This document shows, piece after piece, positions 1 to 64,000 of a stretch of 64,000 bases of DNA. The DNA comes from a virus, in the IMG/VR virus record IMGVR_UViG_3300031950_000001, positions 62,001 through 126,000 of that record; one strand, written 5' to 3'. The translations under genes and the position numbers were made by a program. The notes under the pieces are model-generated. The model did not search any database and was not told the origin of the DNA. It was given only the letters and a program-made list of their open reading frames with translations. The number at the start of each line of letters is the position of its first letter. The first letter of the stretch is position 1.

Positions 1-951
1 GCTGCGCCGATAAAGCGATTGGACGACATATGGGCGCGGGTTTATCTGACACATGGTGATGAGCGTCTTATTGACGCATATTTTGTTAAGAAAAGCAAGG
101 GCAAATATGAAGTCAATCCCAGAGTCAAACAGGCTTTTGCCCATCTGTTGAAGAATTTCGGCTCTAATATCGACAAACTCTATATGGAGGCCACTGGGGT
201 CGGCCGCGTGATGGGCTTTTTCCAGCGGATTAAAGACGAGCCCATTATTGCGCTCGCACCGACTAAAGGTGTTGCCTTGTTGCAGACGTTGTACCACGAG
301 CTCGTACACGCTACTGCGCCAAAGTACCTACTCGAATTGCAAAAGCATCCGCATACCAGCACGTTGACTCGAAGCCGAATCAGGCTAATCAATGAAATTT
401 CTTCCGAAATTGCGACGAGAGCCTTTAATGACTGGGTTCAAGAAAACTATACGCCGGAAGTGCTAGTCGCGATTAAAAACGGCGTCCTCCCAGTGCCCGA
501 TACGCCAAAATGGAAGGAGTTTGTGAAACGACACAATATCCAGATCGAACCTCCTGCGATACCTCGGCATCCTATTGAAATACTTGCAGGAACCGAAGAG
601 TCCGAACCGCTTGTTGAAGAGCTTGCCGGGTACAAAGGCGTTGGGCCTATTCGTCGTACGTTATATCGAATTTGGGACGTTCTATATGGGCCGTCATATT
701 ATCTAGGAGGCTACAAAGTGGGTGCAGTGCAGCCGAATAAAGCCGATCCTCGGGTTGCGCCGGGAGGCATCAATCCTCCTCCTCCTCCTGGTGCGCAATC
801 GCCGCTTCAACGGGCGCCTACCAATCAGCCTAATAACCCGACACTTGCGAAATGGATGCTCGTTATTAATACGATGAAGAAAATATTGCAGTCGTTACAG
901 CAGAACACGCCCGGTACGCCGCAAGCACCATCGACTCCAAATGTGGCCTAA
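1..951 (+). CDS. HExxH-motif putative virion-associated protein, 5' end cut by window
   Basis: The reading frame is open from base 1, so the true start probably lies upstream; the first in-window start is TTG at 19. Around residue 93 is a HELVH (HExxH) motif preceded by a hydrophobic helix, the zinc-ligand signature of metallopeptidases. I could not identify the third zinc ligand. The last 80 residues are Pro/Gly/Gln-rich and low-complexity, as in many virion proteins. The gene overlaps the next one by 11 bases and heads a run of neck and tail genes, so a role in head maturation or as a structural peptidase is possible. The family is not recognised, and one short motif does not prove peptidase activity. 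Confidence 0.6.
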   Translation, partial: AAPIKRLDDIWARVYLTHGDERLIDAYFVKKSKGKYEVNPRVKQAFAHLLKNFGSNIDKLYMEATGVGRVMGFFQRIKDEPIIALAPTKGVALLQTLYHELVHATAPKYLLELQKHPHTSTLTRSRIRLINEISSEIATRAFNDWVQENYTPEVLVAIKNGVLPVPDTPKWKEFVKRHNIQIEPPAIPRHPIEILAGTEESEPLVEELAGYKGVGPIRRTLYRIWDVLYGPSYYLGGYKVGAVQPNKADPRVAPGGINPPPPPGAQSPLQRAPTNQPNNPTLAKWMLVINTMKKILQSLQQNTPGTPQAPSTPNVA

Positions 952-1750
952 TATCCCTCCAAATACACCACCCTTTAAATGGGTCGTCTGCGAAACAGAG
1001 ACAGGATATTGGACAATATCCTGGGACTTAGAGGGACCGTTTTCTGATCCAACACCTTGGAACTTTCAAGTCCAGATCAACAATCTCAATAGTCAAGATA
1101 ACGCTTGGGAAAACATCGGCGATCCTATCCAAGATGGCAACTTCGTTAGGATCGAACAAGGACGGCATTATATTCCGAACGTTACCCCACTGTTTAGGGT
1201 CGTCCTAACCACCCCTTCAGGCCAATACATATCCGGAGCAGTCGCCTCGCTTGGGGAGCTTACCTGGCGTCAGCGTTATATTGCAAAAAAGCTTTATCGA
1301 TTGCTTCGTTTAGAGCGTCCTTCGATGCCTCGAATTCGAGGCCAACTGTTACATCGTCGAATTGTCGGTCAGCCGTGCACATGTTCTGCGGCGGCAGCCT
1401 CCATTAAATCTGCCGTCGATAGCAAATGCCGAATCTGCTTTGGTACGGGGATTGTAGGCGGATTTTGGCGTCCTGCCGATTCTCCGGTGATTTTCATCGG
1501 AGGCCAGCAGATTGCAGCCAAGATGGATCCAAAACTGGGTACGGTAGTAAGCGCGGTTAAGCAAGGGCTTTTTGTCGGCCTTCCTTTTGTTTATCCGAGG
1601 GATGTCTGGGTAGACAGCGTATCCAAGATGAGATATCTTATACGAGAAGCCAACATTACGGCCGAACTTAATGGTATTCCCGTTGTCATTCAGGCCGGAA
1701 TGAGCCTTATTCCGCCCGATAATCCTATTTACGACCTGAAGGTTGCGTAA
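941..1750 (+). CDS. putative neck/connector protein with cysteine cluster
   Basis: A 269-residue protein whose ATG overlaps the previous stop. The first half is predicted beta-rich (many Trp, Thr and Val). The middle has a Cys cluster, CTC then CRICFGTG about 20 residues later, which could hold a zinc ion in rubredoxin-like fashion. It sits with two other short proteins directly before the tail tube candidate, the usual place for head-tail connector and tail-terminator proteins. That role is inferred from position; I do not recognise the family by sequence. The stop is followed immediately by the next ATG, so the genes are translationally coupled. Confidence 0.55.
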   Translation: MWPNIPPNTPPFKWVVCETETGYWTISWDLEGPFSDPTPWNFQVQINNLNSQDNAWENIGDPIQDGNFVRIEQGRHYIPNVTPLFRVVLTTPSGQYISGAVASLGELTWRQRYIAKKLYRLLRLERPSMPRIRGQLLHRRIVGQPCTCSAAAASIKSAVDSKCRICFGTGIVGGFWRPADSPVIFIGGQQIAAKMDPKLGTVVSAVKQGLFVGLPFVYPRDVWVDSVSKMRYLIREANITAELNGIPVVIQAGMSLIPPDNPIYDLKVA

Positions 1751-2332
1751 ATGTCCGAAGACCCTTTTGTCGTAATTCCGTACGAAGAGGTTTGTCGAAA
1801 CGGTCCTTCGCCGTTGTATTTTGATCGGGTCCTAAAGGAACTGCTGGCAGAGCATTTTTCCGATTCGACACGAATCATTTCTCCTTATTTGCGAAATAAA
1901 ATCTACTCGCCGGATTACACCGAGACGCAACTTAGAATCGAACCTTATTATGTATGGACGCCTGAATCAGCCGATCAGACCCCGGCCATCATTCTTACCC
2001 GCGGTGACTGGACTCCGGCACTGAATAAACTGATGGGCGGATACACCATCGTCAGTGATAGCGAAGCTGTAGCACCGATGTTATGGCAAGGAAGCCATAT
2101 TTTGAATTGTGTGTCTTCTGTTCCTATTGAGTCGGCGGAACTGGCGTTTGAAGTTGCGAATTTCTTTATTTCCATGCGTCGTCCCATTGAACGACGCTTG
2201 GCTGTCGCAAGGCTTCTTGTGGCCAAACTCACCGGTACCATGCCGTCGCAGCATGTTGCGGAATTGTGGGAAACGACAATTGCCGTTGTTTATGACTTTG
2301 AAAAATCCTTTGTCGTCACCAAGACGACCTAA
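1751..2332 (+). CDS. putative neck/tail-completion protein
   Basis: A 193-residue soluble protein with no signal peptide or membrane segment, starting on the base after the previous stop. It has a compact mix of predicted alpha and beta structure and an Arg-rich helix near residue 145 (motif RRPIERR). The position between a connector-like gene and a tail tube candidate suggests tail completion or a tail terminator. No diagnostic motif was found, so this remains a positional assignment. Confidence 0.5.
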   Translation: MSEDPFVVIPYEEVCRNGPSPLYFDRVLKELLAEHFSDSTRIISPYLRNKIYSPDYTETQLRIEPYYVWTPESADQTPAIILTRGDWTPALNKLMGGYTIVSDSEAVAPMLWQGSHILNCVSSVPIESAELAFEVANFFISMRRPIERRLAVARLLVAKLTGTMPSQHVAELWETTIAVVYDFEKSFVVTKTT

Positions 2333-2344
2333 TGGAGAGCCGCC

Positions 2345-2842
2345 ATGACCACCAAGATTAATGTTTTTGATGCCAATCCGACGCTCGACGCCGTATATAC
2401 GATAGGTCATGCGACCGTTAAGGTTTATGGCGACAATAATCAGCTTATTGCAGAGCCGATGGCTGTGCTGCAGGTTAAGTATGGCTTTTCGGCACAAGTA
2501 TCGCCGGTCTATGATCTTGTAACCGGCAATATGATTCTTATTCGCGGTGTCCCGATAGGTGAAATCAGCCTCGATGGTATTATTGGCGGGACGCACGCCA
2601 TTACCGCATTCTTGCAAGGACTGTCCAAGGCATGCAATGGAGGCGGCAAAATCGAGATCGAGGTGAAAACTGCGTGCGAAAACAATCCTCAGCCGATCAC
2701 GATTCGATTTTCATCGGCGATTATCAAGCTTATCGGCGGAACGATCTCGGCAAATGCGCCTGCACTGATGACATCCGTTTCGATCCAGTGCTTCAATATG
2801 GAAATCGAAACGGGCAGTAGCGGAAGTAGTAGTGGCAGTTAA
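2345..2842 (+). CDS. putative tail tube protein
   Basis: A 165-residue protein preceded by the Shine-Dalgarno GGAGAG with good spacing to ATG 2345. The sequence is strongly beta-rich with alternating hydrophobic strands and ends in a Gly/Ser tail (SGSSSGS). Small beta-rich proteins just upstream of the baseplate spike are commonly tail tube subunits in contractile-tailed phages, which is the basis for the call. A sheath gene, expected near a tube gene, was not recognised in the window. Moderate confidence for structural protein, low for the exact role. Confidence 0.5.
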   Translation: MTTKINVFDANPTLDAVYTIGHATVKVYGDNNQLIAEPMAVLQVKYGFSAQVSPVYDLVTGNMILIRGVPIGEISLDGIIGGTHAITAFLQGLSKACNGGGKIEIEVKTACENNPQPITIRFSSAIIKLIGGTISANAPALMTSVSIQCFNMEIETGSSGSSSGS

Positions 2843-2871
2843 ACAAAATTGAAAAAAGTGGAAGATCAACA

Positions 2872-5496
2872 ATGAGTGCAAAGGCAGATCCTGAACAGCT
2901 TAGACAGATTCCGGCTCCGCAGCCACGACAGCATCAAACAGAGGCAGATATTGGCGGACCGCGCCCGGATCCGACGCATATAACGACAACAATGCCTATA
3001 ACCCAGGGCACGATTAAAGCCGGCAGGGTCGTAGGCATGTCGCCTTACTTGCAAGTTTATAAAGTTATTACTGGCGACGGGCTACCTGTTCTAGCCACGC
3101 CTTTACGTGTAGGCGGTCCAGGCCAATTCGGAACGGTTTCAACGCCGACGTATACTCCCGGCGATTATGTGTTGCTTCTTGTCCATCCCGGGTATCCGCA
3201 CGCCTTTATTGTCGGCGCCATGCCGCTTTCCCGCGTAGGTCCGGTTCCTGTTCCAGATAAGGTATCCCTTATCGGATGTGACTTTTATCATTCCGTCTGG
3301 GCTCCGGTAGCGACATTGTTGGGCTATCCGGACTTCTCAGGACGAACGTTTGCGGATGCCTGTGGACTCGAACAAGGTTTTACTGCAAATGGGATGGCGT
3401 TTACGATTGACCCGTTTTTAGCGCAGCTTCGTTACGACGAAGCAACGGGCCTGTTTGTTTTTGCAATGGACCGCACGGTCCGGATCAGCGGCAGGACATA
3501 TGAAGAGAGATCGGCAGCGCATGAGAAGACAGGATGGGCAGCATCCAATCTTATGTGTTTGTACGAAGGAGTTAATCTAAAGAGGCACGAACTACTTGGT
3601 TATTATTATACAGGGCTGGATCCACGCACGAGCAGGCCTACCGATGAGATTTGGGCTGCAGCAACGGATTGTGCGGATTATGGACAATTTCCTTTCCATC
3701 GTTTGCAGGAATATAAGGGCGCGCTTGGCTTCTTTAAGCGGACATTTCTAGTGGGCCTGCCGATCGAAAAGCTAGATGCTTATCATGCCTTTGAAGGCAA
3801 AAAAGACAGTCGCAGCAGTAGTAGCAGTAGCAGTGGTGATGATAACGGTAGTTCGAGCGGCGACGAGGAAAAAGAAATAGGCTATGTAGGGCTCTATGAC
3901 GAACAGTTGGGTATTGATGGCTATTATTGTGTTCGGTCGTCGGCCGGTTTCGGCTGGATAAAGACGCCCATTATTTCTGCGCCACGTCGGAAGAAGCGAA
4001 TAAATGATACCGGTCTTCAATTGAATGATCCTGTTCGTTCGTGGCCACACGACACACAGACAGGCAATTTTAAAGCCGTATCGTATGCCTTGACTACTTG
4101 GGATGTATTGCTTCATTCTTTTGTCTGGTTTGGATCGCAGAAGTTTATAAATGGAGATGACTTTGTCTGCGCTAATGAGAAAGATTATTTTGAAAAAGTC
4201 TATCAAAATCAGAGATGGGACCGTGTAATGAGTCTAAAAGGATTAGACGAGCTGCAAAGTGGCAAGTTTATGCCGCCGCCGGACAAAGCCGATCTTAATA
4301 TTTTGGGATTAAATGATGGTAAGGTTTTCAATAGCGTAGCCTACATCGCAATTCTTCCGGACGGGTCCATCACGATCGGTGATGGTTATGGCGGCGAAAT
4401 TGCGATGACCGGCGGCAAAATATTCATCGACGCGCCGGGCGGAGTATTCTTAAGATCGGGACGGGAAGTCTGTGTCCTTGCAGGAAGCGATTTTATTGCC
4501 ACGGCCGACCGAAGTATTGATATACAAGCCAAAAAAGATACACGGCTGGCAGCTAAACACAATCTTCATCTAGCCGGAGCTCTCGACGGTGGTGCTCATG
4601 GCGTGCTGATCGAGAGCCGAAGTACGGCTGATGATCCGAGTTGGTTTTTTAGTAACGACCCCGAAGCCTTGGGTGAGAACACGACCATCGGCGGTATTCG
4701 ATTGGTATGTCCGCAGCATGTAATAGCCGGTTATGCTGCGGGTGTACATATGGTTGCGCATGGATCGGGATATGGCGGAGGCGAAATCCGACTGGAAGCC
4801 TGCCGTCCCGCTCCAGGACAACCAAATGGTCATATTGTTCTGGTTGGAGATAGCGTCAATCATCATGTCGATTGTGCTGTTGTCTTTCGATATCCGGCCT
4901 ATCGGCAGGACGATGCAGATCCCACGGTTTATTTCGCGGCAAAAGATCATTTCATCGTTCCGGTTAAGCAAATTGGGACTGAAATCCAATGCAATCGCGT
5001 CGATCAATCCGGGTTTGATCAAGCCAGGTATAATGACGTAGTTACAACCGTTACAAGCACGATCTCTGCCCTGCATCCTAATAGTTTTGCAAACGACATA
5101 CCGACGACTTCGTACTGTTTCACCTTCAGGTCCGTCAATCAGATGTGTACAAAATGCATTGAGCTTATAAAGCCAAGATGGTATCGGCTTGCGTATCGGC
5201 TCGGCGAGACGTACGATAATATATTAAAAGAAAGTCACGCTCGAATTCGTCTGTTCGTACCAAAACCATGCGGGTCTTATCCTGGCTATGATCCAACCGG
5301 TCAAGCACGGCCAAAAGAGTATGATCAAGATAAGACCATTTTGGATGAGTACTATAATACGGCGGGACCTCCTCCAGAAATCATTGAGTCCCATGCGGAT
5401 ATACCTATTAGCATCAAACACGAGAACTCCATTGGCATCTATGGATTGCAGCCATGCTATCCGGACATGAGATGCGATCAGCCATCGTCCGGGTAA
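2872..5496 (+). CDS. tail spike / baseplate puncturing protein (gp5/VgrG-like)
   Basis: An 874-residue protein with RBS GGAAG before ATG 2872. Residues about 40-125 resemble an OB-fold (short strands, PGDYVLLLVHPG), the usual first domain of gp5/VgrG/Mu gpV spikes. A Ser-rich linker with Asp/Glu lies near residues 310-340. Residues about 500-570 contain short repeated beta strands with Gly turns (DGSITIGDG, GGKIFIDAP, GGVFLRSG), the pattern of the triple-stranded beta-helix that forms the spike shaft. It lies upstream of the hub-like gene at 7088, fitting assembly of the central baseplate. The long C-terminal part is not recognised and may add enzymatic or binding function. The stop codon runs into a palindromic element. 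Confidence 0.7.
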   Translation: MSAKADPEQLRQIPAPQPRQHQTEADIGGPRPDPTHITTTMPITQGTIKAGRVVGMSPYLQVYKVITGDGLPVLATPLRVGGPGQFGTVSTPTYTPGDYVLLLVHPGYPHAFIVGAMPLSRVGPVPVPDKVSLIGCDFYHSVWAPVATLLGYPDFSGRTFADACGLEQGFTANGMAFTIDPFLAQLRYDEATGLFVFAMDRTVRISGRTYEERSAAHEKTGWAASNLMCLYEGVNLKRHELLGYYYTGLDPRTSRPTDEIWAAATDCADYGQFPFHRLQEYKGALGFFKRTFLVGLPIEKLDAYHAFEGKKDSRSSSSSSSGDDNGSSSGDEEKEIGYVGLYDEQLGIDGYYCVRSSAGFGWIKTPIISAPRRKKRINDTGLQLNDPVRSWPHDTQTGNFKAVSYALTTWDVLLHSFVWFGSQKFINGDDFVCANEKDYFEKVYQNQRWDRVMSLKGLDELQSGKFMPPPDKADLNILGLNDGKVFNSVAYIAILPDGSITIGDGYGGEIAMTGGKIFIDAPGGVFLRSGREVCVLAGSDFIATADRSIDIQAKKDTRLAAKHNLHLAGALDGGAHGVLIESRSTADDPSWFFSNDPEALGENTTIGGIRLVCPQHVIAGYAAGVHMVAHGSGYGGGEIRLEACRPAPGQPNGHIVLVGDSVNHHVDCAVVFRYPAYRQDDADPTVYFAAKDHFIVPVKQIGTEIQCNRVDQSGFDQARYNDVVTTVTSTISALHPNSFANDIPTTSYCFTFRSVNQMCTKCIELIKPRWYRLAYRLGETYDNILKESHARIRLFVPKPCGSYPGYDPTGQARPKEYDQDKTILDEYYNTAGPPPEIIESHADIPISIKHENSIGIYGLQPCYPDMRCDQPSSG

Positions 5497-5518
5497 AGTT
5501 GATTCCGGAATCAAATTT
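5495..5518. repeat. palindromic element copy 1
   Basis: Near-perfect copy of the dyad AAATTTGATTCC + reverse complement, with one changed base in the left arm (AAAGTT). It touches the stop codon of the spike gene and lies upstream of the chaperone gene. Confidence 0.85.
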
Positions 5519-5584
5519 CCTTAAAAACGTACATATTCTAGCGAAACGGTAATGTCGTTAGTCTGTCAAAAAGGGGACTATTCT

Positions 5585-6058
5585 ATGTCTAACGTTTCGG
5601 AAACGACGTCAGTTCCAAAAGATACGGATATCGACGTTATTGAATATCTCAACTGTCTAGCGGCAGGAAGACCGTTTGAGGCTAAGTACACCTTATTTGG
5701 AAATCTTACCGTCATGTTTCGTGAGCTATCGCTTCATGATATCCGGCTTCTCGATGAAGCCGAACAAACCCAAAACATCAACCGCAAGCAAGCGGAGGTC
5801 TTTGCCGCAATATCGCGGTTTGAAAATCAACTTCAAAATAAGACTCACCTTTTTAAACCCGTCTCCGAGCTTGCCAGATCGACACAGAACGTCGTGTCCC
5901 ATCTTGTACGATGGTTTTGCGACAATATCGCGACCACGACGACCATCTATACCGCGATTGAAAATGTATATGACGACTTCAAGCAACGACTAGAGAAGAT
6001 CGTAAAACGGGCGGCGGATCCGGATTTTTTCGTAAAAACATCGCAGCAAGAGCAATAG
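5585..6058 (+). CDS. tail assembly chaperone, short form
   Basis: A 157-residue helical, Gln/Glu-rich cytoplasmic protein. I chose ATG 5585 over the in-frame ATG 5552 because AAGGGGAC lies 6-7 bases upstream of it. It resembles lambda gpG-type chaperones in size, helix content and position. The 3' end has slippery heptamer T TTT TTC (6025-6031), then a 7-base spacer and a 13-bp stem, so a fraction of ribosomes should shift -1 and extend into the 6031-6276 frame. In lambda-like phages the two products coat the tape measure protein before tail polymerisation. Family identity rests on the frameshift architecture and location, not on a recognised motif. Confidence 0.7.
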   Translation: MSNVSETTSVPKDTDIDVIEYLNCLAAGRPFEAKYTLFGNLTVMFRELSLHDIRLLDEAEQTQNINRKQAEVFAAISRFENQLQNKTHLFKPVSELARSTQNVVSHLVRWFCDNIATTTTIYTAIENVYDDFKQRLEKIVKRAADPDFFVKTSQQEQ

Positions 6059-6072
6059 TTCTTGCTGCGATG
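6025..6072 (+). promoter_or_regulatory. programmed -1 ribosomal frameshift signal
   Basis: The slippery heptamer T TTT TTC is in register with the upstream frame (codons TTT TTC at 6026-6031). Seven bases later a perfect 13-bp stem (6039-6051 with 6060-6072) encloses an 8-base loop that contains the zero-frame TAG stop. The -1 frame is open from the slip site to 6276. Spacer and stem lengths match known phage tail-chaperone frameshift sites. Confidence 0.8.
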
Positions 6073-6276
6073 GATAGAATGCCGGTTGCAGTAAAAATTG
6101 CTTACTATTGTGTTCATGAGGCTGAACAGGCGGTTTTGATGTCGGCGCTGTTGAGCATTCTGTCGGCGCTTGACACCAGTAAGGCATCCAGTGCTGCGAG
6201 TGCGTTTAACTTTTTGTATGATTTCAATCAAATAGCGGCAATGATTTTACAAAGGCGTCGCGATGAATCCGGATGA
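6031..6276 (+). CDS. tail assembly chaperone, -1 frame extension (GT-like C-terminal part)
   Basis: About 81 codons in the -1 frame relative to the gene ending at 6058. The first ATG in this frame (6070) lies inside the stem-loop and has no Shine-Dalgarno site, so independent translation is unlikely; the part is best read as the C-terminal extension of a frameshifted fusion. It is helical, with Ala/Ser-rich and Leu-rich stretches. The end overlaps the next gene by 14 bases. In lambda the equivalent T segment links the chaperone to the tail tube. Confidence 0.7.
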   Translation, partial: RKNIAARAIVLAAMDRMPVAVKIAYYCVHEAEQAVLMSALLSILSALDTSKASSAASAFNFLYDFNQIAAMILQRRRDESG

Positions 6277-6706
6277 CCAACTTACGGAATTTTTAGGAAG
6301 ACTCGGTTCTGTTGTGACGGGGCTTGCCCCTTCCAGCGTGCTGGGGATGTTTGGCCAAAATACGAGTATAGGCGGCCGGTCAGCAAACACGGGCATATCA
6401 TCCAATCCCAGCACGTCTATTCCTTCGAGCGATTTGCCATTGCCACCAGCGCCGAATTTGAACACTGCTGGTTACGCGTCTAATGTTCCATCTCTCGGTT
6501 TGCCGCCAGCACCGAATTTCCCTGAGATACCTGTTCCTAATTTGGACGCTGCTGGTTACGCGTCGAATGTTCCACAGATCAATTTTCTGAGTCCTTATAC
6601 ATCCCCGATGCCCGCGGCTATACAAACACCGAATATTTCTACGACTCCGCCGGCGGATTCATACGCAGGACTGAATTTCGATAATATTACTTTCGAGCGC
6701 GCATGA
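6263..6706 (+). CDS. proline/serine-rich tail protein with internal repeat
   Basis: A 147-residue low-complexity protein rich in Pro, Ser, Asn and Ala. ATG 6263 follows an AAAGG Shine-Dalgarno. A segment of the form PAPN(L/F)...AGYASNVP occurs twice (protein near residues 62-77 and 90-107), and the DNA holds a nearly identical 26-base direct repeat at about 6467 and 6547. The protein looks extended and unstructured. It is not a recognisable tape measure, being far too short. It overlaps its neighbours on both sides, so it belongs to the tail operon. Confidence 0.6.
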   Translation: MNPDDQLTEFLGRLGSVVTGLAPSSVLGMFGQNTSIGGRSANTGISSNPSTSIPSSDLPLPPAPNLNTAGYASNVPSLGLPPAPNFPEIPVPNLDAAGYASNVPQINFLSPYTSPMPAAIQTPNISTTPPADSYAGLNFDNITFERA

Positions 6707-7095
6707 CAATCACAGTATTGCCGGTAAAGAACCGTGCTGTTGCCGTCGTAAAGGACGCTGTACCGATTACGGTACAGTTTCATCATACCTTCGGCGGCGC
6801 GGTGAACCGAATAACGATTGCAAGACGAGCAGGTTATCAGGTTCTGCATACGCTAGGCAACATTTTGTTTTATGCGACCTTTGTCGAAAGAGCGTCGGTA
6901 GTCGAAATACAAGGTGCTCTGTACGCTCCATGCAACTCTAGTGGAGGACGACTCTATCCAGAAGGACCGTTGCCTGCGTTAAACGCGATCATGGCAGTGG
7001 GAGGGTTTCGGGGAATATGCGTCGAAACCGCGACGTCGTACGTTGCTGGCCCTGTATCTGCTTTTAGCCTTCGGCTGGTCGGAGTTTATGCCTAG
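6703..7095 (+). CDS. small beta-rich tail/baseplate protein
   Basis: A 130-residue protein starting in the ATGA overlap with the previous stop. It is predicted all-beta, with alternating Val/Ile/Thr strands and few charged residues, as in small baseplate or tail-completion proteins. The stop overlaps the ATG of the hub-like gene at 7088. No family motif recognised. Confidence 0.55.
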   Translation: MTITVLPVKNRAVAVVKDAVPITVQFHHTFGGAVNRITIARRAGYQVLHTLGNILFYATFVERASVVEIQGALYAPCNSSGGRLYPEGPLPALNAIMAVGGFRGICVETATSYVAGPVSAFSLRLVGVYA

Positions 7096-8569
7096 CCTTG
7101 TTAAGTCGCCTCCTTTTACCGCATATTGCATTATTACGGGCGGCTCCGGCATAGCCGTAGCTCCCGTCGTGAAGATCGACTGTATTTACGCTAAGAATCA
7201 AATCCCGCAAGCGACAATTGTTGTTGCAGGCGGTTATGAGCTACGCAGCATACTAGCAGGTGTTCCGCAGCTAAGTCCAATCGCGTACATGTCGCCGAGG
7301 TTTACTGATTTATATGCGGCGGAAGTAGTTCTTGGCGGCACGACTCTTATAAGCGGTATTATTGTCCATCTTTCGCGAACCGAGACGGGAAGTTCGCTTC
7401 ACTACGAGCTGCATATCAATCATTGGCTTGACTGGCTAAACTATGCTGCGCCGCATTCGGCATATAGCTCGCCCGAAAATCCCGTCTGCCTAACTGGCCA
7501 TCCTTTCAACTTTGCTTTGCCTGCGGGCCAGCTTCCTATTGGAGGCCATCTTGTTTCCGCAATGCGACATTTATATGCGCTTGGCGATTTGTGGGAGGAC
7601 AAGGTCAAACCGTTTTTGATGCAAATTCTTCGTACCAACTTCCTCGAAGACGTAGGATTTTTCCGGCTTCCGGATATACCACAGGCCCGAATGGCGTTGA
7701 GCCGGATTACCTCGTTAGGGTTGCTTCCGACGGGACTTCTTAATATCATTCCAGAGCTTCCCAACGTTATTGCGATGCTGTGTCTTGATCTTCCCAAAAA
7801 ACCGGAAGAAAGCTGGGGAAGTACGTTATGGAAGCGCCTCGTTGAAGCTTTCTGTCCTTACTTTATGCTCGATATCATACCGTGCGTGCATTCGGCGCTT
7901 ATCGTTCCCTCGACACCGACGTGTCCGTATGCGTCATTTCCTATCTTGAGAGAAGAGCAGCTAGCAAATGTCGGGGCGCGGACATTCCAAAAATCCATTA
8001 TGTTTTATGGTTTATATACTCAGGTTCAAAGTATCTATGGGCTTGGTCCCGGCGACGTATCGGCTACTCCTATTGTGGGTGGCGTTGCCAATCCTTGGCC
8101 GGGCACTATTACCTTAAGACGTGCGCCGCCTATTCTTGATTATTTGCTTACACTGGCGCCGTCGGTGGTCTATACAGGAAACGTTTTGTCGATAGGCGAT
8201 CCGCGAGGGCAGTTTCCGATTGCTGCAAATAAAGGCGGTGATCCGGCCACGCTTGCCAACGCGGCCGCATATTCTATGATGATGCGAGAGTTCTTAGAAA
8301 CACGTAAAGCCGTGCTTGTCTGTACGCCGACATACGCATTCCGGGTTGCATCGCCGGGCTCGATTATTTCGTTTGTAGGCCCGTACCTAGGTTCGACGAT
8401 CTGGTATGGTTGTGTAGACGCTGTTAGAATTATGGTAGATTCGGAATCATGCCAAGCACAAATAACATATTCCCTCTCCTATTGTCGGAATGAAGCCGAA
8501 AACGCCGCGTGTCCGGATAGCAGTCCTTTATACGGTACCTATTTTAGTGGAGCACCGTTAATCGCGTAG
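7088..8569 (+). CDS. baseplate hub protein (gp27/late control D-like)
   Basis: A 493-residue protein. I prefer ATG 7088 (GGAG at 7081-7084, overlapping the previous stop) over the upstream in-frame TTG at 7043. The first 120 residues have the pattern of phage D/gp27-type hubs: an opening beta segment, IPQATIVVAGG near residue 40, a predicted beta-barrel, then EVVLGGTTLISGIIV. Long mostly-beta domains follow. With the OB-fold spike at 2872 it would form the tip of the injection machine, the hub holding the tube and the spike plugging it. Enzymatic residues were not seen. Confidence is moderate because the hub fold is poorly conserved in sequence. Confidence 0.6.
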   Translation: MPSLVKSPPFTAYCIITGGSGIAVAPVVKIDCIYAKNQIPQATIVVAGGYELRSILAGVPQLSPIAYMSPRFTDLYAAEVVLGGTTLISGIIVHLSRTETGSSLHYELHINHWLDWLNYAAPHSAYSSPENPVCLTGHPFNFALPAGQLPIGGHLVSAMRHLYALGDLWEDKVKPFLMQILRTNFLEDVGFFRLPDIPQARMALSRITSLGLLPTGLLNIIPELPNVIAMLCLDLPKKPEESWGSTLWKRLVEAFCPYFMLDIIPCVHSALIVPSTPTCPYASFPILREEQLANVGARTFQKSIMFYGLYTQVQSIYGLGPGDVSATPIVGGVANPWPGTITLRRAPPILDYLLTLAPSVVYTGNVLSIGDPRGQFPIAANKGGDPATLANAAAYSMMMREFLETRKAVLVCTPTYAFRVASPGSIISFVGPYLGSTIWYGCVDAVRIMVDSESCQAQITYSLSYCRNEAENAACPDSSPLYGTYFSGAPLIA

Positions 8570-8571
8570 CC

Positions 8572-9015
8572 ATGGGATGCGGATGTGGAAAGAAAGCAAA
8601 TCAGCCTAACCAGCCTCCGATGCCAGCGCCGGTACCGCCTGCGCCGGCTGTCGGACATAGACCGTTGTTTCCTCCTCCACCACCCCCACCACCTTTTTTT
8701 CCACGACCGTCATTTCATCCTGTTGTAGGAGCACCGCCTATGAGAGCAGAAGGACGACCCAGTTGTATGGAATGTGTCGAGAAGCACATTGGAGCAGCGA
8801 TGGTTCTAGCAACGGAGCTTCAGCAAGGCTATCCATATCGGGTTCGTATTATAGGTCATTTGCATGAGGCAGAGGAAGAAAGTCTGCAATGGCCTGAGCT
8901 TTCGGCCTGTATTCGAGAAGAAAGGGTCAAATTCCAACAGTCCGGGGGTAAGATTTTGCCCAATTTTGATCGAATCATCGCCATTATGGGCCGATATGCG
9001 GCCGGGACCGCCTAA
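8572..9015 (+). CDS. cysteine/proline-rich phage protein with C-terminal helical domain
   Basis: A 147-residue protein. The N-terminus begins with a CGC cluster followed by a long proline run (residues about 15-50). The C-terminal 90 residues look helical, starting CMEC then KHIGAA, and with a motif IGHLHEAEEES. I recall this Cys-x-x-Cys plus Lys-His helical domain from other phage genomes, but its function is not known to me. It is the last gene of the tail block; its TAA lies inside a long palindrome. Confidence 0.6.
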   Translation: MGCGCGKKANQPNQPPMPAPVPPAPAVGHRPLFPPPPPPPPFFPRPSFHPVVGAPPMRAEGRPSCMECVEKHIGAAMVLATELQQGYPYRVRIIGHLHEAEEESLQWPELSACIREERVKFQQSGGKILPNFDRIIAIMGRYAAGTA

Positions 9016-9044
9016 AATTTGATTCCGGAATCAAATTTTAGGCG
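9009..9044. repeat. palindromic element copy 2 (36-bp perfect dyad)
   Basis: The longest copy: the 24-bp core is extended on both sides by CGCCTA/TAGGCG to 36 perfectly self-complementary bases. It contains the stop codon of the upstream gene. Confidence 0.9.
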
Positions 9045-9103
9045 AATTTGTGGCTTCTGCGGCGTCGAAAGTCGGGTTCGACAGGCCAGTTGTCGTTTTT
9101 TGA

Positions 9104-9119
9104 GGCATTTAATATTGGG
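9104..9119 (+). promoter_or_regulatory. shared leader motif GGCATTTAATATTGGG, copy A
   Basis: The same motif (one mismatch at most) occurs at 17543 and 34984, each time downstream of a palindromic element and directly before a hairpin. The TAATAT core looks like a -10 box, but no clear -35 is seen, so a phage-specific promoter is only a hypothesis. Confidence 0.4.
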
Positions 9120-9140
9120 GTGGCGTTTGCCACCCTTTTT
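9118..9140 (+). terminator. leader hairpin / possible intrinsic terminator
   Basis: GGGTGGC and GCCACCC pair around a 4-base loop and are followed by TTTTT. If the preceding motif is a promoter, this would be an attenuator or a 5' stabilising hairpin rather than an end-of-operon terminator. Confidence 0.6.
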
Positions 9141-9192
9141 GTTTTTAGTTATGTTTTTTTCGTGTCCCTCTTTTTTAGTTAGGAGGTGTTTC

Positions 9193-10212
9193 ATGGTCGA
9201 CGTAATTCATGCAACGGCGTTTCCATTACGAATTCCCAGGCTCAGACAGATGGGCGACGCCATCGGTATCGAATCCGCCGATCGCCCCATGCAAATTATT
9301 CTTCCGGGTTTGGGTACGGAGAATGTATTTCCTCGTGCTAACCCTTCAAAGCATGGCATGTTTATCATGCCCGATAAATCAGTTATTGAAGTAGCCGACA
9401 AGATTACGTTGTATCGCTCTATGCTGAGGACCGATGAGCTTGAGACCCTATGGTCTAAAAAGACGCGTGCCTATGCCGTGGCCGTAGGAAAAGTGTTTAT
9501 TGCGGCTCTGTATCCGTCACGGATATCTATTTTAGATATGACAGGGAAGGAAGTTGATCGTATTAAGTTTAGCGCCAACGCGATTCCTCCGATCTCAAGC
9601 CGTCGGGGCGACACTCTGTGCGCGCTTCCCGCCCACGGTAGCAAAATCGTGTTTGCCTATCGTTCTCGGCGCCCACTGTGTGCCGTTGTCGTGTTTGATA
9701 TGCAGAAACGAGATATTGAAAACATTTATGAGCGCGGTTATATTTCTCCGGACGGGAGGTATCTATTTGAGCAAATAATTACGGACGTTGATCAGGACTT
9801 TCGTTTTAAAGTCATTTCCATCGAGACCGGTGCGGTTGTATTTGAGGACATATTGTCCCGCGATGTCGTCCGGTGTAGCGTTCAGGCCGGTCATATTATT
9901 GCGCAGACCGAGGATGCTGGGATACTTCTTGTCAATTTAGAGACACTTGATACGATCTCAATACCCGCATATGATGTTGCGATTACGAACGATGGGTACG
10001 TCGCAGCTGTTTCGTACAGCGATTGGACATATGGCGAAAGAAATCGTTTCCAGCAGTCGTCAGTGATATATTCGGACGATAAAATCTATCGCCCCGTCTA
10101 TATTTTTAAGCTAAGCGACCTTCCACGCGCTCAGGCGCCATTTATGAATCGTCATATCGTTCTATTTCCGACGGATGCCGTTCAGGCATATTGCGCTGTA
10201 GATGGAGTGTGA
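9193..10212 (+). CDS. beta-propeller-like phage protein, paralogue 1 of 5
   Basis: A 339-residue protein; ATG 9193 is chosen because AGGAGG sits 7 bases upstream, although the frame is open further back through the palindrome. It has repeated short strands with Asp/Gly turns (SRISILDMTGKEVD, AVVVFDMQKRDIENIY, ISPDGRYL), typical of beta-propeller blades, but no canonical WD40 dipeptides. It is closely similar to the next gene throughout, for example both contain the block FDMQKRDIENIYE. No signal peptide or membrane segment. Function unknown; it lies between tail and recombination modules and may be a virion, host-takeover or anti-defence factor. Confidence 0.65.
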   Translation: MVDVIHATAFPLRIPRLRQMGDAIGIESADRPMQIILPGLGTENVFPRANPSKHGMFIMPDKSVIEVADKITLYRSMLRTDELETLWSKKTRAYAVAVGKVFIAALYPSRISILDMTGKEVDRIKFSANAIPPISSRRGDTLCALPAHGSKIVFAYRSRRPLCAVVVFDMQKRDIENIYERGYISPDGRYLFEQIITDVDQDFRFKVISIETGAVVFEDILSRDVVRCSVQAGHIIAQTEDAGILLVNLETLDTISIPAYDVAITNDGYVAAVSYSDWTYGERNRFQQSSVIYSDDKIYRPVYIFKLSDLPRAQAPFMNRHIVLFPTDAVQAYCAVDGV

Positions 10213-10272
10213 CCGCATAACGTAACCAATGGGCGCATGTTGCGTGAACGTTTTTAAGTTCGGAGGTGGTCC

Positions 10273-11304
10273 GTGACCCGCGTAATTCCGACAATTGTAC
10301 TTTCGTCCTTTTTAAATCCTAAGCTCCACCAGATGGGTGATGCTATAGGTATCAAATCGGATAATCGTGTCCTGGATATCCTTCTTCCGGGTTTGGATGA
10401 AGAAGACCTGCTGTGTGTTAGTCGGTATTCAGGGCCGCGTTCCGTATTTATCATGGATGATAAAGCGATTATTGGCGTGAGTGACCATTCTAGTGTTTCC
10501 CGCTATGTGCGAAAGAATGACGATTTTAGTGTCGTATGGGCCAAAAATCTACGTGCCTATACGGTGGCGGTAGGAAAAACGTTTATTGCCGCGCTGTATC
10601 CGTCTCGTGTATCGATTCTCAATCTGGAGGGTAAGGAAGTGGACAGCATTAAGTTTGCTCCTCGTACGATTCCTCGAATCATGTACGACCTAGAAGCCGG
10701 TCCGCGCGTGCTCCCCGTACACGGGAGTAAAATTGTATTTGCTTATTATTCTGCGAAAGCGCTGGACACCGCTGTTGTGGTGTTTGACATGCAAAAACGG
10801 GATATTGAGAACATTTATGAAGACCGCTGGATCTCTTCGGACGGTAAATATCTCGTTCAACAAACGATTGTCGATCGCGTGCAGAATATCCATCGTATTA
10901 CGATTGTTTCCGTTGAGACAGGAACGGTTGTATTTGATGATCTATTGCCAGACGAATTAGGCCTAACCGACATTCAGGCAGGTTACATGATCCTGAATGT
11001 CGCGTATCGCGGTGATACGCCGTATCTGTGGACGATTCTTATTAATTTAGATACCCTTGACGTAACCTCAATTCCGACCGATGAGGTGACTATTACGAAC
11101 AACGGGTACGTTGCGATTGTTCCCGATTCTAACCGGCAGTACGACGAGGAGAAGGGCTGCTGGTATACCGAGAATATTTATGACGTGGTTCATATTTTTA
11201 AACTAAGCGATATTCCACGTGCTCCGGCGACAGATATGAATGGTCATACCATTCTACTTCCGACGAATGAAATTCAGGCGTGTTGTGTTACGGATGGAGT
11301 GTGA
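10273..11304 (+). CDS. beta-propeller-like phage protein, paralogue 2 of 5
   Basis: A 343-residue protein starting at GTG 10273 after CGGAGG. It aligns end to end with the preceding gene: the same opening (QMGDAIGI), VAVGKTFIAALYPSR in the middle, and a shared ending with IFKLSD(I/L)PRA. The copies have diverged mainly in the central and loop regions, as expected for an old tandem duplication under selection to keep a fold. Function is unknown. The short gap upstream (60 bases) has no clear terminator, suggesting cotranscription. Confidence 0.65.
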   Translation: MTRVIPTIVLSSFLNPKLHQMGDAIGIKSDNRVLDILLPGLDEEDLLCVSRYSGPRSVFIMDDKAIIGVSDHSSVSRYVRKNDDFSVVWAKNLRAYTVAVGKTFIAALYPSRVSILNLEGKEVDSIKFAPRTIPRIMYDLEAGPRVLPVHGSKIVFAYYSAKALDTAVVVFDMQKRDIENIYEDRWISSDGKYLVQQTIVDRVQNIHRITIVSVETGTVVFDDLLPDELGLTDIQAGYMILNVAYRGDTPYLWTILINLDTLDVTSIPTDEVTITNNGYVAIVPDSNRQYDEEKGCWYTENIYDVVHIFKLSDIPRAPATDMNGHTILLPTNEIQACCVTDGV

Positions 11305-11306
11305 CT

Positions 11307-12323
11307 ATGCGTGGTATAACCCATTGTCCTATGTTACATGTGCTTCCGGAGCAAGAAAAGCAAGGAGAGGCAGTCGTGGACAGTATGGACTACCGAGTTT
11401 TTAATTTCGATGGCGAGATATTTGAAGGAAAGGACGGAAACTTATATGCTCTCGTTTATCCCCATGACGCTATTTATAAGCTAAATGGCAACGACTTGGG
11501 TCCGGTACTTTATTGTGGCCCGCAAATGTTTTACAAATCGATGACGAAGACGGGCTATGACTACGCCCTAACTCAATTTCTGTCCCGACGCGGACGCAGG
11601 TTCCGTACATGGAGGGTCTTTCGGATAAGCGAGCAAAAGGAATACACATATACGTTTCCGGCCCGGTATTTCAACGCATTCGGATTTAACGCAGAGCGAA
11701 AAGTACTAGTTGCGTTTCAAGACTCGGTGGGTCACCGCGAAGTAGTCGGCATCGATTTTCGTTCGCGTCCGCGTACGACAAGACGAGTGCTGCTCGCTTT
11801 GTGTTCGATGCCTAACGTCGACCGACTTCTTGTCGCCTACTATGACGCGTCGAGAGTTATTCATATGTACGATCTGATGGAGCACAAGCACGTCTCGACA
11901 ATCGATGTAGGCATGTTTCATATTTATGAAGTATTCACTTACTATCCACTAGCGCCGAACATCGTCATTCTGCTGGGAATGTCGGACCATCGGGCGCTCT
12001 TTATTATTAAAGATCGGTCTATCGTTTTTCAGCTTCCTCTGCTCAATCCGCATGCTGTATATTCGGTCGAAAGTATAGGCAATCGATGTATTATCGGCAT
12101 ATGTTATAGCGCCAATGATAACAGATATATTTACGCGAATTTGGACAACGAGCGATTCTGCATTTTAAGCGACGTCTCCGGAGCCGATTTATTGTGCTCT
12201 GGCGTCGTAGTCCGACTTAAGCCGCATGGTCTTATCATCATTCCGACAGCGGATCTGGAACGAAATCAAGTTGGTTTGATCAGGGCTATGCCGAGCCGAC
12301 AGTCCGCGCTTGCGCTACTGTGA
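11307..12323 (+). CDS. beta-propeller-like phage protein, paralogue 3 of 5
   Basis: A 338-residue protein. ATG 11307 has GGAG at suitable spacing; a GTG at 11376 preceded by AGGAGAGG is an alternative, but the residues between the two starts are conserved in the next paralogue, which favours the upstream start. It belongs to a second subfamily with the genes at 12348 and 13434: NFDGEIFEGKDGNLYA near the start, YYPLAPNIVILLGMSD and ANLDNERFCILS further on. The regular strand-turn pattern suggests a beta-propeller. Function unknown. Confidence 0.65.
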   Translation: MRGITHCPMLHVLPEQEKQGEAVVDSMDYRVFNFDGEIFEGKDGNLYALVYPHDAIYKLNGNDLGPVLYCGPQMFYKSMTKTGYDYALTQFLSRRGRRFRTWRVFRISEQKEYTYTFPARYFNAFGFNAERKVLVAFQDSVGHREVVGIDFRSRPRTTRRVLLALCSMPNVDRLLVAYYDASRVIHMYDLMEHKHVSTIDVGMFHIYEVFTYYPLAPNIVILLGMSDHRALFIIKDRSIVFQLPLLNPHAVYSVESIGNRCIIGICYSANDNRYIYANLDNERFCILSDVSGADLLCSGVVVRLKPHGLIIIPTADLERNQVGLIRAMPSRQSALALL

Positions 12324-12347
12324 CCCGTAGAACAGGAGGATCGTACA

Positions 12348-13406
12348 ATGTGCAGTGTGTCCTGTCCTGATGGACAAAGTGTAACCGCAAGCAACGTAAC
12401 CGATCATATCAAGTTGCATGAACTAGAAGATCGAGAAAGTCAAAAAGAGGCGATCGTGGACGGGAGGTGCTACCCAGTATTTCGTTTTGATGGCCGTATA
12501 TTTGACGGGAAAGACGGTAATTTGTATGCCGTCGTTTATAACCGTCGCGAGATATATAGACTAAATGGCAATAAGTTAGGTTCGGTCGTTTATAAGAGTC
12601 CGCAGTCTCTTGATCTCTATGTGACGAATACGGGTTATGATCACGTCATATATCAACTCACCCCTCGATACAGGCAGACGTACCGGGTATGGAGGATTTT
12701 TCAGCCGAGCAATCAAAAGGAATACCGATATACGCAGTCGTCCCGTTATTCTGCACCATATGGATTTAATGTAGGACGGCAAGCACTTGTCATACACAAT
12801 GATGGGTTTCATAATTGTCGTGAAATGCGCTGTGCCGATTTGAGTTCCCGCCCAATCACAGAATGGCGAACAGCGATCGACGTTAAATCCTCGCCAAACG
12901 TTGATAGGCTTCTCGTTGCCAAATATGACACGCCGAGTCTGATTCATATCCACAATATAATGGGAGGTGAGCGCGTCTCGACGGTCGATCTAGATGGGCT
13001 TCCGATTCATAAGATATTATTCTACTATCCACTAGCACCGAATATTGTCATTCTTCTGGGAATGTCGGACGATTATGCGCTCTTTATTGTGAAAGATCAA
13101 TCTATCGTCTTCCAGCTTCCGATACAAAGTCCAATTTTTACGTACTCGGCCGAAAGCATGGGCAATCGGTGTCTTATCAGTCTATACCATTGGCCCGATC
13201 GTCGCCGATATATTTACGCAAATCTGGATAATGAGCGATTCTGTGTGCTAAGCGGTGCTACAGACGCCTCCTTATTATGCTCGGGTGTCGTAGCCAGACT
13301 TAAGCAACGGGATCTTCTCATTATTCCGACAGCCGATCTGGAACAAAAGCAGTTTGGTTTGATCACGTTTGCGCAGAGTCAACAGTCGGTTCTTGCCTTG
13401 TTGTGA
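12348..13406 (+). CDS. beta-propeller-like phage protein, paralogue 4 of 5
   Basis: A 352-residue protein with a strong AGGAGG before ATG 12348. Very similar to the preceding gene over its whole length, sharing FDGKDGNLYAVVY near residue 50, YYPLAPNIVILLGMSD in the middle and IIPTADLE near the end. The N-terminal 35 residues are less conserved. Probably the most recent duplicate of the 11307 gene. Function not recognised. Confidence 0.65.
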   Translation: MCSVSCPDGQSVTASNVTDHIKLHELEDRESQKEAIVDGRCYPVFRFDGRIFDGKDGNLYAVVYNRREIYRLNGNKLGSVVYKSPQSLDLYVTNTGYDHVIYQLTPRYRQTYRVWRIFQPSNQKEYRYTQSSRYSAPYGFNVGRQALVIHNDGFHNCREMRCADLSSRPITEWRTAIDVKSSPNVDRLLVAKYDTPSLIHIHNIMGGERVSTVDLDGLPIHKILFYYPLAPNIVILLGMSDDYALFIVKDQSIVFQLPIQSPIFTYSAESMGNRCLISLYHWPDRRRYIYANLDNERFCVLSGATDASLLCSGVVARLKQRDLLIIPTADLEQKQFGLITFAQSQQSVLALL

Positions 13407-13433
13407 TCTAGTTAACAGGAGGAGGAGGGTCCA

Positions 13434-14369
13434 ATGCGGAATAGGTCCTATCACGTTATTAACTTTGACGGTGCTATATTTGAAGGAGGAGATGGTAGAT
13501 TATATGCTGTGCGGTATGGCAGTAGTGATGTGTATCGGATAGATGGTACCAAGCTTCGATGGGCGTTTGCGCTTCCCAAAGGTTGCGTATACGATTCGTA
13601 TGGGTTTGTTGGCTATGACTACGTTCTTGCTCGGGTTCCGGGTAACGATGATAGCGTCGACAAATGGAAGGTTCGCGTCGTAAGTAGCGACCAAGTTTAT
13701 CGGTTTTACCAGCATAACCCTGCGTTCTATGGATTTAATGCAAAACATAAGATACTGCTCGTAAACCGCTCTCCCGATCGTATTGACTATACCAACCTTC
13801 AGACGATGGAGATATCCGCCACAACGCTTGATCAAATGGCTCAGATCAACGTAGATAAGCTTTTGATCGCCAATTACCGTGACGGGATAATTCAAACGCG
13901 TTATTTGACCGCGCCCGATGATATTGTTTCGACCGTCGATATCGCAGGGCTACATCTATGCGAGCCGGTCTTTTACTATCCTATCGCGCCAAATATTATT
14001 GCTCTATTGGGATGGGCACATGACAACGACGAAAATCGGCTATTTATCGTACGAAATGATCGCGTTGTGTTCCAGATGCCGATGATTGATGTTATAGGCG
14101 CAGAGAGCATGGAAAAGCGATTCCTTATTTACGGACGCCTACCGAAGAACCGCCGACCTAGCTCGGTCATTCTATACGGAAATCTTGATACGAATCGGTT
14201 CTGTATCTTGCCTAATATTTTTGACGCGAAGCTGATTAGTTATGGAATTGTTGTTGAGCCGCGAAGTATGTCTGGATATTGTATTGTGCCGTCCAAGCAC
14301 TTAGAGCACAAAACGCTTAATATTATGAAATTTAATCCGTGCGATTCATCGGCGCTAGTTGCTGTATGA
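13434..14369 (+). CDS. beta-propeller-like phage protein, paralogue 5 of 5
   Basis: A 311-residue protein with GGAGGAGG upstream of ATG 13434. It is the shortest and most diverged member of the second subfamily and lacks the N-terminal extension: it opens directly with VINFDGAIFEGGDGRLYAV and keeps YYPIAPNIIALLG and NLDTNRFCILP. It closes the tandem array; the nuclease gene sbcD follows 43 bases later, with its own AGGAGGG. Confidence 0.65.
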   Translation: MRNRSYHVINFDGAIFEGGDGRLYAVRYGSSDVYRIDGTKLRWAFALPKGCVYDSYGFVGYDYVLARVPGNDDSVDKWKVRVVSSDQVYRFYQHNPAFYGFNAKHKILLVNRSPDRIDYTNLQTMEISATTLDQMAQINVDKLLIANYRDGIIQTRYLTAPDDIVSTVDIAGLHLCEPVFYYPIAPNIIALLGWAHDNDENRLFIVRNDRVVFQMPMIDVIGAESMEKRFLIYGRLPKNRRPSSVILYGNLDTNRFCILPNIFDAKLISYGIVVEPRSMSGYCIVPSKHLEHKTLNIMKFNPCDSSALVAV

Positions 14370-14412
14370 GACCGGATAGTCTTTTTCTGGCGTAAAAGGA
14401 GGGATTTGCAGA

Positions 14413-15492
14413 ATGCTAGCGTTGGCCTCCGCAGACTGGCATATCGGAGACACGATAAAAGGCTTTATGCCATACGAACTCAAAGAGGATATTGATACCA
14501 TTCTCGACCTTATTCTAAAAGAAGTTGAACGGCTATCCCCTAAATGCTTTATTCTGGCTGGCGATATTTTCGACACCAAAACCGTCGGGGGCGAATCCTT
14601 AGCAAAATGCTCCCGGTTCATTAAACGCTGCCGGGACGTCGGCTGTACTGTGCTTTTTGTCCAAGGCCAGCATGATCTTAATACGGTTCCCATTCTGTCT
14701 ACATACGGCTACGACAACGTCGTTTATCTCAACGGAAAACTGCAGTGGTTTTCGCCTGACGGTAATCTACGGATTGCAGGTATGGATTTTGCCTACAAGC
14801 CTTTACGGGCTATCTCCTGTGATCTCTTAGTGACGCATCAAAACTGGAAACGGCCAGGATGGCCTTTCGGTATCCAAGAGCCTATTCCAGCCCTTTTAAA
14901 GAAGAAGCTGGTTGTTTCCGGTGATTGGCACGAGCATACGGTATTTCATTTGGGTTCCGATCTGCCTGCTGTCCTTTCTCCAGGACCGCTTCTGCCACAA
15001 CGACTAACGGAACCAAAAACATGCGCCATCTGGGCTATCGAGGATGATCTTTCCTATCGAAGCATTATCATCCCTACCAGGAAGTGGTTTGAATACACCA
15101 TAATGGGTGACGACGAATTAGACAAAGCGGTATCCGAAGTCAATGGTTTTCGGTGCGATCCTACCATTCCAGAAAGATTCGTAAAACCAGTATGCGTCTT
15201 GCGTTATCCTGCCGATTTCCATAATCAGGTGCTAAAAGCCGAAGAAAGCATGAACGCCATTTGTATTCATGTTTTGCTGACTAGCCCTAAAGAAAGGGGA
15301 CCTGTGGAAAAACTCACGTCCAGCCAGTTCGATATTCGACAGATTTTACGGCGTCTCTACGCAGACGATCCGAAACTAGCGGATATCGAACGTATTCTTA
15401 TGGCTTCAAGTCCATCGGCAGTAAAAGAGATTATTCGGGACATTCTGGGAGAACCAAAGAACCACGTCAACGGAGGGAAGGTTGAGTCATGA
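14413..15492 (+). CDS. sbcD: SbcD/Mre11-like (T4 gp47-type) nuclease subunit
   Basis: A 359-residue protein with the metallophosphoesterase motifs in order: ADWHIGD near residue 7, GDIFD near 50, GQHD near 85, THQNW near 140 and GDWHEH near 175. These ligate two Mn ions in Mre11/SbcD nucleases. It overlaps the next gene by ATGA and would form the nuclease half of the SbcCD/gp46-47 complex, which resects DNA ends for recombination-dependent replication. The final 100 residues are less conserved and probably form the cap and the Rad50-binding region. Start ATG 14413 follows AGGAGGG with 9-base spacing. Confidence 0.9.
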   Translation: MLALASADWHIGDTIKGFMPYELKEDIDTILDLILKEVERLSPKCFILAGDIFDTKTVGGESLAKCSRFIKRCRDVGCTVLFVQGQHDLNTVPILSTYGYDNVVYLNGKLQWFSPDGNLRIAGMDFAYKPLRAISCDLLVTHQNWKRPGWPFGIQEPIPALLKKKLVVSGDWHEHTVFHLGSDLPAVLSPGPLLPQRLTEPKTCAIWAIEDDLSYRSIIIPTRKWFEYTIMGDDELDKAVSEVNGFRCDPTIPERFVKPVCVLRYPADFHNQVLKAEESMNAICIHVLLTSPKERGPVEKLTSSQFDIRQILRRLYADDPKLADIERILMASSPSAVKEIIRDILGEPKNHVNGGKVES

Positions 15493-17207
15493 GTATTTCT
15501 CGTCTTTCGTTACGTCACTTCCGAAAGCATCGAAATCTCGACATTTCCTTTGGCCCAACGACATTGATCATAGGCCCAAACGGTTCAGGCAAAAGCACGA
15601 TTATCGAAGCCATACGTTTCGCGCTCGTAGGTGCGCTTAATAGCGACCTTAAGGACGCGATTACCGTCGGATCAAGCGAAGCCTTTGTCGATCTTCATTT
15701 CGACGACGGACTCATTGTTCGACGAAGGATTGACAAGCGCGGTAGTTACGCCGGACTTGAGCACGACGGCAACGCCGTCAATGGGGTTTCGGCCGTAACG
15801 AAATACATCTTGGACCATTTCGATATCTCCGAAGAAGCCGTTCATGTACTGCTGTCTCGGCAGGAAGCACTGTATGAATTCTTTATGGAAGCTGAAGCCA
15901 AACGAGTAGGGATGGTCTCTTCGCTCATTCCTGGCGTAGGCGTCATCAAGTCCCGATATGACTGGCTGACAGACGCGTTATCATCCTATCCGGACTATGG
16001 CACGCTCGAACCGACCAGCGAGGAAAAAGTCCGCCAATTAAAAAATAAGCTGAATGAGGTCGAAGCCAAACTAAATGAGCTCAAAAAGCGAAGGAATGAT
16101 GCTCTAGCCCGACAAAATGCCGATCGTGAAAAGGCCAGAATAAAGGAATTGGCACACCTCATAGCGCTGAAGCAGTACGAGATTGAAGAAATTAATCGAA
16201 GGGTCGCTCAGATGGAGGCGATGCTAGCCGAACTGCAGCCGAAACTTGAAACTCTGACTTCCCAAATCCAGAAAATCGAGACGCCGGCGGCCGATCTTGC
16301 GCGTCAGAACGAGCTACGGAAAGCCTATCAGACGGTCATGGAAGATATGACCCACAAGATTGCAACCGAGCCTCGATTTGAGGATATGAAAGAAGTCCTT
16401 GCTCCGATTGTTTCGGAGCTACTGAGCTGGTTCATCCCTCCGCCCGTTGATACGACCATTTTCGACAAGCTTGCCGAGCTTCGACAGGAAGAACAGGTCT
16501 TAAGCCATAACAAGCAAGTGCTTCAGACCGAAATCGCCACTCTCAGAAACCGAAAGTCTCTTATGGCGTCTGAAAAAAGCTTTCTACAGAGCAGGAGAAA
16601 CGCCATCATGATTCCGCAAGAAGAGCTGTCTTCAGAGGAGAATGTGGAAGAGCTTGTTGCGAAGACGGACAGTATGATGAGTGAAATGGCCAAGATATGC
16701 GAGGAACTCAGCAAAGAGAAGCGGCTATTACAAATGGGCCAATATCAACAGAAAAGAGACTATGTCAATCAGCTTCGGAATGTATTTCACTGGCGAAACA
16801 TCTCGATGCAGGCTTCAACATTCATCCTTGATAACCTTGTCGACGATATCAATGACTATCTCGCCCTATTAGATGTTCCATTTAGGGTCAAAACGAAGGA
16901 AGGCTCTATGACGCTGACAGCCGTATTTGGAGACACCGAGCTTCCGGATCAATTACTCTCAGGAGGCCAACGGGTGGCTGTTTCAATCGCTATGAAGTTG
17001 GCAATTTTACGCCTTTTGGGGGGTAAGTTCCGGTTTATCGCCCTAGATGAGCCGACGGCTTTTCTAGACAACGCCAGAATAGCCGGGCTAAGGGAGCTTA
17101 TGAGACGGACAAACGAAGTATGCCGTAATGAAGGGACGAAACTGATCGTAATCAGCCATTGTCCCGAAATTCAATCGGCATTTGATAATGTGGTCCAACT
17201 GGGCTAA
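15489..17207 (+). CDS. sbcC: SbcC/Rad50-like (T4 gp46-type) ATPase subunit
   Basis: A 572-residue SMC-type ATPase. Walker A GPNGSGKST is near residue 30, a Glu/Lys-rich coiled coil spans about 175-270 and resumes near 330-440, and the C-terminal lobe has the signature LSGGQR near 490 followed by Walker B IALDEP near 520 and a D-loop. It partners the SbcD-like protein in DNA end processing. At 572 residues it is much shorter than bacterial SbcC and close to T4 gp46, and I saw no CxxC zinc hook at the coiled-coil apex. The stop precedes a 290-base non-coding region. Confidence 0.9.
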   Translation: MSISRLSLRHFRKHRNLDISFGPTTLIIGPNGSGKSTIIEAIRFALVGALNSDLKDAITVGSSEAFVDLHFDDGLIVRRRIDKRGSYAGLEHDGNAVNGVSAVTKYILDHFDISEEAVHVLLSRQEALYEFFMEAEAKRVGMVSSLIPGVGVIKSRYDWLTDALSSYPDYGTLEPTSEEKVRQLKNKLNEVEAKLNELKKRRNDALARQNADREKARIKELAHLIALKQYEIEEINRRVAQMEAMLAELQPKLETLTSQIQKIETPAADLARQNELRKAYQTVMEDMTHKIATEPRFEDMKEVLAPIVSELLSWFIPPPVDTTIFDKLAELRQEEQVLSHNKQVLQTEIATLRNRKSLMASEKSFLQSRRNAIMIPQEELSSEENVEELVAKTDSMMSEMAKICEELSKEKRLLQMGQYQQKRDYVNQLRNVFHWRNISMQASTFILDNLVDDINDYLALLDVPFRVKTKEGSMTLTAVFGDTELPDQLLSGGQRVAVSIAMKLAILRLLGGKFRFIALDEPTAFLDNARIAGLRELMRRTNEVCRNEGTKLIVISHCPEIQSAFDNVVQLG

Positions 17208-17493
17208 AGATTTGCTGAAATTAAGGGCATTTACAAACGGCCCGGGGCGTCCACATTTTGCTCCTTGTGGCGTCCCGGGCCATTTCTGAAGAGAATTTTT
17301 TGTCCCCTAAACTGGCCGCGACCCCGGCGGCCTAAAATAATCGGAGGGGCGCCCCCCAGCGTTTGTGCGGGTGAGGCTGATTCTGCCAGGTGGCTGCCGG
17401 CCTGGCGATTCCATAGTCGGGACACTGGCTTTTGGGGACAGCCGGTGCGACTATGAAGTGCCTTTTCCGGCGGCGTTTTTTTAGCTATTAGGC
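17208..17493 (+). other. hairpin-dense intergenic region (candidate structured RNA)
   Basis: No convincing gene: the 63-codon frame inside has no ribosome site. The stretch carries a series of strong hairpins: 17239-17281 (GGCCCGGG paired with CCCGGGCC plus an inner stem), 17314-17332 (GGCCGC/GCGGCC), the palindrome GGGGCGCCCC at 17346, 17386-17405 (CCAGG/CCTGG), and 17413-17454 (ATAGTCG/CGACTAT enclosing an 8-bp stem). It begins with GGCATTTA at 17226, the first half of the shared leader motif. The GC-rich composition continues into the ORF at 17622. It could be a non-coding RNA or a cluster of processing sites. Confidence 0.5.
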
Positions 17494-17494
17494 A

Positions 17495-17518
17495 ATTTTT
17501 GATTCCGGAATCAAATTT
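17495..17518. repeat. palindromic element copy 3
   Basis: Core TTTGATTCC + reverse complement perfect over 18 bp, outer bases imperfect on the left. Followed by TTTTTTT on the right. Confidence 0.85.
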
Positions 17519-17542
17519 TTTTAATCATATCGCCAAAAGTGC

Positions 17543-17585
17543 GGCATTTAATAATGGGAATGGCCATCGTGCGGTGCGATGGCTA
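17543..17585 (+). promoter_or_regulatory. shared leader motif, copy B, plus hairpin
   Basis: GGCATTTAATAATGGG at 17543-17558 is followed by a 7-bp stem GCCATCG/CGATGGC (within 17561-17585) and a run of T. Same order as at 9104 and 34984. The Shine-Dalgarno GGAGG of the next gene lies 25 bases further on. Confidence 0.45.
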
Positions 17586-17621
17586 ATTTTTTTTACTTTT
17601 TTTACAATTGGAGGTTTTTTT

Positions 17622-18101
17622 ATGAACCAAGTGTCAACCGGTTTTCAAAATGTTCTAAGTCAAGAAATTTCAAAAGAGCAGTTTGTCGAACTGCTCAACC
17701 AGGCCCGAGAGAGGGCCAAGCGGCTAGGAAGGCCGCTAACCGGGCTAATTTGGCTGCCCAAGGGGCTTTCCGAGCCCCTCAGGGCAGCCGCCGTTACCGT
17801 CTACCCAGACGGTAACGGAATTGCCGGAATGGGGATTTTCAATCCCCACCCGGCCACGACGGGCAGGTATGAGGGCCGGTGGTATCGGTGGTCGGTCGAC
17901 GAGACCGACGTAACCAAGCCAACCGGCCAATGGGCCGGGCGAGCCCTGGCTTTAATTGCTCATGGCCTCGCCACCGGGCGAGCCTACCCGTTCCCAAACG
18001 GGCAGGCCGCGCCGGAGGGGGACTATGAAGCCCCACCCCGCTACGCCGTAGCGGCCGGTGGGCTGCATTCAGTAATCCCCCAGGCCTTCCTGGCCCGATA
18101 A
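17622..18101 (+). CDS. 159-residue unknown protein encoded by a hairpin-saturated ORF
   Basis: ATG 17622 is preceded by GGAGG at 8-base spacing. The predicted protein is soluble, mixed alpha/beta, with WLPKGL, DGNGIAGMGIFNPHP and FPNGQAAPEGDY; the family is not recognised. The DNA is visibly more GC-rich than its neighbours, and from 17676 to 18093 it is an almost unbroken chain of at least eleven stem-loops. Examples are an 11-bp perfect stem at 17791-17818, a 15-bp compound stem at 17752-17789, nested stems at 17823-17854 and 8-bp stems at 17676-17696. The codons thus seem constrained by RNA or DNA structure as well as by protein. The pattern continues in the flanking non-coding sequence, so the transcript itself may be the functional part. 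Whether it is also translated is not certain. Confidence 0.6.
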   Translation: MNQVSTGFQNVLSQEISKEQFVELLNQARERAKRLGRPLTGLIWLPKGLSEPLRAAAVTVYPDGNGIAGMGIFNPHPATTGRYEGRWYRWSVDETDVTKPTGQWAGRALALIAHGLATGRAYPFPNGQAAPEGDYEAPPRYAVAAGGLHSVIPQAFLAR

Positions 18102-18138
18102 AGAATTTCAATTAAAGTGAATTAATTCATGGAACGTT

Positions 18139-18207
18139 GCGGGTAGCCCGGCGTCGGTTCAAACAGCTTTTTTTGAAACGCCGGGCTACCCGCTTGAATT
18201 TTTTTAG
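18139..18207 (+). terminator. strong hairpin terminator
   Basis: A perfect 15-bp GC-rich stem (18139-18153 with 18179-18193) enclosing a further TTCAAA/TTTGAA pairing, followed by TTGAATTTTTTT. It separates the hairpin-rich ORF from the resolvase gene. Confidence 0.8.
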
Positions 18208-18273
18208 TGATCAGACAAGAATCGACAGTAGAATTTGCCTCGTTCTTCTATTTTTTCACTTGGAGTAAGGCCT

Positions 18274-18720
18274 ATGTTTGTTTTAGGTATTGATCCTGGT
18301 CAACGGGGCGCAATTGCGGTTCTTTCCGACTCACGAACAGGCGCAATCTTTGGAATGCCCCAAACCGAAAAGGATATATGCGAACTTCTTTTAGATATTA
18401 AAGACAAATATTCTCCTATCATGTGCTACATTGAAGACGTCCATGCAATGCCCAAACAGGGTGTATCTTCGACGTTCAAGTTTGGGCGGAACTATGGATT
18501 TCTTCGAGGTGTTCTAACCGCACTTAAGATTCCATTCGACGGAATTAGTCCTGTTACATGGCAACGTAAAATACGCTTTTCTTCTAGGGGAAACAAGAAG
18601 CTAGCCAAGCAAAAGGCGCAGAACCTATTTCCGGGCATCGAAGGTATTACAGATCTTACGGCTGATGCCGTTCTAATCGCCTATAGTTGCCTATTGGACG
18701 TCACCAAGGTAAGAGAGTAA
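18274..18720 (+). CDS. RuvC-like Holliday junction resolvase
   Basis: A 148-residue protein starting at ATG 18274 after GGAG. The RNase H-like RuvC fold is indicated by GIDPGQRGAIAVL at the N-terminus (first catalytic Asp), IEDVHAMP near residue 60 (catalytic Glu) and a C-terminal LTADAVLIAY (last acidic residue). QGVSSTFKFGRNYG resembles the junction-binding segment of RuvC. Phages use such enzymes to resolve branched DNA before packaging, which fits the neighbouring SbcCD-type genes. The size is typical for phage RuvC homologues. Confidence 0.85.
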   Translation: MFVLGIDPGQRGAIAVLSDSRTGAIFGMPQTEKDICELLLDIKDKYSPIMCYIEDVHAMPKQGVSSTFKFGRNYGFLRGVLTALKIPFDGISPVTWQRKIRFSSRGNKKLAKQKAQNLFPGIEGITDLTADAVLIAYSCLLDVTKVRE

Positions 18721-18748
18721 CTTTTTGGCTCTGTCTGGAGCAGGAGTA

Positions 18749-19390
18749 ATGCTTCCCTGTTCTAAGCTAGAAGGAGTTATTAAATATCCGAATCTTTTAT
18801 CTTTCGACTATGCGCGGGCTCGGCTGCTTGTGCATGGTTGTCTTGACGCATCGGGTCGATACATTCTCGCTTATGGCAAACCTACGGGTGTAATACTTGA
18901 TAAAACGGTTGTACTGCCGTATGACATTTACCCGCGGCTCTTGCACAGACTTCTTGTCCGCGAGCTCTTGCCGAATACGACGGGATGGCTCTTTGCGTGC
19001 GGAGATGACTACGGCGAATTCTTCGTCGATGGCAAGCGGAAGGGAACTCGGATTCACTTCGATCGTTACGAACCCTTTAAAGATCCGCTAAAACGCAGGA
19101 GTCTGCCCGAACTTGTTCGGCCGTCGTACGATCTGTTCGTCGAGCTTTATGAACTGATTCTCAAGATTCTCGAAATATCGCGTCCTGAGGAATTGGGTAA
19201 ATGGCCGATTTACATGTACAACATAAAACACAAAGGGCGTATTGATTGTCTTTTCAACGCTGCCATGACGGAGCATCTTCGATGCGAAATCCATTTAAAA
19301 TTTCGCGATATCATCCAGCCGACCGAGAAACTACTCCGACGCGGTAGTCAGACTGTAGCCCGGAAGCGAGAGCGAATATGTGCTACGTAG
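18749..19390 (+). CDS. unknown paralogous family X, member 1
   Basis: A 213-residue protein; ATG 18749 has GGAG about 8 bases upstream (an in-frame TTG at 18725 is less likely). It shares its frame of conserved motifs with the genes at 19409, 20080 and 25616: KLEGV(I/L)KY near the start, an ILAYG(K/E)PxG segment, a hydrophobic VVLPYDIY strand, PELVRPSYDL in the middle, and a C-terminal block with RC...H...K(F/Y)RDII.PTEK.LRRG. No membrane segment, signal peptide or catalytic motif. Function unknown; conservation of the C-terminal basic helix suggests nucleic acid or protein binding. Confidence 0.65.
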   Translation: MLPCSKLEGVIKYPNLLSFDYARARLLVHGCLDASGRYILAYGKPTGVILDKTVVLPYDIYPRLLHRLLVRELLPNTTGWLFACGDDYGEFFVDGKRKGTRIHFDRYEPFKDPLKRRSLPELVRPSYDLFVELYELILKILEISRPEELGKWPIYMYNIKHKGRIDCLFNAAMTEHLRCEIHLKFRDIIQPTEKLLRRGSQTVARKRERICAT

Positions 19391-19408
19391 TACGTAAAGG
19401 AGTCACGT

Positions 19409-20083
19409 ATGTGGAATCACATTAAACTGGAGGGCGTGCTAAGGTATCGGAGTCAGCTGACATTTGATGTTGTGATCGCTAAGCTGTTGAAAGACGGCTA
19501 CTTTGACCACGTAAGCCAATCGATTTTAGCTTACGGCGAACCGGTTGGTTCCGTATTTGACAAGGTCATCGTGTTCCCTTATGCAACATATCCGCCGTCT
19601 ATATATTCGACGTTACTTTATGAGCAGCATTTGTTCGATTCAACAGGTTGGCTGTTAGCAGCTGGCGACCGTGTCGGCGAGTTCATAACCGACAAACAGA
19701 CCACTCAAATCCGGTTTAGTATAGACACAGATTGGTACAAACCCATATTATGTCGTGCCGAGATTCCGGAGCTCGTTCGACCGTCGTACGATTTGCTCAT
19801 ACGACTTTCGTTCGTATCTCGTGTGAGATGGAGTAGCGAGGAGCATATTCAGCAACAAGATGAATTAGCCTATCTGGATGACGGGGTCATGTACGCGACC
19901 AGGTATAATGATACTCCTATTTATGATACAATTCGTACGGAGTATTTTCGGTGCGTGATGCATGTTAAATATCGTGATATTATTGCGCCCACAGAAAAAT
20001 GGCTTCGTCGAGGCGGCCAGGCGTATGCACGAAAGCTGCGCGAACGGTTCCTCAGTCGACGGAGCGCAGGAGTCTCGCCGTGA
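19409..20083 (+). CDS. unknown paralogous family X, member 2
   Basis: A 224-residue protein with AAAGGAG before ATG 19409. It is closest to the following gene: both have VFD(K/R)VIV(F/L)PYATY, PE(L/F)V(R/Q)PSYD and the identical block HVKYRDIIAPTEKWLRRG near the C-terminus. The stop overlaps the next GTG (GTGA). Function not recognised. Confidence 0.65.
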   Translation: MWNHIKLEGVLRYRSQLTFDVVIAKLLKDGYFDHVSQSILAYGEPVGSVFDKVIVFPYATYPPSIYSTLLYEQHLFDSTGWLLAAGDRVGEFITDKQTTQIRFSIDTDWYKPILCRAEIPELVRPSYDLLIRLSFVSRVRWSSEEHIQQQDELAYLDDGVMYATRYNDTPIYDTIRTEYFRCVMHVKYRDIIAPTEKWLRRGGQAYARKLRERFLSRRSAGVSP

Positions 20084-20757
20084 TCGTTAAGCTAGAAGGC
20101 GTGCTCAAATATCGCGATCAGATCACATTTGATCGCGTAATCGCTAATCTGTTTGAATATGGGTTTTTTGATCCCGTCGAGCAATCGATTTCATCCTATG
20201 GCGAACCCATCGGCGCTGTATTTGATCGAGTTATCGTCCTCCCCTATGCGACGTATGCGACATTGTTGAGCGATGCACTATGTGAGGAATGGTTTGCGCC
20301 AACATATCGAAGCTGGTTGTTGCGGATCGATCATCGTGGCGGCGATTTTCTAGCAGACGGACGTGTGGACGAGATACGGTTTCTCGGCAGTAAGGATTGG
20401 TTCAAACCCGTACTGCGTCGTGCCGATGTTCCTGAATTCGTGCAACCGTCCTATGATCGCGTTGTACGATGTCTGGCCGCATTGCGGCATATTTGGGAAA
20501 AGTCCGATGGCCGCGGATGCGCGAGGCCTCCGTACGAACTGACCTGCGAAGATGAGCCGGTTTTGAGTCGCGTCAACCATGCTCCCGGCATCCATCGTAA
20601 CGATGTAATTCTTATGGAGTACTTCCGATGCTTAATGCATGTTAAATATCGTGATATTATTGCACCTACAGAAAAGTGGCTTCGTCGAGGTTGCCGATTA
20701 CGGGCAAAGCGGTTGAAAACGATAGCGGACCCGCGGTCGAAAGGAGACTCTCCGTGA
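20080..20757 (+). CDS. unknown paralogous family X, member 3
   Basis: A 225-residue protein. GTG 20080 overlaps the previous stop and has GCAGGAG 8 bases upstream; the frame is open further back but only by overlapping the previous gene. It keeps all the family motifs, including VKLEGVLKYRDQITF at the N-terminus. The DNA encoding the HVKYRDII block is nearly identical to member 2, pointing to recent duplication or gene conversion. Its stop overlaps the next GTG. Confidence 0.65.
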   Translation: MIVKLEGVLKYRDQITFDRVIANLFEYGFFDPVEQSISSYGEPIGAVFDRVIVLPYATYATLLSDALCEEWFAPTYRSWLLRIDHRGGDFLADGRVDEIRFLGSKDWFKPVLRRADVPEFVQPSYDRVVRCLAALRHIWEKSDGRGCARPPYELTCEDEPVLSRVNHAPGIHRNDVILMEYFRCLMHVKYRDIIAPTEKWLRRGCRLRAKRLKTIADPRSKGDSP

Positions 20758-21629
20758 GTGAGCTGCTTTTTTATCTCGAAGAATACATAAAACAAAATGG
20801 TCGGACAAAAATAGCGGAGCTAGCACGACTATTTGGGATTGGCAGGTCAATTGTCAGAAAATACATCAGAACATCGACCATTCTCGATATTTCGGGCCCA
20901 TATGCCGTATTGAGGCGGACCGTTGGGAGCGAATACGGCGAAGTCACTCCGGATGATCTTATTACTATTCGGAAGTACGATGTACCGACGCCCGAAGAGA
21001 TCGAATGCCGCAAACAGACTATTCTTGACTGTATTGATGATTCGCTTCAAACACCGTTTATTCTCGAACGTCCGGATGAGTTTACAAATCTTATTCAGGC
21101 GGTCATCGAATTCTTTACTTCATTAACAGACGAGCGGGCTAGCAGCCTTGCGATGCAGATACGTTCCGATCTTTGCGAGGAAAGGGACGAGCACAAGCTT
21201 TATAAGATCTACATCTATATCTATAGTCGCCAGTCCAGATCAATAAAGGGCTGGGCGGCATTTATCGTAAACCGAAATAATCTCATGCACGCCATGAGTG
21301 GTTGCATGCTTCGCGTATCGGTTCTTCACATGTATCTCAATATTCTTGCACGAATTCTCCGATTTGTTAAACCTTTCTCAGCCATTCAGATTGTATCGGA
21401 CAAGCGAAGTATCGATACGTTGCGGCGGAGCCTCAATACCGATCATCGCATGTCCCTAAGCGAGCGATACGCTCGAAAGAAGTTGCTGTCGCTACTATCT
21501 TCATATACTATTAGCTTTGGCATTGCCGATGATGAGATACTCCAAAATTGCCGAAATATGGCGATTAAGGCAAGGGAGGACCTTTGTTTGTTAGGAGTTG
21601 GTAATGGCCGTGTATCGCGTTTATTGTAG
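20754..21629 (+). CDS. helix-turn-helix protein of unknown function
   Basis: A 291-residue protein; GTG 20754 is chosen for AAAGGAG upstream and its GTGA overlap with the previous gene. Residues about 17-42 (TKIAELARLFGIGRSIVRKYI) match a helix-turn-helix as in small DNA-binding regulators. The remaining 240 residues are helical, with hydrophobic helices near 190-215 that are probably buried rather than membranous. It could regulate the surrounding operon, but no operator is visible. It overlaps the next gene by 26 bases. Confidence 0.6.
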   Translation: MSELLFYLEEYIKQNGRTKIAELARLFGIGRSIVRKYIRTSTILDISGPYAVLRRTVGSEYGEVTPDDLITIRKYDVPTPEEIECRKQTILDCIDDSLQTPFILERPDEFTNLIQAVIEFFTSLTDERASSLAMQIRSDLCEERDEHKLYKIYIYIYSRQSRSIKGWAAFIVNRNNLMHAMSGCMLRVSVLHMYLNILARILRFVKPFSAIQIVSDKRSIDTLRRSLNTDHRMSLSERYARKKLLSLLSSYTISFGIADDEILQNCRNMAIKAREDLCLLGVGNGRVSRLL

Positions 21630-21957
21630 GGAGGGGCGCTACAAAGCCGTTCCGATACGTCGGATCGACTTTCGGGCGCTTTTGTTAGGCCCGATATGGC
21701 TCGTACTCCAACGAGCTTATCTTGAAGCCTTAGCGACATTCCTCTTGCTAATTGGACTGTGGGGCTGTGGACTCCCTCTATTTGTGGCGATTATCGTGGT
21801 GAATATGCTAGTAAGTTACATTAATTTGGTCGTCCTTGATTCCCGGTTGCAGCGATCGGGATGGGACTACATAAGCTCAGTAGAGGCTAAAGATCCGCAT
21901 ACGGCGATAAAGTTGGTTTTGGACCCGTTTTTGTCTTTGAAGAAAGGAGTGAAATGA
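21604..21957 (+). CDS. small membrane protein, DUF2628-like
   Basis: A 117-residue protein starting at ATG 21604, with TAGGAG 6 bases upstream, inside the end of the previous gene. The segment LLLGPIWLVLQRAYLEALA followed by two hydrophobic stretches (about residues 40-80) resembles small inner-membrane proteins of the DUF2628 type, in which a Gly-Pro-x-Trp motif precedes the membrane helices. Its role in phage growth is unknown. Confidence 0.55.
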   Translation: MAVYRVYCREGRYKAVPIRRIDFRALLLGPIWLVLQRAYLEALATFLLLIGLWGCGLPLFVAIIVVNMLVSYINLVVLDSRLQRSGWDYISSVEAKDPHTAIKLVLDPFLSLKKGVK

Positions 21958-22292
21958 TGTTTGATGACGATCAAGTCCACGATGATTTCGATCAACAGCC
22001 AGAGCAGCCAAGTTATGATGAGTTGTCAAAACACATTGTCTTGCCTTCGAAGGTAGTAGGCGTTTTTGTGGTACCGACTCCAGGAACGTTTAAACTATCG
22101 ATTTTGTGCATCCCCGAAAATGCCAAGCTCGAAGACGTAGGCAAGACGGAGCCCGCGGTACATGTCGTACTTTCGCTGCAGGACGTGGAAGCGCTGCTCC
22201 AGATGCTAAAAGACGGACTCGAAAGAGTCAAACTAGAACAAAAGGCACGATCGGCAGCGAATTATGGCCGTGAGCTGTTCGGACTGAGTTAG
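21954..22292 (+). CDS. small acidic phage protein, unknown
   Basis: A 112-residue protein starting in the ATGA overlap with the previous stop (GAAAGGAG upstream). The N-terminal 25 residues are very acidic and Gln-rich, then a beta-rich middle and a C-terminal amphipathic helix with Leu heptads (VEALLQMLKDGLERVKLEQ). No family recognised. It ends the operon that begins with the resolvase. Confidence 0.6.
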   Translation: MMFDDDQVHDDFDQQPEQPSYDELSKHIVLPSKVVGVFVVPTPGTFKLSILCIPENAKLEDVGKTEPAVHVVLSLQDVEALLQMLKDGLERVKLEQKARSAANYGRELFGLS

Positions 22293-22330
22293 CCAGGCCA
22301 AAAAACCCTACTTGTAGGGGGTAGGCTTAT

Positions 22331-22356
22331 AAAATTTGATTCCGGAATCAAATTTT
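22331..22356. repeat. palindromic element copy 4
   Basis: Perfect 26-bp dyad (AAAATTTGATTCC plus reverse complement) about 40 bases after the previous stop. Confidence 0.9.
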
Positions 22357-22406
22357 GGCTTGTCCGTTTTGAAAAAATCTGTTAAATTGATTTAACAAAC
22401 CTCCTA

Positions 22407-22457
22407 CCTGCCCGCCCCGCGGAGCACCGCAGAACACAATCCTGCGGGGCGGGCAGG
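22407..22457 (+). promoter_or_regulatory. GC-rich leader hairpin before the protease gene
   Basis: A perfect 14-bp stem of CCTGCCCGCCCCGC with its complement, 23-base loop, not followed by a T run, so it is not a standard terminator. It is preceded by the small dyad GTTAAATTGATTTAAC (22381-22396), a possible operator. The protease ATG follows 38 bases later after a double GGAG. Confidence 0.55.
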
Positions 22458-22766
22458 GTTTAATCGTCCGTCCTATAACGAAAGGAGAAGGAGAAATGAA
22501 GTATCGTGCAATTGTGTCGGGTCTAATGGTTCTGTCGGTTTTGGCTGTTTCGTCGCTGCGAGCGGCTGATGTTCCGCCCGATATCGAGAAGAAGCATGTC
22601 CAAATGCTCTATCCAGTCGTCCGCGTGACGGTCAAGAACGCTGGCGGCTCTGGGACAATTCTCTATAGCGAAGATCGTGGAGATGGCTGTCAGACCTACG
22701 TTTTGACGAACTATCACGTTATCGAGGGAGCCATTAATATCGTTACCGAGTGGTCTTCGCTGGTTT

Positions 22767-22798
22767 ACCAAACCTGCCTAAACCACGGCAGGTTTGGT
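22767..22798 (-). ncRNA. element right-end hairpin, probable 3' part of the TnpB guide RNA
   Basis: A perfect 12-bp inverted repeat (ACCAAACCTGCC with GGCAGGTTTGGT) around an 8-base loop, at the tnpB 3' end next to the element boundary. In IS607/IS605 elements this zone is transcribed as the omega RNA, whose guide reads into the flanking host sequence. Here the flank would be the protease gene. The 5' extent of the RNA is not visible. Confidence 0.5.
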
Positions 22799-24004
22799 AG
22801 GCTGCCTTTCTTCAGCCAATTTTGACGCTTCATCCAGAACTGCCCCGAAGGGTCTTACGTCCTGTCCACGTCCGTTTAGAGAGTCCGTGAACCCACTCCG
22901 GCCTCTGTTGATCAAACGTAACGCTTCCCGCTCAATGTTCCGAGCGGCGTTCAAATCCCTATCAGCGGTATACCCGCACTCACAAACAAACGTTCGGTCA
23001 CTCAGTGCCAAGTCTGATTTGACTACACCACACATTGGGCATAGCCGACTAGAGGGGAAGAAGCGGTCAACTTTTACCAATACGCCGCCGTACCACTCGG
23101 ATTTGTATCGTAACTGTCGTACAATCTCGCCAAGCCCAGCATCGGAGATTAGCAGGGCCATGCGGTGGTTACGCAGCATTCCGGCGACATTCAAATCTTC
23201 CACGCCGATAATCCGATAGGTGCGGGCGATCTCGGTCGTCATCTTGTGCAGATAATCCAACCGCTTGTTGGCTATCCGACGATGTAGCGTCGCCAACTTC
23301 TTCTTGGTGCGGTTCCAGCGACCGCTTCCCTCTTGTCGGCGGGATAGTTCGCGGCTCAGACGCTTTAACTTTCTCAGTCTTGAGCGTAGCAGCACTTGGT
23401 TCTCGTACCGCTTGCCATCTGAGAGAACAGCCAAAGTCCTGACGCCCACGTCTATCCCGACTGCCCCTTGTGGGTGCTTGTGTTCTGGTGGTTCGATTTC
23501 TACATTGACAGCAGCATACCAATGCCCTGCGTTCTCCGAAATAGTAACTGACTTGATTTCACCGTTAAACCTCAACACCTCGGCCATATTGATTGGTTTA
23601 TCTAACTTTTCCAACTTGAGCCAATGGCCGTCAATACGAACCCGTGTCCCGTCCATTCTGAAGGATAATTTGGATCGTTTCTTGGACTTGAACCTGGGAT
23701 AGCCCTTCTTAGTATCGCCATTCTTGCACCGGCGAAAGAACCTCGTGAATGCGTCATCAAGATTCCGAAAGCCAGTTTCTACAGCGCATTTAGAAACGTC
23801 CAGGGCCCAGGGGAACTGCTTGCGCTTGATGGCGTTGAATTGCCTTTTCAAGGTATAAGCTGATGGTTTCCTGCCAGCGGCATATTCTTTCTGCCACTCG
23901 GCCAAACCCCAATTGAAGGCAAATCTTGCCGTTCCGCAAGCCTTGCGCAGGTACTCGGTCTGTTGAGGCGTGGGATTAAGTCTGATTTTATGTGCTCGCT
24001 GCAT
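22778..24004 (-). CDS. tnpB: TnpB RNA-guided nuclease (IS607-associated)
   Basis: A 408-residue protein starting at the ATG whose first base is 24004 (MQRAHKIRL), overlapping the end of tnpA; 13 upstream in-frame codons are less likely. It has the N-terminal helix-turn-helix-like segment, RuvC motif I GIDVGVRTLA, motif II GVEDLNV, a zinc ribbon CPMC...CECG and motif III ADRDLNAARNI. All three catalytic acidic residues and four Cys are present, so it looks active. TnpB cuts DNA that matches the element's guide and so promotes element retention after excision. The C-terminus after motif III is Arg/Gly-rich and encoded across the right-end hairpin. Confidence 0.9.
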   Translation of the reverse strand: MQRAHKIRLNPTPQQTEYLRKACGTARFAFNWGLAEWQKEYAAGRKPSAYTLKRQFNAIKRKQFPWALDVSKCAVETGFRNLDDAFTRFFRRCKNGDTKKGYPRFKSKKRSKLSFRMDGTRVRIDGHWLKLEKLDKPINMAEVLRFNGEIKSVTISENAGHWYAAVNVEIEPPEHKHPQGAVGIDVGVRTLAVLSDGKRYENQVLLRSRLRKLKRLSRELSRRQEGSGRWNRTKKKLATLHRRIANKRLDYLHKMTTEIARTYRIIGVEDLNVAGMLRNHRMALLISDAGLGEIVRQLRYKSEWYGGVLVKVDRFFPSSRLCPMCGVVKSDLALSDRTFVCECGYTADRDLNAARNIEREALRLINRGRSGFTDSLNGRGQDVRPFGAVLDEASKLAEERQPTKPAVV

Positions 24005-24599
24005 CGGAGCTTTCCTTCTGCCTGCGCCCGCCTCGTGCTCCATATAACCGAGACGAAAAACTTACAATGATCGTCAGAATATCCTCAATCAACTCTTCGT
24101 GCTCGTTCTTCTCTTCCGCTTCTTCCAGAACTTCTACTCTGCAACCTACGCCATTGAAGAATCGCTCAATGGTTCGGAAACCAAAGCGGGTCAATCTATC
24201 TCGATGTTCAACTACAACCTTTTTGATTTTACCTTTGCAAGCCGCGTCTATGATCTTGAAGAACTGGCGGCGATTGTCGTTTAGACCAGAAGCAATCTCG
24301 GAACAGTCTAACACAATGCGATAACCGCGCTCCCTACAGGCTTCTATCAGCCTTTCATGCTGGCGGGTAAGATTCTCTACTTGCTTTTGTGTAGATACAC
24401 GAGCATACAAGGCTACGTCCTTCTCGGTTACAGTAACACCATCCGATATAGACAGGAGCTTTTCAATCTCGGCACTATCATAGCGACGATGCCCGCCAGC
24501 AGTACGGTGTTCAGTCAGCTTTCCATCCCTGAGCCACCGATGCAAGGTGGTCTTGGAGAGCCGATACTTCTGCTCGACTTCCGATTGCCTCAACAACAT
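23988..24599 (-). CDS. tnpA: IS607 TnpA serine recombinase
   Basis: A 203-residue protein with a MerR-like helix-turn-helix at the N-terminus (LSKTTLHRWLRDGKL, then AGGHRRY) and a small serine-recombinase domain beginning ALYARVST, where the Ser is the nucleophile. Conserved Arg residues follow in EHRDRLTRFG. This fused order (HTH first, catalytic domain second) is specific to IS607-type transposases. It overlaps tnpB by 17 bases. The reading frame is intact. Confidence 0.9.
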   Translation of the reverse strand: MLLRQSEVEQKYRLSKTTLHRWLRDGKLTEHRTAGGHRRYDSAEIEKLLSISDGVTVTEKDVALYARVSTQKQVENLTRQHERLIEACRERGYRIVLDCSEIASGLNDNRRQFFKIIDAACKGKIKKVVVEHRDRLTRFGFRTIERFFNGVGCRVEVLEEAEEKNEHEELIEDILTIIVSFSSRLYGARGGRRQKESSDAAST

Positions 24600-24732
24600 C
24601 AGCCATTACCTCATTCAGCCAAGTCTCATAGTCCTGTTTGTCCGGTACGGATTCAAATGGCGGGTCAACCTCGATTCTTTCACCGTTGACCAGTACGTAA
24701 TCCTCACCAATTTCATTTATAGTATAGCGCAT
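24511..24732 (-). CDS. small ORF upstream of tnpA inside the IS607 element
   Basis: A 73-codon ORF with AAGGAG 8 bases before its ATG at 24732, a better ribosome site than tnpA itself has. It overlaps the tnpA start by 89 bases, so its translation could be coupled to, or limit, tnpA expression. The first 45 residues look like a genuine beta-alpha protein (VNGERIEVDPPFESV); the part overlapping tnpA is less convincing. It may be an element-borne regulator or a captured gene end. No family recognised. Confidence 0.5.
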   Translation of the reverse strand: MRYTINEIGEDYVLVNGERIEVDPPFESVPDKQDYETWLNEVMADVVEAIGSRAEVSALQDHLASVAQGWKAD

Positions 24733-25457
24733 CTTTGTCTCCTTGTCAAGTGTTATTGGTATGTTTGTAGCGGTATAGTCAGTTATTTGAAAACAGCTTT
24801 AACCTCCAGCAAGACGTGAAGCGGGAAGTCAACGACGAAGTCAAGGTTGAAATTTTCCGCTACACGCAAGGAAGTCGTCAAGACTTTAGTGACGCTTGTC
24901 AGGCGGAAATTGTAGCCAATTCGAAAGAAGAGGATTTGGCACTTTTACGCCTTAAGACCTCCCGCAAGATCGATCACGTCGCGAAAATGCTTCCCGAAAA
25001 CGTCAGGGTTTACATTTTCCAGCCGATCTATGCGGTAGGATGCTCGCTGCCGCATCCGCCGATTGCAACAAAGGGCGAGATTAACTATCTCGATGACGTT
25101 ATTGATAAGCGTACTTATTGGATGGGAACGGCCAACATCGTCTTCGGTAATAGCGGTGGCGCCGTCTTTACCGAACATAACGGGGACTATTATTTCATTG
25201 GCGTCCCTAGCCGGGTTGCCGGCAGCTGGACGCAGATCTTCCCTCATATGGGATGGTTCATCCCGATCACGCGAGTTAGAAACTGGGCTAAGGCCGAGCA
25301 TCTTGAGTTTCTGATTGATCCGAAGGTCAAGCCTTCGGATTGCTTTGCCAAGCGCGAGCAATTGCGCAAAGAAGCCGAACTGCGGATTTCGGCACAAAAG
25401 AAAGGCGAGCCAACTCCAGCGCCGAAGCCTTAAAACAATCTGATTAGCATTTCGACT

Positions 25458-25511
25458 AAAACAAAAAACGTCCAGCCACGCTGTTTTGTGACTGGTTGGA
25501 CGTTTTTGTTT
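25458..25511. terminator. bidirectional intrinsic terminator
   Basis: AAACAAAAAACGTCCA pairs with TGGACGTTTTTGTTT around a 23-base loop. The A run on one side and T run on the other give terminator features on both strands. It follows the protease stop. Confidence 0.8.
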
Positions 25512-25615
25512 CAACGGCATTTCGTTGAGTCGATCTGGACGTGACTCTTCGTTTGAGATCGTCTTCACGACGATCTCGTTCTTCGTTATTCCCGCTTTCA
25601 CGAGGAGGCTTTCTT

Positions 25616-26296
25616 GTGACTCGTGTTATGTTCGAGGGGGTTATCGTATACCCCAATCAGATTTCTTGCGACCGTATTAAAAAGCTGCTCCAGTCTTACA
25701 TGGACGAGACGGGGTCGTATATCGTTACGGATAACCAGCCATCCGCCGTCTTTGTAGACACCGCCATTGTGTTTCCTGGCGATTACTATGACGGCTTTGA
25801 TGACCTTGTCCCGGAGCTGTTTTATAACGGAGAAGGATGGTTGTTATGGCACACACCGGCGCTCCAGCTTGTAGGCTTTATTCTCGATGGTCGCGAGATG
25901 GAAGGAACGGACTATGATTCTTACATTAAGTATGTTATAAATACAGGTAAGGTACCAAAAGTACCGCCTTCTCTAAGGCCGATTTGGCAAAGATACAGGT
26001 CGAGTCGAACGGAGCTCTATCAGCTGATTGGGCGCTATTATAAACACTCATTTCCTAATTTTGAGTTTATTGATCATTATTGCAAAGTATATGGCGGTGA
26101 TAGGAATGCGATTCTACGGTGTTGGATCGAGTCTATTGTGTGCCATAGCCGATGCTTCTTCCGACACAAATATCGTCGGGAGATAAAGCCGACGATGAGC
26201 ATTTTTAGGAAAGGCGTTAGATTATTGGACGCGCTTCTTTTGAACAAGGGCGTTACGTTGTTGGATGCACTGAAGTCGCAATCGAGCGGAAACTAA
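25616..26296 (+). CDS. unknown paralogous family X, member 4
   Basis: A 226-residue protein starting at GTG 25616, with GAGGAGG upstream. It is the most distant member of the family at 18749-20757: FEGVIVYPNQIS at the start, AVFVDTAIVFPGDYY, GWLLW, and a C-terminal block HSRCFFRHKYRREIKPT matching the RC...H.K(Y/F)RDII.PT pattern. The last 25 residues hold a short internal duplication (LLDALLLNKGV then LLDALKSQ). Function unknown. It sits between the interrupted protease and the remains of a second protease copy. Confidence 0.6.
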   Translation: MTRVMFEGVIVYPNQISCDRIKKLLQSYMDETGSYIVTDNQPSAVFVDTAIVFPGDYYDGFDDLVPELFYNGEGWLLWHTPALQLVGFILDGREMEGTDYDSYIKYVINTGKVPKVPPSLRPIWQRYRSSRTELYQLIGRYYKHSFPNFEFIDHYCKVYGGDRNAILRCWIESIVCHSRCFFRHKYRREIKPTMSIFRKGVRLLDALLLNKGVTLLDALKSQSSGN

Positions 26297-26333
26297 CATT
26301 TTTACTCAAAATGGGTGGTAAGGAGTACCGCCT

Positions 26334-26359
26334 AAAATTTGATTCCGGAATCAAATTTT
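26334..26359. repeat. palindromic element copy 5
   Basis: Perfect 26-bp dyad followed by TTAGCTA; lies between family X member 4 and the protease remnant. Confidence 0.9.
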
Positions 26360-26372
26360 TTAGCTAGTCGCA

Positions 26373-26512
26373 TTGGGACTATTGCGGTTAAAGACCAGTC
26401 GACAGGTGCCGCATGTGGCCAAACTACTGCCAGTCGAAGCGAAGGTGTATATCTTTCAGCCGATTTATGCGGCGGGATGTTCTCTCCTGCATCCGCCGAT
26501 TGCTACGAAAGG
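26373..26512 (+). pseudogene. fragment of a second serine protease copy
   Basis: The translation (LLRLKTSRQVPHVAKLLP then VYIFQPIYAAGCSLLHPPIATKG) aligns with residues just after the catalytic Asp of the protease at 22496-25433, with scattered substitutions. The 5' end, the catalytic His and the Ser segment are absent. At 26513 it passes directly into an IS607 tnpB remnant, so it was truncated by a deletion after an insertion. It is diverged rather than a fresh copy. Confidence 0.8.
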
Positions 26513-26734
26513 ACCAGAACACAAGCATCCGCATCGGATATTTGAATGCCGCTCGAAACATTGAGCGGGAAGCGCTACTTGTGATCAACAGAGGCCGGAG
26601 TGGGTTCACGGACTCTCTAAACGGACGTGGACAGGACGTAAGACCCTTCGGGGCAGTCCTGGATGAAGCGTCAAAATTGGCCGACGAACGGCGGCCTTCC
26701 ATTCCTGCCGTGGTTTAGGCAGGTTTGGTAAACC
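26513..26734 (+). mobile_element. tnpB: IS607-type element remnant (tnpB 3' end and right end)
   Basis: Opposite orientation to the intact element. It starts at the tnpB codons for PEHKHP, jumps by internal deletion to LNAARNIERE, and then follows the intact tnpB to its C-terminus (SGFTDSLNGRGQDVRPFG) and the right-end hairpin CCTGCC/GGCAGG. tnpA and the left end are missing. Small differences from the 22762 copy (ADERRPSIPAVV against AEERQPTKPAVV) indicate a related but not identical element. Confidence 0.85.
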
Positions 26735-26736
26735 AG

Positions 26737-26928
26737 TGGCAAGTGTTTGCGCCAGTAACTTGCACACAGAAGTCGCCGGTGCCGTGTCTGATATGGCAGT
26801 GGGATGCGGGGCGCATGTGTCTGCGCAATGGCAATAGTCCGCTAGTGATTCATGTGTCTGGGCGTGGGAAACCGTACTTGAGCGCATGGGATAACATGAT
26901 GCGTAATCGGTGGTCATGTCGGGAGTAA
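26737..26928 (+). pseudogene. possible gene fragment downstream of the IS remnant
   Basis: An open frame continuing out of the element end, with plausible protein sequence (QVFAPVTCTQKSP, HVSGRGKPYLSAWDNMMRNRW) and no ribosome site or start of its own outside the element. It may be the 3' part of a gene truncated by the insertion. It does not match the protease C-terminus. A hairpin with GGCAGG/CCTGCC follows at 26948-26971. Low confidence. Confidence 0.3.
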
Positions 26929-27059
26929 GGTGTAGTGTGGGCTGATCGGCAGGTTGGCGGCTAAGCCTGCCAATGAACCGACACCGGCGCCACCAGCGCA
27001 GCAACCGTGATCATACTTGCATAAAGAACGAGAAGGTCTATCATTTGGGAGTGCGGCCT

Positions 27060-27707
27060 GTGGCGAACTATACCATTTTTTACCGTTGTGACGATGGCGC
27101 TGGTCCGTTTTATACACCTGGTACCAATTTTTCCGGCGTTTATCGCGCGTGGTTTGATGGGCGTTATTATCGCGTAGATCATTATAGCGACGTTCCGGAG
27201 GGGGATTACCTCGTCGTAGGGACTCGGGACTATTACAGTTCCGAGTGCCCGCCAAGAGATTCCTTTACCATTTTCTATCGTTGTAGAGATAATGCAGGAC
27301 CATACTCCAGATATGGCACTAATTACTCCGGCGTTTATTACAATTGGCATGATCTGTGTCATTATCGCGTAGATCATTATAGCGATATTCCGGAAGGGAA
27401 TTACTTCTACGGCTTGGACCCGGACTATTACGGTTCCGAGTGCCCGCCAGGCGATTTTACTATTTTCTATCGTTGTGGCGATAATGCGGGACCATACTAC
27501 GCAGCTTCCACTAAGTACTCCGGCGTTTATTACTATCCGGGTGATGAGCAGTATTACCGCGTCGATCATTATAGTTGGCAGCCCGAGGGCGAGGGGCTCG
27601 CCGGCTGGCGATTGTCTTATTACGGTCCCACTTGTCCAGGCGGCCCTTCTTTTAACCCTGCTTGGGCGCTTTATACCAATACTTATATAGGGAACGGCCA
27701 TGTATAA
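27060..27707 (+). CDS. tyrosine-rich protein of three tandem repeats
   Basis: I chose GTG 27060 (GGGAG 9 bases upstream); an ATG at 26973 is in frame, but the extra residues look unlike protein. The 215 residues consist of three copies of a unit of about 65 residues: TIFYRC.D.AGP near the start, YSGVYY in the middle, then YRVDHYS..PEG and YY.(S/P).CP at the end. Each unit has two conserved Cys, so a disulphide or metal site per repeat is possible. It ends by overlapping the ATG of the tail fibre, suggesting a fibre-tip or receptor-binding partner. Family not recognised by name. Confidence 0.6.
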   Translation: MANYTIFYRCDDGAGPFYTPGTNFSGVYRAWFDGRYYRVDHYSDVPEGDYLVVGTRDYYSSECPPRDSFTIFYRCRDNAGPYSRYGTNYSGVYYNWHDLCHYRVDHYSDIPEGNYFYGLDPDYYGSECPPGDFTIFYRCGDNAGPYYAASTKYSGVYYYPGDEQYYRVDHYSWQPEGEGLAGWRLSYYGPTCPGGPSFNPAWALYTNTYIGNGHV

Positions 27708-30018
27708 GAAAAACGATCCCAGTCCGAAACCTATCAAGGCCAAAGTCGTCAAGGCCTCTGATGGCTCCGGTATCACATCTGGAGTTACGGCGTACCACAT
27801 TACCGGTACGAGCCGTACTACCGGCAGTGGGAGCCTAACCCATATTGCGAACGGCTTATGGTCTTATACGCCAACGCAGAGCGAGACCAACTACAACGAA
27901 TTCGCAATCGAGTTTTACCATGCGGACGCCGTAGCTAGGGGTCCAATCGTTCAGGTCTTTACGTCCAGCAAGCTTGTTTCCGAATTGAATGATCTCGCAA
28001 AGACGGATATCCTCAGCGACGGCGTAGCCTTCCCAGGCGCTCGTATCGATGCGGCCATCTCTAGCCGTCTGGCTACAGGCGATAGCAGGCTCAATTACTT
28101 GGATGCCTCGATTTCGAGCCGATTGGCCTCGACGGATAGCCGACTCAACAACCTCGATGCCGCTATTTCGAGCAGGCTGGCTACGAATGATTCGAGGCTT
28201 AATAATCTCGATGCTACCATTTCGAGCCGTGCGTCAGCGACGTATTACACCAGCGAACGAGCGGCCAAACTCGATTATCTGGATGCTTCCATCAGCAGTC
28301 GACTAGCTTCGTCGGCTTATACGGCTCCGGATAACGCCGGGATTGCGGCGATTAAAGCGAAGACCGATAAGCTCACCTTTAATGAAGGGAACGCTGTCTA
28401 TGCTTATGGTTCGACGGGCGGCGCGTCGGCTGAAGAGGTTTGGACCTACTCCAATAGATCGCTCACCGATAAATCCGGATTCTCCTTAACTTCAGATTAT
28501 AATGCGGCGAAAAATGCTGCCTCTCAGTCGACGGTCGATGCGATTAAAGCGCAAACCGACAAGCTGCAATTCACTACCGAAAACTACGTAAAAGCCAAAG
28601 CGGAAATCGTCGGTGATAAAACTGGCTATGGTCTTACAACCGACTACGACCGTGCAAAAACAGCGTTGGCCGTCTCTGAATACACCGCCCCCGATAACGC
28701 AAGCATTACGGCTATTAAGACGCAAACCGATAAATTACAGTTCAATGCTGCCAATGACGTAAAAGCTACACTGGATGGCGAAACCGTTACCGTTTCCACC
28801 AATCAGGACAAGACTGGCTATTCCTTGACATCGGACTATGATGCCGCAAAAACAGCGGCTAGCCAGTCTACGGTTAATGCTATCAAGACCAAAACCGACA
28901 AACTCACGTTTAATGAATCTAATGCGGTCTATGCGTACGGACCCGCAGGGGGCGGAGCGTCTGCTGAAGAGGTCTGGACGTACTCCAACCGATCCTTGAC
29001 CGACAAGTCGGGCTTCTCGCTGACCTCGGACTACAACGCTGCGAAGACTGCCGCGTCGCAGTCAACAGTTGATGCGATTAAATCGAAGACCGATAAACTC
29101 ACATTTAATGAATCTAATGCCGTCTATGCCTATGGCTCAACTGGCGGTGCATCTGCCGAAGAAGTCTGGACGTATTCTAACCGATCTCTTACGGATAAGT
29201 CGAATTTCTCGCTTACTTCGGACTACAATGCAGCAAAGACTGCCGCTTCGCAGTCAACAGTTGATGCTATCAAGGCCAAGACGGATCGTCTGCAATTTAC
29301 GACCGACAACGACGTTAAAGCAACCCTTGACGGCGAGAAAGTTACTGTTCAGTCGAACGAAGACAAGACAGGTTACTCGCTAACCTCTGCTTATGATGCC
29401 GCCAAAAATGCCGCTTCGCAATCTACGGCTGATGCTATTAAGGCCAAAACCGACAAACTCACATTCAACGACTCGAACGCAGTCTACGCCTACGGAGCCG
29501 GTGGCGCGTCGGCAGCCGAAGTGTGGTCGTATTCGACACGATCGCTTACTGATAAGGCAGGGTTCTCGCTAACCTCCGATTATGATGCCGCCAAGACGGC
29601 TGCGTCGCAGTCATCGGTCAACGCCATTCTTAATAAGATGGCTGCAACAGTGGTGATCGTTAGTCCGCTTAATCCTGTATCCAAGCAAATAACCCTAATC
29701 AAAGGCGATTCGTACGAAGCCGAAGATAACCGTGATATACGATTTATGCTCGGTCCTACGCCAGACTTGTCTTCGTATTCACTCACATTTACAGCTGTTG
29801 AGACGGAAAGAGGCGCGTTCGTTATTGAAAAGACGCCGAGGCGTATTATACAAGATAATCATCAGATTCTATCTATCGAACTCACGTCGGCAGATACGGC
29901 TAATTTGCCCGTCGGACCGAATTCACTCGAATATAATATAAAAGCTGCAAAGAGTGACGGTGATAAAATCACACTTGTTATGGGATCGATAACGGTCATC
30001 GAAGGCCGCGTTCGATAA
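27700..30018 (+). CDS. long repetitive tail fibre / receptor-binding protein
   Basis: A 772-residue protein overlapping the previous stop (AGGGAA upstream). Residues 1-100 form a beta-rich N-terminal domain. About 110-210 hold short repeats of LDA(S/A)ISSRLA...DSRLN, a trimeric coiled-coil pattern common in phage fibres. About 215-640 consist of longer repeats combining AIKAKTDKLTFN, NAVYAYG, AEEVWTYSNRSLTDK and FSLTSDYNAAKTAASQSTVD. The last 130 residues form a beta domain (DIRFMLGPTPDLSSYSL, LTSADTANLPVG) like the baseplate-attachment domains of fibre proteins. The repeats probably shift in number by recombination. Confidence 0.8.
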   Translation: MYKKNDPSPKPIKAKVVKASDGSGITSGVTAYHITGTSRTTGSGSLTHIANGLWSYTPTQSETNYNEFAIEFYHADAVARGPIVQVFTSSKLVSELNDLAKTDILSDGVAFPGARIDAAISSRLATGDSRLNYLDASISSRLASTDSRLNNLDAAISSRLATNDSRLNNLDATISSRASATYYTSERAAKLDYLDASISSRLASSAYTAPDNAGIAAIKAKTDKLTFNEGNAVYAYGSTGGASAEEVWTYSNRSLTDKSGFSLTSDYNAAKNAASQSTVDAIKAQTDKLQFTTENYVKAKAEIVGDKTGYGLTTDYDRAKTALAVSEYTAPDNASITAIKTQTDKLQFNAANDVKATLDGETVTVSTNQDKTGYSLTSDYDAAKTAASQSTVNAIKTKTDKLTFNESNAVYAYGPAGGGASAEEVWTYSNRSLTDKSGFSLTSDYNAAKTAASQSTVDAIKSKTDKLTFNESNAVYAYGSTGGASAEEVWTYSNRSLTDKSNFSLTSDYNAAKTAASQSTVDAIKAKTDRLQFTTDNDVKATLDGEKVTVQSNEDKTGYSLTSAYDAAKNAASQSTADAIKAKTDKLTFNDSNAVYAYGAGGASAAEVWSYSTRSLTDKAGFSLTSDYDAAKTAASQSSVNAILNKMAATVVIVSPLNPVSKQITLIKGDSYEAEDNRDIRFMLGPTPDLSSYSLTFTAVETERGAFVIEKTPRRIIQDNHQILSIELTSADTANLPVGPNSLEYNIKAAKSDGDKITLVMGSITVIEGRVR

Positions 30019-30042
30019 CACGAGAATTCCGTTTATCCGCTC

Positions 30043-30071
30043 TTGACACGGACACCTCGACGGCATAGATT
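30043..30071 (+). promoter_or_regulatory. sigma70-type promoter candidate
   Basis: TTGACA (30043-30048) and TAGATT (30066-30071) are separated by exactly 17 bases. The promoter overlaps the terminator stem and would drive the helicase and replication operon from within the stop signal of the fibre gene. Confidence 0.5.
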
Positions 30072-30088
30072 AGTCGAGGTGTTTTTTT
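30052..30088 (+). terminator. intrinsic terminator after the tail fibre
   Basis: ACACCTCGAC and GTCGAGGTGT form a 10-bp stem with an 11-base loop followed by seven T. It ends the fibre transcript just before the helicase gene. Confidence 0.85.
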
Positions 30089-30110
30089 GTCCCTGCTTGG
30101 AGGGTCTGTA

Positions 30111-31604
30111 GTGAAGGCACTAATCACGGTTGGAGGTCCTCTTATCTCTATCGCTGCCGATGAGCAGACGCCGCTTACCGGTTCGATCGTCGAAAAGATC
30201 ACCAAACCGCTCATCTTTACCAAGATTAAACTCAATTATCATCGAGGCAATCTCAACAAGCATCCGGAACGATGTGTTCTCTATCATGTTGACGAACAAG
30301 GTAAGATTTGGTGTCATCGTGGCTGGATCGACAAAATTCACCGTATGCTCTTGTCAGAGGGATATGAAGTTACTATAAAAGAGGATTGGCCGCCGCTGGC
30401 GCGACCCGACTGCTATACAGAAGATATCCAAGCGTTGGCAAATAGCCTCCAATTCCGGCCTAAACAGATTGAATGCATTGCGGCTTTGATCGCAAGAATT
30501 AGAGACCGACGAGGTGGTGTTGTTGTCGCTCCTCCAGCGTTTGGAAAGACAAAGCTCATCTCGGCGTTGTGCGTTCTCTATCCTAAGGCGAAGATCGATA
30601 TCATTACGCACGGTAACGAGCTCATTGAGGACCTTTATCGGCATGTTCTAAAGCTGACCCCGGACGTCGGTGTTATCGCCAAAGGAAGCTGCGACAAGCG
30701 TCGAGTAACGATTATCTCGGATATGAGTTTGAAGTATTCGGATGGAGACGCAGATATTGTATTGGCAGATGAAGTTCATAAACTCATGACGGATCGTGCG
30801 GTGAAGGAATTGGCAAGATACGATCACGCGTGTATGTTTGGATTTACGGCTACGCCCGACACACGGCTGGATAATGCCCATCGCCGAATGGAGGGGCTAT
30901 TTGGTCCAGTGATCTTTCAGGTCGATTGGGAAGAGGCTGTCCGGCTCGGGGTCGTTGTTCCCATTCACGTCTATATGCTTCATATCGATTCCGGTGTTCC
31001 GGTATCGAAATATTACCGCAGCCAAATTAGTATGAAACGCTTTGCGTATTGGCGAAATACGGTTCGTAATCGCCGAATTGCCGAAGCCGCCCGAAACTTT
31101 GTTAAAGCTGGGCTTCAGACCCTCATCCTAGTTGAAACCGTTGAGCATATGGTGTATCTTAAGGAGCTCCTTCCCGAATTTCAGGTCTGCTACAGCAACA
31201 TGAATTTAGACCGTCCGGCCATGAAATTCCTTCGAAGCCGCGGATTGCTGGAGAATGTTCCAAAACTTTCTTACCGCGATCGAATGGACGTCAAAGCGCG
31301 ATTCGAGAATCGTGATATAATGGGTTGTATCGCCACTACAATTTGGACGCAGGGTGTTAGCTTCGATAGTCTTCAGGTTCTTATCCGTGCTGATGGCGGC
31401 TATAGCGAGACCAATAACCAACAATGGCCTGGCCGCGTCGCCAGAATTGATCCGAAAACCAATAAATCGTATGGTATTCTGGTAGATTGCTTCGACGAGT
31501 TCGATGTTTGGACCAAGGCCAGGTCTTTCGCTCGCCTCAGGAGCTATCGCAGCAATGGCTGGCAAATCTCCCATCATCGGCCCAGTGAAACGCCTACCTT
31601 CTGA
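30111..31604 (+). CDS. SF2 helicase, UvsW-like
   Basis: A 497-residue helicase starting at GTG 30111 after GGAGGG. Motifs in order: RPKQIECI (Q-like) near 117, Walker A PPAFGKTK near 141, a DEAD-box variant ADEVHK near 218, FTATP near 243 and the last motif QWPGRVARI near 445. The order and size fit UvsW, which remodels branched DNA and R-loops in T4. It overlaps the next gene by about 50 bases and stands at the head of the replication operon. Confidence 0.85.
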   Translation: MKALITVGGPLISIAADEQTPLTGSIVEKITKPLIFTKIKLNYHRGNLNKHPERCVLYHVDEQGKIWCHRGWIDKIHRMLLSEGYEVTIKEDWPPLARPDCYTEDIQALANSLQFRPKQIECIAALIARIRDRRGGVVVAPPAFGKTKLISALCVLYPKAKIDIITHGNELIEDLYRHVLKLTPDVGVIAKGSCDKRRVTIISDMSLKYSDGDADIVLADEVHKLMTDRAVKELARYDHACMFGFTATPDTRLDNAHRRMEGLFGPVIFQVDWEEAVRLGVVVPIHVYMLHIDSGVPVSKYYRSQISMKRFAYWRNTVRNRRIAEAARNFVKAGLQTLILVETVEHMVYLKELLPEFQVCYSNMNLDRPAMKFLRSRGLLENVPKLSYRDRMDVKARFENRDIMGCIATTIWTQGVSFDSLQVLIRADGGYSETNNQQWPGRVARIDPKTNKSYGILVDCFDEFDVWTKARSFARLRSYRSNGWQISHHRPSETPTF

Positions 31605-32259
31605 AATTCTTGCCACTTCGACGGTTCAAGCAAAGAATGAATTCGATCTCGAAAAGATAATCCGTGACTGCTATGTTGCAAATCGAAAGTATTACGTCGG
31701 CGATAGTCAATCCAAGTACGGAGATACGCAGACCCGATGGGACATGCCGTCCAGGAAGGACGGCCTTACCACCTGGGGCCGAATAGCTCGATTTCTTATC
31801 GAACATAATATCGATGATGTTCATCGCTATGTTCACGCCCAGTTTGCTGCCAGCGATAATCCAGCTGCACTCTACCCTCCATTTCTCATCGGCGGGAATG
31901 CCCTCAAAGCCTATCATGAGTACAATAGTACTGCGGATGAACGGCTAAGGTCGAGTCTTCATGCGGAGATCTCTCGATTTAGAACGGAAGTTGTCTTAAA
32001 CTCGAAGCCAGGTATGACTACGGAAGAGTGTTGGCGGTTTGTTTTGATGAATTCGGGCAATAGTATTTCGCCGCTCTTGCGTTATCTGTGTGCTGTCGAT
32101 ATTGGAGCTATGGATTTGGCGAAGTTTTGGTATGACGCTGCTATGTTGCAAGTCATCATGGATCCACGCGGATATATCCGCGTATGGGACGATTGTTTCA
32201 ACGGGCGTATCAAAACGTTGATTACCGGGGCCGGAATTTTGATTCCGGAATCAAAATAA
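31555..32259 (+). CDS. unknown replication-operon protein
   Basis: A 234-residue protein; ATG 31555 has AGGAG about 12 bases upstream, inside the end of the helicase gene. Mostly helical with many aromatic residues (KIIRDCYVANRKYYVGDS, TEECWRFVLMNSGN). It lies between the UvsW-like and DnaB-like helicases, where some phages carry a helicase loader, but I see no sequence support for that. The last five residues (LIPES) are encoded by a palindromic element, so the stop may have been moved by that insertion. Confidence 0.55.
   Translation: MAGKSPIIGPVKRLPSEILATSTVQAKNEFDLEKIIRDCYVANRKYYVGDSQSKYGDTQTRWDMPSRKDGLTTWGRIARFLIEHNIDDVHRYVHAQFAASDNPAALYPPFLIGGNALKAYHEYNSTADERLRSSLHAEISRFRTEVVLNSKPGMTTEECWRFVLMNSGNSISPLLRYLCAVDIGAMDLAKFWYDAAMLQVIMDPRGYIRVWDDCFNGRIKTLITGAGILIPESK
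32237..32256. repeat. palindromic element copy 6, inside a coding end
   Basis: 20-bp perfect dyad TTTTGATTCC + complement; codes for the last residues of the upstream protein. Confidence 0.85.
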
Positions 32260-32269
32260 GGAGTCTCCA

Positions 32270-33808
32270 ATGCAGCAGAACAGCCGTTTAGACCTCATTC
32301 TGTCCTATGTGATTCACAACCCTGCCTTTGCACGAACGGCATTTACACAGCTTACGGACGAGCATTTTAATCTGATGACCGAACAGCACTATCGGCTATT
32401 GTGGCAATTTCTAAAAATCTATTACCAGCAGTTTAGTAGCGTTCCGAGCCAAAGCGTACTGAAAGATAGCATTAAAGCGCTTAGTCGAGAAAATACGATT
32501 ATCTCAAAGCTAGAAGACAGCGTCCTTCAGCTTATTGATACCCTTTACAGTCGACCTTCAAGCGATTTCCAAGATACCGCTCATGCAAATCGCGTTTTGC
32601 AGGATTTCTTAGGAGAAGTACTCAAGCGAAACCTAGCCAAGAACCTTGAGCTCGCGTCCGATGCGCCGACGATTAAACTACCTAAGATCCTTCAAGAAGC
32701 CGAGGAGAAGTTGCGCCACATCTCGACGATTACAAATCCGGTCCCGACCGGGTCGATCGTCGATGCCCTTTTCCAGCAAGACGTAGGCGACATTGTACTG
32801 ACTGGTCTGCCATTTATTGACGACCACATGAAAATGCGGACAAAAAACGTAAATGTTCTTTTAGGGCCGACAGGCGGCGGCAAGACGACGCTTGCGTGCC
32901 AGATCCTAACCCAAGCAGCTCTAACCCTATATGCCGATGACCGTTTTCTCGGCAGAGAGCCGTCGGGATGGTTCGCGTATTTTGGATATGAAGGTCCTAT
33001 AGGCCGATCAGCATCCCTGATGATGAGTTATGCGGCCAGAATCCCAAGAAATGTATTAGTTAATCTACGTAGCCTAGACGAGCTTTCAACGACCGAGAGA
33101 CCAAGTGATTCCGATAGAGAACTTAGAAATCGAGGTGAAATACCGAGACTTGTCGGACAACGAGAGCGATTTGAAGAAGCCCAAAGCATCTTATCCAAGT
33201 ACGTTAAAATATTTGACTTTTCCGGAGGAAAAGATAAAGACGGTCGATCATACGGACATGGCGGTATCGACGAAATCGCCTCATTTGTCGACCATCATTG
33301 CAGTCAAACAAAGCTCCTGCCGAAGCTAATCGTTATCGATTGGGCAGGGATGGTTGTCCAGCGTTATATTAGTGCCCATAATCAGTCCGATAAAAACCTG
33401 ATCATAGAACTGGGTCGGTTTGTTGATAAGGTCTATAATAAAATTGCGAGTCCGTATAACTGCGTTGTGCTTGTCGTTCATCAGCTAAGAGGGGCCGTCC
33501 AACGCAACAAAACCATGTGCATGTCCGCCACCCACGCGGATGCGGCATGGTGCTCGGATTTTGGGGTTAACGCTTCGTACGTTTTCTGTCTTGGCGATAA
33601 AGACCCTGATACGAACGTCTGTCTGTTGCGATGGACAAAGACGCGGGACGGCAAGACTCCGCCTCCCATCGTTTGCCAGTTGGACGGCGAACTCTCTCGA
33701 TTTGTGACCGTTGATGACCTTTATCAATACGACTACGTCATTAAGCAGATTGTGCCGCGTGAGAAAGAGACGAGCCGAAAACCTCGTGTGTTTAGCGTCG
33801 ATTTTTAG
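32270..33808 (+). CDS. DnaB-family replicative helicase (T4 gp41-like)
   Basis: A 512-residue protein with AAGGAG before the ATG. A helical N-terminal domain (about 1-130) precedes a RecA-fold ATPase with Walker A GPTGGGKTT near residue 200, Walker B LIVIDWAG near 356 and a later Gln-containing VVHQLRG near 403 typical of the DnaB hexamer. It would unwind the fork 5' to 3' and recruit the primase encoded directly downstream. An intein or frameshift was not seen. A run of basic residues near the C-terminus may contact the primase. Confidence 0.9.
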   Translation: MQQNSRLDLILSYVIHNPAFARTAFTQLTDEHFNLMTEQHYRLLWQFLKIYYQQFSSVPSQSVLKDSIKALSRENTIISKLEDSVLQLIDTLYSRPSSDFQDTAHANRVLQDFLGEVLKRNLAKNLELASDAPTIKLPKILQEAEEKLRHISTITNPVPTGSIVDALFQQDVGDIVLTGLPFIDDHMKMRTKNVNVLLGPTGGGKTTLACQILTQAALTLYADDRFLGREPSGWFAYFGYEGPIGRSASLMMSYAARIPRNVLVNLRSLDELSTTERPSDSDRELRNRGEIPRLVGQRERFEEAQSILSKYVKIFDFSGGKDKDGRSYGHGGIDEIASFVDHHCSQTKLLPKLIVIDWAGMVVQRYISAHNQSDKNLIIELGRFVDKVYNKIASPYNCVVLVVHQLRGAVQRNKTMCMSATHADAAWCSDFGVNASYVFCLGDKDPDTNVCLLRWTKTRDGKTPPPIVCQLDGELSRFVTVDDLYQYDYVIKQIVPREKETSRKPRVFSVDF

Positions 33809-33820
33809 AAGGAGCGTTTC

Positions 33821-34945
33821 GTGTTGCCTCTAAACGTCGAGCTTTATTCGATTCTCGAAAAAACCTTTGGATCCGTAAAGATCGCCAAAACCGGCGAACC
33901 GTTCCGCTATAATGCCGGAACGTTTGCCGGTTCTTCTTTTTTCGAAATCATCGATTACGGTGAAACGTACCGAGTCTGCTGTCCGTTCTGTCTGAAACGG
34001 GGCGATCCTGATCACCGCTACCGGCTATGGATCAGCCATGTTTGGGGCTGTTACATGCCCGAGTTGGATCGCAGACTATGGACAGCGGCAAAGTGCTTTC
34101 ATAATGACTGCTTGGCAGATAAAGACGCGCTCAACGCGCTTATCGACATGGTTTTTATCTCGACATACAACATTTCGACGACGGATTTCGTGTATCCGGA
34201 AATAGAAGAACGAACGATTCCAGACCTTCCAGGCGAGTGTATTCCTCTTACTCAGCTTCCACCAGATCATAAAGCTATCGTCTTTTTGAAGCAGCGGAAT
34301 TTTGATCCAGCGGAGCTATTTTCAAAATTTGGGGTGATGTACTGCCATAACTCATCACAGTACCCTTATGCTATCGACAAACTCGTCTTTCCGATCGACT
34401 TTGAAGGCCGACGAGTAGGTTGGCAATGCCGTTATATTGGCAATTCACCCAAGAACATGCCAAAGTATTTCTCGGCTCCCGGAATGAGCATTAGCCGCTA
34501 TGTCTACAACTATGATACGGCCAAAAACCACCCGTATGGGGTAATCGTGGAAGGGGTTTTCGACGCCATTCGAATCGGCTATGCGATTGCTGTTTTTGGA
34601 AAGACCATAAGCCGAGCGCAACTTTCACTTATTACCTCTACATGGAACAAATGCCTTGTATTCCTTGACCCCGATGCTGCCTATGACGCCGAGAAGATTG
34701 TCAGTACTTTGCGGCAGAACGGCGTCAAGGCGATTGCAATTACCGGGCATCCATCCGATCCCGGAAAGATGCCTGCGGAAATATGCCATCAGTGGATCGA
34801 CAAAGCTTTGACGACGCTGGAACATGATAATACCCCCTCGATCGAGGGATCCGAAGAGCCCTTTGCGGATTACAGTACGGCTATTGAGCAGACAATTCGT
34901 CGTCTCGAGGCCAGCCGCAATGGACATGAGCAGCCCAAAATTTGA
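33821..34945 (+). CDS. DNA primase with zinc domain and TOPRIM
   Basis: A 374-residue primase starting at GTG 33821 (AAGGAG upstream). Residues about 52-95 hold a zinc-binding domain with CCPFC and a later C-F-H-N-D-C. The central TOPRIM fold shows VEGVFDA near residue 243 (the catalytic Glu) and FLDPDAAYD near 285 (the DxD metal site). This corresponds to a DnaG/gp61-type primase acting with the helicase at 32270. The stop codon TGA is formed inside a palindromic element. Confidence 0.85.
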   Translation: MLPLNVELYSILEKTFGSVKIAKTGEPFRYNAGTFAGSSFFEIIDYGETYRVCCPFCLKRGDPDHRYRLWISHVWGCYMPELDRRLWTAAKCFHNDCLADKDALNALIDMVFISTYNISTTDFVYPEIEERTIPDLPGECIPLTQLPPDHKAIVFLKQRNFDPAELFSKFGVMYCHNSSQYPYAIDKLVFPIDFEGRRVGWQCRYIGNSPKNMPKYFSAPGMSISRYVYNYDTAKNHPYGVIVEGVFDAIRIGYAIAVFGKTISRAQLSLITSTWNKCLVFLDPDAAYDAEKIVSTLRQNGVKAIAITGHPSDPGKMPAEICHQWIDKALTTLEHDNTPSIEGSEEPFADYSTAIEQTIRRLEASRNGHEQPKI

Positions 34946-34962
34946 TTCCGGAATCAAATTTT
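34937..34962. repeat. palindromic element copy 7
   Basis: Perfect 26-bp dyad containing the primase stop codon. Confidence 0.9.
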
Positions 34963-34983
34963 GATGCGAAAAGGCAAACCGAC

Positions 34984-35019
34984 GGCATTTAATATTGGGA
35001 GGGCGGTTTCGGGCCGCCC
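34984..35019 (+). promoter_or_regulatory. shared leader motif, copy C, plus hairpin
   Basis: GGCATTTAATATTGGG at 34984-34999 is identical to the copy at 9104 and is followed by the stem GGGCGG/CCGCCC (35001-35019) without a T run. The polymerase GTG follows 38 bases later after GAAGGAG. Confidence 0.45.
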
Positions 35020-35057
35020 GCGGCGATGTTTGTTAGCTAGTCGAAGGAGAGCCCGTC

Positions 35058-37964
35058 GTGTTTGACGTCCTAAGGACTTGCGCACCAGAAGACCTCATGA
35101 ATCTTGCTACGACGAGGTCAAGACTAACCGGGGAGCGGCTAGAGGACGCTCTCCTAGGTCTATGCTACGATTTCATTCAATCTAAAGGCAATCACTCGAT
35201 TTCGATTCGATACAAGACCGCGTCGTACCATTTCCCAGTGTTAGGCGGGCATTTGTGGAATGGCCGTCCCGGCAGGTCGGATATTGTCATTATTGGTAAA
35301 AATCCAGGCTCGACCGAAATGGCGTTCGGCTGTAATTTCGTCGGCCCTAGCGGCGAAGTCCTTCGCGAAGCTCTTAAGGAGCTAGGATTTACCGACGATC
35401 AGTTTAAGTCGATCTATGTTACGAACGTTATCAAGTGGTACCCGAAGTCCATTCCAAATAACGCCTTTCCGGCAAATTGGATGGAAGTTGGTCGATTCAT
35501 TTTAGCTCTGGAGCTCATTCAGATAAAACCGAAGATCATCCTTTTATTAGGTACGGATGCCGTTAAAGCCGTTCTCGGCTCAAAATACACGCTGAAGGGC
35601 TGCCTTCATAAAGAACTACGACGGAAAATCACAGATACGCACGAAGCGAGGGTCTTTGTCGCTACCCATCCTGCAGCGATAGCCCGGAATCGGGAGCTAT
35701 TTAAGCTTTTCGTGTCCGAGCTCGCCGATTTCGCAGGAGCCATTCTGAATAGGCAATTTCCGACTCGGAATAGCCAAATTAAGATCGACGTTATTCGCCG
35801 AGCCGAAGACCTGCAAAAGCTTGTCAATGAGATTAAGCAAACGCCTGGTCTGATAAAGCTTGCCGTAGACCTCGAATGGGAAGGCCAATTCCCGGTTAAT
35901 AAAGGTGCCTACGTCAGGACCATTCAGCTTTCGCATCGACCCGACTATGCCGTCGTTATCCTACTTCATGACGTAGACGGCAAGCCCTGTTTTCAGCCTT
36001 CTGTCGAGGCTGCAACAGAGCTTTTGAAGGAAATCTTCTCGTTACCGAATCTTCAGATCGGAGGTGCCAATATCGCAGCGGACTATCCTTGGCTGAAATC
36101 CCTTGGGATCGATATTCTCGAACCACGAGGAACGATCCCTGAAGACGCAACCGGACCAGACTATCCGGGGATTTTTGACGTCGCATTGGCGGAGCATTCG
36201 TATAACGAGAATGCTCGATATGATCTGGAAAGTCTGGCCGTTTCGCGTTGCGGTTTTAAGCCGTGGTCCGAAGAGCTTGAAAAATGGAAACGGAAACGCT
36301 GCAATGAATTGAACATTACCGAAAAGCAGCTCTCCGGGTACGGCGCATGCCCGGATCATATTCTTATCCCCTATGCCGCAACGGACGCTGCGGCAACGCG
36401 AAGTCTTATGGATGTTTATTCTGCGGTTTTAGAGACCGGCGATCCTGCAACCGGAAATGATGTCTTTCAAGTTTTCAAGGTATCAATGAAAGGGCTTGCC
36501 GCCGTCATGCATATGCATGATGTCGGCGTTAAGGTCAATAAAAACCAAATTGATAAACTCACGCTTTCGTACATGGAAGTGCTCCATGAGCGGCTTGAGG
36601 AATTTCGCGCAAAAATCAATTGGCCAGACTTCAATCCCCGTAGCTACTATCATGTAACGGAATTCCTGTTTGGCGACGCGTTGACCCGAAAGGTTGATGC
36701 GGAGGGCCGGCGCATTCGCGTACGGCCTACTGGAGCGCTGACGCTCAACTTAACGCCGATCAAAACCACGAACAAAAAATCGTGGTCTGGAAGTCCCATC
36801 GAAAATCCGAGTACGGATAAAGAGGTTTGCGGTATTTTGGCCCTTCAGCATCCGCTGGCAGGCGAGCTTCGGGACATTAAATTCATTGATCACGTCCTTA
36901 AAAGCGTCCTACGGCTTCCCAAACGCGACGGGGACAAGTTTATTACCGATGAAGATGGCAATCTAGACTATGATGAAGGGATTGCCTCATTCATATGCGA
37001 CGATGGACGGATTCATGGCATGTTCTCGATCCTCGCCGAAACCGGTCGGCTCCGAAGTTCCCGACCCAATCTGCAAAATATGGCCAAAAGCCGCGAAAGC
37101 GCTTATGAGGCCATTGCCAAAGATAAATATCCTGGTCCTATCCGTAGCATTTTTACGGCGGAACCCGGCTATCTGCTTATTGAAGCAGATTTCAAAGTAG
37201 CCGAGGTCTTCTGTCTCGCCGTAATGTCCCAAGATCCGCTACTTTTAGAGCATTGTATGCGGGCAACGCTGCCCGAAAGCGATCCCAATTATTACGATAT
37301 CCACTCCAATGTAGCCGTAAACGCCTTCCATCTCGACTGTGCGCCGACGAAGAAAGCCCTTGCTGCGATTGGTAAAGCCCACCTAAGAGTGGGGGCTAAA
37401 GCCGTACTCTTTGGAGGGATGTATGGCCGTGGCGCCGACGCCATTGCCAGACAGTGCCAACAGGAGGGAGTCCATCTTACCGTCGAGGACGCCGAAAAGA
37501 TCATGAATGCGATCTTTTCGACCTATAAAGATGCGGCGCACTATCTGGAAACCTTAGAGGCGAGGGTTGACAGCCCTGGCTGGATTAGGACATACTTTGG
37601 TCGGATTCGGCATTTCTTCCCCTCTGCCGATCCGGCAGAACAAGGGCATCAGAGACGGCAAGCTCGCAATTTTGTTATGCAATCCACCGTGGCGGACGCC
37701 ATGAATCTGACTCTGTATGCCCTATATTGTAATCAGGCTCGTAAGCAATTAGGATATAGGATCGTGCTGCAGATGCACGATGCGTTTTTGTTGGAGGTAC
37801 CCGAAAAGTATGTCGACGTTGTTGCGAAGGAGATCATTCCAAAGTGTGTCGAAAGCGTTCGCTTTCGACCGTGCACTCCCGATGGAGAGCCATATGGATC
37901 TTACTATCATTTCTGTCCAGAGGTTGATGTCTATGAACAATGGGGCGTTCCTTTGAAGCGTTGA
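35058..37964 (+). CDS. polA: family A DNA polymerase with N-terminal uracil-glycosylase-like domain
   Basis: A 968-residue protein starting at GTG 35058. Residues about 70-235 match family 4-like uracil-DNA glycosylases (GKNPGSTE, FVGPSGEV, TNVIKWYP, LLLGTDA and THPAA). About 265-430 is a 3'-5' exonuclease with AVDLEWEG as first acidic pair and a DxxYAATDAA-like end. The polymerase part has RLRSSRPNLQN near 665, ADFKVAEV near 710 (a catalytic Asp), GGMYGRGADA near 790, and QMHDAFLLE near 905 (the second catalytic Asp). SPO1-type phage polymerases share this fused order. A uracil-sensing or uracil-removing role is suggested by the fold; activity cannot be read from the sequence. Confidence 0.9.
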   Translation: MFDVLRTCAPEDLMNLATTRSRLTGERLEDALLGLCYDFIQSKGNHSISIRYKTASYHFPVLGGHLWNGRPGRSDIVIIGKNPGSTEMAFGCNFVGPSGEVLREALKELGFTDDQFKSIYVTNVIKWYPKSIPNNAFPANWMEVGRFILALELIQIKPKIILLLGTDAVKAVLGSKYTLKGCLHKELRRKITDTHEARVFVATHPAAIARNRELFKLFVSELADFAGAILNRQFPTRNSQIKIDVIRRAEDLQKLVNEIKQTPGLIKLAVDLEWEGQFPVNKGAYVRTIQLSHRPDYAVVILLHDVDGKPCFQPSVEAATELLKEIFSLPNLQIGGANIAADYPWLKSLGIDILEPRGTIPEDATGPDYPGIFDVALAEHSYNENARYDLESLAVSRCGFKPWSEELEKWKRKRCNELNITEKQLSGYGACPDHILIPYAATDAAATRSLMDVYSAVLETGDPATGNDVFQVFKVSMKGLAAVMHMHDVGVKVNKNQIDKLTLSYMEVLHERLEEFRAKINWPDFNPRSYYHVTEFLFGDALTRKVDAEGRRIRVRPTGALTLNLTPIKTTNKKSWSGSPIENPSTDKEVCGILALQHPLAGELRDIKFIDHVLKSVLRLPKRDGDKFITDEDGNLDYDEGIASFICDDGRIHGMFSILAETGRLRSSRPNLQNMAKSRESAYEAIAKDKYPGPIRSIFTAEPGYLLIEADFKVAEVFCLAVMSQDPLLLEHCMRATLPESDPNYYDIHSNVAVNAFHLDCAPTKKALAAIGKAHLRVGAKAVLFGGMYGRGADAIARQCQQEGVHLTVEDAEKIMNAIFSTYKDAAHYLETLEARVDSPGWIRTYFGRIRHFFPSADPAEQGHQRRQARNFVMQSTVADAMNLTLYALYCNQARKQLGYRIVLQMHDAFLLEVPEKYVDVVAKEIIPKCVESVRFRPCTPDGEPYGSYYHFCPEVDVYEQWGVPLKR

Positions 37965-37976
37965 GAGGAGCTGCAG

Positions 37977-38258
37977 ATGTATGTCAATCACAACGAAGTC
38001 TGCCCCGTTTGCAGGTACCATCGATTCATTGTTCAATTCAAAAATGAATACGACATGGACTGTATATGTCCCATGTGCGGCTATCGAATAGCACCCGAAT
38101 ATCCTGATCTTCGGTATATTGATATGATTCGAGATAAGGTAAGAAAATTGACAGAGGAAGAAGAAGACGAGATTTATAAAGCATATTTCGAGACGGGTTA
38201 TAGTTATTTGGAACGGGTTTTTCTGGGTTTTGGTAAAAAGGAGAAGGACGATGTTTGA
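37977..38258 (+). CDS. small zinc-ribbon protein
   Basis: A 93-residue protein with GAGGAG before ATG 37977. Two CxxC knuckles (CPVC at residue 9 and CPMC near 38) form a likely zinc ribbon, followed by an acidic helical tail. Encoded between the polymerase and the candidate SSB, it may bind DNA or a replication protein. It overlaps the next gene by 8 bases. Confidence 0.65.
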   Translation: MYVNHNEVCPVCRYHRFIVQFKNEYDMDCICPMCGYRIAPEYPDLRYIDMIRDKVRKLTEEEEDEIYKAYFETGYSYLERVFLGFGKKEKDDV

Positions 38259-39243
38259 GTTTGACGAAACTGTCGGTCGTTCAACGGTTCTGTTGAAAAA
38301 CGAATTCGAGGGAAAGTATGGTATCGTATACCCCATTTGGGGTAGTGCGACGAATGTTTTCCGAATCTTGCCTGGAAGACTGCCAAACGGTGATCTCGTT
38401 AACGGCGTATCGTACAACGGTCGGTGCGGTCCGTGGATTCATCTAGTCTACGGAATGACCGTTACGTCGCCGACACGCCAGAAGACGTTCTTTATTGGCG
38501 ACCGGGCGACGCATGATGAGTACAGCATGCAGAGGTCATTGGCCTACCAAGTGTACTCAACCGTTTATGACGTGATTGCCAGCGGCAGCAAGCCCGAATG
38601 GCGGGAATATAATCTTATAAGGCTCCGTGGCGAGGCGTTTGATGCGACTCGTCCGACAGTACTTCGCAGACCGGGCATATTTTACCTTGTGTTTGCCGAA
38701 GTGCTTGAGCACAGCCAAAAAGAGAGCATAAGCCCAAATCCGCCTGTCGTACTTGTACTGACGCAGACGGCAGGACAGGCACTGGTTATGGCGGCCAGGA
38801 AGGCGTTCAGTCTTGGCAAGGATATCGTTAAGGACGGCATTAAGGTCAATATTCGACCCACCCATCTTGGTTCCCCGTATCCGGCTCTTTGTACCGAAAA
38901 GGGCAATGCCGGATTTGCGGTAGATATTCTAGCAGAGGCGATTCCTCATCCAATAAGTGAGGAAACGCTAACCCAAATCCGGCCGTGGTCCGAGATCCTC
39001 AAATTTGCGTCGGACGACGAGCAGAAGGAGATCTTCCGCGAGATGCTGCCTCGTGACGTAGTTAAATACCTCTTCGGCGAAGATGCTGTCGAGGATTCGC
39101 CCGCTTTCGATGACATTCCGTTCGATGTGCCGGATACGGGTCCTACCCCGTTACAATCCGAACAACCGGCGGACGATATGAAGACAATCGATATTCTCAG
39201 ACAGTCGATCGAGGCGTTCCATAAGAAATATAAAATCGAATAA
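38251..39243 (+). CDS. candidate single-stranded DNA-binding protein
   Basis: A 330-residue protein; ATG 38251 has AAGGAGAAGG upstream. It is beta-rich in the first 230 residues and then has an acidic segment (DAVEDSPAFDDIPFDVPD near 275-292), as in phage SSBs whose acidic tails recruit replication proteins. The location between polymerase and RecA-like recombinase also fits a gp32-type role. I did not see a recognisable OB-fold motif or zinc site, so this is inference from composition and context. Confidence 0.45.
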   Translation: MFEFDETVGRSTVLLKNEFEGKYGIVYPIWGSATNVFRILPGRLPNGDLVNGVSYNGRCGPWIHLVYGMTVTSPTRQKTFFIGDRATHDEYSMQRSLAYQVYSTVYDVIASGSKPEWREYNLIRLRGEAFDATRPTVLRRPGIFYLVFAEVLEHSQKESISPNPPVVLVLTQTAGQALVMAARKAFSLGKDIVKDGIKVNIRPTHLGSPYPALCTEKGNAGFAVDILAEAIPHPISEETLTQIRPWSEILKFASDDEQKEIFREMLPRDVVKYLFGEDAVEDSPAFDDIPFDVPDTGPTPLQSEQPADDMKTIDILRQSIEAFHKKYKIE

Positions 39244-39264
39244 CGGGAAATAGTGCGTGAGGAG

Positions 39265-39297
39265 CACGGACAGGACGTCCGTGTCGCCTTCTTTTTG
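39265..39297 (+). terminator. intrinsic terminator after candidate SSB
   Basis: CACGGAC/GTCCGTG stem with a 5-base loop followed by a pyrimidine run ending CTTTTT. Confidence 0.75.
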
Positions 39298-39298
39298 C

Positions 39299-39324
39299 AA
39301 AATTTGATTCCGGAATCAAATTTT
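39299..39324. repeat. palindromic element copy 8
   Basis: Perfect 26-bp dyad just after the terminator and 15 bases before the recombinase ATG. Confidence 0.9.
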
Positions 39325-39339
39325 TTGGAGGAGTTGGTG

Positions 39340-40596
39340 ATGGGTCGCCCTATGGACGATAGTCTCGAAAGCGCCTTAAAGGTGCTTCAAAGCAAGCTTT
39401 CGCGGGAGTCCAAGATGGTCAGCAATAGCCCGACATTAATGGTGGGCTTGCCTGTTCCATCTCTGGCGATTCGATATCTATTGCAAAATACAGGGCTACC
39501 GTTGGGCGTTGTTTACCATCTTGTCGGTCCGCCCGCATCATTTAAATCCACGCTTGCGGTGGAGATTGCCAGATGGCATCATGCTTGCGGCGGTGCTGTC
39601 ATTATTTGCGAAGCCGAGACAAAACCGACGCCTGTTCTTCGAGAAAGCATTCTAGGCAAAGACCCGCCCCGGGTCCTTGTCCATGAATGCCTATTTCTTG
39701 AAGAATGGCAAAAGGTTATCCTCGAAGCCGTCAAAATCATGCAAGATAGACAAGGCGACACTCAAAAACCGGTCGCCTTTATCGTCGATAGCTATATGGG
39801 TAAATTGCCTCGCAAGCTTTATGACGACGTTTTGCGGCAAGGATTTGCCCAACGTCATTTTGGCGAGGCAGCTATGCTTATCGGCGACTGGTTAAGTGCC
39901 TATACCTCCACCGTGCAGGGATATCCCTATAACCTAATAGGGGTAAATCATCTTAAAGAGTCCGTTCATCCCATTACCGGGATGCCTGTCTATCGCACTC
40001 CGGGTGGTCAGTATTTGCGGCATCAAAACTCGATTGAAATCCGAGTAAACCGCAGCAAAACGGAGCAGCGGAAGGCAGGTGATCTGGTCTACTATGAGAC
40101 GCTCATTCAGCTTTATACGTCAAAAAACTGTCGCGGTGCGCAGGACAAGAAGATCGCCGTCGTTTTGCGCCAATGGAACGAAGTTGTCGATGATAAGCCT
40201 ACGCTTATCAGCAATTTTGAGTGGTGGGAAGCCGCCACCTGGATGCTCTACGACGGAACAGGAATGCCAAAAACAGACTGCGAAATCCTGCTTCCGAAAG
40301 TAAAGAAGGTCATTGACGTCAAAAAGCGTTCGCGAGGCGATCTCTTCTACTGCGAGCAGTTAGGAATTCCTCAATCGGATCCGATTCCGGCACATGAAAT
40401 GGGCCTTAAGATCGAGGAGCGTGAAGACATCCTTCACGAGCTCTACAAAATATTCGGCATTAACGTTATGGATCTCTATAACGCCGAGCAGCCGCTACTG
40501 AAGAGATCCGTAACTACGGGCGACGACTATGACAGTCCGATGGAGACGATGAAAGAGGGTATCCCTGACCTTAGTTTTGAAGGGGACGAGGTGTGA
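39340..40596 (+). CDS. RecA/UvsX-like recombinase
   Basis: A 418-residue RecA-fold ATPase. ATG 39340 with TTGGAGGAG upstream is the true start; the longer frame only reads through the palindrome. Walker A is GPPASFKST near residue 63, Walker B AFIVDSY near 148, and the DNA-binding loop region follows LIGVNHLKES near 204. The Walker A has Phe-Lys-Ser-Thr where bacterial RecA has Gly-Lys-Thr-Thr, as in UvsX-like phage proteins. It pairs homologous strands using ends made by the SbcCD-like nuclease. It overlaps the next GTG. Confidence 0.85.
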   Translation: MGRPMDDSLESALKVLQSKLSRESKMVSNSPTLMVGLPVPSLAIRYLLQNTGLPLGVVYHLVGPPASFKSTLAVEIARWHHACGGAVIICEAETKPTPVLRESILGKDPPRVLVHECLFLEEWQKVILEAVKIMQDRQGDTQKPVAFIVDSYMGKLPRKLYDDVLRQGFAQRHFGEAAMLIGDWLSAYTSTVQGYPYNLIGVNHLKESVHPITGMPVYRTPGGQYLRHQNSIEIRVNRSKTEQRKAGDLVYYETLIQLYTSKNCRGAQDKKIAVVLRQWNEVVDDKPTLISNFEWWEAATWMLYDGTGMPKTDCEILLPKVKKVIDVKKRSRGDLFYCEQLGIPQSDPIPAHEMGLKIEEREDILHELYKIFGINVMDLYNAEQPLLKRSVTTGDDYDSPMETMKEGIPDLSFEGDEV

Positions 40597-41834
40597 GCGG
40601 TCAAACTCCTTTTTGGTCGTTTGTCGAAACGTTATTGGAAATTGACCCTGAAACGACAATTGTGGACGCAAGACAGTCCGTTGTCGGCCAGATTCCAATC
40701 GGGAAACCGGTTAGGATCGAAAAGGCCCGTCCGGACACACACTATAATTTCCTTATTGTCGACGGCAAAGGACTTCAGAAGTGCAAGTCCGAAATTGCCA
40801 GCTTAACGTTCGATAATTTGGTCGTTCTTTCCGAAGGGACAAAGAACGATGAAGCGTTGAATTTTATGACATTTGTGGATGCTCATTTCGAGTCGGTTCC
40901 CGATATTTCGATGTATCTACCCGATTGTACCATTGAAAAGAACTGTCCCTATAAATGGTTGTTTGCGTGTCGAATTACGGCGAAGAAGGAGGAAGCTATG
41001 TCTTTGGAACCTGAAACTGTGCCGGTTAGTCAGCCAAATCTCGAAGACAGCTCGAACGAGCTTATGCCGAGTCCATCCGGCGATGCGGTCGTAGACCACA
41101 CTATTGAGGGGTTTGGGGCCGTAAATCTCGACGGGCTGTACGACTTTGAGAAGCCAATTGTTTCTCAGATATGCGAACATATCAATGAGCATGTAAAACG
41201 AACGTTAGAGTGGTATTGGAAACTGGGAAAACTGGTGTATAAGCTAAAGCGCGAAGAGGATAAACATAATTGTTCGTTTCACGAGCGACTCGAAGTCTTA
41301 CGACAGATGCTCGATAATCGTACGATCCGGACGCTTTTAAACGCAAAAATGATTTATGAACGATGGTCGAATCTGGAAGAGTTCAAGAAGGTCATTAGCT
41401 ATAACGAAAGCCCTGAACGTCAAGGTATGCTGAGCTTTCGTCATTTACTTGCTCTTGCCCGGATCGACGATGACGAGAAAGTCGATGAGCTTGCCCAGGC
41501 TGTCGTCACTAAAGGAATTGCCGCGCAGGAGCTGGAAGCGATACTGATAGGTAAAACAGGCAAGCGTCGCGGTCCGGGTCGAGGTGTTAATGTTCCTGAA
41601 TCCATCGAGGAAAGGCTATATAAATTAAATAGACATGCAGCCGCGTTTCGCAAAGTTCTCGAGGCGCTTTATGCGGGCGGAAAGTTTGCTTCTGATTTAG
41701 AACAATTGAACGTCGACGATGAAATAGAGCTCGTAATAGTGAATGCAATAGATGCGTTAGAAGATATATCGTCAATGGCGCAGGTTCTACTGCAGACGTT
41801 TGATAAAATGACCCGTAGTAAAGATCGAGATTAA
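40593..41834 (+). CDS. unknown two-domain protein downstream of recombinase
   Basis: A 413-residue protein starting at GTG 40593 in the overlap with the recombinase stop. Residues 1-125 form an alpha/beta domain (FLIVDGKGLQKCKSE, DNLVVLSEG), with an acidic Ser/Pro linker near 130-170. The rest is helical (about 185-410), including a coiled-coil-like segment and the block MLSFRHLLALARI(D)DDEKVDELAQ, which recalls helical domains of ParB/RepB-like proteins. The function cannot be assigned; coupling to the RecA-like gene suggests recombination mediator or DNA segregation roles. Confidence 0.5.
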   Translation: MSGQTPFWSFVETLLEIDPETTIVDARQSVVGQIPIGKPVRIEKARPDTHYNFLIVDGKGLQKCKSEIASLTFDNLVVLSEGTKNDEALNFMTFVDAHFESVPDISMYLPDCTIEKNCPYKWLFACRITAKKEEAMSLEPETVPVSQPNLEDSSNELMPSPSGDAVVDHTIEGFGAVNLDGLYDFEKPIVSQICEHINEHVKRTLEWYWKLGKLVYKLKREEDKHNCSFHERLEVLRQMLDNRTIRTLLNAKMIYERWSNLEEFKKVISYNESPERQGMLSFRHLLALARIDDDEKVDELAQAVVTKGIAAQELEAILIGKTGKRRGPGRGVNVPESIEERLYKLNRHAAAFRKVLEALYAGGKFASDLEQLNVDDEIELVIVNAIDALEDISSMAQVLLQTFDKMTRSKDRD

Positions 41835-41858
41835 AAATTCGCATCCGGGATTTTTCTT

Positions 41859-41888
41859 GGCCTGAAGGACGTCAGGCCGCATTTTTTA
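41859..41888 (+). terminator. intrinsic terminator
   Basis: GGCCTGA/TCAGGCC stem, 6-base loop, then GCATTTTTT. It ends the recombinase operon. Confidence 0.85.
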
Positions 41889-41910
41889 ATCCGAAAATTC
41901 CTGCCCGCCC

Positions 41911-41948
41911 GACGACGCGGTCGGCCAGTTACTGGCTGAAAAGTCGTC
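41911..41948 (+). other. secondary hairpin before the large inverted repeat
   Basis: GACGAC/GTCGTC outer stem with an inner GCCAG/CTGGC stem; it may belong to the structured RNA region that follows. Confidence 0.5.
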
Positions 41949-41983
41949 ATTTTAACCCTCCCATTTTACTTTTTGATTTTATT

Positions 41984-42428
41984 CCGGGGACCTGGCGGTC
42001 GCCGGGGACTAGAAGCGTCTCAAAAATGAGACATTTCTAGATGACAATCGGAAATAGCGTCTGTTCGGCAGGCGCGCATTTCAAGAAGGTTTTAGCCAGA
42101 CGCATTGTCGTCTATGGCCGAAAGAATATTCGACCGACGACCGCCAAATTGTAGCCAGCAGCATAACGGCCGTTGGCAGATTAGTTGTATCGGCCCATCA
42201 GATCGCCCGCGCCAGTGTGCTAGGCGAACATTTATCGTGTTTAACTATGGGCGGCGAATGGCTAAAAAGGAGATTAAAACTATCGGTAGGGTTCAGAACG
42301 AACCTTTACCCTGCCGACAGTATTCTACGGGCCCGCAGGAAGCCCGATTACGCTATTTTGCGACTGTTATTCTAGAAATATCTCATTTTTGAGGCGCTTC
42401 TAGTCCCCGGCGACCGCCAGGTCCCCGG
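41984..42428 (+). ncRNA. 445-nt element closed by a long inverted repeat, candidate structured RNA
   Basis: The ends 41984-42041 and 42371-42428 are complementary over 58 bases with two mismatches (one a G-U pair), and pairing continues imperfectly to about 42060 and 42350. Inside are further stems: GCGTCTG/CAGACGC (42057/42097), CGCCC/GGGCG (42204/42249), a compound hairpin at 42280-42320 with G-U pairs, and CGGGC/GCCCG at 42328-42346. The only long + frame (95 codons from 42105) has no ribosome site and an unlikely composition. A terminator precedes it and the gene at 42464 follows closely. It could be a large phage RNA of unknown class or a miniature inverted-repeat element. Confidence 0.6.
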
Positions 42429-42463
42429 GGTCGGGGGCGCTTAGCTATTAAAGGTCGGGAAAA

Positions 42464-43204
42464 ATGGTTGGTAAATTCGCTGTCGATGGGCGTCGGCGTC
42501 CTTATCCTCCGCTGAAAGTAATTAAGCGTTTGGCCGATAAAATCTACAGCAATCTTCTCTTGTTTGCGGATAAGCCGATTCAGCAGGAGGAGATCGTCAA
42601 AATCGGCCAGCGGCTGATCGAGATTTTTAAGCCGCCCGATGAGAAAACGCTCTTTGACTGTCTCATACCTATTTATAATCAGACACTAAACAAATACGAA
42701 ATCGAGCGGTTCGCTTGGCGATTGGCGGCTAATGCTCGGCGAATCCGGAATTCGATTCCGGTGTCTTTTTGGTTTGGTCAGACAAAAGAAGAGCCGGCAA
42801 TTTGTCAGTTTATTGCCCCAGAGGAAGAAGGCGATGTTAGGCAAGGTTTTATGCGGTACTGTGTACTTACAGGTCCCGCAGCTACCATTACCGGACGTAT
42901 CTTTATCAACAGTTCTCGAAGATATCGTATTTATCGTGCAAGCAGCGTGAACGATCATCTGCGTCTTCGCTATCTATCGGCGGCAACATTTACGTGCCTT
43001 CTCATTCCGTCGCGAGCATCCTATCCGATGATCGATCCTTGGACTATCGGATGTACGAACAAACTTACCGCGCGTAACAAAAAACTTTTCGATCTCTGGT
43101 TACAAGCACGACGGGAACGGGTCGAAATAAAAGCTAGAAATGCCTATTATGTTCCGGTTATATTAAAGGATGGTTATACAAAAGACCTCGTAATTTCTTT
43201 TTAG
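42464..43204 (+). CDS. unknown basic phage protein
   Basis: A 246-residue protein with only a weak ribosome site (GGGAA) before ATG 42464, 35 bases after the large inverted repeat, so that element may control it. The sequence is basic, with helical N-terminal half (EIERFAWRLAANARRIRNSIP) and a beta-rich second half including RYRIYRASSVNDHLRLRYLS. No motif recognised. It starts a four-gene group with weakly conserved, possibly regulatory proteins. Confidence 0.55.
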   Translation: MVGKFAVDGRRRPYPPLKVIKRLADKIYSNLLLFADKPIQQEEIVKIGQRLIEIFKPPDEKTLFDCLIPIYNQTLNKYEIERFAWRLAANARRIRNSIPVSFWFGQTKEEPAICQFIAPEEEGDVRQGFMRYCVLTGPAATITGRIFINSSRRYRIYRASSVNDHLRLRYLSAATFTCLLIPSRASYPMIDPWTIGCTNKLTARNKKLFDLWLQARRERVEIKARNAYYVPVILKDGYTKDLVISF

Positions 43205-43225
43205 CTATTCAAGAAGGAGGCGGCA

Positions 43226-43663
43226 ATGCTCCAGTTTCGTCCGATCGGTAATCCGTCCGAAGTACCGTTTTACAATCCTGAGCGCGATCTTGCGCATGTT
43301 GGACCGCTACTAATCCGAGAGGCAATTGCGCAACTTGAGCCGTCTGCGCGCGAATTCTGGTTCAATGACTATCTGACTAAGAACAATGTTAGTGATGCGC
43401 AGCTTGCCGTAGCGGCAGAACGGATTGCGAAAGCCCTGAGCGACATGACAACCGATGCAAGGATCGCCCTAGGCCATGCGGGATTTTTCGACCTTCCTAT
43501 CGAAGTGCAAATAGCTGTTTATACGAAAATTGGCCAAGTATTTCTTGCCGCAACCCATACGGCCATACGTTGGACGCTTGATGAGAGCGTAACAAAAGCT
43601 CCTATTGCAGACCGAATTCAAGATGCTGCCCAAACCATCTCTTCGACAATCAAAATCGAGTAA
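43226..43663 (+). CDS. unknown helical protein
   Basis: A 145-residue, mostly helical soluble protein; AAGGAGG precedes ATG 43226. Contains REAIAQLEPSAREFWFNDYL and QLAVAAERIAKALSDM amphipathic helices. Its stop overlaps the next start (TAATG). No family recognised. Confidence 0.55.
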   Translation: MLQFRPIGNPSEVPFYNPERDLAHVGPLLIREAIAQLEPSAREFWFNDYLTKNNVSDAQLAVAAERIAKALSDMTTDARIALGHAGFFDLPIEVQIAVYTKIGQVFLAATHTAIRWTLDESVTKAPIADRIQDAAQTISSTIKIE

Positions 43664-44928
43664 TGCCTACGTTTCCTCGTCCGTACCTCAGTGAAAATCT
43701 CGTGATGCCGCTTCCGACGGACATTGTCTGTCCGTCATGCTGCGGTGTGGCCACAGTTTATCTTGACTCTCGTCATATGCCGATTATTTACTGCCGCAAA
43801 TGCGGACTGCAGTCGTTTATCAGTCTTTTTGATAAAGACGATCAAAGGCGTTGGTTCGAGCGACCATTCTTGCCGTCTCGACCGATTGAAGATAACGACT
43901 TGCCCGCGTTTACTGTATGGCTAAAGCGTTACTTTGATCCTCTTCTTTCAACAGCGGATGCACCGACGTTGCTTCGTCAGATTTTCTGTCGTATTGAGAA
44001 AAGATGGAAACGGTTCGCCTGCCCAGTGTATCATTGCGAAGGCCTTGTGACCGGATATGTTTCGCTAAGCAATCGCTCATTCTATGTGCATCGAAACTAC
44101 GACAATAGCACAGGCGGAATTTTGCCGCGGGCTGACGTCTTTAGGAGCAATCGAGCTATCTTTATTTCGCCGATCGATGCGCTGCGCTGCTATGTCATAA
44201 ACGCACGACAGAAAGGCAGTATTGATATTCCTATATACGCGGTTATTCAACGGGAATTAAAAATAAAATATCGCTGGCATGATCCTCCTTCGCCATTACT
44301 GCCTCTACTTAACATCAATCGAAAGTGCGAGATGATTTTTGCCATTCCCGCTGGTAGCGCCGCCAAGACGATAAATAGGATCGTTCGTGCCGCGAACGTG
44401 CTCAACGCATTTGTTTCAGCATACGACCCCGAAGAGTTTGATGACGTCGATAGCCTTATTGCTACCATCGAACGTCGCGCGCAGCCTGCCAGTAACGCGT
44501 ATTTCCTTATTAGCAACAGGAAGTTTTTCCTTCAAAAGGACAAACTCGTTACCGCCGATCTAAGCGAATATGATGGCGTACTACTTTTGGGTGGGGGTCT
44601 ATACGTAATTAAGCGCGAGAATTGTATTCTTGACGCTACTAAATTAGAACCGATCACCAATTTTGGTTTCAAAGTTGTCGGCTGCACCAGCAGGCGTTTG
44701 CTTGTCGATGTAACCTATATTGACGGAACAAAACTTAGAATTTCCGTGTCGCTTGAACTGCTACGAATATCGGCACAGATGCTTAGAAAGGCGATCATAC
44801 GTGCCTTAAACGCTGCTGGAAAAGTCCCCTTTATCCGTTGTTCGAGCAATCTATTAATGTATATTCTCCTAACAACGGCGAATCCCGAGGTAAATCTAGC
44901 ATCGTACGTTCGGCACATGGTAAGATGA
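43663..44928 (+). CDS. zinc-finger protein of unknown function
   Basis: A 421-residue protein starting on the last base of the previous stop. The N-terminus carries a zinc-ribbon pair CPSC (residue 23) and CRKC (near 45), as in primase and topoisomerase zinc domains. A middle region near 160-250 (FISPIDALRCYVINARQ, CEMIFAIPAGSAAK) could be a divergent TOPRIM-like or nucleotide-binding fold, but the acidic catalytic residues are not clear. If TOPRIM it would be a second, degenerate primase-like protein; this is speculative. Confidence 0.5.
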   Translation: MPTFPRPYLSENLVMPLPTDIVCPSCCGVATVYLDSRHMPIIYCRKCGLQSFISLFDKDDQRRWFERPFLPSRPIEDNDLPAFTVWLKRYFDPLLSTADAPTLLRQIFCRIEKRWKRFACPVYHCEGLVTGYVSLSNRSFYVHRNYDNSTGGILPRADVFRSNRAIFISPIDALRCYVINARQKGSIDIPIYAVIQRELKIKYRWHDPPSPLLPLLNINRKCEMIFAIPAGSAAKTINRIVRAANVLNAFVSAYDPEEFDDVDSLIATIERRAQPASNAYFLISNRKFFLQKDKLVTADLSEYDGVLLLGGGLYVIKRENCILDATKLEPITNFGFKVVGCTSRRLLVDVTYIDGTKLRISVSLELLRISAQMLRKAIIRALNAAGKVPFIRCSSNLLMYILLTTANPEVNLASYVRHMVR

Positions 44929-44976
44929 AAAAAACTGGGAGTTTCCGTTGTCATCTAACTGTAAAGGGGTAAGATT

Positions 44977-45375
44977 ATGTGTCGATGCAACGTAGAAACA
45001 CGTAGAGACGCTTGTGACATGCTGCAAAAAGGTCTCATGCGGTTTGCGACTGGAGCCGTGCGCAGTACCGACGCCGAAGGTGAACGGTGGGATCTGATTA
45101 CTCCGATTGGTTTAAGGCGTCTAGCCCAAACCTGCGCCGAAGGGGCTGCGAAATACGGCGAATATAATTGGCAGAAAGGTATTCCGGCTAGCGTAATGCT
45201 CAATCATGCGATACGGCATCTATATCTGTATTTGGCGGGGGATACAAACGAAGATCATCTTGCCCATGCGGCGTGGAATATCCTGGGCGTGTGTCATTTT
45301 GAAGAAGTTATGCCCGAAATGATCGACATTCCCACTCGACGTCGCGAAAAAACAAACGACGACAAAGCTGAGTAA
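44977..45375 (+). CDS. dATP/dGTP pyrophosphohydrolase-like protein (DUF5664 type)
   Basis: A 132-residue protein with AAAGGGG before ATG 44977. The block from about residue 23 (GAVRSTDAEGERWDLITPIGL) through AKYGEYNWQKGIP, HAIRHLYLYLAGD and EDHLAHAAWNILG matches the helical all-alpha NTP pyrophosphohydrolase family annotated as dATP/dGTP diphosphohydrolase N-terminal. Glu, His and Asp residues in this core bind metal. The product would trim the nucleotide pool during phage replication. I see no partner gene for modified base synthesis. Confidence 0.75.
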   Translation: MCRCNVETRRDACDMLQKGLMRFATGAVRSTDAEGERWDLITPIGLRRLAQTCAEGAAKYGEYNWQKGIPASVMLNHAIRHLYLYLAGDTNEDHLAHAAWNILGVCHFEEVMPEMIDIPTRRREKTNDDKAE

Positions 45376-45451
45376 CGCGTGTCTGTGGCGGCGTTTTGTG
45401 GCAGCGTGGAATCTGGCCTTCTTTTGCTGTTAGACCGCGATTTTCAATCCC

Positions 45452-47227
45452 ATGGCTTCCGACGTCGTTAAATCCGATTCCGTTCCACAAGCTGCGGTCG
45501 CCGTCGATCCCAAGGAAATTCTCGAAAAGCTTGCCAAAACGGTTCAAGCCAACGACAACACCAGCGCGCTTCTTCCGGTTCTTTTCTCGTTAAACGGCGA
45601 ACCGCTTCGGCTGGAAGATCATTTTGTTTTCAAGCCGCTTTTTAACCTCCACCAGCCGATGGAAACGGTTCTGATGTGCGGTCGTCAAGTAGGGAAAACT
45701 ACCAATATCGCGGTTCAGAGCCTTCTATTAGCCGCCAGCCTTCCCTACTTTACGGTTACCGTGGTCTTCCCTCGGGAAATTCATGCCGCCCGATTCAGTA
45801 CCCTTTATCTTAGCCCGCTTCTCCGCTCATCAGTTATAAGCGATATTTTGATGGGCAAGGATAGCGTGGATCAGGTGTTCCAGAAAGACTTTACGAACGG
45901 ATCCCATATCATCCTGACCTATGCTTACGATAATCCCGATCGAACACGTGGTATTGCGGCAACACGGCTATTGTGTGACGAAACACAAGATATGCTCCTT
46001 ACGTCTATTGAAATCATTAAAGAGACGCTTTCTCATGCCAAATTTGGCGTACAGGCCCTTTATGCCGGAACTCCGAAAACGACAAGCAACACCTTAGCCA
46101 CCCTCTGGTACCGAAGCAGCCAAGCGGAATGGTTTATACGTTGTACCCATTGTACGACAAACGGTAAACCGACTTGGAACATTCCCTCGCCGGATCATCA
46201 TTTAGAGAAGCTTCTGGGACCCGTCCATGAGAAAATTTCCGAAAGATACCCTGCCTTACTGTGTCATAAATGCCGACAACCGATTTCGCCGCGAAACGGG
46301 CAATGGGTCCATCGATATCGAGATAGGATCCCCGATTTTACGGGGTATCACGTCCCCCAAATTCTTCTTCCGCATCATTATGCCAACCCTAGAAACTGGG
46401 CAACGCTTCTAAAGAAGACGAACGGTCCAACATACATCTTCTACAACGAGGTCATGGGGTGGCCATATGATGCTGCAGCCGCCATTGTAAGCGAGCAAGA
46501 TTTGATCCGTGCCTCTACATTAGGGGAAAATAAAGATGAACTTGCGGTCCAAGAGGCTAAAAAATATACGGTTACGGCTCTTGGTGTAGACTGGGGCGGC
46601 GGCGGGGAGGATATGACGAGCTTTACCACCCTTGCGCTTGTAGGCCTCTGTCCGGACGGCAAATTGCACGTCATTTGGGGGAAAAGGCTTCTTACGCCAA
46701 ACGATCATCTTCGTGAGGCCGCCGAAATCTGCCGGTATTGCTGTTACTTTAACCCTACTTTTCTGGCCCACGACTACGGCGGAGGAGGTACGGTTCGTGA
46801 GACAATCCTTGTAAATGCCGGCTTTCCGGACCACAAAATCGTCCCCATGTTATATGCGGGAACGAGCATGGCGGCCGTTTATAAGGTTAAAGAGCCGAAC
46901 GAGCTTAACCCTCGTTCTTACATCCTCATTAATAAAACAAAGACCATTCAGATACTTTGTGCGCTTATCAAACTTGGCCAGATTAGATTTTTTGCTTATA
47001 ACAGGCAGAATCCGCAGGAATGCTTAACGGCCGATTTTCTGAATTTGAAAGAAGAGCGTACCGTTTCTCTCGTCCGCGAGCGCTATCATATCTCTAAGCA
47101 AACCGGCTCTATCGACGATTTCGTTCACGCCGTCAACTATGCGTGCATTGCCATATGGCTAAATACGCGCTGGCCCGATATGGCAAATGCCGTGGCTGAA
47201 TACGCGTCGGAGCAACTCGTCGAATAA
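45452..47227 (+). CDS. terL: terminase large subunit
   Basis: A 591-residue protein. ATPase motifs: Walker A CGRQVGKTT near residue 76, Walker B LLCDETQD near 173 and the coupling motif AGTPKTT near 208. A zinc-binding insertion with CTHC (near 230) and CHKC (near 270) separates ATPase and nuclease. The RNase H-like nuclease starts GVDWGGGGED near 377, followed by AHDYGGGG near 445 and a C-terminal DDFVHAVNY Asp. It packages DNA into the head. No small terminase was recognised nearby, and the ATG lacks a clear ribosome site. Confidence 0.9.
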   Translation: MASDVVKSDSVPQAAVAVDPKEILEKLAKTVQANDNTSALLPVLFSLNGEPLRLEDHFVFKPLFNLHQPMETVLMCGRQVGKTTNIAVQSLLLAASLPYFTVTVVFPREIHAARFSTLYLSPLLRSSVISDILMGKDSVDQVFQKDFTNGSHIILTYAYDNPDRTRGIAATRLLCDETQDMLLTSIEIIKETLSHAKFGVQALYAGTPKTTSNTLATLWYRSSQAEWFIRCTHCTTNGKPTWNIPSPDHHLEKLLGPVHEKISERYPALLCHKCRQPISPRNGQWVHRYRDRIPDFTGYHVPQILLPHHYANPRNWATLLKKTNGPTYIFYNEVMGWPYDAAAAIVSEQDLIRASTLGENKDELAVQEAKKYTVTALGVDWGGGGEDMTSFTTLALVGLCPDGKLHVIWGKRLLTPNDHLREAAEICRYCCYFNPTFLAHDYGGGGTVRETILVNAGFPDHKIVPMLYAGTSMAAVYKVKEPNELNPRSYILINKTKTIQILCALIKLGQIRFFAYNRQNPQECLTADFLNLKEERTVSLVRERYHISKQTGSIDDFVHAVNYACIAIWLNTRWPDMANAVAEYASEQLVE

Positions 47228-47253
47228 GTTATAATAAGATAAGTGAGAAATTA

Positions 47254-47387
47254 GATTCCGGAATTTTAGCAGCCTACGATGAATACCCTTTTTGGGGGGT
47301 TTCGTCAGAATTTGATTCCGGAATCAAATTTTTTAAAATGTTACGAACGTCAAGAATCGTAATAAATTTGATTCCGGAATCAAATTT
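47254..47387. repeat. palindromic element copies 9-11 (cluster)
   Basis: Two near-perfect copies (47309-47330 and 47364-47387) spaced 56 bases apart, and a degenerate copy (GATTCCGGAATT at 47254-47265) 60 bases before the first. All lie between the terminase stop and the head operon start at 47412. Both good copies are followed by TTTTTT. Confidence 0.85.
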
Positions 47388-47411
47388 TTTAACTCTATCG
47401 GAGGCAAGACG

Positions 47412-48581
47412 ATGGCATTTCTTGACCAGCGATCTGACAAAAGCGGCCAAAAAACCGCCAGTATTATGACGAGTTTCCAGGCGCCAGCGTTTGTAAAGTC
47501 GGCATCGTTAGATCAAATCATGGGTAAGGAGGCCAAGGGTAGTCTTGACTATGCGGATCCGTATCATAAACGCTACCCGATTACAAATCCGGCAGCGATA
47601 TGGATGTCGGCTGCCTATTTTTGGCTTGAAAAGAACGCCGATGAAGACGTAGAACGTCGTATTATTGAGGCTGCCGAATTATTCAATATTAAAGATGAGG
47701 TTCTTCAGCTCAAAAGCGAAATCTCAAAGACCCTCGAAAAGCAGGCCGCTGACGAGGAAGTTTCCGACGATTACTTTGCCTTGGTCAAAGAAGTTGCTGG
47801 GCACAAGCGCCGTTACTATCCGCTTCGTAACCGCCAGGAAGTGAAAGTAGCGGCCCGATACTTTAACGAAAACCGGGCGAGCATTCCTCGGTTTGAAGAC
47901 CGCTATCAGATGGCCAACAAAATTCTTGCGGCGGCCGAGCGAGAAGGCGTTTACATCGGAGATGAGTTGGACGCACTTCTCAAATCGGCTTGTATCGGAG
48001 TACCGTCCTTTGACGGACTCTGCAAAGTAATCCGAAACCGGGTCAATATGGCTAAGGTCGATGGCAAATACGATCTTGCTGTCGAATTGGAGGAACTGGC
48101 CAAGAAGGTAACGCATCTCGAAAAAACGGCTTCGCTGAATATTGGCGAGGTTCAGGCAGTTCTGGAGCTTATCGATAATCTCGATAATACAAATAGGTGG
48201 ACCCGCCATTACCATTTAGCGGGGCTTCCCGAAGATTATATCTTTACGGTTACGGAAAAGAGCGCTGAGTTAGTGAATATCGTCGTCAACCCCGATACGG
48301 GTGCTATTTATAACGCCGATGCTTTTAAGGACCTTACGCCTTCTTCGCTCATCCCATCCCTCGGAGAAGATTTTGTTAAGTTGGCTTCAGATCCGGACGT
48401 TGATCGGTTCGATCAAAATCGGCTTCAAGAAGCGCTTTCGAACTATGGTTATGGTGCGATTTTCGATGACGTAATGGCGAGTCTAGGGATCGCCCCTATC
48501 ATGAAAGTCGAGAAGGGTTATCAGATTCCGGACTATATGTGGTCAAGGTTGGCACGCTATGGACGACCAATTGCAAGTTGA
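47412..48581 (+). CDS. head-module protein, unknown
   Basis: A 389-residue, largely helical protein with GGAGG before ATG 47412. It contains two diverged versions of a pattern K-R-x-Y-P...N...A-A-x-Y-F (residues about 52-70 and 134-155), suggesting an internal duplication. Rich in Lys/Glu, soluble, without signal sequence. The place between terminase and portal suggests a head scaffold, core or minor capsid protein. I do not recognise a prohead protease or major capsid signature. Confidence 0.5.
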   Translation: MAFLDQRSDKSGQKTASIMTSFQAPAFVKSASLDQIMGKEAKGSLDYADPYHKRYPITNPAAIWMSAAYFWLEKNADEDVERRIIEAAELFNIKDEVLQLKSEISKTLEKQAADEEVSDDYFALVKEVAGHKRRYYPLRNRQEVKVAARYFNENRASIPRFEDRYQMANKILAAAEREGVYIGDELDALLKSACIGVPSFDGLCKVIRNRVNMAKVDGKYDLAVELEELAKKVTHLEKTASLNIGEVQAVLELIDNLDNTNRWTRHYHLAGLPEDYIFTVTEKSAELVNIVVNPDTGAIYNADAFKDLTPSSLIPSLGEDFVKLASDPDVDRFDQNRLQEALSNYGYGAIFDDVMASLGIAPIMKVEKGYQIPDYMWSRLARYGRPIAS

Positions 48582-48903
48582 TGCTAGCGTTATTGAAGGT
48601 TTGGCCGTGGCACTTAAACAGGCCGCAGAGGCTATGAAAAATATCGATAAATCGAAGCTTTACCTTGTCATTGCTTCTGTAACCGGCCGACCTTCTGTAT
48701 TTGAATTTGACTCGATTGAGCAGTGTAAGGCCAAAGTGGCCGAACTGCACCAAGAAAAGAAAGACTATCCTCTCTTTGTTTATTTGTTTGAAGGTAGGAA
48801 GTGGAGCGTCCGTAATAGTCCTCTGTCTCTAGTGTCTCCCGATGGCCAGTTTTATCTTATTCGTCCTGAGTCTATAACCGAGGAGCAAGTCGATGTCATC
48901 TGA
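48559..48903 (+). CDS. small head-module protein
   Basis: A 114-residue protein starting inside the previous gene (overlap 23 bases). N-terminal helices (EGLAVALKQAAEAMKNIDKS) precede a beta-rich part resembling a small sandwich (KLYLVIASVTGRPSVFEF, QFYLIRPESI). No family recognised. It overlaps the next gene by 11 bases. Confidence 0.5.
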   Translation: MDDQLQVDASVIEGLAVALKQAAEAMKNIDKSKLYLVIASVTGRPSVFEFDSIEQCKAKVAELHQEKKDYPLFVYLFEGRKWSVRNSPLSLVSPDGQFYLIRPESITEEQVDVI

Positions 48904-49552
48904 CGTTCCTGAAACCGAGGTTTCCTTGCTTCAGAACGAGGATAAATATAAAGCTTTAGGAATACAGATTGTCGAGGATGACGTTCATGTCGTCGGAAAA
49001 GGCATGTTTTACAGCGTCCCAAAGTCTAAAGGAGGTGTTATGACCTGGTATAACCCAAACAAAGTCGAAACGGTAATCGTAGATCCGGGTACTGAGTTTG
49101 AGCGGATATTTAACCCGACAACCGGAAGGTCGGAACCTTCCAAAGGAGCTGCCGAACTTTTAAAAGCAGTAATCCAAGAACACGGTAGCGGTCCTCCGTC
49201 CGCAAGTCCAGGATATGCTCAGCCAGCTTTTGTTCCGGAAACCATTCATAAAAACGAGCTAAAGGTAACCTTCGCTGTTACTGGTTCGCCAATCCTAATT
49301 ACAAGTCGGTATTACAAACACATCATTACCGAGAACAAGCGATTCATCATTCTCATTAAGTCATTGGCCGATAGAGGCGAAGAGATGCTTGATTTTGTCT
49401 CTTCAAACGAGTCGACCATCGGCATTCATGTGGACGGGCTCGACAGCGTTCTCGTAACGACAACTGCCGAGTATACCGCTTTTGAATTTAACGGGTTCAA
49501 ATTCCAAATCTTTAAGATTCTTGACGAACGATTTCCAGGCAGGCCGTCATGA
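48893..49552 (+). CDS. unknown head-module protein
   Basis: A 219-residue protein; ATG 48893 has GAGGAG upstream and overlaps the previous stop. Middle segment MTWYNPNKVETVIVDPGTEF is followed by a linker with Gly/Pro/Ser and a C-terminal alpha/beta domain (TFAVTGSPILITSRYYKH). Translation is coupled to the portal gene through ATGA. Function not recognised. Confidence 0.5.
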   Translation: MSSDVPETEVSLLQNEDKYKALGIQIVEDDVHVVGKGMFYSVPKSKGGVMTWYNPNKVETVIVDPGTEFERIFNPTTGRSEPSKGAAELLKAVIQEHGSGPPSASPGYAQPAFVPETIHKNELKVTFAVTGSPILITSRYYKHIITENKRFIILIKSLADRGEEMLDFVSSNESTIGIHVDGLDSVLVTTTAEYTAFEFNGFKFQIFKILDERFPGRPS

Positions 49553-51471
49553 TTGATAACCCATTCCAGACAACCGGTGCTGGGCCGTTTGGAGACGCCT
49601 ATACTTATCGTGCCCGCTTTCAACCATTTCCAGCGCCTTGGTTTGATTATGCTAGCACCCAGCTTCCTGCGACGCTATGGGATGCTCTGCGTTGGTGTGA
49701 GTTTCTCGTAACGACGCAGCCGGTCTATAGATCGGCGATTGAACGAATCATTTCCTACTTTATTACTGAAATCGAGGTTACCGGCACCGATCGAGAAGGA
49801 AAACGGAGCTATAAAGACCTCCTTGAGAACGTCTTAGGCATTTATGGCCATTTAAAGTCGTTCGGTCTGGACTATTTCACGTATGGCAACTCTTTTGTTA
49901 GCGTCATCGCTCCGTTCGAGAAGTTTGCCAGGTGTACCAATAAGGAATGCTCGTTTGAGACAACCGTTCTTCGTCTTTTCGACAATAAAGATAACAACAA
50001 AGCACGATGGACCGACGGCGAGCTTTTCGCAACATGCCCTGCCTGCAAAAGGAATGTCAAATGGCACGTCATTTCGCGACGTAATTTAACTGCCGAAAAG
50101 CTCGTTATAAAGCGTTGGTCGCCATTTGAGATCGAAATCGAATTCGATCCCTTCTCCGGCGCAACACGACATATTTGGCGTATTCCAGCCTACTTTAGAA
50201 CCGAAGTCGCGAAAGGCTCTCCTCTTACCATCGCCAATGCACCGGATGAAGTTTTGCTAGCGGCTACGCGGAATCAGAATATCCGGTTCTATCCTTCGGA
50301 GATTTTCCACGCCAAAGTACCTACTTTGGCGGGGCATATCCTCCGCGGATGGGGTATAAGTCCCGTTTTGGCGCATTTCAGGCAGGCGTGGCTTGTCGCA
50401 CTGTTCCATAGACATAACGAAGCTGTTGCGCTTGACTACATCATTCCGCTACGGATTCTTACCCCCGCAACGAGGGGAGGGGCATTAGGGGATTCGCTAA
50501 TGGCGGGGGATGCGGGCATTATTTCGCAACAGCTTCATTTTGCCGTTCAAGCCCGTAGATACGATCCGACTAGTTGGGCTATCTTTCCGTTTCCGGTTCA
50601 ATATCAATTTGTGGGAGCAGAAGCTAGTCATTTAGCCCCGGTTCAGCTGTTGGATTATGTGCGTGCCGAGCTTTTAGAATCTGTCGGCATCCCGATGGAG
50701 CTTTATCGAGGCTCGTTGTCAGTTCAAGCCGCCCCAGCAGCATTACGACTGTTTGAGGCGAACTGGTCTTACATTATTCATATCTTTAACCGGTTCTTGC
50801 AATGGGTTGCAGATAAGATTGCTGCCCTCTTAGATTGGGACCGAGTCCAGGTCAAGCTGGTTAAGCCGTCCATTAGTGATGACATCAATAAACAGCTGGC
50901 CAAGATACAGCTTATGCAAGCTGGGCTGGTCTCCAAGCAAACCGCCCTCAAAGCGCTCGGCATCGAAGATTTCCTCGAAGAGACGCAGCAGGCTCTTACG
51001 GAGGAGAAACAGCTCACGACACTGCTCGAAAAGAGCAAGGAGGATATCGAAAAGAGCCAAGCTATGCGTCAATTGCTAAGCTTGCCTGCAGGGGCCGGAG
51101 AGCAAGCCGCGCAGGGCGCAGTTATTGGTGGTCCTCCTCCCGCGGTAATGGGGGGAGGCATGCCTCCACAGCAGGGTGGCGGCGGAGGTGCTCCTCAAGG
51201 TCCGATGCCGATGCCTGGCCCAGTGTCGCCTACGGATCAAGTGCTGGCACAGCTGACTATGCGTCAATCGACCATGACCGTCCAAGATTTGGAACAGGTC
51301 GCTACAACGTTTGCTCAGCAGCTTATGCAGATGCCGCTTGGTCAGCGTATTAGCGAACTGAGACGGCTTCGGGTGAAGAATCCTACTGTCCATGCCCTTG
51401 TTAAAGCAAAAGTCGAGGAAATGGACCGTGAAATGACGCGACGGGCAAGACAGACGATGATGCCGCGCTAG
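49549..51471 (+). CDS. portal protein
   Basis: A 640-residue protein of typical portal size starting in an ATGA overlap. The N-terminal third (VYRSAIERIISYFITEIE near 60, FGLDYFTYGNSFVSVIAP near 105) and the central HILRGWGISPVLAHFRQAW and SVGIPMELYRGSLS match the stem and clip helices of tailed-phage portals. An insertion with CTNKEC and CPACK (residues about 128-170) forms a probable zinc finger, unusual in portals. The C-terminus has a Gly/Pro/Gln-rich linker and a basic helix. Confidence 0.75.
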   Translation: MIDNPFQTTGAGPFGDAYTYRARFQPFPAPWFDYASTQLPATLWDALRWCEFLVTTQPVYRSAIERIISYFITEIEVTGTDREGKRSYKDLLENVLGIYGHLKSFGLDYFTYGNSFVSVIAPFEKFARCTNKECSFETTVLRLFDNKDNNKARWTDGELFATCPACKRNVKWHVISRRNLTAEKLVIKRWSPFEIEIEFDPFSGATRHIWRIPAYFRTEVAKGSPLTIANAPDEVLLAATRNQNIRFYPSEIFHAKVPTLAGHILRGWGISPVLAHFRQAWLVALFHRHNEAVALDYIIPLRILTPATRGGALGDSLMAGDAGIISQQLHFAVQARRYDPTSWAIFPFPVQYQFVGAEASHLAPVQLLDYVRAELLESVGIPMELYRGSLSVQAAPAALRLFEANWSYIIHIFNRFLQWVADKIAALLDWDRVQVKLVKPSISDDINKQLAKIQLMQAGLVSKQTALKALGIEDFLEETQQALTEEKQLTTLLEKSKEDIEKSQAMRQLLSLPAGAGEQAAQGAVIGGPPPAVMGGGMPPQQGGGGGAPQGPMPMPGPVSPTDQVLAQLTMRQSTMTVQDLEQVATTFAQQLMQMPLGQRISELRRLRVKNPTVHALVKAKVEEMDREMTRRARQTMMPR

Positions 51472-51495
51472 AAATTTGATTCCGGAATCAAATTT
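51472..51495. repeat. palindromic element copy 12 abutting a start codon
   Basis: Perfect 24-bp dyad ending one base before ATG 51496; its GGAA is the only Shine-Dalgarno-like sequence for that gene. Confidence 0.9.
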
Positions 51496-51849
51496 ATGGA
51501 AATCTTTTGGATTCACGAGCTTCCAAAGGATCCGCAATCTCTCGTGATCCCCGGCGTTCCGTCTCTTTATGAGCGACTATATGAAGATGAGGAGGCGGAG
51601 CGGAAGGATATTCTACGCTGTTTCATGCAACTTAAGTCCGAACTAGCATTGACTCAAGAGTCGATTGACGTTGATGACTTAAAACCGGTCGATGTGTTAA
51701 ACGAGAATGTTTACGACGAGCAGCCACATGTAATAGTCAATGTGCCGAAAAAAGAGGATGGGTCGGATGATCAAGACGAGCGTGCTACGCCAGCGAATTT
51801 ACTTCAAGCGCTTCGCCGCTTGAGTACGGATAGAAAAGGGTCGAAATAA
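51496..51849 (+). CDS. small acidic phage protein
   Basis: A 117-residue acidic protein (Glu/Asp-rich, DEEAERKDILRCF, KEDGSDDQDERA). The ATG directly follows a palindromic element whose centre GGA must serve as ribosome site, so hairpin formation in the mRNA would hide it. It overlaps the next gene by one base (TAATG). No family recognised; a scaffold-like role is possible from its charge. Confidence 0.55.
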   Translation: MEIFWIHELPKDPQSLVIPGVPSLYERLYEDEEAERKDILRCFMQLKSELALTQESIDVDDLKPVDVLNENVYDEQPHVIVNVPKKEDGSDDQDERATPANLLQALRRLSTDRKGSK

Positions 51850-54842
51850 TGGGTCTTAGCTACGAGGCAATAAGATGGTTGCTCGACCTTTTAATGACGA
51901 AAACGGCGCAGCAGATACAACCGCTTGTGTTGCCGCCGAACCTCCATGGCAACGATTCTATGCAGTTGCCTCGCCCCGATGATTCTATACGACAGGGAAC
52001 TAATGGTCCTTTTACGGGGCCGCAGTTGACTCTCCGCGCCGCTGATCCTAGGCAGTCTAGCATTAATAATTTGTTTAATCCTCAGTGGCCATATTCCCCC
52101 GGCAAGACGTCTACGCCGGAGGGATCTTGGAATCGTTTTGGTCGTGCGGAGTCCGCCGGTGCCACTCTTTTTGGTCCTCGGTACGAATTTGAGTCTTTGC
52201 TAAGGCTCCCTCCGGCTGGTCCTTTGCGTGTTCAACCACTTGCTAGCGAGCCATTCGCTAGTAATCGGCCGCCGCATGAGCTCCTGAATATAAGTGGTCA
52301 CGGAGGTGACTGGACTATACCTGCGCGGGAGCCGCAAAACAGTTTAGTACTATATCTTAATCGGCGTTACGACGATGCGGTAATGGATGAATCGCTAAGT
52401 CATGTCGACCTCTTTCGTTTTAAGGATTTTCCTAGGGCTATGGAGGAGTATCTCAAGCTATTGACCGGGCAAGATAATATGTTTTATCGTATGAATCTTA
52501 GAACCGCAGAGCGCGGCTCTCTTGACGCGTCTAACATTCTCGTTGCATTGTTTAGCCGCCGCCCTCTTGACCCGTCTAACAGTCCCATCGCATTGTTTGA
52601 CGGACTGAACCGAACTATCGATCAGTACAGATACGTACAAGGTCATCCGCGTCACGGTTCCGCGTCTCGATTTATTTCGCGGGTCAACGAGAAACTGAAG
52701 GCTATTCCAACTCCGCTAGATGCTGGGTCGTATGCTTTTTTCGGTGAGGTACCCGAATATACCTTGGGTGCAATGGCCGCATACGGGACGCCCGGGAGAG
52801 ATCGTCCAGAACATTACACGTCTGCTATTGTACCGTTGATATGGCAACCGATTACATGGCCTCCGCTACATGAGTCGTTCCACATCGGTACCATGTCAGC
52901 GTACGCTGGCGCAGGGCTTCTAGCTCTGCAACTGCTTTCATGGATTCCGCATCCTTCTGCGGGAGCCGTTCGTGGAGTTGCGGCGAATGCTCGTCATGCG
53001 CTGCGGCTACTTCAGCATGGCGCACACCGACTTGGACGCGTTAGTGGCTATGTCGCATCGAATATCGTGTGGCCGATTATCTTGCCGGACATTTTTAAGG
53101 ACACTACCACGGGGGTCATAAGCGCTTGGAAGACCCTTGTCGACGATCCCGATTATCGCGTACTGACATTAAATAATACGCTCACCCATTTCGCTTGTCG
53201 TACTCCGATTATAGGCCCCGACGGTCGCATGTCGACATTTTGGGATGCTAGCTATGATATCCCGCACATGATGCGCAATCCGCTTATGCGCTCGTTCTTT
53301 AGTACGAAAGTCGCCGCGGGGGCGCTTGGGGTGTGGCCTGATGATCCTCAATATAATGATGTTCTGTCCGAAGCGAGTGACCGCATACCCGAACGTGTTC
53401 ATAAGGTACGACACGAGATGAGTCCAACGTACCGTATATCCGCCGAAAGCATGACCGTTCTAACATTAACGACACCGTTACTATTTCCGAATACCGATTT
53501 TGCACCGGTGACACACATCTATGCTGATCGTGTCGAAGAAAGAGAGGTCCTTCATGGGATCATAGAGAAGTATAAAGATCAATATGCAAAAATGCAGCCG
53601 AACGACCCAGCATACGATGCAAGGGTAAAACGAGGGGCTTCTCTATTGGCGTCTAATTGGGAGAAGTTGCAAGAGCCGGATCTAAGGGTCGCAAACCAGT
53701 TTGTTGGCGACATGCAGGTAGCCGCAAGCGGCCGTGGTCTTAAATATCACGTCTTGCCGAAATTGATGATGGCTAGGTATCCGGGATCGGAGATTTTAGC
53801 AGATATCTTCCGTCCCGGCCAGACGTCCACACCGATAGAAAACGAAATCCGCAGCTTGACGCTTTCGGAAGCTGAACTTGCCAAGTATACATTTCGACTT
53901 TTGTCGTATATGAACGTTGCATCGGATGAACGTGGTAGGATATGGTTTAGCTTCGATGCCGAAGCGTTAAAGACGGACGCGGATCGAGCCACGTTTTTTA
54001 ACGATGCTGCCAAATTTAGTGTCTTACTTGAATGGTATCTAAACCGTGGTATAAATCAACTGCAGGCAGAACAGCTTCAGAATCCTCATCTCGAAATGGT
54101 CCGTAAAGCTGACGACATCGCTCAGCGCTTAATTAGGGACCTAGGCGGTAGCCTATCGGAAGCGACTGAGCAAGGTGCAAGTACGCTGCAGGCCCTGCGC
54201 AATCCAACTATTAGGCATTTAGTTTACAGCCGAATCTTTAACGCAGAATGGGTTGCAACGCAACTTGCTCTTTCGCCTTCGGAAAACGATCGAAAACAAA
54301 TTTTTAACAACGTGTATAGATATAGCCCATTTATTGCTGTACAAGCGCGCCAGTTGCAACTCGATAAGGAATGGCAGAGACAACAATACCGTGCTACTGG
54401 CAACGCTCAAATACTCGACGAATCGTTGCGGGACCAGGTTGACCAGTTGGAGGAGCCCTTCTATTTTGCATATGCGGCAGCGACCAAAGATGCGCAAGTT
54501 ACGGCTGCATTTACGCCTATGGATATGTCACTTGGCGCACTTGCCAAACAAATGGCATATCGGTGGGTGCCACAACCAAAATGGATGGTTGCCTGTTTCC
54601 AGGCTAGAGACGCGATTGCCGCTGCTCCTCTATTCCATCGCTACACGTTATTGTTGTATCCAGTTGCAGCATTCGCCCGAGGCTACGTTGATAGAACTGG
54701 GAAAGCATATAAAGAACACGCTATCGCGGCGGCCGACGAGGAACTGGCTCGTGGGTCGGACTTTGCCCAACTACTAAACGCGGGGCCTGCACGGACCGGC
54801 GAAGTTGTTTTATTGCTGAGGGAGTTGTTACCTAAGAAGTGA
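51849..54842 (+). CDS. large structural protein, unknown (997 residues)
   Basis: A 997-residue protein, start coupled to the previous stop. Residues 1-180 are low-complexity and Pro/Ser-rich. Near residues 225-255 a 14-residue segment is duplicated (LDASNILVALF then LDPSNSPIALF). A hydrophobic stretch near 355-375 (YAGAGLLALQLLSWIP) could be a membrane segment. The C-terminal half is helical (IAQRLIRDLGGSLSEATE). It sits after the portal and could be an internal virion or ejection protein. It lacks the extended coiled coil of a normal tape measure protein, though that role cannot be excluded. Confidence 0.5.
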   Translation: MGLSYEAIRWLLDLLMTKTAQQIQPLVLPPNLHGNDSMQLPRPDDSIRQGTNGPFTGPQLTLRAADPRQSSINNLFNPQWPYSPGKTSTPEGSWNRFGRAESAGATLFGPRYEFESLLRLPPAGPLRVQPLASEPFASNRPPHELLNISGHGGDWTIPAREPQNSLVLYLNRRYDDAVMDESLSHVDLFRFKDFPRAMEEYLKLLTGQDNMFYRMNLRTAERGSLDASNILVALFSRRPLDPSNSPIALFDGLNRTIDQYRYVQGHPRHGSASRFISRVNEKLKAIPTPLDAGSYAFFGEVPEYTLGAMAAYGTPGRDRPEHYTSAIVPLIWQPITWPPLHESFHIGTMSAYAGAGLLALQLLSWIPHPSAGAVRGVAANARHALRLLQHGAHRLGRVSGYVASNIVWPIILPDIFKDTTTGVISAWKTLVDDPDYRVLTLNNTLTHFACRTPIIGPDGRMSTFWDASYDIPHMMRNPLMRSFFSTKVAAGALGVWPDDPQYNDVLSEASDRIPERVHKVRHEMSPTYRISAESMTVLTLTTPLLFPNTDFAPVTHIYADRVEEREVLHGIIEKYKDQYAKMQPNDPAYDARVKRGASLLASNWEKLQEPDLRVANQFVGDMQVAASGRGLKYHVLPKLMMARYPGSEILADIFRPGQTSTPIENEIRSLTLSEAELAKYTFRLLSYMNVASDERGRIWFSFDAEALKTDADRATFFNDAAKFSVLLEWYLNRGINQLQAEQLQNPHLEMVRKADDIAQRLIRDLGGSLSEATEQGASTLQALRNPTIRHLVYSRIFNAEWVATQLALSPSENDRKQIFNNVYRYSPFIAVQARQLQLDKEWQRQQYRATGNAQILDESLRDQVDQLEEPFYFAYAAATKDAQVTAAFTPMDMSLGALAKQMAYRWVPQPKWMVACFQARDAIAAAPLFHRYTLLLYPVAAFARGYVDRTGKAYKEHAIAAADEELARGSDFAQLLNAGPARTGEVVLLLRELLPKK

Positions 54843-54848
54843 TTCAAT

Positions 54849-55334
54849 ATGACCTTTATCGACGTATTAAACACTAAGATCGCAGACTTTGCTGCCGACC
54901 CGGATAAGGTTTTGTCCGAATCGGCAGATGACTTATTACGTCGTCTTGACGTCGGTTCGCCGTCCACAGACGACGTCGCGACGTCTCTTATATATTTTGT
55001 TGCCACGTATGGGCTTAATCAGCTACGTCATATTCCTTTGGAAAGAATGTTAGAATTAATTTATAGGGGCGAACTCCCAGAAACGCCTACGGAAATTGCA
55101 GTTATTGTTTCGTCTGCCCTAAAGCTTGATAAGTTCGACTACAGTACGTTAGGCGGAAGTCGTGTATTGGATTTTTGGACTGAGCTTACAGTCCAAGATC
55201 GTCTGTGTACGATTGCGGGCGTGCCGGATATTGTATTTGACGCGTTAAAGAAGTGTGTCGAGTCGGAAGATCGTGCAGAGGCAATCATTTTGGCTTTGGT
55301 TAGTCACATGAAATCACTCCTAAAGGTCGATTAG
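54849..55334 (+). CDS. unknown small helical protein
   Basis: A 161-residue acidic helical protein, ATG 54849, 7 bases after the previous stop. Regular short helices with Leu/Ala (PDKVLSESADDLLRRLDVG, EAIILALVSHMKSLLKVD) suggest an oligomerising protein. No motif recognised. It shares an operon with the structural gene upstream and the cold-shock protein downstream. Confidence 0.5.
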   Translation: MTFIDVLNTKIADFAADPDKVLSESADDLLRRLDVGSPSTDDVATSLIYFVATYGLNQLRHIPLERMLELIYRGELPETPTEIAVIVSSALKLDKFDYSTLGGSRVLDFWTELTVQDRLCTIAGVPDIVFDALKKCVESEDRAEAIILALVSHMKSLLKVD

Positions 55335-55349
55335 TCGGAGAGGTACATC

Positions 55350-55598
55350 ATGTTTAAGAAAGGAAAAATAAAGAAGATTTTCCACGACAAAGGGTATGGT
55401 TTCATCGTACCCAATGGTGGGGGTGCAGATGTCTTTTTCCATGTCAAATCCTACGTCGGCGATATTCCTTTTACCGAACTTCAGCCCGGTTATGAAATCG
55501 AATATGAAGATTACATCGTCAATTCGCGAATCCGAACCAAATTAGTCAAGTTTACAAAGGACATCAGTGATGACACCGTTAACACTTCAGGATCGTGA
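55350..55598 (+). CDS. cold-shock-domain protein
   Basis: An 82-residue protein with GGAGAGG before ATG 55350. It begins GKIKKIFHDKGYGFIVP, with the RNP1 motif (KGYGFI) and the RNP2-like VFFHV typical of CspA-family single-strand nucleic acid binders. In this phage, which carries many hairpin-forming transcripts, an RNA chaperone would be useful; that link is inference. It overlaps the next gene. Confidence 0.85.
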   Translation: MFKKGKIKKIFHDKGYGFIVPNGGGADVFFHVKSYVGDIPFTELQPGYEIEYEDYIVNSRIRTKLVKFTKDISDDTVNTSGS

Positions 55599-55893
55599 AT
55601 GGGTAACTGCCGTTATTGAATCCACCGTTGCCAAGGCAATGATTGAGTTTAAGGATGAAAATGCAAAGCTCAGGGAAGAACTTATTGCTACAACAAGGGA
55701 TCTATCAAAGTCCTTGGAGGAATACGTCCATCGACAGCTCAAGGAGTGTCAGACAACTTGTCGAGAACGACAGTATGGTTTTCTCCAACATCTCATTGCC
55801 GGAGCCGTAGGTGGATTGGTCGTAGGTGCTGCTACGAACGGACATAATATTTTTAGTATCATACAGGGAATCATTCGATATATTTTCTCGTGA
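55570..55893 (+). CDS. small coiled-coil membrane protein
   Basis: A 107-residue protein starting at ATG 55570 inside the previous gene (GTG 55567 also possible). An N-terminal coiled coil (about residues 10-60) is followed by two Cys and a glycine-rich membrane segment AGAVGGLVVGAATNG near 78-92. The arrangement resembles small phage membrane proteins of the holin or XhlA type, but no lysin gene is adjacent, so holin is only a guess. Confidence 0.5.
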   Translation: MTPLTLQDREWVTAVIESTVAKAMIEFKDENAKLREELIATTRDLSKSLEEYVHRQLKECQTTCRERQYGFLQHLIAGAVGGLVVGAATNGHNIFSIIQGIIRYIFS

Positions 55894-55956
55894 TTTTCAT
55901 TCCCTCCTTGAGCGTGCGGGTTTGCTCGACTGCTTCCTGGCATTGGACGTCGAAAA

Positions 55957-57732
55957 ATGCCCGAAAAGCCGAAACCGCAACAACCGGTCGTGCAACAACA
56001 GCAGCAGGTCGAAGAAGGCCCTGGGATGCTGGAGCAGGCGCTCAGCATCCTTAAAATGTTCCTGTTTATGTATGCCGCGAGCGCCGGCCTTGTCCCTAGA
56101 AGCGAGGCGGCAAAACGTAGTTTACAGGCCTTTAGACAACAGATAAAAGCACGAGGCGACATAGTTCCACTGGAGCAGAAAGAAGTCGACAAAATCGTCA
56201 ATACCGTGGCGCGCTGGTTCGGATTTCCTTCCATAGAGCAGGTTCCCGAAAAAAATCGACAACTAATTTACGAAGTTGCTAGATACGTCAACTGGTTCGC
56301 GCCAGAGATAACGGACTATGTGCTCGCGCCGACCGGCAGTTTTTCGCAGCTATATTCCTATCTTGGTGCAGGGTTCCAAAAATTTGATCCTACTCTTAGT
56401 CGCGTAGGACCCAACGGGAAGCCCCTGTTTCAAGAAGTTGGCGAATGGATCATCGATAAATTCTACGCGAACGCCAATTTACGTGATAATAGGTTTATTG
56501 CTCTAACGGGCGGGATGCCGGCCGGCGCGTTCGGCGAGATGGTCTATCATTTAATCACGTTGGGATTGGTTCCCTTTAACGAATCCTATAACGAGATTAT
56601 TTCTGCCATTAATCGACACGCCCCGGCAGTTGTAAGAACAGGGCTTCTGCTGCAGAGCCTTGGCAAATCAAATATCGATATTAGCGACGCCGTAACGGCT
56701 TATAATTCTTTTCTTGCTATGCTCGCTCCCGAAAAGATTGGCGGGACCCCGGCCGAGCAAATTGAACGACTACGGCATACAATCGCTCGGCTTAAAGCTA
56801 CTTTTGCTCCTAAAGGACCGGGTGAACTTTCTACGGAAGAAGCGCTGAAGAAAGATGCCGAGCGTATTGTAAAAGCCATCAACTCTATGGGAGGACGATG
56901 GTACGGCACCTTAGTATACGCCCTTCAGAACGGATTTGTAAGTCCAGCGTCGATAGCCGGGCGAATGGCTTCGCAGATTTTAAGCGGCCGGCCCGTTCCC
57001 GTTTTCAATTCGAATCAGGTATATAGCGCCCTTGTTCGAAGTGGCGTTCGCCCGGCGGATGCCGTCGTCATGCTCCAGAGTCCCAATATCTATAAGCCCT
57101 ATTTTAATGATCCTCGACTGCAGCACGCCCTGCGAGGCGCTCAGTGGATGGAGTTTAATCGAAATATGAGTTGGCTCGAGGCCGCGCTCCGTCGTGGAGG
57201 GGTTTCCCCAGGACTTGCCCATGAGGCAGCGATGGCAAATTTTGCGGCTCTTGTTGGCTATACTTTGCCCGAAGCACGACAAATATTAGGACGGTATGAT
57301 CCGACGTTGTTCGATAAGATACAGCAACTTACCGAAGAGAATCTCCGACGTCCTGAATCCTTGATACTAGGACGAAACGACTTAGCAGTAAGAGCGGTTA
57401 GTACTATTAAAGACATAGCGCAGAACCCCCCAAAAGATTGGTTCCAAGCACTCTTGCGCGTTATAGGCGGACTCTACGATTACGCTCCGGTAGAACTAGA
57501 AATGCCGCCTGCGGAAATACCGCCGCCCGGAGCTCCGGCGGCTTCGGGACTTGGTCATCTAACCGGAGGACCAGCAGGCCAGTTGTTTGGTCAATTCGGC
57601 CGTCAGGGATATGGAACAACCGGTGGACTAGGTGTACCTATCGTTAATGCAGTGGCGGGAACATTTACCGAATGGCCGCCTAAACCGCCAAGCGGGGCGG
57701 GGCCTCGGCCGTTAGGACAGCCTATAGCGTAA
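55957..57732 (+). CDS. unknown structural protein (591 residues)
   Basis: A 591-residue, largely helical protein; ATG 55957 has only a weak TTGGA site. The N-terminus is Pro/Gln-rich, then helical blocks with VARWFGFPSIEQVPEKNRQ and TGGMPAGAFGEMVYHLITLG. The C-terminal 90 residues are Gly/Pro-rich. Some segments look like weak repeats of about 60 residues. Probably a virion protein; function not recognised. Confidence 0.5.
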   Translation: MPEKPKPQQPVVQQQQQVEEGPGMLEQALSILKMFLFMYAASAGLVPRSEAAKRSLQAFRQQIKARGDIVPLEQKEVDKIVNTVARWFGFPSIEQVPEKNRQLIYEVARYVNWFAPEITDYVLAPTGSFSQLYSYLGAGFQKFDPTLSRVGPNGKPLFQEVGEWIIDKFYANANLRDNRFIALTGGMPAGAFGEMVYHLITLGLVPFNESYNEIISAINRHAPAVVRTGLLLQSLGKSNIDISDAVTAYNSFLAMLAPEKIGGTPAEQIERLRHTIARLKATFAPKGPGELSTEEALKKDAERIVKAINSMGGRWYGTLVYALQNGFVSPASIAGRMASQILSGRPVPVFNSNQVYSALVRSGVRPADAVVMLQSPNIYKPYFNDPRLQHALRGAQWMEFNRNMSWLEAALRRGGVSPGLAHEAAMANFAALVGYTLPEARQILGRYDPTLFDKIQQLTEENLRRPESLILGRNDLAVRAVSTIKDIAQNPPKDWFQALLRVIGGLYDYAPVELEMPPAEIPPPGAPAASGLGHLTGGPAGQLFGQFGRQGYGTTGGLGVPIVNAVAGTFTEWPPKPPSGAGPRPLGQPIA

Positions 57733-57753
57733 GAAACAGCGACAAGGACAAAA

Positions 57754-57777
57754 AAATTTGATTCCGGAATCAAAATT
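57754..57777. repeat. palindromic element copy 13 abutting a start codon
   Basis: Dyad core perfect, right arm ending CAAAATT directly before ATG 57778, the same arrangement as at 51472. Confidence 0.85.
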
Positions 57778-60069
57778 ATGGCCTTCGCACCAGGCATTCA
57801 AGACAGATACCGGTTTGGCGACTATACGGCGCTAAAGCCTGGCCAGTTTGCGACTCTTGTCATTCAAGAGCATCATGCCAAGCGGGCCGGAAAGCACTAC
57901 GATATTCGTCTCGGAACACCGGAGCTGGGTCTTTTTTCCTGGTCATCCCGAAAGTTTCTGCCCGATATCAGTGATAAAATACTCGCCGTCCAGCAACCTC
58001 TTCATGATTATGATTACAAAGACTATGTCGGGCCAATCGACGCAGGATATGGCGCTGGAGATGTAAGAAAAGTCCTCGAGACATCCGTTCTTGTTACGAA
58101 TGTTACCCCGGACTCGATTAGCTTTACGACTGCGGAGGAACGCCTCCCTTCTAGGTTTACGCTTGTAAGGGATAAACGAGACCCCCGTCGGTGGTATCTT
58201 ATTAATAATACGCCGTCTGAGTATCCCGATTACACAAAACCTCGGATGAAATACGTAGATACCGAGGAAGTCGATAAATTTATCGACAAAATGAAAAACG
58301 GGGATACGCTGCAGGAAAAGATCGACGGCGCGCACGGGATCGTTCGGCTGCTGAAGGATACGGTTGAGGTCTATAGCGTCAGGAAATCCGTTACCGGCCG
58401 TCCAATCGTACATACCGAGCGCATTTTCGGTGGAAGACCTAAGATACAGCTGCCACCGGAAATCAGGGATTCGATTCTGGGTGGCGAAATCCGGGCGGAA
58501 CGCGAAGGCAAAGCCACGGCGCCCCAGGAATTAGGTTCATTTCTAAACTCTGCCATCGCCAAAAGCCTTATCAAACAGCTACAGACCGATACAAAACTCA
58601 AAGTATCGTTATTCGATATAGTCCGATTGGGGGGGAAGCCAGTAACCGATAAGGACTATCAGGAGCGACTCAAGCTTTTACAAGAAAAAGTATTGCCGCA
58701 TCTTCCTCGAGACACCTTCGATATTGTTCAAACCGCGACCACGCCTGATGCGGCTCGAAAGCTCTGGAATAGCATTCTCAAAGGCGAGAACCCAAGAACT
58801 GAAGAGGGGGTTATTCTCCGTCCTGCCGGAAAAGAACCGCTTAAAGCTAAATTGGTTACGGAATTTAACGTTTATATCCGAGGTATCTTTCCTGGCGAAG
58901 GGAAGTATCGGAACAAAGCTGCCGGCGGTTTTTACTATTCCTTCGAGCCAGATGGGCCTATCGTTGGTTACGTCGGAACAGGGTTTAGTGATGAATTTCG
59001 CGAAGAACTTTTCCGGAATCCGGAGAACTATATTGGACGGGTTGCAAGAATAAAAGCGCAAGGTCAGTTCCCCTCAGGAGCACTTCGTGCGCCTGTCTTT
59101 ATTGCCATTGACGAAGATAAACCGCAAGTTGCCGTGCCGCCAGCTACTCCGCCGAGAGGCGTAAAGGTGGCATATTTAAACATTATTGACGATCCGGAGC
59201 ACCGCGGCAAATGGCTGAATGTCTTCGATGAGATTAAGGAATTGGTTGATAAATATAAAGACAAGGCTGTTGAGGCCTGGAAGAACGGTCAATTATATAT
59301 CGAAACGGATAAAGGAATCATCAAAATAGCCGGTACAAGCTGGTCGCCGGTAGGATGGGTTTATGATGCGATGGAATTGATGACGCAACCTATTGGTGGA
59401 CCGACTCCGCTTTCGATGAGTCTTGCCGGCGGCGTGCTCTCCGGTACCATTTCGGCGCTTACGGCTTTGGGCATAGGCACGCTTCTGAATCTCTTTGAAG
59501 GCAAAAAGAAAATTGTCAATACGAAAAAATTAGTTACGCGCGCTGCAATTTTAGGCGCAATTTTAGGGGCCCTTCCTGGACTATCGGTCGGGATTTCGCG
59601 ACGCATGAGCGGCGGTGATTGGAAAGGTTTTTTTGAGCCGTGGCCAGAAAAGGCGGTGGAGTCAAAAGCAGCAGCCGATGGGATGGAACGTGTCGCTCAA
59701 GAGCTTACGATTCAGTATCCTCCTCTTACGCCTATTGACCAAAGAACCAAGGAGCCCGTCGATATCGCGCCCATTTATATCGTCAATGAGCCCCATTGGC
59801 GGGATGTTGTTCTGCGAGACCCTTATCTTACCGAAATTGAAAAAGCCGTTGTCGCCGCACCTGTCTATGCGACTGCTTTAGCGGCCGGTAGAAACTCCGT
59901 AACCCCAGGAGAAATAGCATATACTGCCCTAAAAGCCGGTCTTGGTGCTATAATAGGCCATAAGATAGGCACTCTTGCCGGGGCAATTCTAGCTCTCAGC
60001 CCGGAATTTCGCGAAAAGCTTCAGCAAAGCGGGATGCTTGCTGGAATTCTAAAGACAGTTATAACTTGA
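57778..60069 (+). CDS. LigD-type phosphoesterase-ATP-dependent DNA ligase with C-terminal membrane segments
   Basis: A 763-residue protein. Residues about 22-145 match the LigD 3'-phosphoesterase domain (VIQEHHAKRAGKHYDIRL, GLFSWSS, GYGAGDV and TLVRD). About 155-375 is an ATP-ligase nucleotidyltransferase with motif I K-I-D-G at residue 181, GGEIRAE near 240, LFDIVRLGG near 285, EEGVILRP near 342 and KAKL near 358. An OB-fold follows to about 465 (GRVARIKAQGQFPSG). After that come hydrophobic Gly/Ala-rich stretches near 546-572, 587-606 and 718-745. The catalytic residues look intact. A ligase with membrane-like segments encoded among structural genes suggests a virion-carried or membrane-anchored repair enzyme acting on incoming DNA ends; that role is inferred. 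Confidence 0.8.
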   Translation: MAFAPGIQDRYRFGDYTALKPGQFATLVIQEHHAKRAGKHYDIRLGTPELGLFSWSSRKFLPDISDKILAVQQPLHDYDYKDYVGPIDAGYGAGDVRKVLETSVLVTNVTPDSISFTTAEERLPSRFTLVRDKRDPRRWYLINNTPSEYPDYTKPRMKYVDTEEVDKFIDKMKNGDTLQEKIDGAHGIVRLLKDTVEVYSVRKSVTGRPIVHTERIFGGRPKIQLPPEIRDSILGGEIRAEREGKATAPQELGSFLNSAIAKSLIKQLQTDTKLKVSLFDIVRLGGKPVTDKDYQERLKLLQEKVLPHLPRDTFDIVQTATTPDAARKLWNSILKGENPRTEEGVILRPAGKEPLKAKLVTEFNVYIRGIFPGEGKYRNKAAGGFYYSFEPDGPIVGYVGTGFSDEFREELFRNPENYIGRVARIKAQGQFPSGALRAPVFIAIDEDKPQVAVPPATPPRGVKVAYLNIIDDPEHRGKWLNVFDEIKELVDKYKDKAVEAWKNGQLYIETDKGIIKIAGTSWSPVGWVYDAMELMTQPIGGPTPLSMSLAGGVLSGTISALTALGIGTLLNLFEGKKKIVNTKKLVTRAAILGAILGALPGLSVGISRRMSGGDWKGFFEPWPEKAVESKAAADGMERVAQELTIQYPPLTPIDQRTKEPVDIAPIYIVNEPHWRDVVLRDPYLTEIEKAVVAAPVYATALAAGRNSVTPGEIAYTALKAGLGAIIGHKIGTLAGAILALSPEFREKLQQSGMLAGILKTVIT

Positions 60070-60135
60070 GCATCGTACCAGGACCGGATTATAATTGAAA
60101 AGAAGTAACGACACCCCTCTTTTGGAGAAGTAGTC

Positions 60136-61155
60136 ATGCGATATCTTGTCGGTTTTTCGGTCCTTTTACTCTCTATTGTTGGCTGCGGAAAGGACAACCC
60201 ACCTATGCCTCCACGACCGCCCGACGAACTCGATATTTCCTTCAACGGCCCAACGAACATTTCTTATGGGGAACTTGCGACGATTTCGATTTCAGGCTTG
60301 CCGTTGGAAGTCGTTAACAGTGCCAAGGTTTATGTCTGGCCTCGAGATGAAGTCAAACTCGTACCGGCCATTTCATGGGATTCGAAACCGTTTGTCTTCT
60401 TTTCCTCGACCAAACCTGCCAAATATCTCCTTTGGATCACCGTCAATACGGGAAAGCTAGTAGGCTATGCCGAATGGCCTATTGAAGTAGGTGTACCGCC
60501 CGGCCCCGAACCTAAGCCTGAACCCAAGCCAGAACCGAAACCAGAGCCCGAGCCCAAGCCCGAACCGAAACCTGCGCCTAAACCCGAACCCAAGCCCGAA
60601 CCGAAACCTGAGCCTAAACCCGAACCCAAGCCCGAACCGAAACCTGAGCCTAAACCCGAACCCAAGCCCGAACCTGTTGCGGAAAAAGTCTGGGGCGTTC
60701 TGATCGTCGAAGAAAGCAGCAAGCGTACCCCTCAGATCGCATCCGTCATTTTCTCGCAAGATGTCGATAGATACGTCAAGTCCAAAGGCTGGGGATTCTA
60801 TAAATTAGATAAGGACATCGTTACTCCTGACAATGCGCCGCCTAAGGAATATGTTGATTGGATTAAGCTGGCCGTCCAGAAAGGAATTCCTTATGTCTTC
60901 GTGATTTCCGAAAAAGGAAAGCGACTGCGAGAATTTCCGCTTCCTGCAACTGCAGACGGGCTATTGCGAGAATTGACCAATTGCGGGAAGGATAACTATG
61001 ACGAAGTGAAACGATGGTTGCAAGAGACGTCGCCGCCTCCAAAGAAACAGGAAAGCGGCGTCAAGTGGACCATTCCTCAAAGCCCGTCAGGCGTTTCATG
61101 GCCTACTACATGTCCGTCTGGAACCTGTCCTAGCAGATATTTTATTAATTTCTAA
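60136..61155 (+). CDS. lipoprotein with PEPK repeat linker
   Basis: A 339-residue protein with TTGGAG before ATG 60136. Signal sequence VLLLSIVGC ends in a lipobox, so Cys at residue 17 is probably lipidated. Residues about 30-115 form a beta domain. About 118-180 is a run of P-E-P-K units encoded by 12-bp tandem repeats. The C-terminal domain ([33 protein letters not shown]) is alpha/beta, followed by Cys-containing tail. A membrane-spanning linker lets the C-terminal domain reach across the envelope, as in TonB-like proteins. The following gene encodes a protease. Confidence 0.75.
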
Positions 61156-61176
61156 TTCCGCAAAGGGATTCCAATC

Positions 61177-61992
61177 ATGGCCGATAGCTACAAAGGTTTT
61201 CATTTTGGGTTGCTACCCCGTACGGTAGCGTACGGTGACGTCAGTCCGATCTACTCCGAAGTCATGCCTGTGATTCCGAGGGATCAATGGCAAGACTTCA
61301 CGTTATCGCACTATATTCCAAGAATTCTCGACCAAGACGGACAAGGAAGCTGTGTTGCCGCCTCTGGCGTAGCTTCGGTAATGCTTTGTAGGCTACAGAC
61401 TGGACTGAAAGACGTTGAGCTTTCCATTGGTAGTCTTTACGGGCAGATCAACGGCGGGGTTGATGGTGGTTCCACGTTAGACCGATCAATCACAGCACTT
61501 ACAAAAGTAGGTTGCTGCCCGGTCAGATTAATTCCCCATTATGAATGGCGGCCTAGTCGATGGCCCAGGAACTGGAAAGAAGAGGCAAAGAAATACCGAA
61601 TTACCGAAAGCTACGATTGCACCAACTTTGATGAGATTTGCTCGGCTATTCTATCTGGATTTGCTGTGTCGTATGGTATTCCTGTAACCAAAGGTTTTGT
61701 CGAAAACGTATCAAAGGATGGCTTCGTTCCAGAAAGTGTAACCAATGTTGTTGGCCTTCATGCGCTATTAGGGGTTGGGTTGAAAAAACACAACGGTAAA
61801 TGGTGGGTTGAAACACAGAATTCATGGGGTGAAAAATGGGGCAATAACGGTATGTGCTATGTTCCTGAGTCCTATTTCAAAACCCGGTATGGTGTAGATG
61901 CGTGGGCGATCCGCGTTACGACGTTTAGCGCGAAGGATAGTGAAAATGGAAATAAAGAAGTTCGAGTACGTAAACGCCGAAAAGCTTCATAA
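61177..61992 (+). CDS. papain-like (C1) cysteine protease
   Basis: A 271-residue protein. Active-site Cys lies in DQDGQGSCVAAS (about residue 60), with the oxyanion Gln just before it; His in VVGLHALLGVG near 195 and Asn in TQNSWGEKWG near 214 complete the papain triad. No signal peptide is visible, so it may be loaded into virions or act in the cytoplasm. It follows the PEPK lipoprotein and overlaps the next gene by 47 bases. C1 proteases are unusual in phages but catalytic residues appear complete here. Confidence 0.8.
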   Translation: MADSYKGFHFGLLPRTVAYGDVSPIYSEVMPVIPRDQWQDFTLSHYIPRILDQDGQGSCVAASGVASVMLCRLQTGLKDVELSIGSLYGQINGGVDGGSTLDRSITALTKVGCCPVRLIPHYEWRPSRWPRNWKEEAKKYRITESYDCTNFDEICSAILSGFAVSYGIPVTKGFVENVSKDGFVPESVTNVVGLHALLGVGLKKHNGKWWVETQNSWGEKWGNNGMCYVPESYFKTRYGVDAWAIRVTTFSAKDSENGNKEVRVRKRRKAS

Positions 61993-62386
61993 GGTCTTAA
62001 GTACTTCAACGCCCTTCATGGAAGGTTTCTTCGCCTATCGTGAGAAAATCGGAGAGGAAGATAACCCTTATAAGTTTGGTACAGAAAACTACTGGGCCTG
62101 GCGGCATGGGTGGTATCAAGCCAAGAAAGAAGACGAAGGGCCCTTTTGGCGCAACAAGTATGTGATTAACGGCATTATTCTTCTGGCTATTGCTGCTGTC
62201 ACGGTACTTGCCGATTTCTTCCCTGCGTCTCCTATGATTACGTCGTTTGTTGTGGCGTGTTACGGTATTGCGTCCATACTTCTTCGGAACGCTTTTGTCG
62301 TCAATATCCGTGCTCCAGTAAAGTCGACATATGAGTCGCCACACGAGAACTCGACCGAAAGCGCCAAAACGAACAGCCAAGCATAA
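61946..62386 (+). CDS. small membrane protein
   Basis: A 146-residue protein; ATG 61946 is preferred to upstream codons because they read through the protease gene. Two hydrophobic segments (about residues 76-92, INGIILLAIAAVTVLA, and 97-116) follow a soluble aromatic-rich N-terminal half. A Ser/Thr-rich tail follows. Function unknown. It overlaps the next gene by 56 bases. Confidence 0.5.
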   Translation: MEIKKFEYVNAEKLHKVLSTSTPFMEGFFAYREKIGEEDNPYKFGTENYWAWRHGWYQAKKEDEGPFWRNKYVINGIILLAIAAVTVLADFFPASPMITSFVVACYGIASILLRNAFVVNIRAPVKSTYESPHENSTESAKTNSQA

Positions 62387-63254
62387 AGTCGTAGAAGCCT
62401 GCGTCGTCGTATCCGATCTTCATTGTGGCTGTCAATTGGGCTTGTGCCACGAGAAGAGCATTCTTCTTGACGAAGGGGGCTTTTACACTCCCTCCGAACT
62501 TCAGCAAAAATTGTGGAAATGGTGGCGCGAATTTTGGGATGAATGGGTTCCGTTTGTTACAGGAAATGAACCGTATTGTGTCGTCGTTAATGGCGATGTT
62601 ATCGACGGGGTTCATCATCGATCCGTAACGCAAATTACGCATAATTTGGCCGATCAGATCAAAATTGCGCACCTGATTCTATCCGAAGTTGCCGAGCGTT
62701 GTGATCATCGATTGTTCTTCATTCGTGGCACGGAGGCTCATGCCGGCCCTAGCGCCGAATATGAGGAGCTTTTGGCGAAAGAGTTGGGGGCAATAAAGGC
62801 TAGAGACGGCAAATCATCCCGGTACGACCTTCTTTTAGAAATAGGCGGAGGGCTGGCTCATTTTGCCCATCACATTTCTGTGTCCGGGTCGATGCACTAT
62901 GAAAGCACGGCCCTGATGAAGGAGCTATCGGAGTCCTTCGTTGAGTGTACGCGATGGGGATCACGACATCCTGATATGATTGTGCGAAGCCATCGGCACC
63001 GCCACATGGAAGTACGGTGTTATACGGCTTCTGGGTTGACGACGGTTGTCACCACGCCAGGATGGCAACTAAAAACACCGTTTGCCTACAAAATGCCTGG
63101 TGCAAGACCGGCTCTTCCCCAGATAGGGGGTATTGTGATAAGATGGCATAAAAATACCCTGTTTACTCAGGCGTTTATCAAAAACATTCAACATGCAGAA
63201 CCGGAGTTAGTCTATGTCAAGAAGTCAAATCACCGTCGACGAGTTACTTCGTGA
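62331..63254 (+). CDS. calcineurin-like metallophosphoesterase
   Basis: A 307-residue protein starting within the previous gene. Motifs: VVSDLHCG near residue 28, NGDVIDG near 87, RGTEAHAG near 133 (in the place of the usual GNHE), AHH near 180 and RSHRHRH near 221. These are the two-metal ligands of calcineurin-type phosphoesterases. The Asn-His of the third motif is changed to Thr-Glu-Ala-His, which may alter substrate choice. The N-terminal 20 residues are basic. Substrate (DNA ends, cyclic nucleotides or phosphoproteins) is not predictable. Confidence 0.75.
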   Translation: MSRHTRTRPKAPKRTAKHKVVEACVVVSDLHCGCQLGLCHEKSILLDEGGFYTPSELQQKLWKWWREFWDEWVPFVTGNEPYCVVVNGDVIDGVHHRSVTQITHNLADQIKIAHLILSEVAERCDHRLFFIRGTEAHAGPSAEYEELLAKELGAIKARDGKSSRYDLLLEIGGGLAHFAHHISVSGSMHYESTALMKELSESFVECTRWGSRHPDMIVRSHRHRHMEVRCYTASGLTTVVTTPGWQLKTPFAYKMPGARPALPQIGGIVIRWHKNTLFTQAFIKNIQHAEPELVYVKKSNHRRRVTS

Positions 63255-63495
63255 GATTAAGCGTATTGAGCAGTCCCAAGATGGTATTACGACCAAAGAA
63301 TTAGCCAACAAGCTTGGCGTTTCCGAAGCGACTGCTCTACGAAGGATACGGGAGCTACACGCGAGAGGCCTTATAAAAATCGGGTTTCGTCGCGCGGCAA
63401 ATATTCTCGGCAATCCTACGTTTGTGCCCGTCTACACGCTCAGTGCCAAGGCGTCTCCGACTAAAAATACAAGAAGAAGGGCAAAATCAACATGA
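63214..63495 (+). CDS. winged-helix DNA-binding protein
   Basis: A 93-residue protein with GGAGTT before ATG 63214. TTKELANKLGVSEATALRRIRELHARGLI is a classic winged-helix recognition pattern, with a basic C-terminal tail. It could be the regulator of the palindromic elements or of late genes, but no evidence links it to a site. Overlaps the next gene in ATGA. Confidence 0.7.
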   Translation: MSRSQITVDELLREIKRIEQSQDGITTKELANKLGVSEATALRRIRELHARGLIKIGFRRAANILGNPTFVPVYTLSAKASPTKNTRRRAKST

Positions 63496-64000
63496 CTATC
63501 GTCGAATCGATCCTTAAGATAATGCTTGCTATCCTTAGGATAGTATTTGGCGTAATCGCTCTTATTGCGAACTATATTTATCAAGGAGCGAAATACATGG
63601 TCGAGAAGCATCCCGAATTCACTCTCGGTTTTATCGTGGCGTCGGCTTTATTTATTGTCGTAATCCTTCTGACAACAAGCTGCGGACCGGGTGGGGGTGA
63701 CAATGCTGTTGCCAAGGAATATTATGCGGATGCAATAAGGGCTCTGAACGGCAGAACAATCATTATAAAAGCGCGTATTCTTGCGCGAAGTCGTGTCTAT
63801 CTCAGCGGCGTAGAGACGCCTTTAGAGGACGCTCCATTTGGATCCGAAGCTCGTCAGACATTAAATCGGTTAGTTGCCGGGCAACGTATCTTTGTAAAGC
63901 AGATGAAGGGCGATCCTGACAACAGCGGCATCGTTTGGAATGAGTACGGCCAGTGCGTCCAACAGCAGCTTGTCAAAGACGGATTGGCCCGATGCACGGG
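63492..64000 (+). CDS. membrane-anchored staphylococcal-nuclease-like protein, 3' end cut by window
   Basis: Starts at ATG 63492 in the ATGA overlap and is open to the window end. Two hydrophobic segments (residues about 7-30 and 45-62, the second followed by TSCGPGGGD, which also resembles a lipobox) precede a domain with VYLSGVETPLED, GSEARQTLNRLVAGQ, and VKDGLARC, the pattern of SNase-fold nucleases. The catalytic Arg/Asp/Glu set is only partly visible, as the domain is shortened in its central loop. It may be an envelope nuclease acting on DNA during entry or excluding rivals. Confidence 0.65.
   Translation, partial: MTIVESILKIMLAILRIVFGVIALIANYIYQGAKYMVEKHPEFTLGFIVASALFIVVILLTTSCGPGGGDNAVAKEYYADAIRALNGRTIIIKARILARSRVYLSGVETPLEDAPFGSEARQTLNRLVAGQRIFVKQMKGDPDNSGIVWNEYGQCVQQQLVKDGLARCT

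What the first reader, a model, noticed from the sequence alone, without database searches (positions are those of the whole stretch)
41984..42428. 445-nt element closed by a long inverted repeat, with internal stems
Arms of about 78 bases (58 bases with two mismatches, one a G-U pair, then weaker pairing) enclose some 290 bases with several further stems, and there is no credible gene inside. Mismatches include G-U pairs, suggesting selection on RNA pairing. Size and architecture (long closing helix plus multi-stem interior, in a phage intergenic gap after a terminator) recall large phage RNAs of unknown function, but I cannot assign it to a known class. A miniature inverted-repeat transposon is the main alternative.
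Basis: partly seen in the sequence, partly recalled or inferred. Interest (0 to 1): 0.78.

Follow-up and report, generated by a model that had tools for sequence, protein, structure and literature searches.

The report
Phage element clamped by long stem
A 445-base stretch between two gene blocks of an uncultured phage is closed by a nearly perfect 58-base-pair stem; a related phage has rewritten almost half of the aligned outer stem, yet every altered base is matched by its partner, so the stem is kept by selection or by copying and is not a stray transposon, though its job is unknown.

Summary
The element is real. Arms at 41984-42041 and 42371-42428 are 58 nt and 97% complementary. It is a single copy in a 144-kb phage record, in a 629-nt gap between a replication-type gene block and the block that leads to the large terminase. 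It matches no Rfam family. A close relative (98%) carries it unchanged apart from four interior bases. A diverged relative (IMGVR 3300020153_000001, neighbouring proteins 41-82% identical) has, in the same gap, a 387-nt element with 52-53-nt arms of different sequence. In the 32 outer pairs, 15 differ, all 15 are changed on both sides to another Watson-Crick pair, and none is broken. The interior is weakly but significantly similar and shows no coding. No comparable inverted repeat occurs in 78 other terminase-anchored phage loci (1.17 Mb). A transposon is therefore unlikely. I favour a large noncoding RNA whose ends are clamped by a long duplex. But G-U pairs are strikingly rare in the arms, so DNA-level homogenisation or a DNA function is a live rival, and the transcribed strand is unresolved: structural similarity of the interiors exceeds controls only on the minus strand. 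It resembles ROOL/GOLLD/PLE-IIR in kind but belongs to none tested.

The parts
41858..41889 (+). intrinsic-terminator-like hairpin GGCCTGAAGGACGTCAGGCC + T-run closing the upstream gene block; hairpin also present in the diverged relative
   Evidence: pattern GCCTGAAG..TCAGGC occurs once in each genome, at this locus
41984..42041 (.). left (5' on + strand) arm of the closing inverted repeat
42371..42428 (.). right arm of the closing inverted repeat
42042..42060 (.). weaker inward continuation of the stem, left side (5 pairs on +, about 16 on -)
42350..42370 (.). weaker inward continuation of the stem, right side
42090..42267 (.). largest interior domain, closed by TTTTAGCCA/TGGCTAAAA (mean pair probability 0.92 on +, 0.96 on -)
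42279..42321 (.). interior hairpin with GGTAGGGTTCAG...; the relative has GGTGGGTTCAGGCCCACC at the aligned place
42328..42346 (.). small interior hairpin CGGGC...GCCCG; a similar GGGC...GCCC hairpin in the relative
42439..42458 (.). 20-nt block GCTTAGCTATTAAAGGTCGG identical in the diverged relative, between element and downstream start codon: ribosome-binding/leader on +, or promoter-like TTTAAT just outside the element on - (inference)
40593..41834 (+). upstream gene, 413 aa, weak DUF1016_N / ParB-HTH similarity below curated cut-offs
42464..43204 (+). downstream gene, 246 aa, no known family, 53% identical in the diverged relative
45452..47227 (+). terminase large subunit, later gene of the same downstream block

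Best explanation
A vertically inherited phage locus that makes a large (about 390-450 nt) noncoding structured RNA whose two ends are clamped by an unusually long, nearly perfect duplex (53-58 bp). SHOWN: the inverted repeat, its fixed genomic position in three phages, complementary change of the arms, homology of the interior, no coding, no Rfam match. INFERRED: that it is transcribed; that the duplex works at RNA level, either as a double-strand-specific (RNase III-type) processing site that frees the core or as a clamp that protects and orients it; and that it acts at the boundary between the replication block and the packaging/late block, as leader of the downstream operon if read on + or as a separate RNA if read on -. 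The strand is not resolved.
For: The same gap in a relative whose flanking proteins are 41-82% identical holds an element with 52-53-nt arms; 15 of 32 outer pairs changed on both sides, 0 one-sided, 0 broken. Interiors are homologous in the same orientation (z about 3.6, 0 of 400 shuffles) but not as protein. Minus-strand interiors share structure beyond controls (z 2.5, 0 of 120 shuffles and 0 of 41 rotations). The interior folds better than simple shuffles on + in both phages (z -3.4, -3.0). No iterons, no AT-rich unwinding region, no GC-skew change expected of an origin. Arms unchanged between the two close phages.
Against: G-U pairs are nearly absent (0 of 64 in the outer helix of the two phages, 3 of 111 in all), odd for an RNA helix. 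On the + strand, the one expected from gene context, interior structural similarity does not exceed controls. No terminator directly after the element on either strand and no sigma-70 promoter match. Only two independent lineages. No expression data.
Confidence: 0.5

Rival explanations
1. A DNA-level inverted repeat: the arms act as (or bind protein as) a DNA structure in replication, segregation or packaging, or are simply kept identical by template switching between arms during replication.
For: All 15 changed outer pairs are Watson-Crick and none is at a G-U intermediate; template switching is known to homogenise inverted-repeat arms (PMC8604942); each arm contains a small dyad at the same offset in both phages (GTCTCAAAAATGAGAC; TGTTGT..ACAACA) (sequence); the upstream gene has weak ParB-HTH similarity and terminase lies 3 kb downstream.
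Against: No iterons, no AT-rich stretch, no skew change; the dyads do not recur elsewhere in their genomes except as weak matches; interior similarity and minus-strand fold similarity are not needed by this model; spacer inversion, a usual companion of arm template switching, is not seen.
Confidence: 0.3
2. A miniature inverted-repeat transposon (or a domesticated remnant of one).
For: Size and terminal inverted repeats fit; PLE IIR RNAs have been suggested to come from MITEs (PMC7567579).
Against: Single copy in both genomes, same site in three phages, no target duplication visible, arms differ between phages but match within each; no hit in phage records or elsewhere in viral contigs.
Confidence: 0.07
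3. An invertible switch: recombination between the arms flips the 329-bp interior, which would carry a promoter.
For: Length resembles invertible promoter segments (own knowledge); arms are long enough for recombination; the window also encodes a serine recombinase.
Against: The recombinase belongs to an IS607-type unit with TnpB 18 kb away; no tyrosine recombinase; all three copies have the interior in the same orientation.
Confidence: 0.05

Closest known systems
PLE inter-inverted-repeat (IIR) transcript of Vibrio cholerae phage satellites (PMC7567579)
   Same: noncoding region between inverted repeats in a phage-related genome
   Different: the PLE RNA has antisense matches to leaders of its own genes; none found here above shuffles; PLE origin iterons (PMC8263062) have no counterpart here
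ROOL and GOLLD RNAs (PMC12286853)
   Same: large, phage-encoded, structured, function unknown
   Different: no covariance-model match; shorter (387-445 nt against about 660 and over 800); not beside tRNAs; dominated by one very long closing helix
ICP1 abundant ~800-nt noncoding transcript (PMC7567579)
   Same: ORF-less gap at a gene-block boundary of a lytic phage
miniature inverted-repeat transposons
   Same: size and terminal inverted repeats
   Different: single copy, fixed locus, arms co-diverge between phages

Membership tests
ROOL / GOLLD / HEARO / any Rfam class | covariance-model match | tested here: not met
   no match at gathering score in the window, nothing credible at E up to 5 for this element or the relative's
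ROOL / GOLLD | phage-encoded, often near tRNA genes | tested here: not met
   phage yes; no tRNA in the window, the only one ARAGORN finds in the record is about 30 kb away
ROOL / GOLLD | homo-oligomeric cage | not testable with these tools
   needs cryo-EM
MITE | multiple copies at varied sites | tested here: not met
   single copy in the record and same locus in relatives
MITE | target-site duplication | tested here: not met
   flanks TTTATT | GGTCGG do not match (read)
PLE-IIR-like antisense regulator | complementarity to leaders of own genes | tested here: not met
   matches no better than shuffles
IR-closed structured noncoding RNA | pairing conserved through compensatory change | tested here: met
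   15 of 32 outer pairs changed on both sides, none broken; DNA homogenisation not excluded
IR-closed structured noncoding RNA | conserved interior fold | tested here: inconclusive
   minus strand above controls, plus strand not; only two lineages
IR-closed structured noncoding RNA | transcribed | not testable with these tools
   no expression data
replication origin | iterons, AT-rich region or skew change | tested here: not met
retron / DGR RNA | adjacent reverse transcriptase | tested here: not met
   the record's only RVT_1 hit is at G000:128228-128815, about 24 kb away

The most novel reading that the evidence does not exclude
A new family of phage RNAs defined by an exceptionally long, almost purely Watson-Crick double-stranded clamp (over 50 bp) around a structured core, possibly read antisense to the late operon, with the clamp selected as dsRNA (for processing, protection, or interaction with host double-strand RNA enzymes).
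Probability: 0.3. Interest if true: 0.72.

Novelty: new variant of a known kind. Interest (0 to 1): 0.52.

Why it matters
Large phage noncoding RNAs are few and their functions unknown. This locus has a clear boundary, a fixed position at the replication/late junction, and natural rewritten versions of its stem, so the question whether pairing, strand or core matters can be tested directly by swapping arms. It also shows a case where two-sided change alone does not prove RNA structure.

Tried and rejected
Rfam at curated and loose thresholds. DNA pattern and similarity searches in phage records, viral contigs and the window's own record. Distant relatives by terminase profile: 80 loci, of which the 78 other than the two known relatives have no similar repeat and none of the neighbouring genes. 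RecA-like and terminase searches of bacterial genomes: nothing. Coding of the interior. Antisense to phage leaders. Origin features. Spacer inversion. RNAalifold on the sequence alignment of interiors: not significant (9 of 100 controls as good). AlphaFold models of the two flanking proteins: too poor to use. A second 48-nt inverted repeat at G000:127460-127712 proved to be part of a separate retron-like RNA array, not a second copy.

Full report
OBSERVATION. The reported arms are at 41984-42041 and 42371-42428 (58 nt, 97% complementary, 329 nt between), extending to 77-79 nt at 91%. The element folds far better than dinucleotide shuffles (z -15.4). It is single-copy in its 144,055-base record, of which the window is 62001-126000. 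It has no Rfam match. It sits in a 629-nt gap after a terminator-like hairpin (41858), between a replication-type block (DNA polymerase, RecA/UvsX-like protein, a protein with weak DUF1016/ParB-HTH similarity) and a block with dATP/dGTP diphosphohydrolase and terminase.

RELATIVES. Contig 3300026509_000147 carries the same element with four interior differences and none in the arms. Contig 3300020153_000001 (135 kb) is broadly collinear (114 ortholog pairs on the gene strand; RecA-like, ParB-like, 246-aa and terminase neighbours 80, 41, 53 and 80% identical). Its corresponding 523-nt gap holds a 387-nt element with 52-53-nt arms. The two elements share position, architecture and a 20-nt block (42439-42458) before the next start codon, but the arms differ strongly.

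COVARIATION. Aligned without gaps from the shared ATTCC, the outer 32 pairs show 17 unchanged, 15 changed on both sides, 0 changed on one side, 0 broken. Independent drift of the two arms cannot give this. Either pairing is selected or one arm is repeatedly copied from the other (template switching is known to homogenise inverted repeats; PMC8604942). The lack of G-U pairs favours a Watson-Crick-strict process.

INTERIOR. The interiors are homologous in direct orientation (z about 3.6; inverted z about -0.3), have no shared reading frame, and fold moderately better than simple shuffles on the + strand in both phages. With only two lineages this is suggestive only. It would fit a - strand RNA that starts near the conserved block, which reads CCGACCTTTAATAGCTAAGC on that strand; the same block can equally be the leader and ribosome site of the downstream gene. 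Strand: cannot tell.

ALTERNATIVES. A transposon is disfavoured by fixed site, single copy and arms that change together between phages. Among the 78 further terminase-anchored loci (1.17 Mb) no comparable inverted repeat was found, so the element is not a generic feature of such phages, and the two syntenic occurrences are not chance. Origin signatures are missing. An invertible switch lacks any inverted copy; the only recombinase found is part of an IS607-type unit. Antisense matches to phage leaders are absent.

VERDICT. A real, conserved, unassigned phage element. Best reading: a large noncoding RNA with a long double-stranded clamp (0.5); main rival: a DNA-level inverted repeat (0.3). Closest in form: the PLE IIR transcript (PMC7567579); closest in kind: ROOL and GOLLD (PMC12286853), of which it is not a member by the tests run.

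Noticed in passing
L020:2080-3090 and 3120-4070 (G000:127080-128090 and 128120-129070), about 1-3 kb beyond the window's end: Five tandem ~165-200-nt RNA-like units, most closed by ACAAGACGGCCGTTGT...ACAACGGCCGTCTTGT with a T-run after the helix (one has a different interior), lie directly upstream of a retron-type reverse transcriptase (PADLOC retron models, PDB retron RTs). Retrons as I know them carry one such RNA; five in tandem looks unusual. The relative G001 also has an RT (98951-99574, minus) with one 23-bp-arm inverted repeat (100109-100270) beside it.
   Followed up: partly
window 5499, 9019, 17499, 22336, 26339, 32239, 34942, 39304, 47312, 47368, 51476, 57758 (34 copies in G000): Dispersed perfect palindrome TTTGATTCCGGAATCAAA, several copies just before genes; the relative has 30 copies of TTTGACTCCGGAGTCAAA instead, so essentially every copy changed together at symmetric positions, as if tracking a DNA-binding protein.
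   Followed up: partly
G000, e.g. window 17481, 42441, 43201: TTAGCTA is strand-biased (19 on +, 2 on -) and mostly follows terminator T-runs as TTTTTTAGCTA; TAGCTA gives a stop codon on both strands.
   Followed up: partly
window 22778-24599, minus strand: IS607-type insertion: MerR/serine recombinase plus TnpB (OrfB_IS605, Cas12f1-like domain) in the phage.
   Followed up: no
window 35058-37964: DNA polymerase A fused to an N-terminal uracil-DNA-glycosylase domain.
   Followed up: no
L108:13530-13890 (relative G001): The relative phage encodes a predicted tmRNA (tag AEQPLAIAA) and several tRNAs.
   Followed up: no
42017-42032 and L009:4163-4180: Each arm contains its own small dyad at the same offset in both phages though the sequences differ; could be chance, an operator, or an alternative hairpin.
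   Followed up: partly
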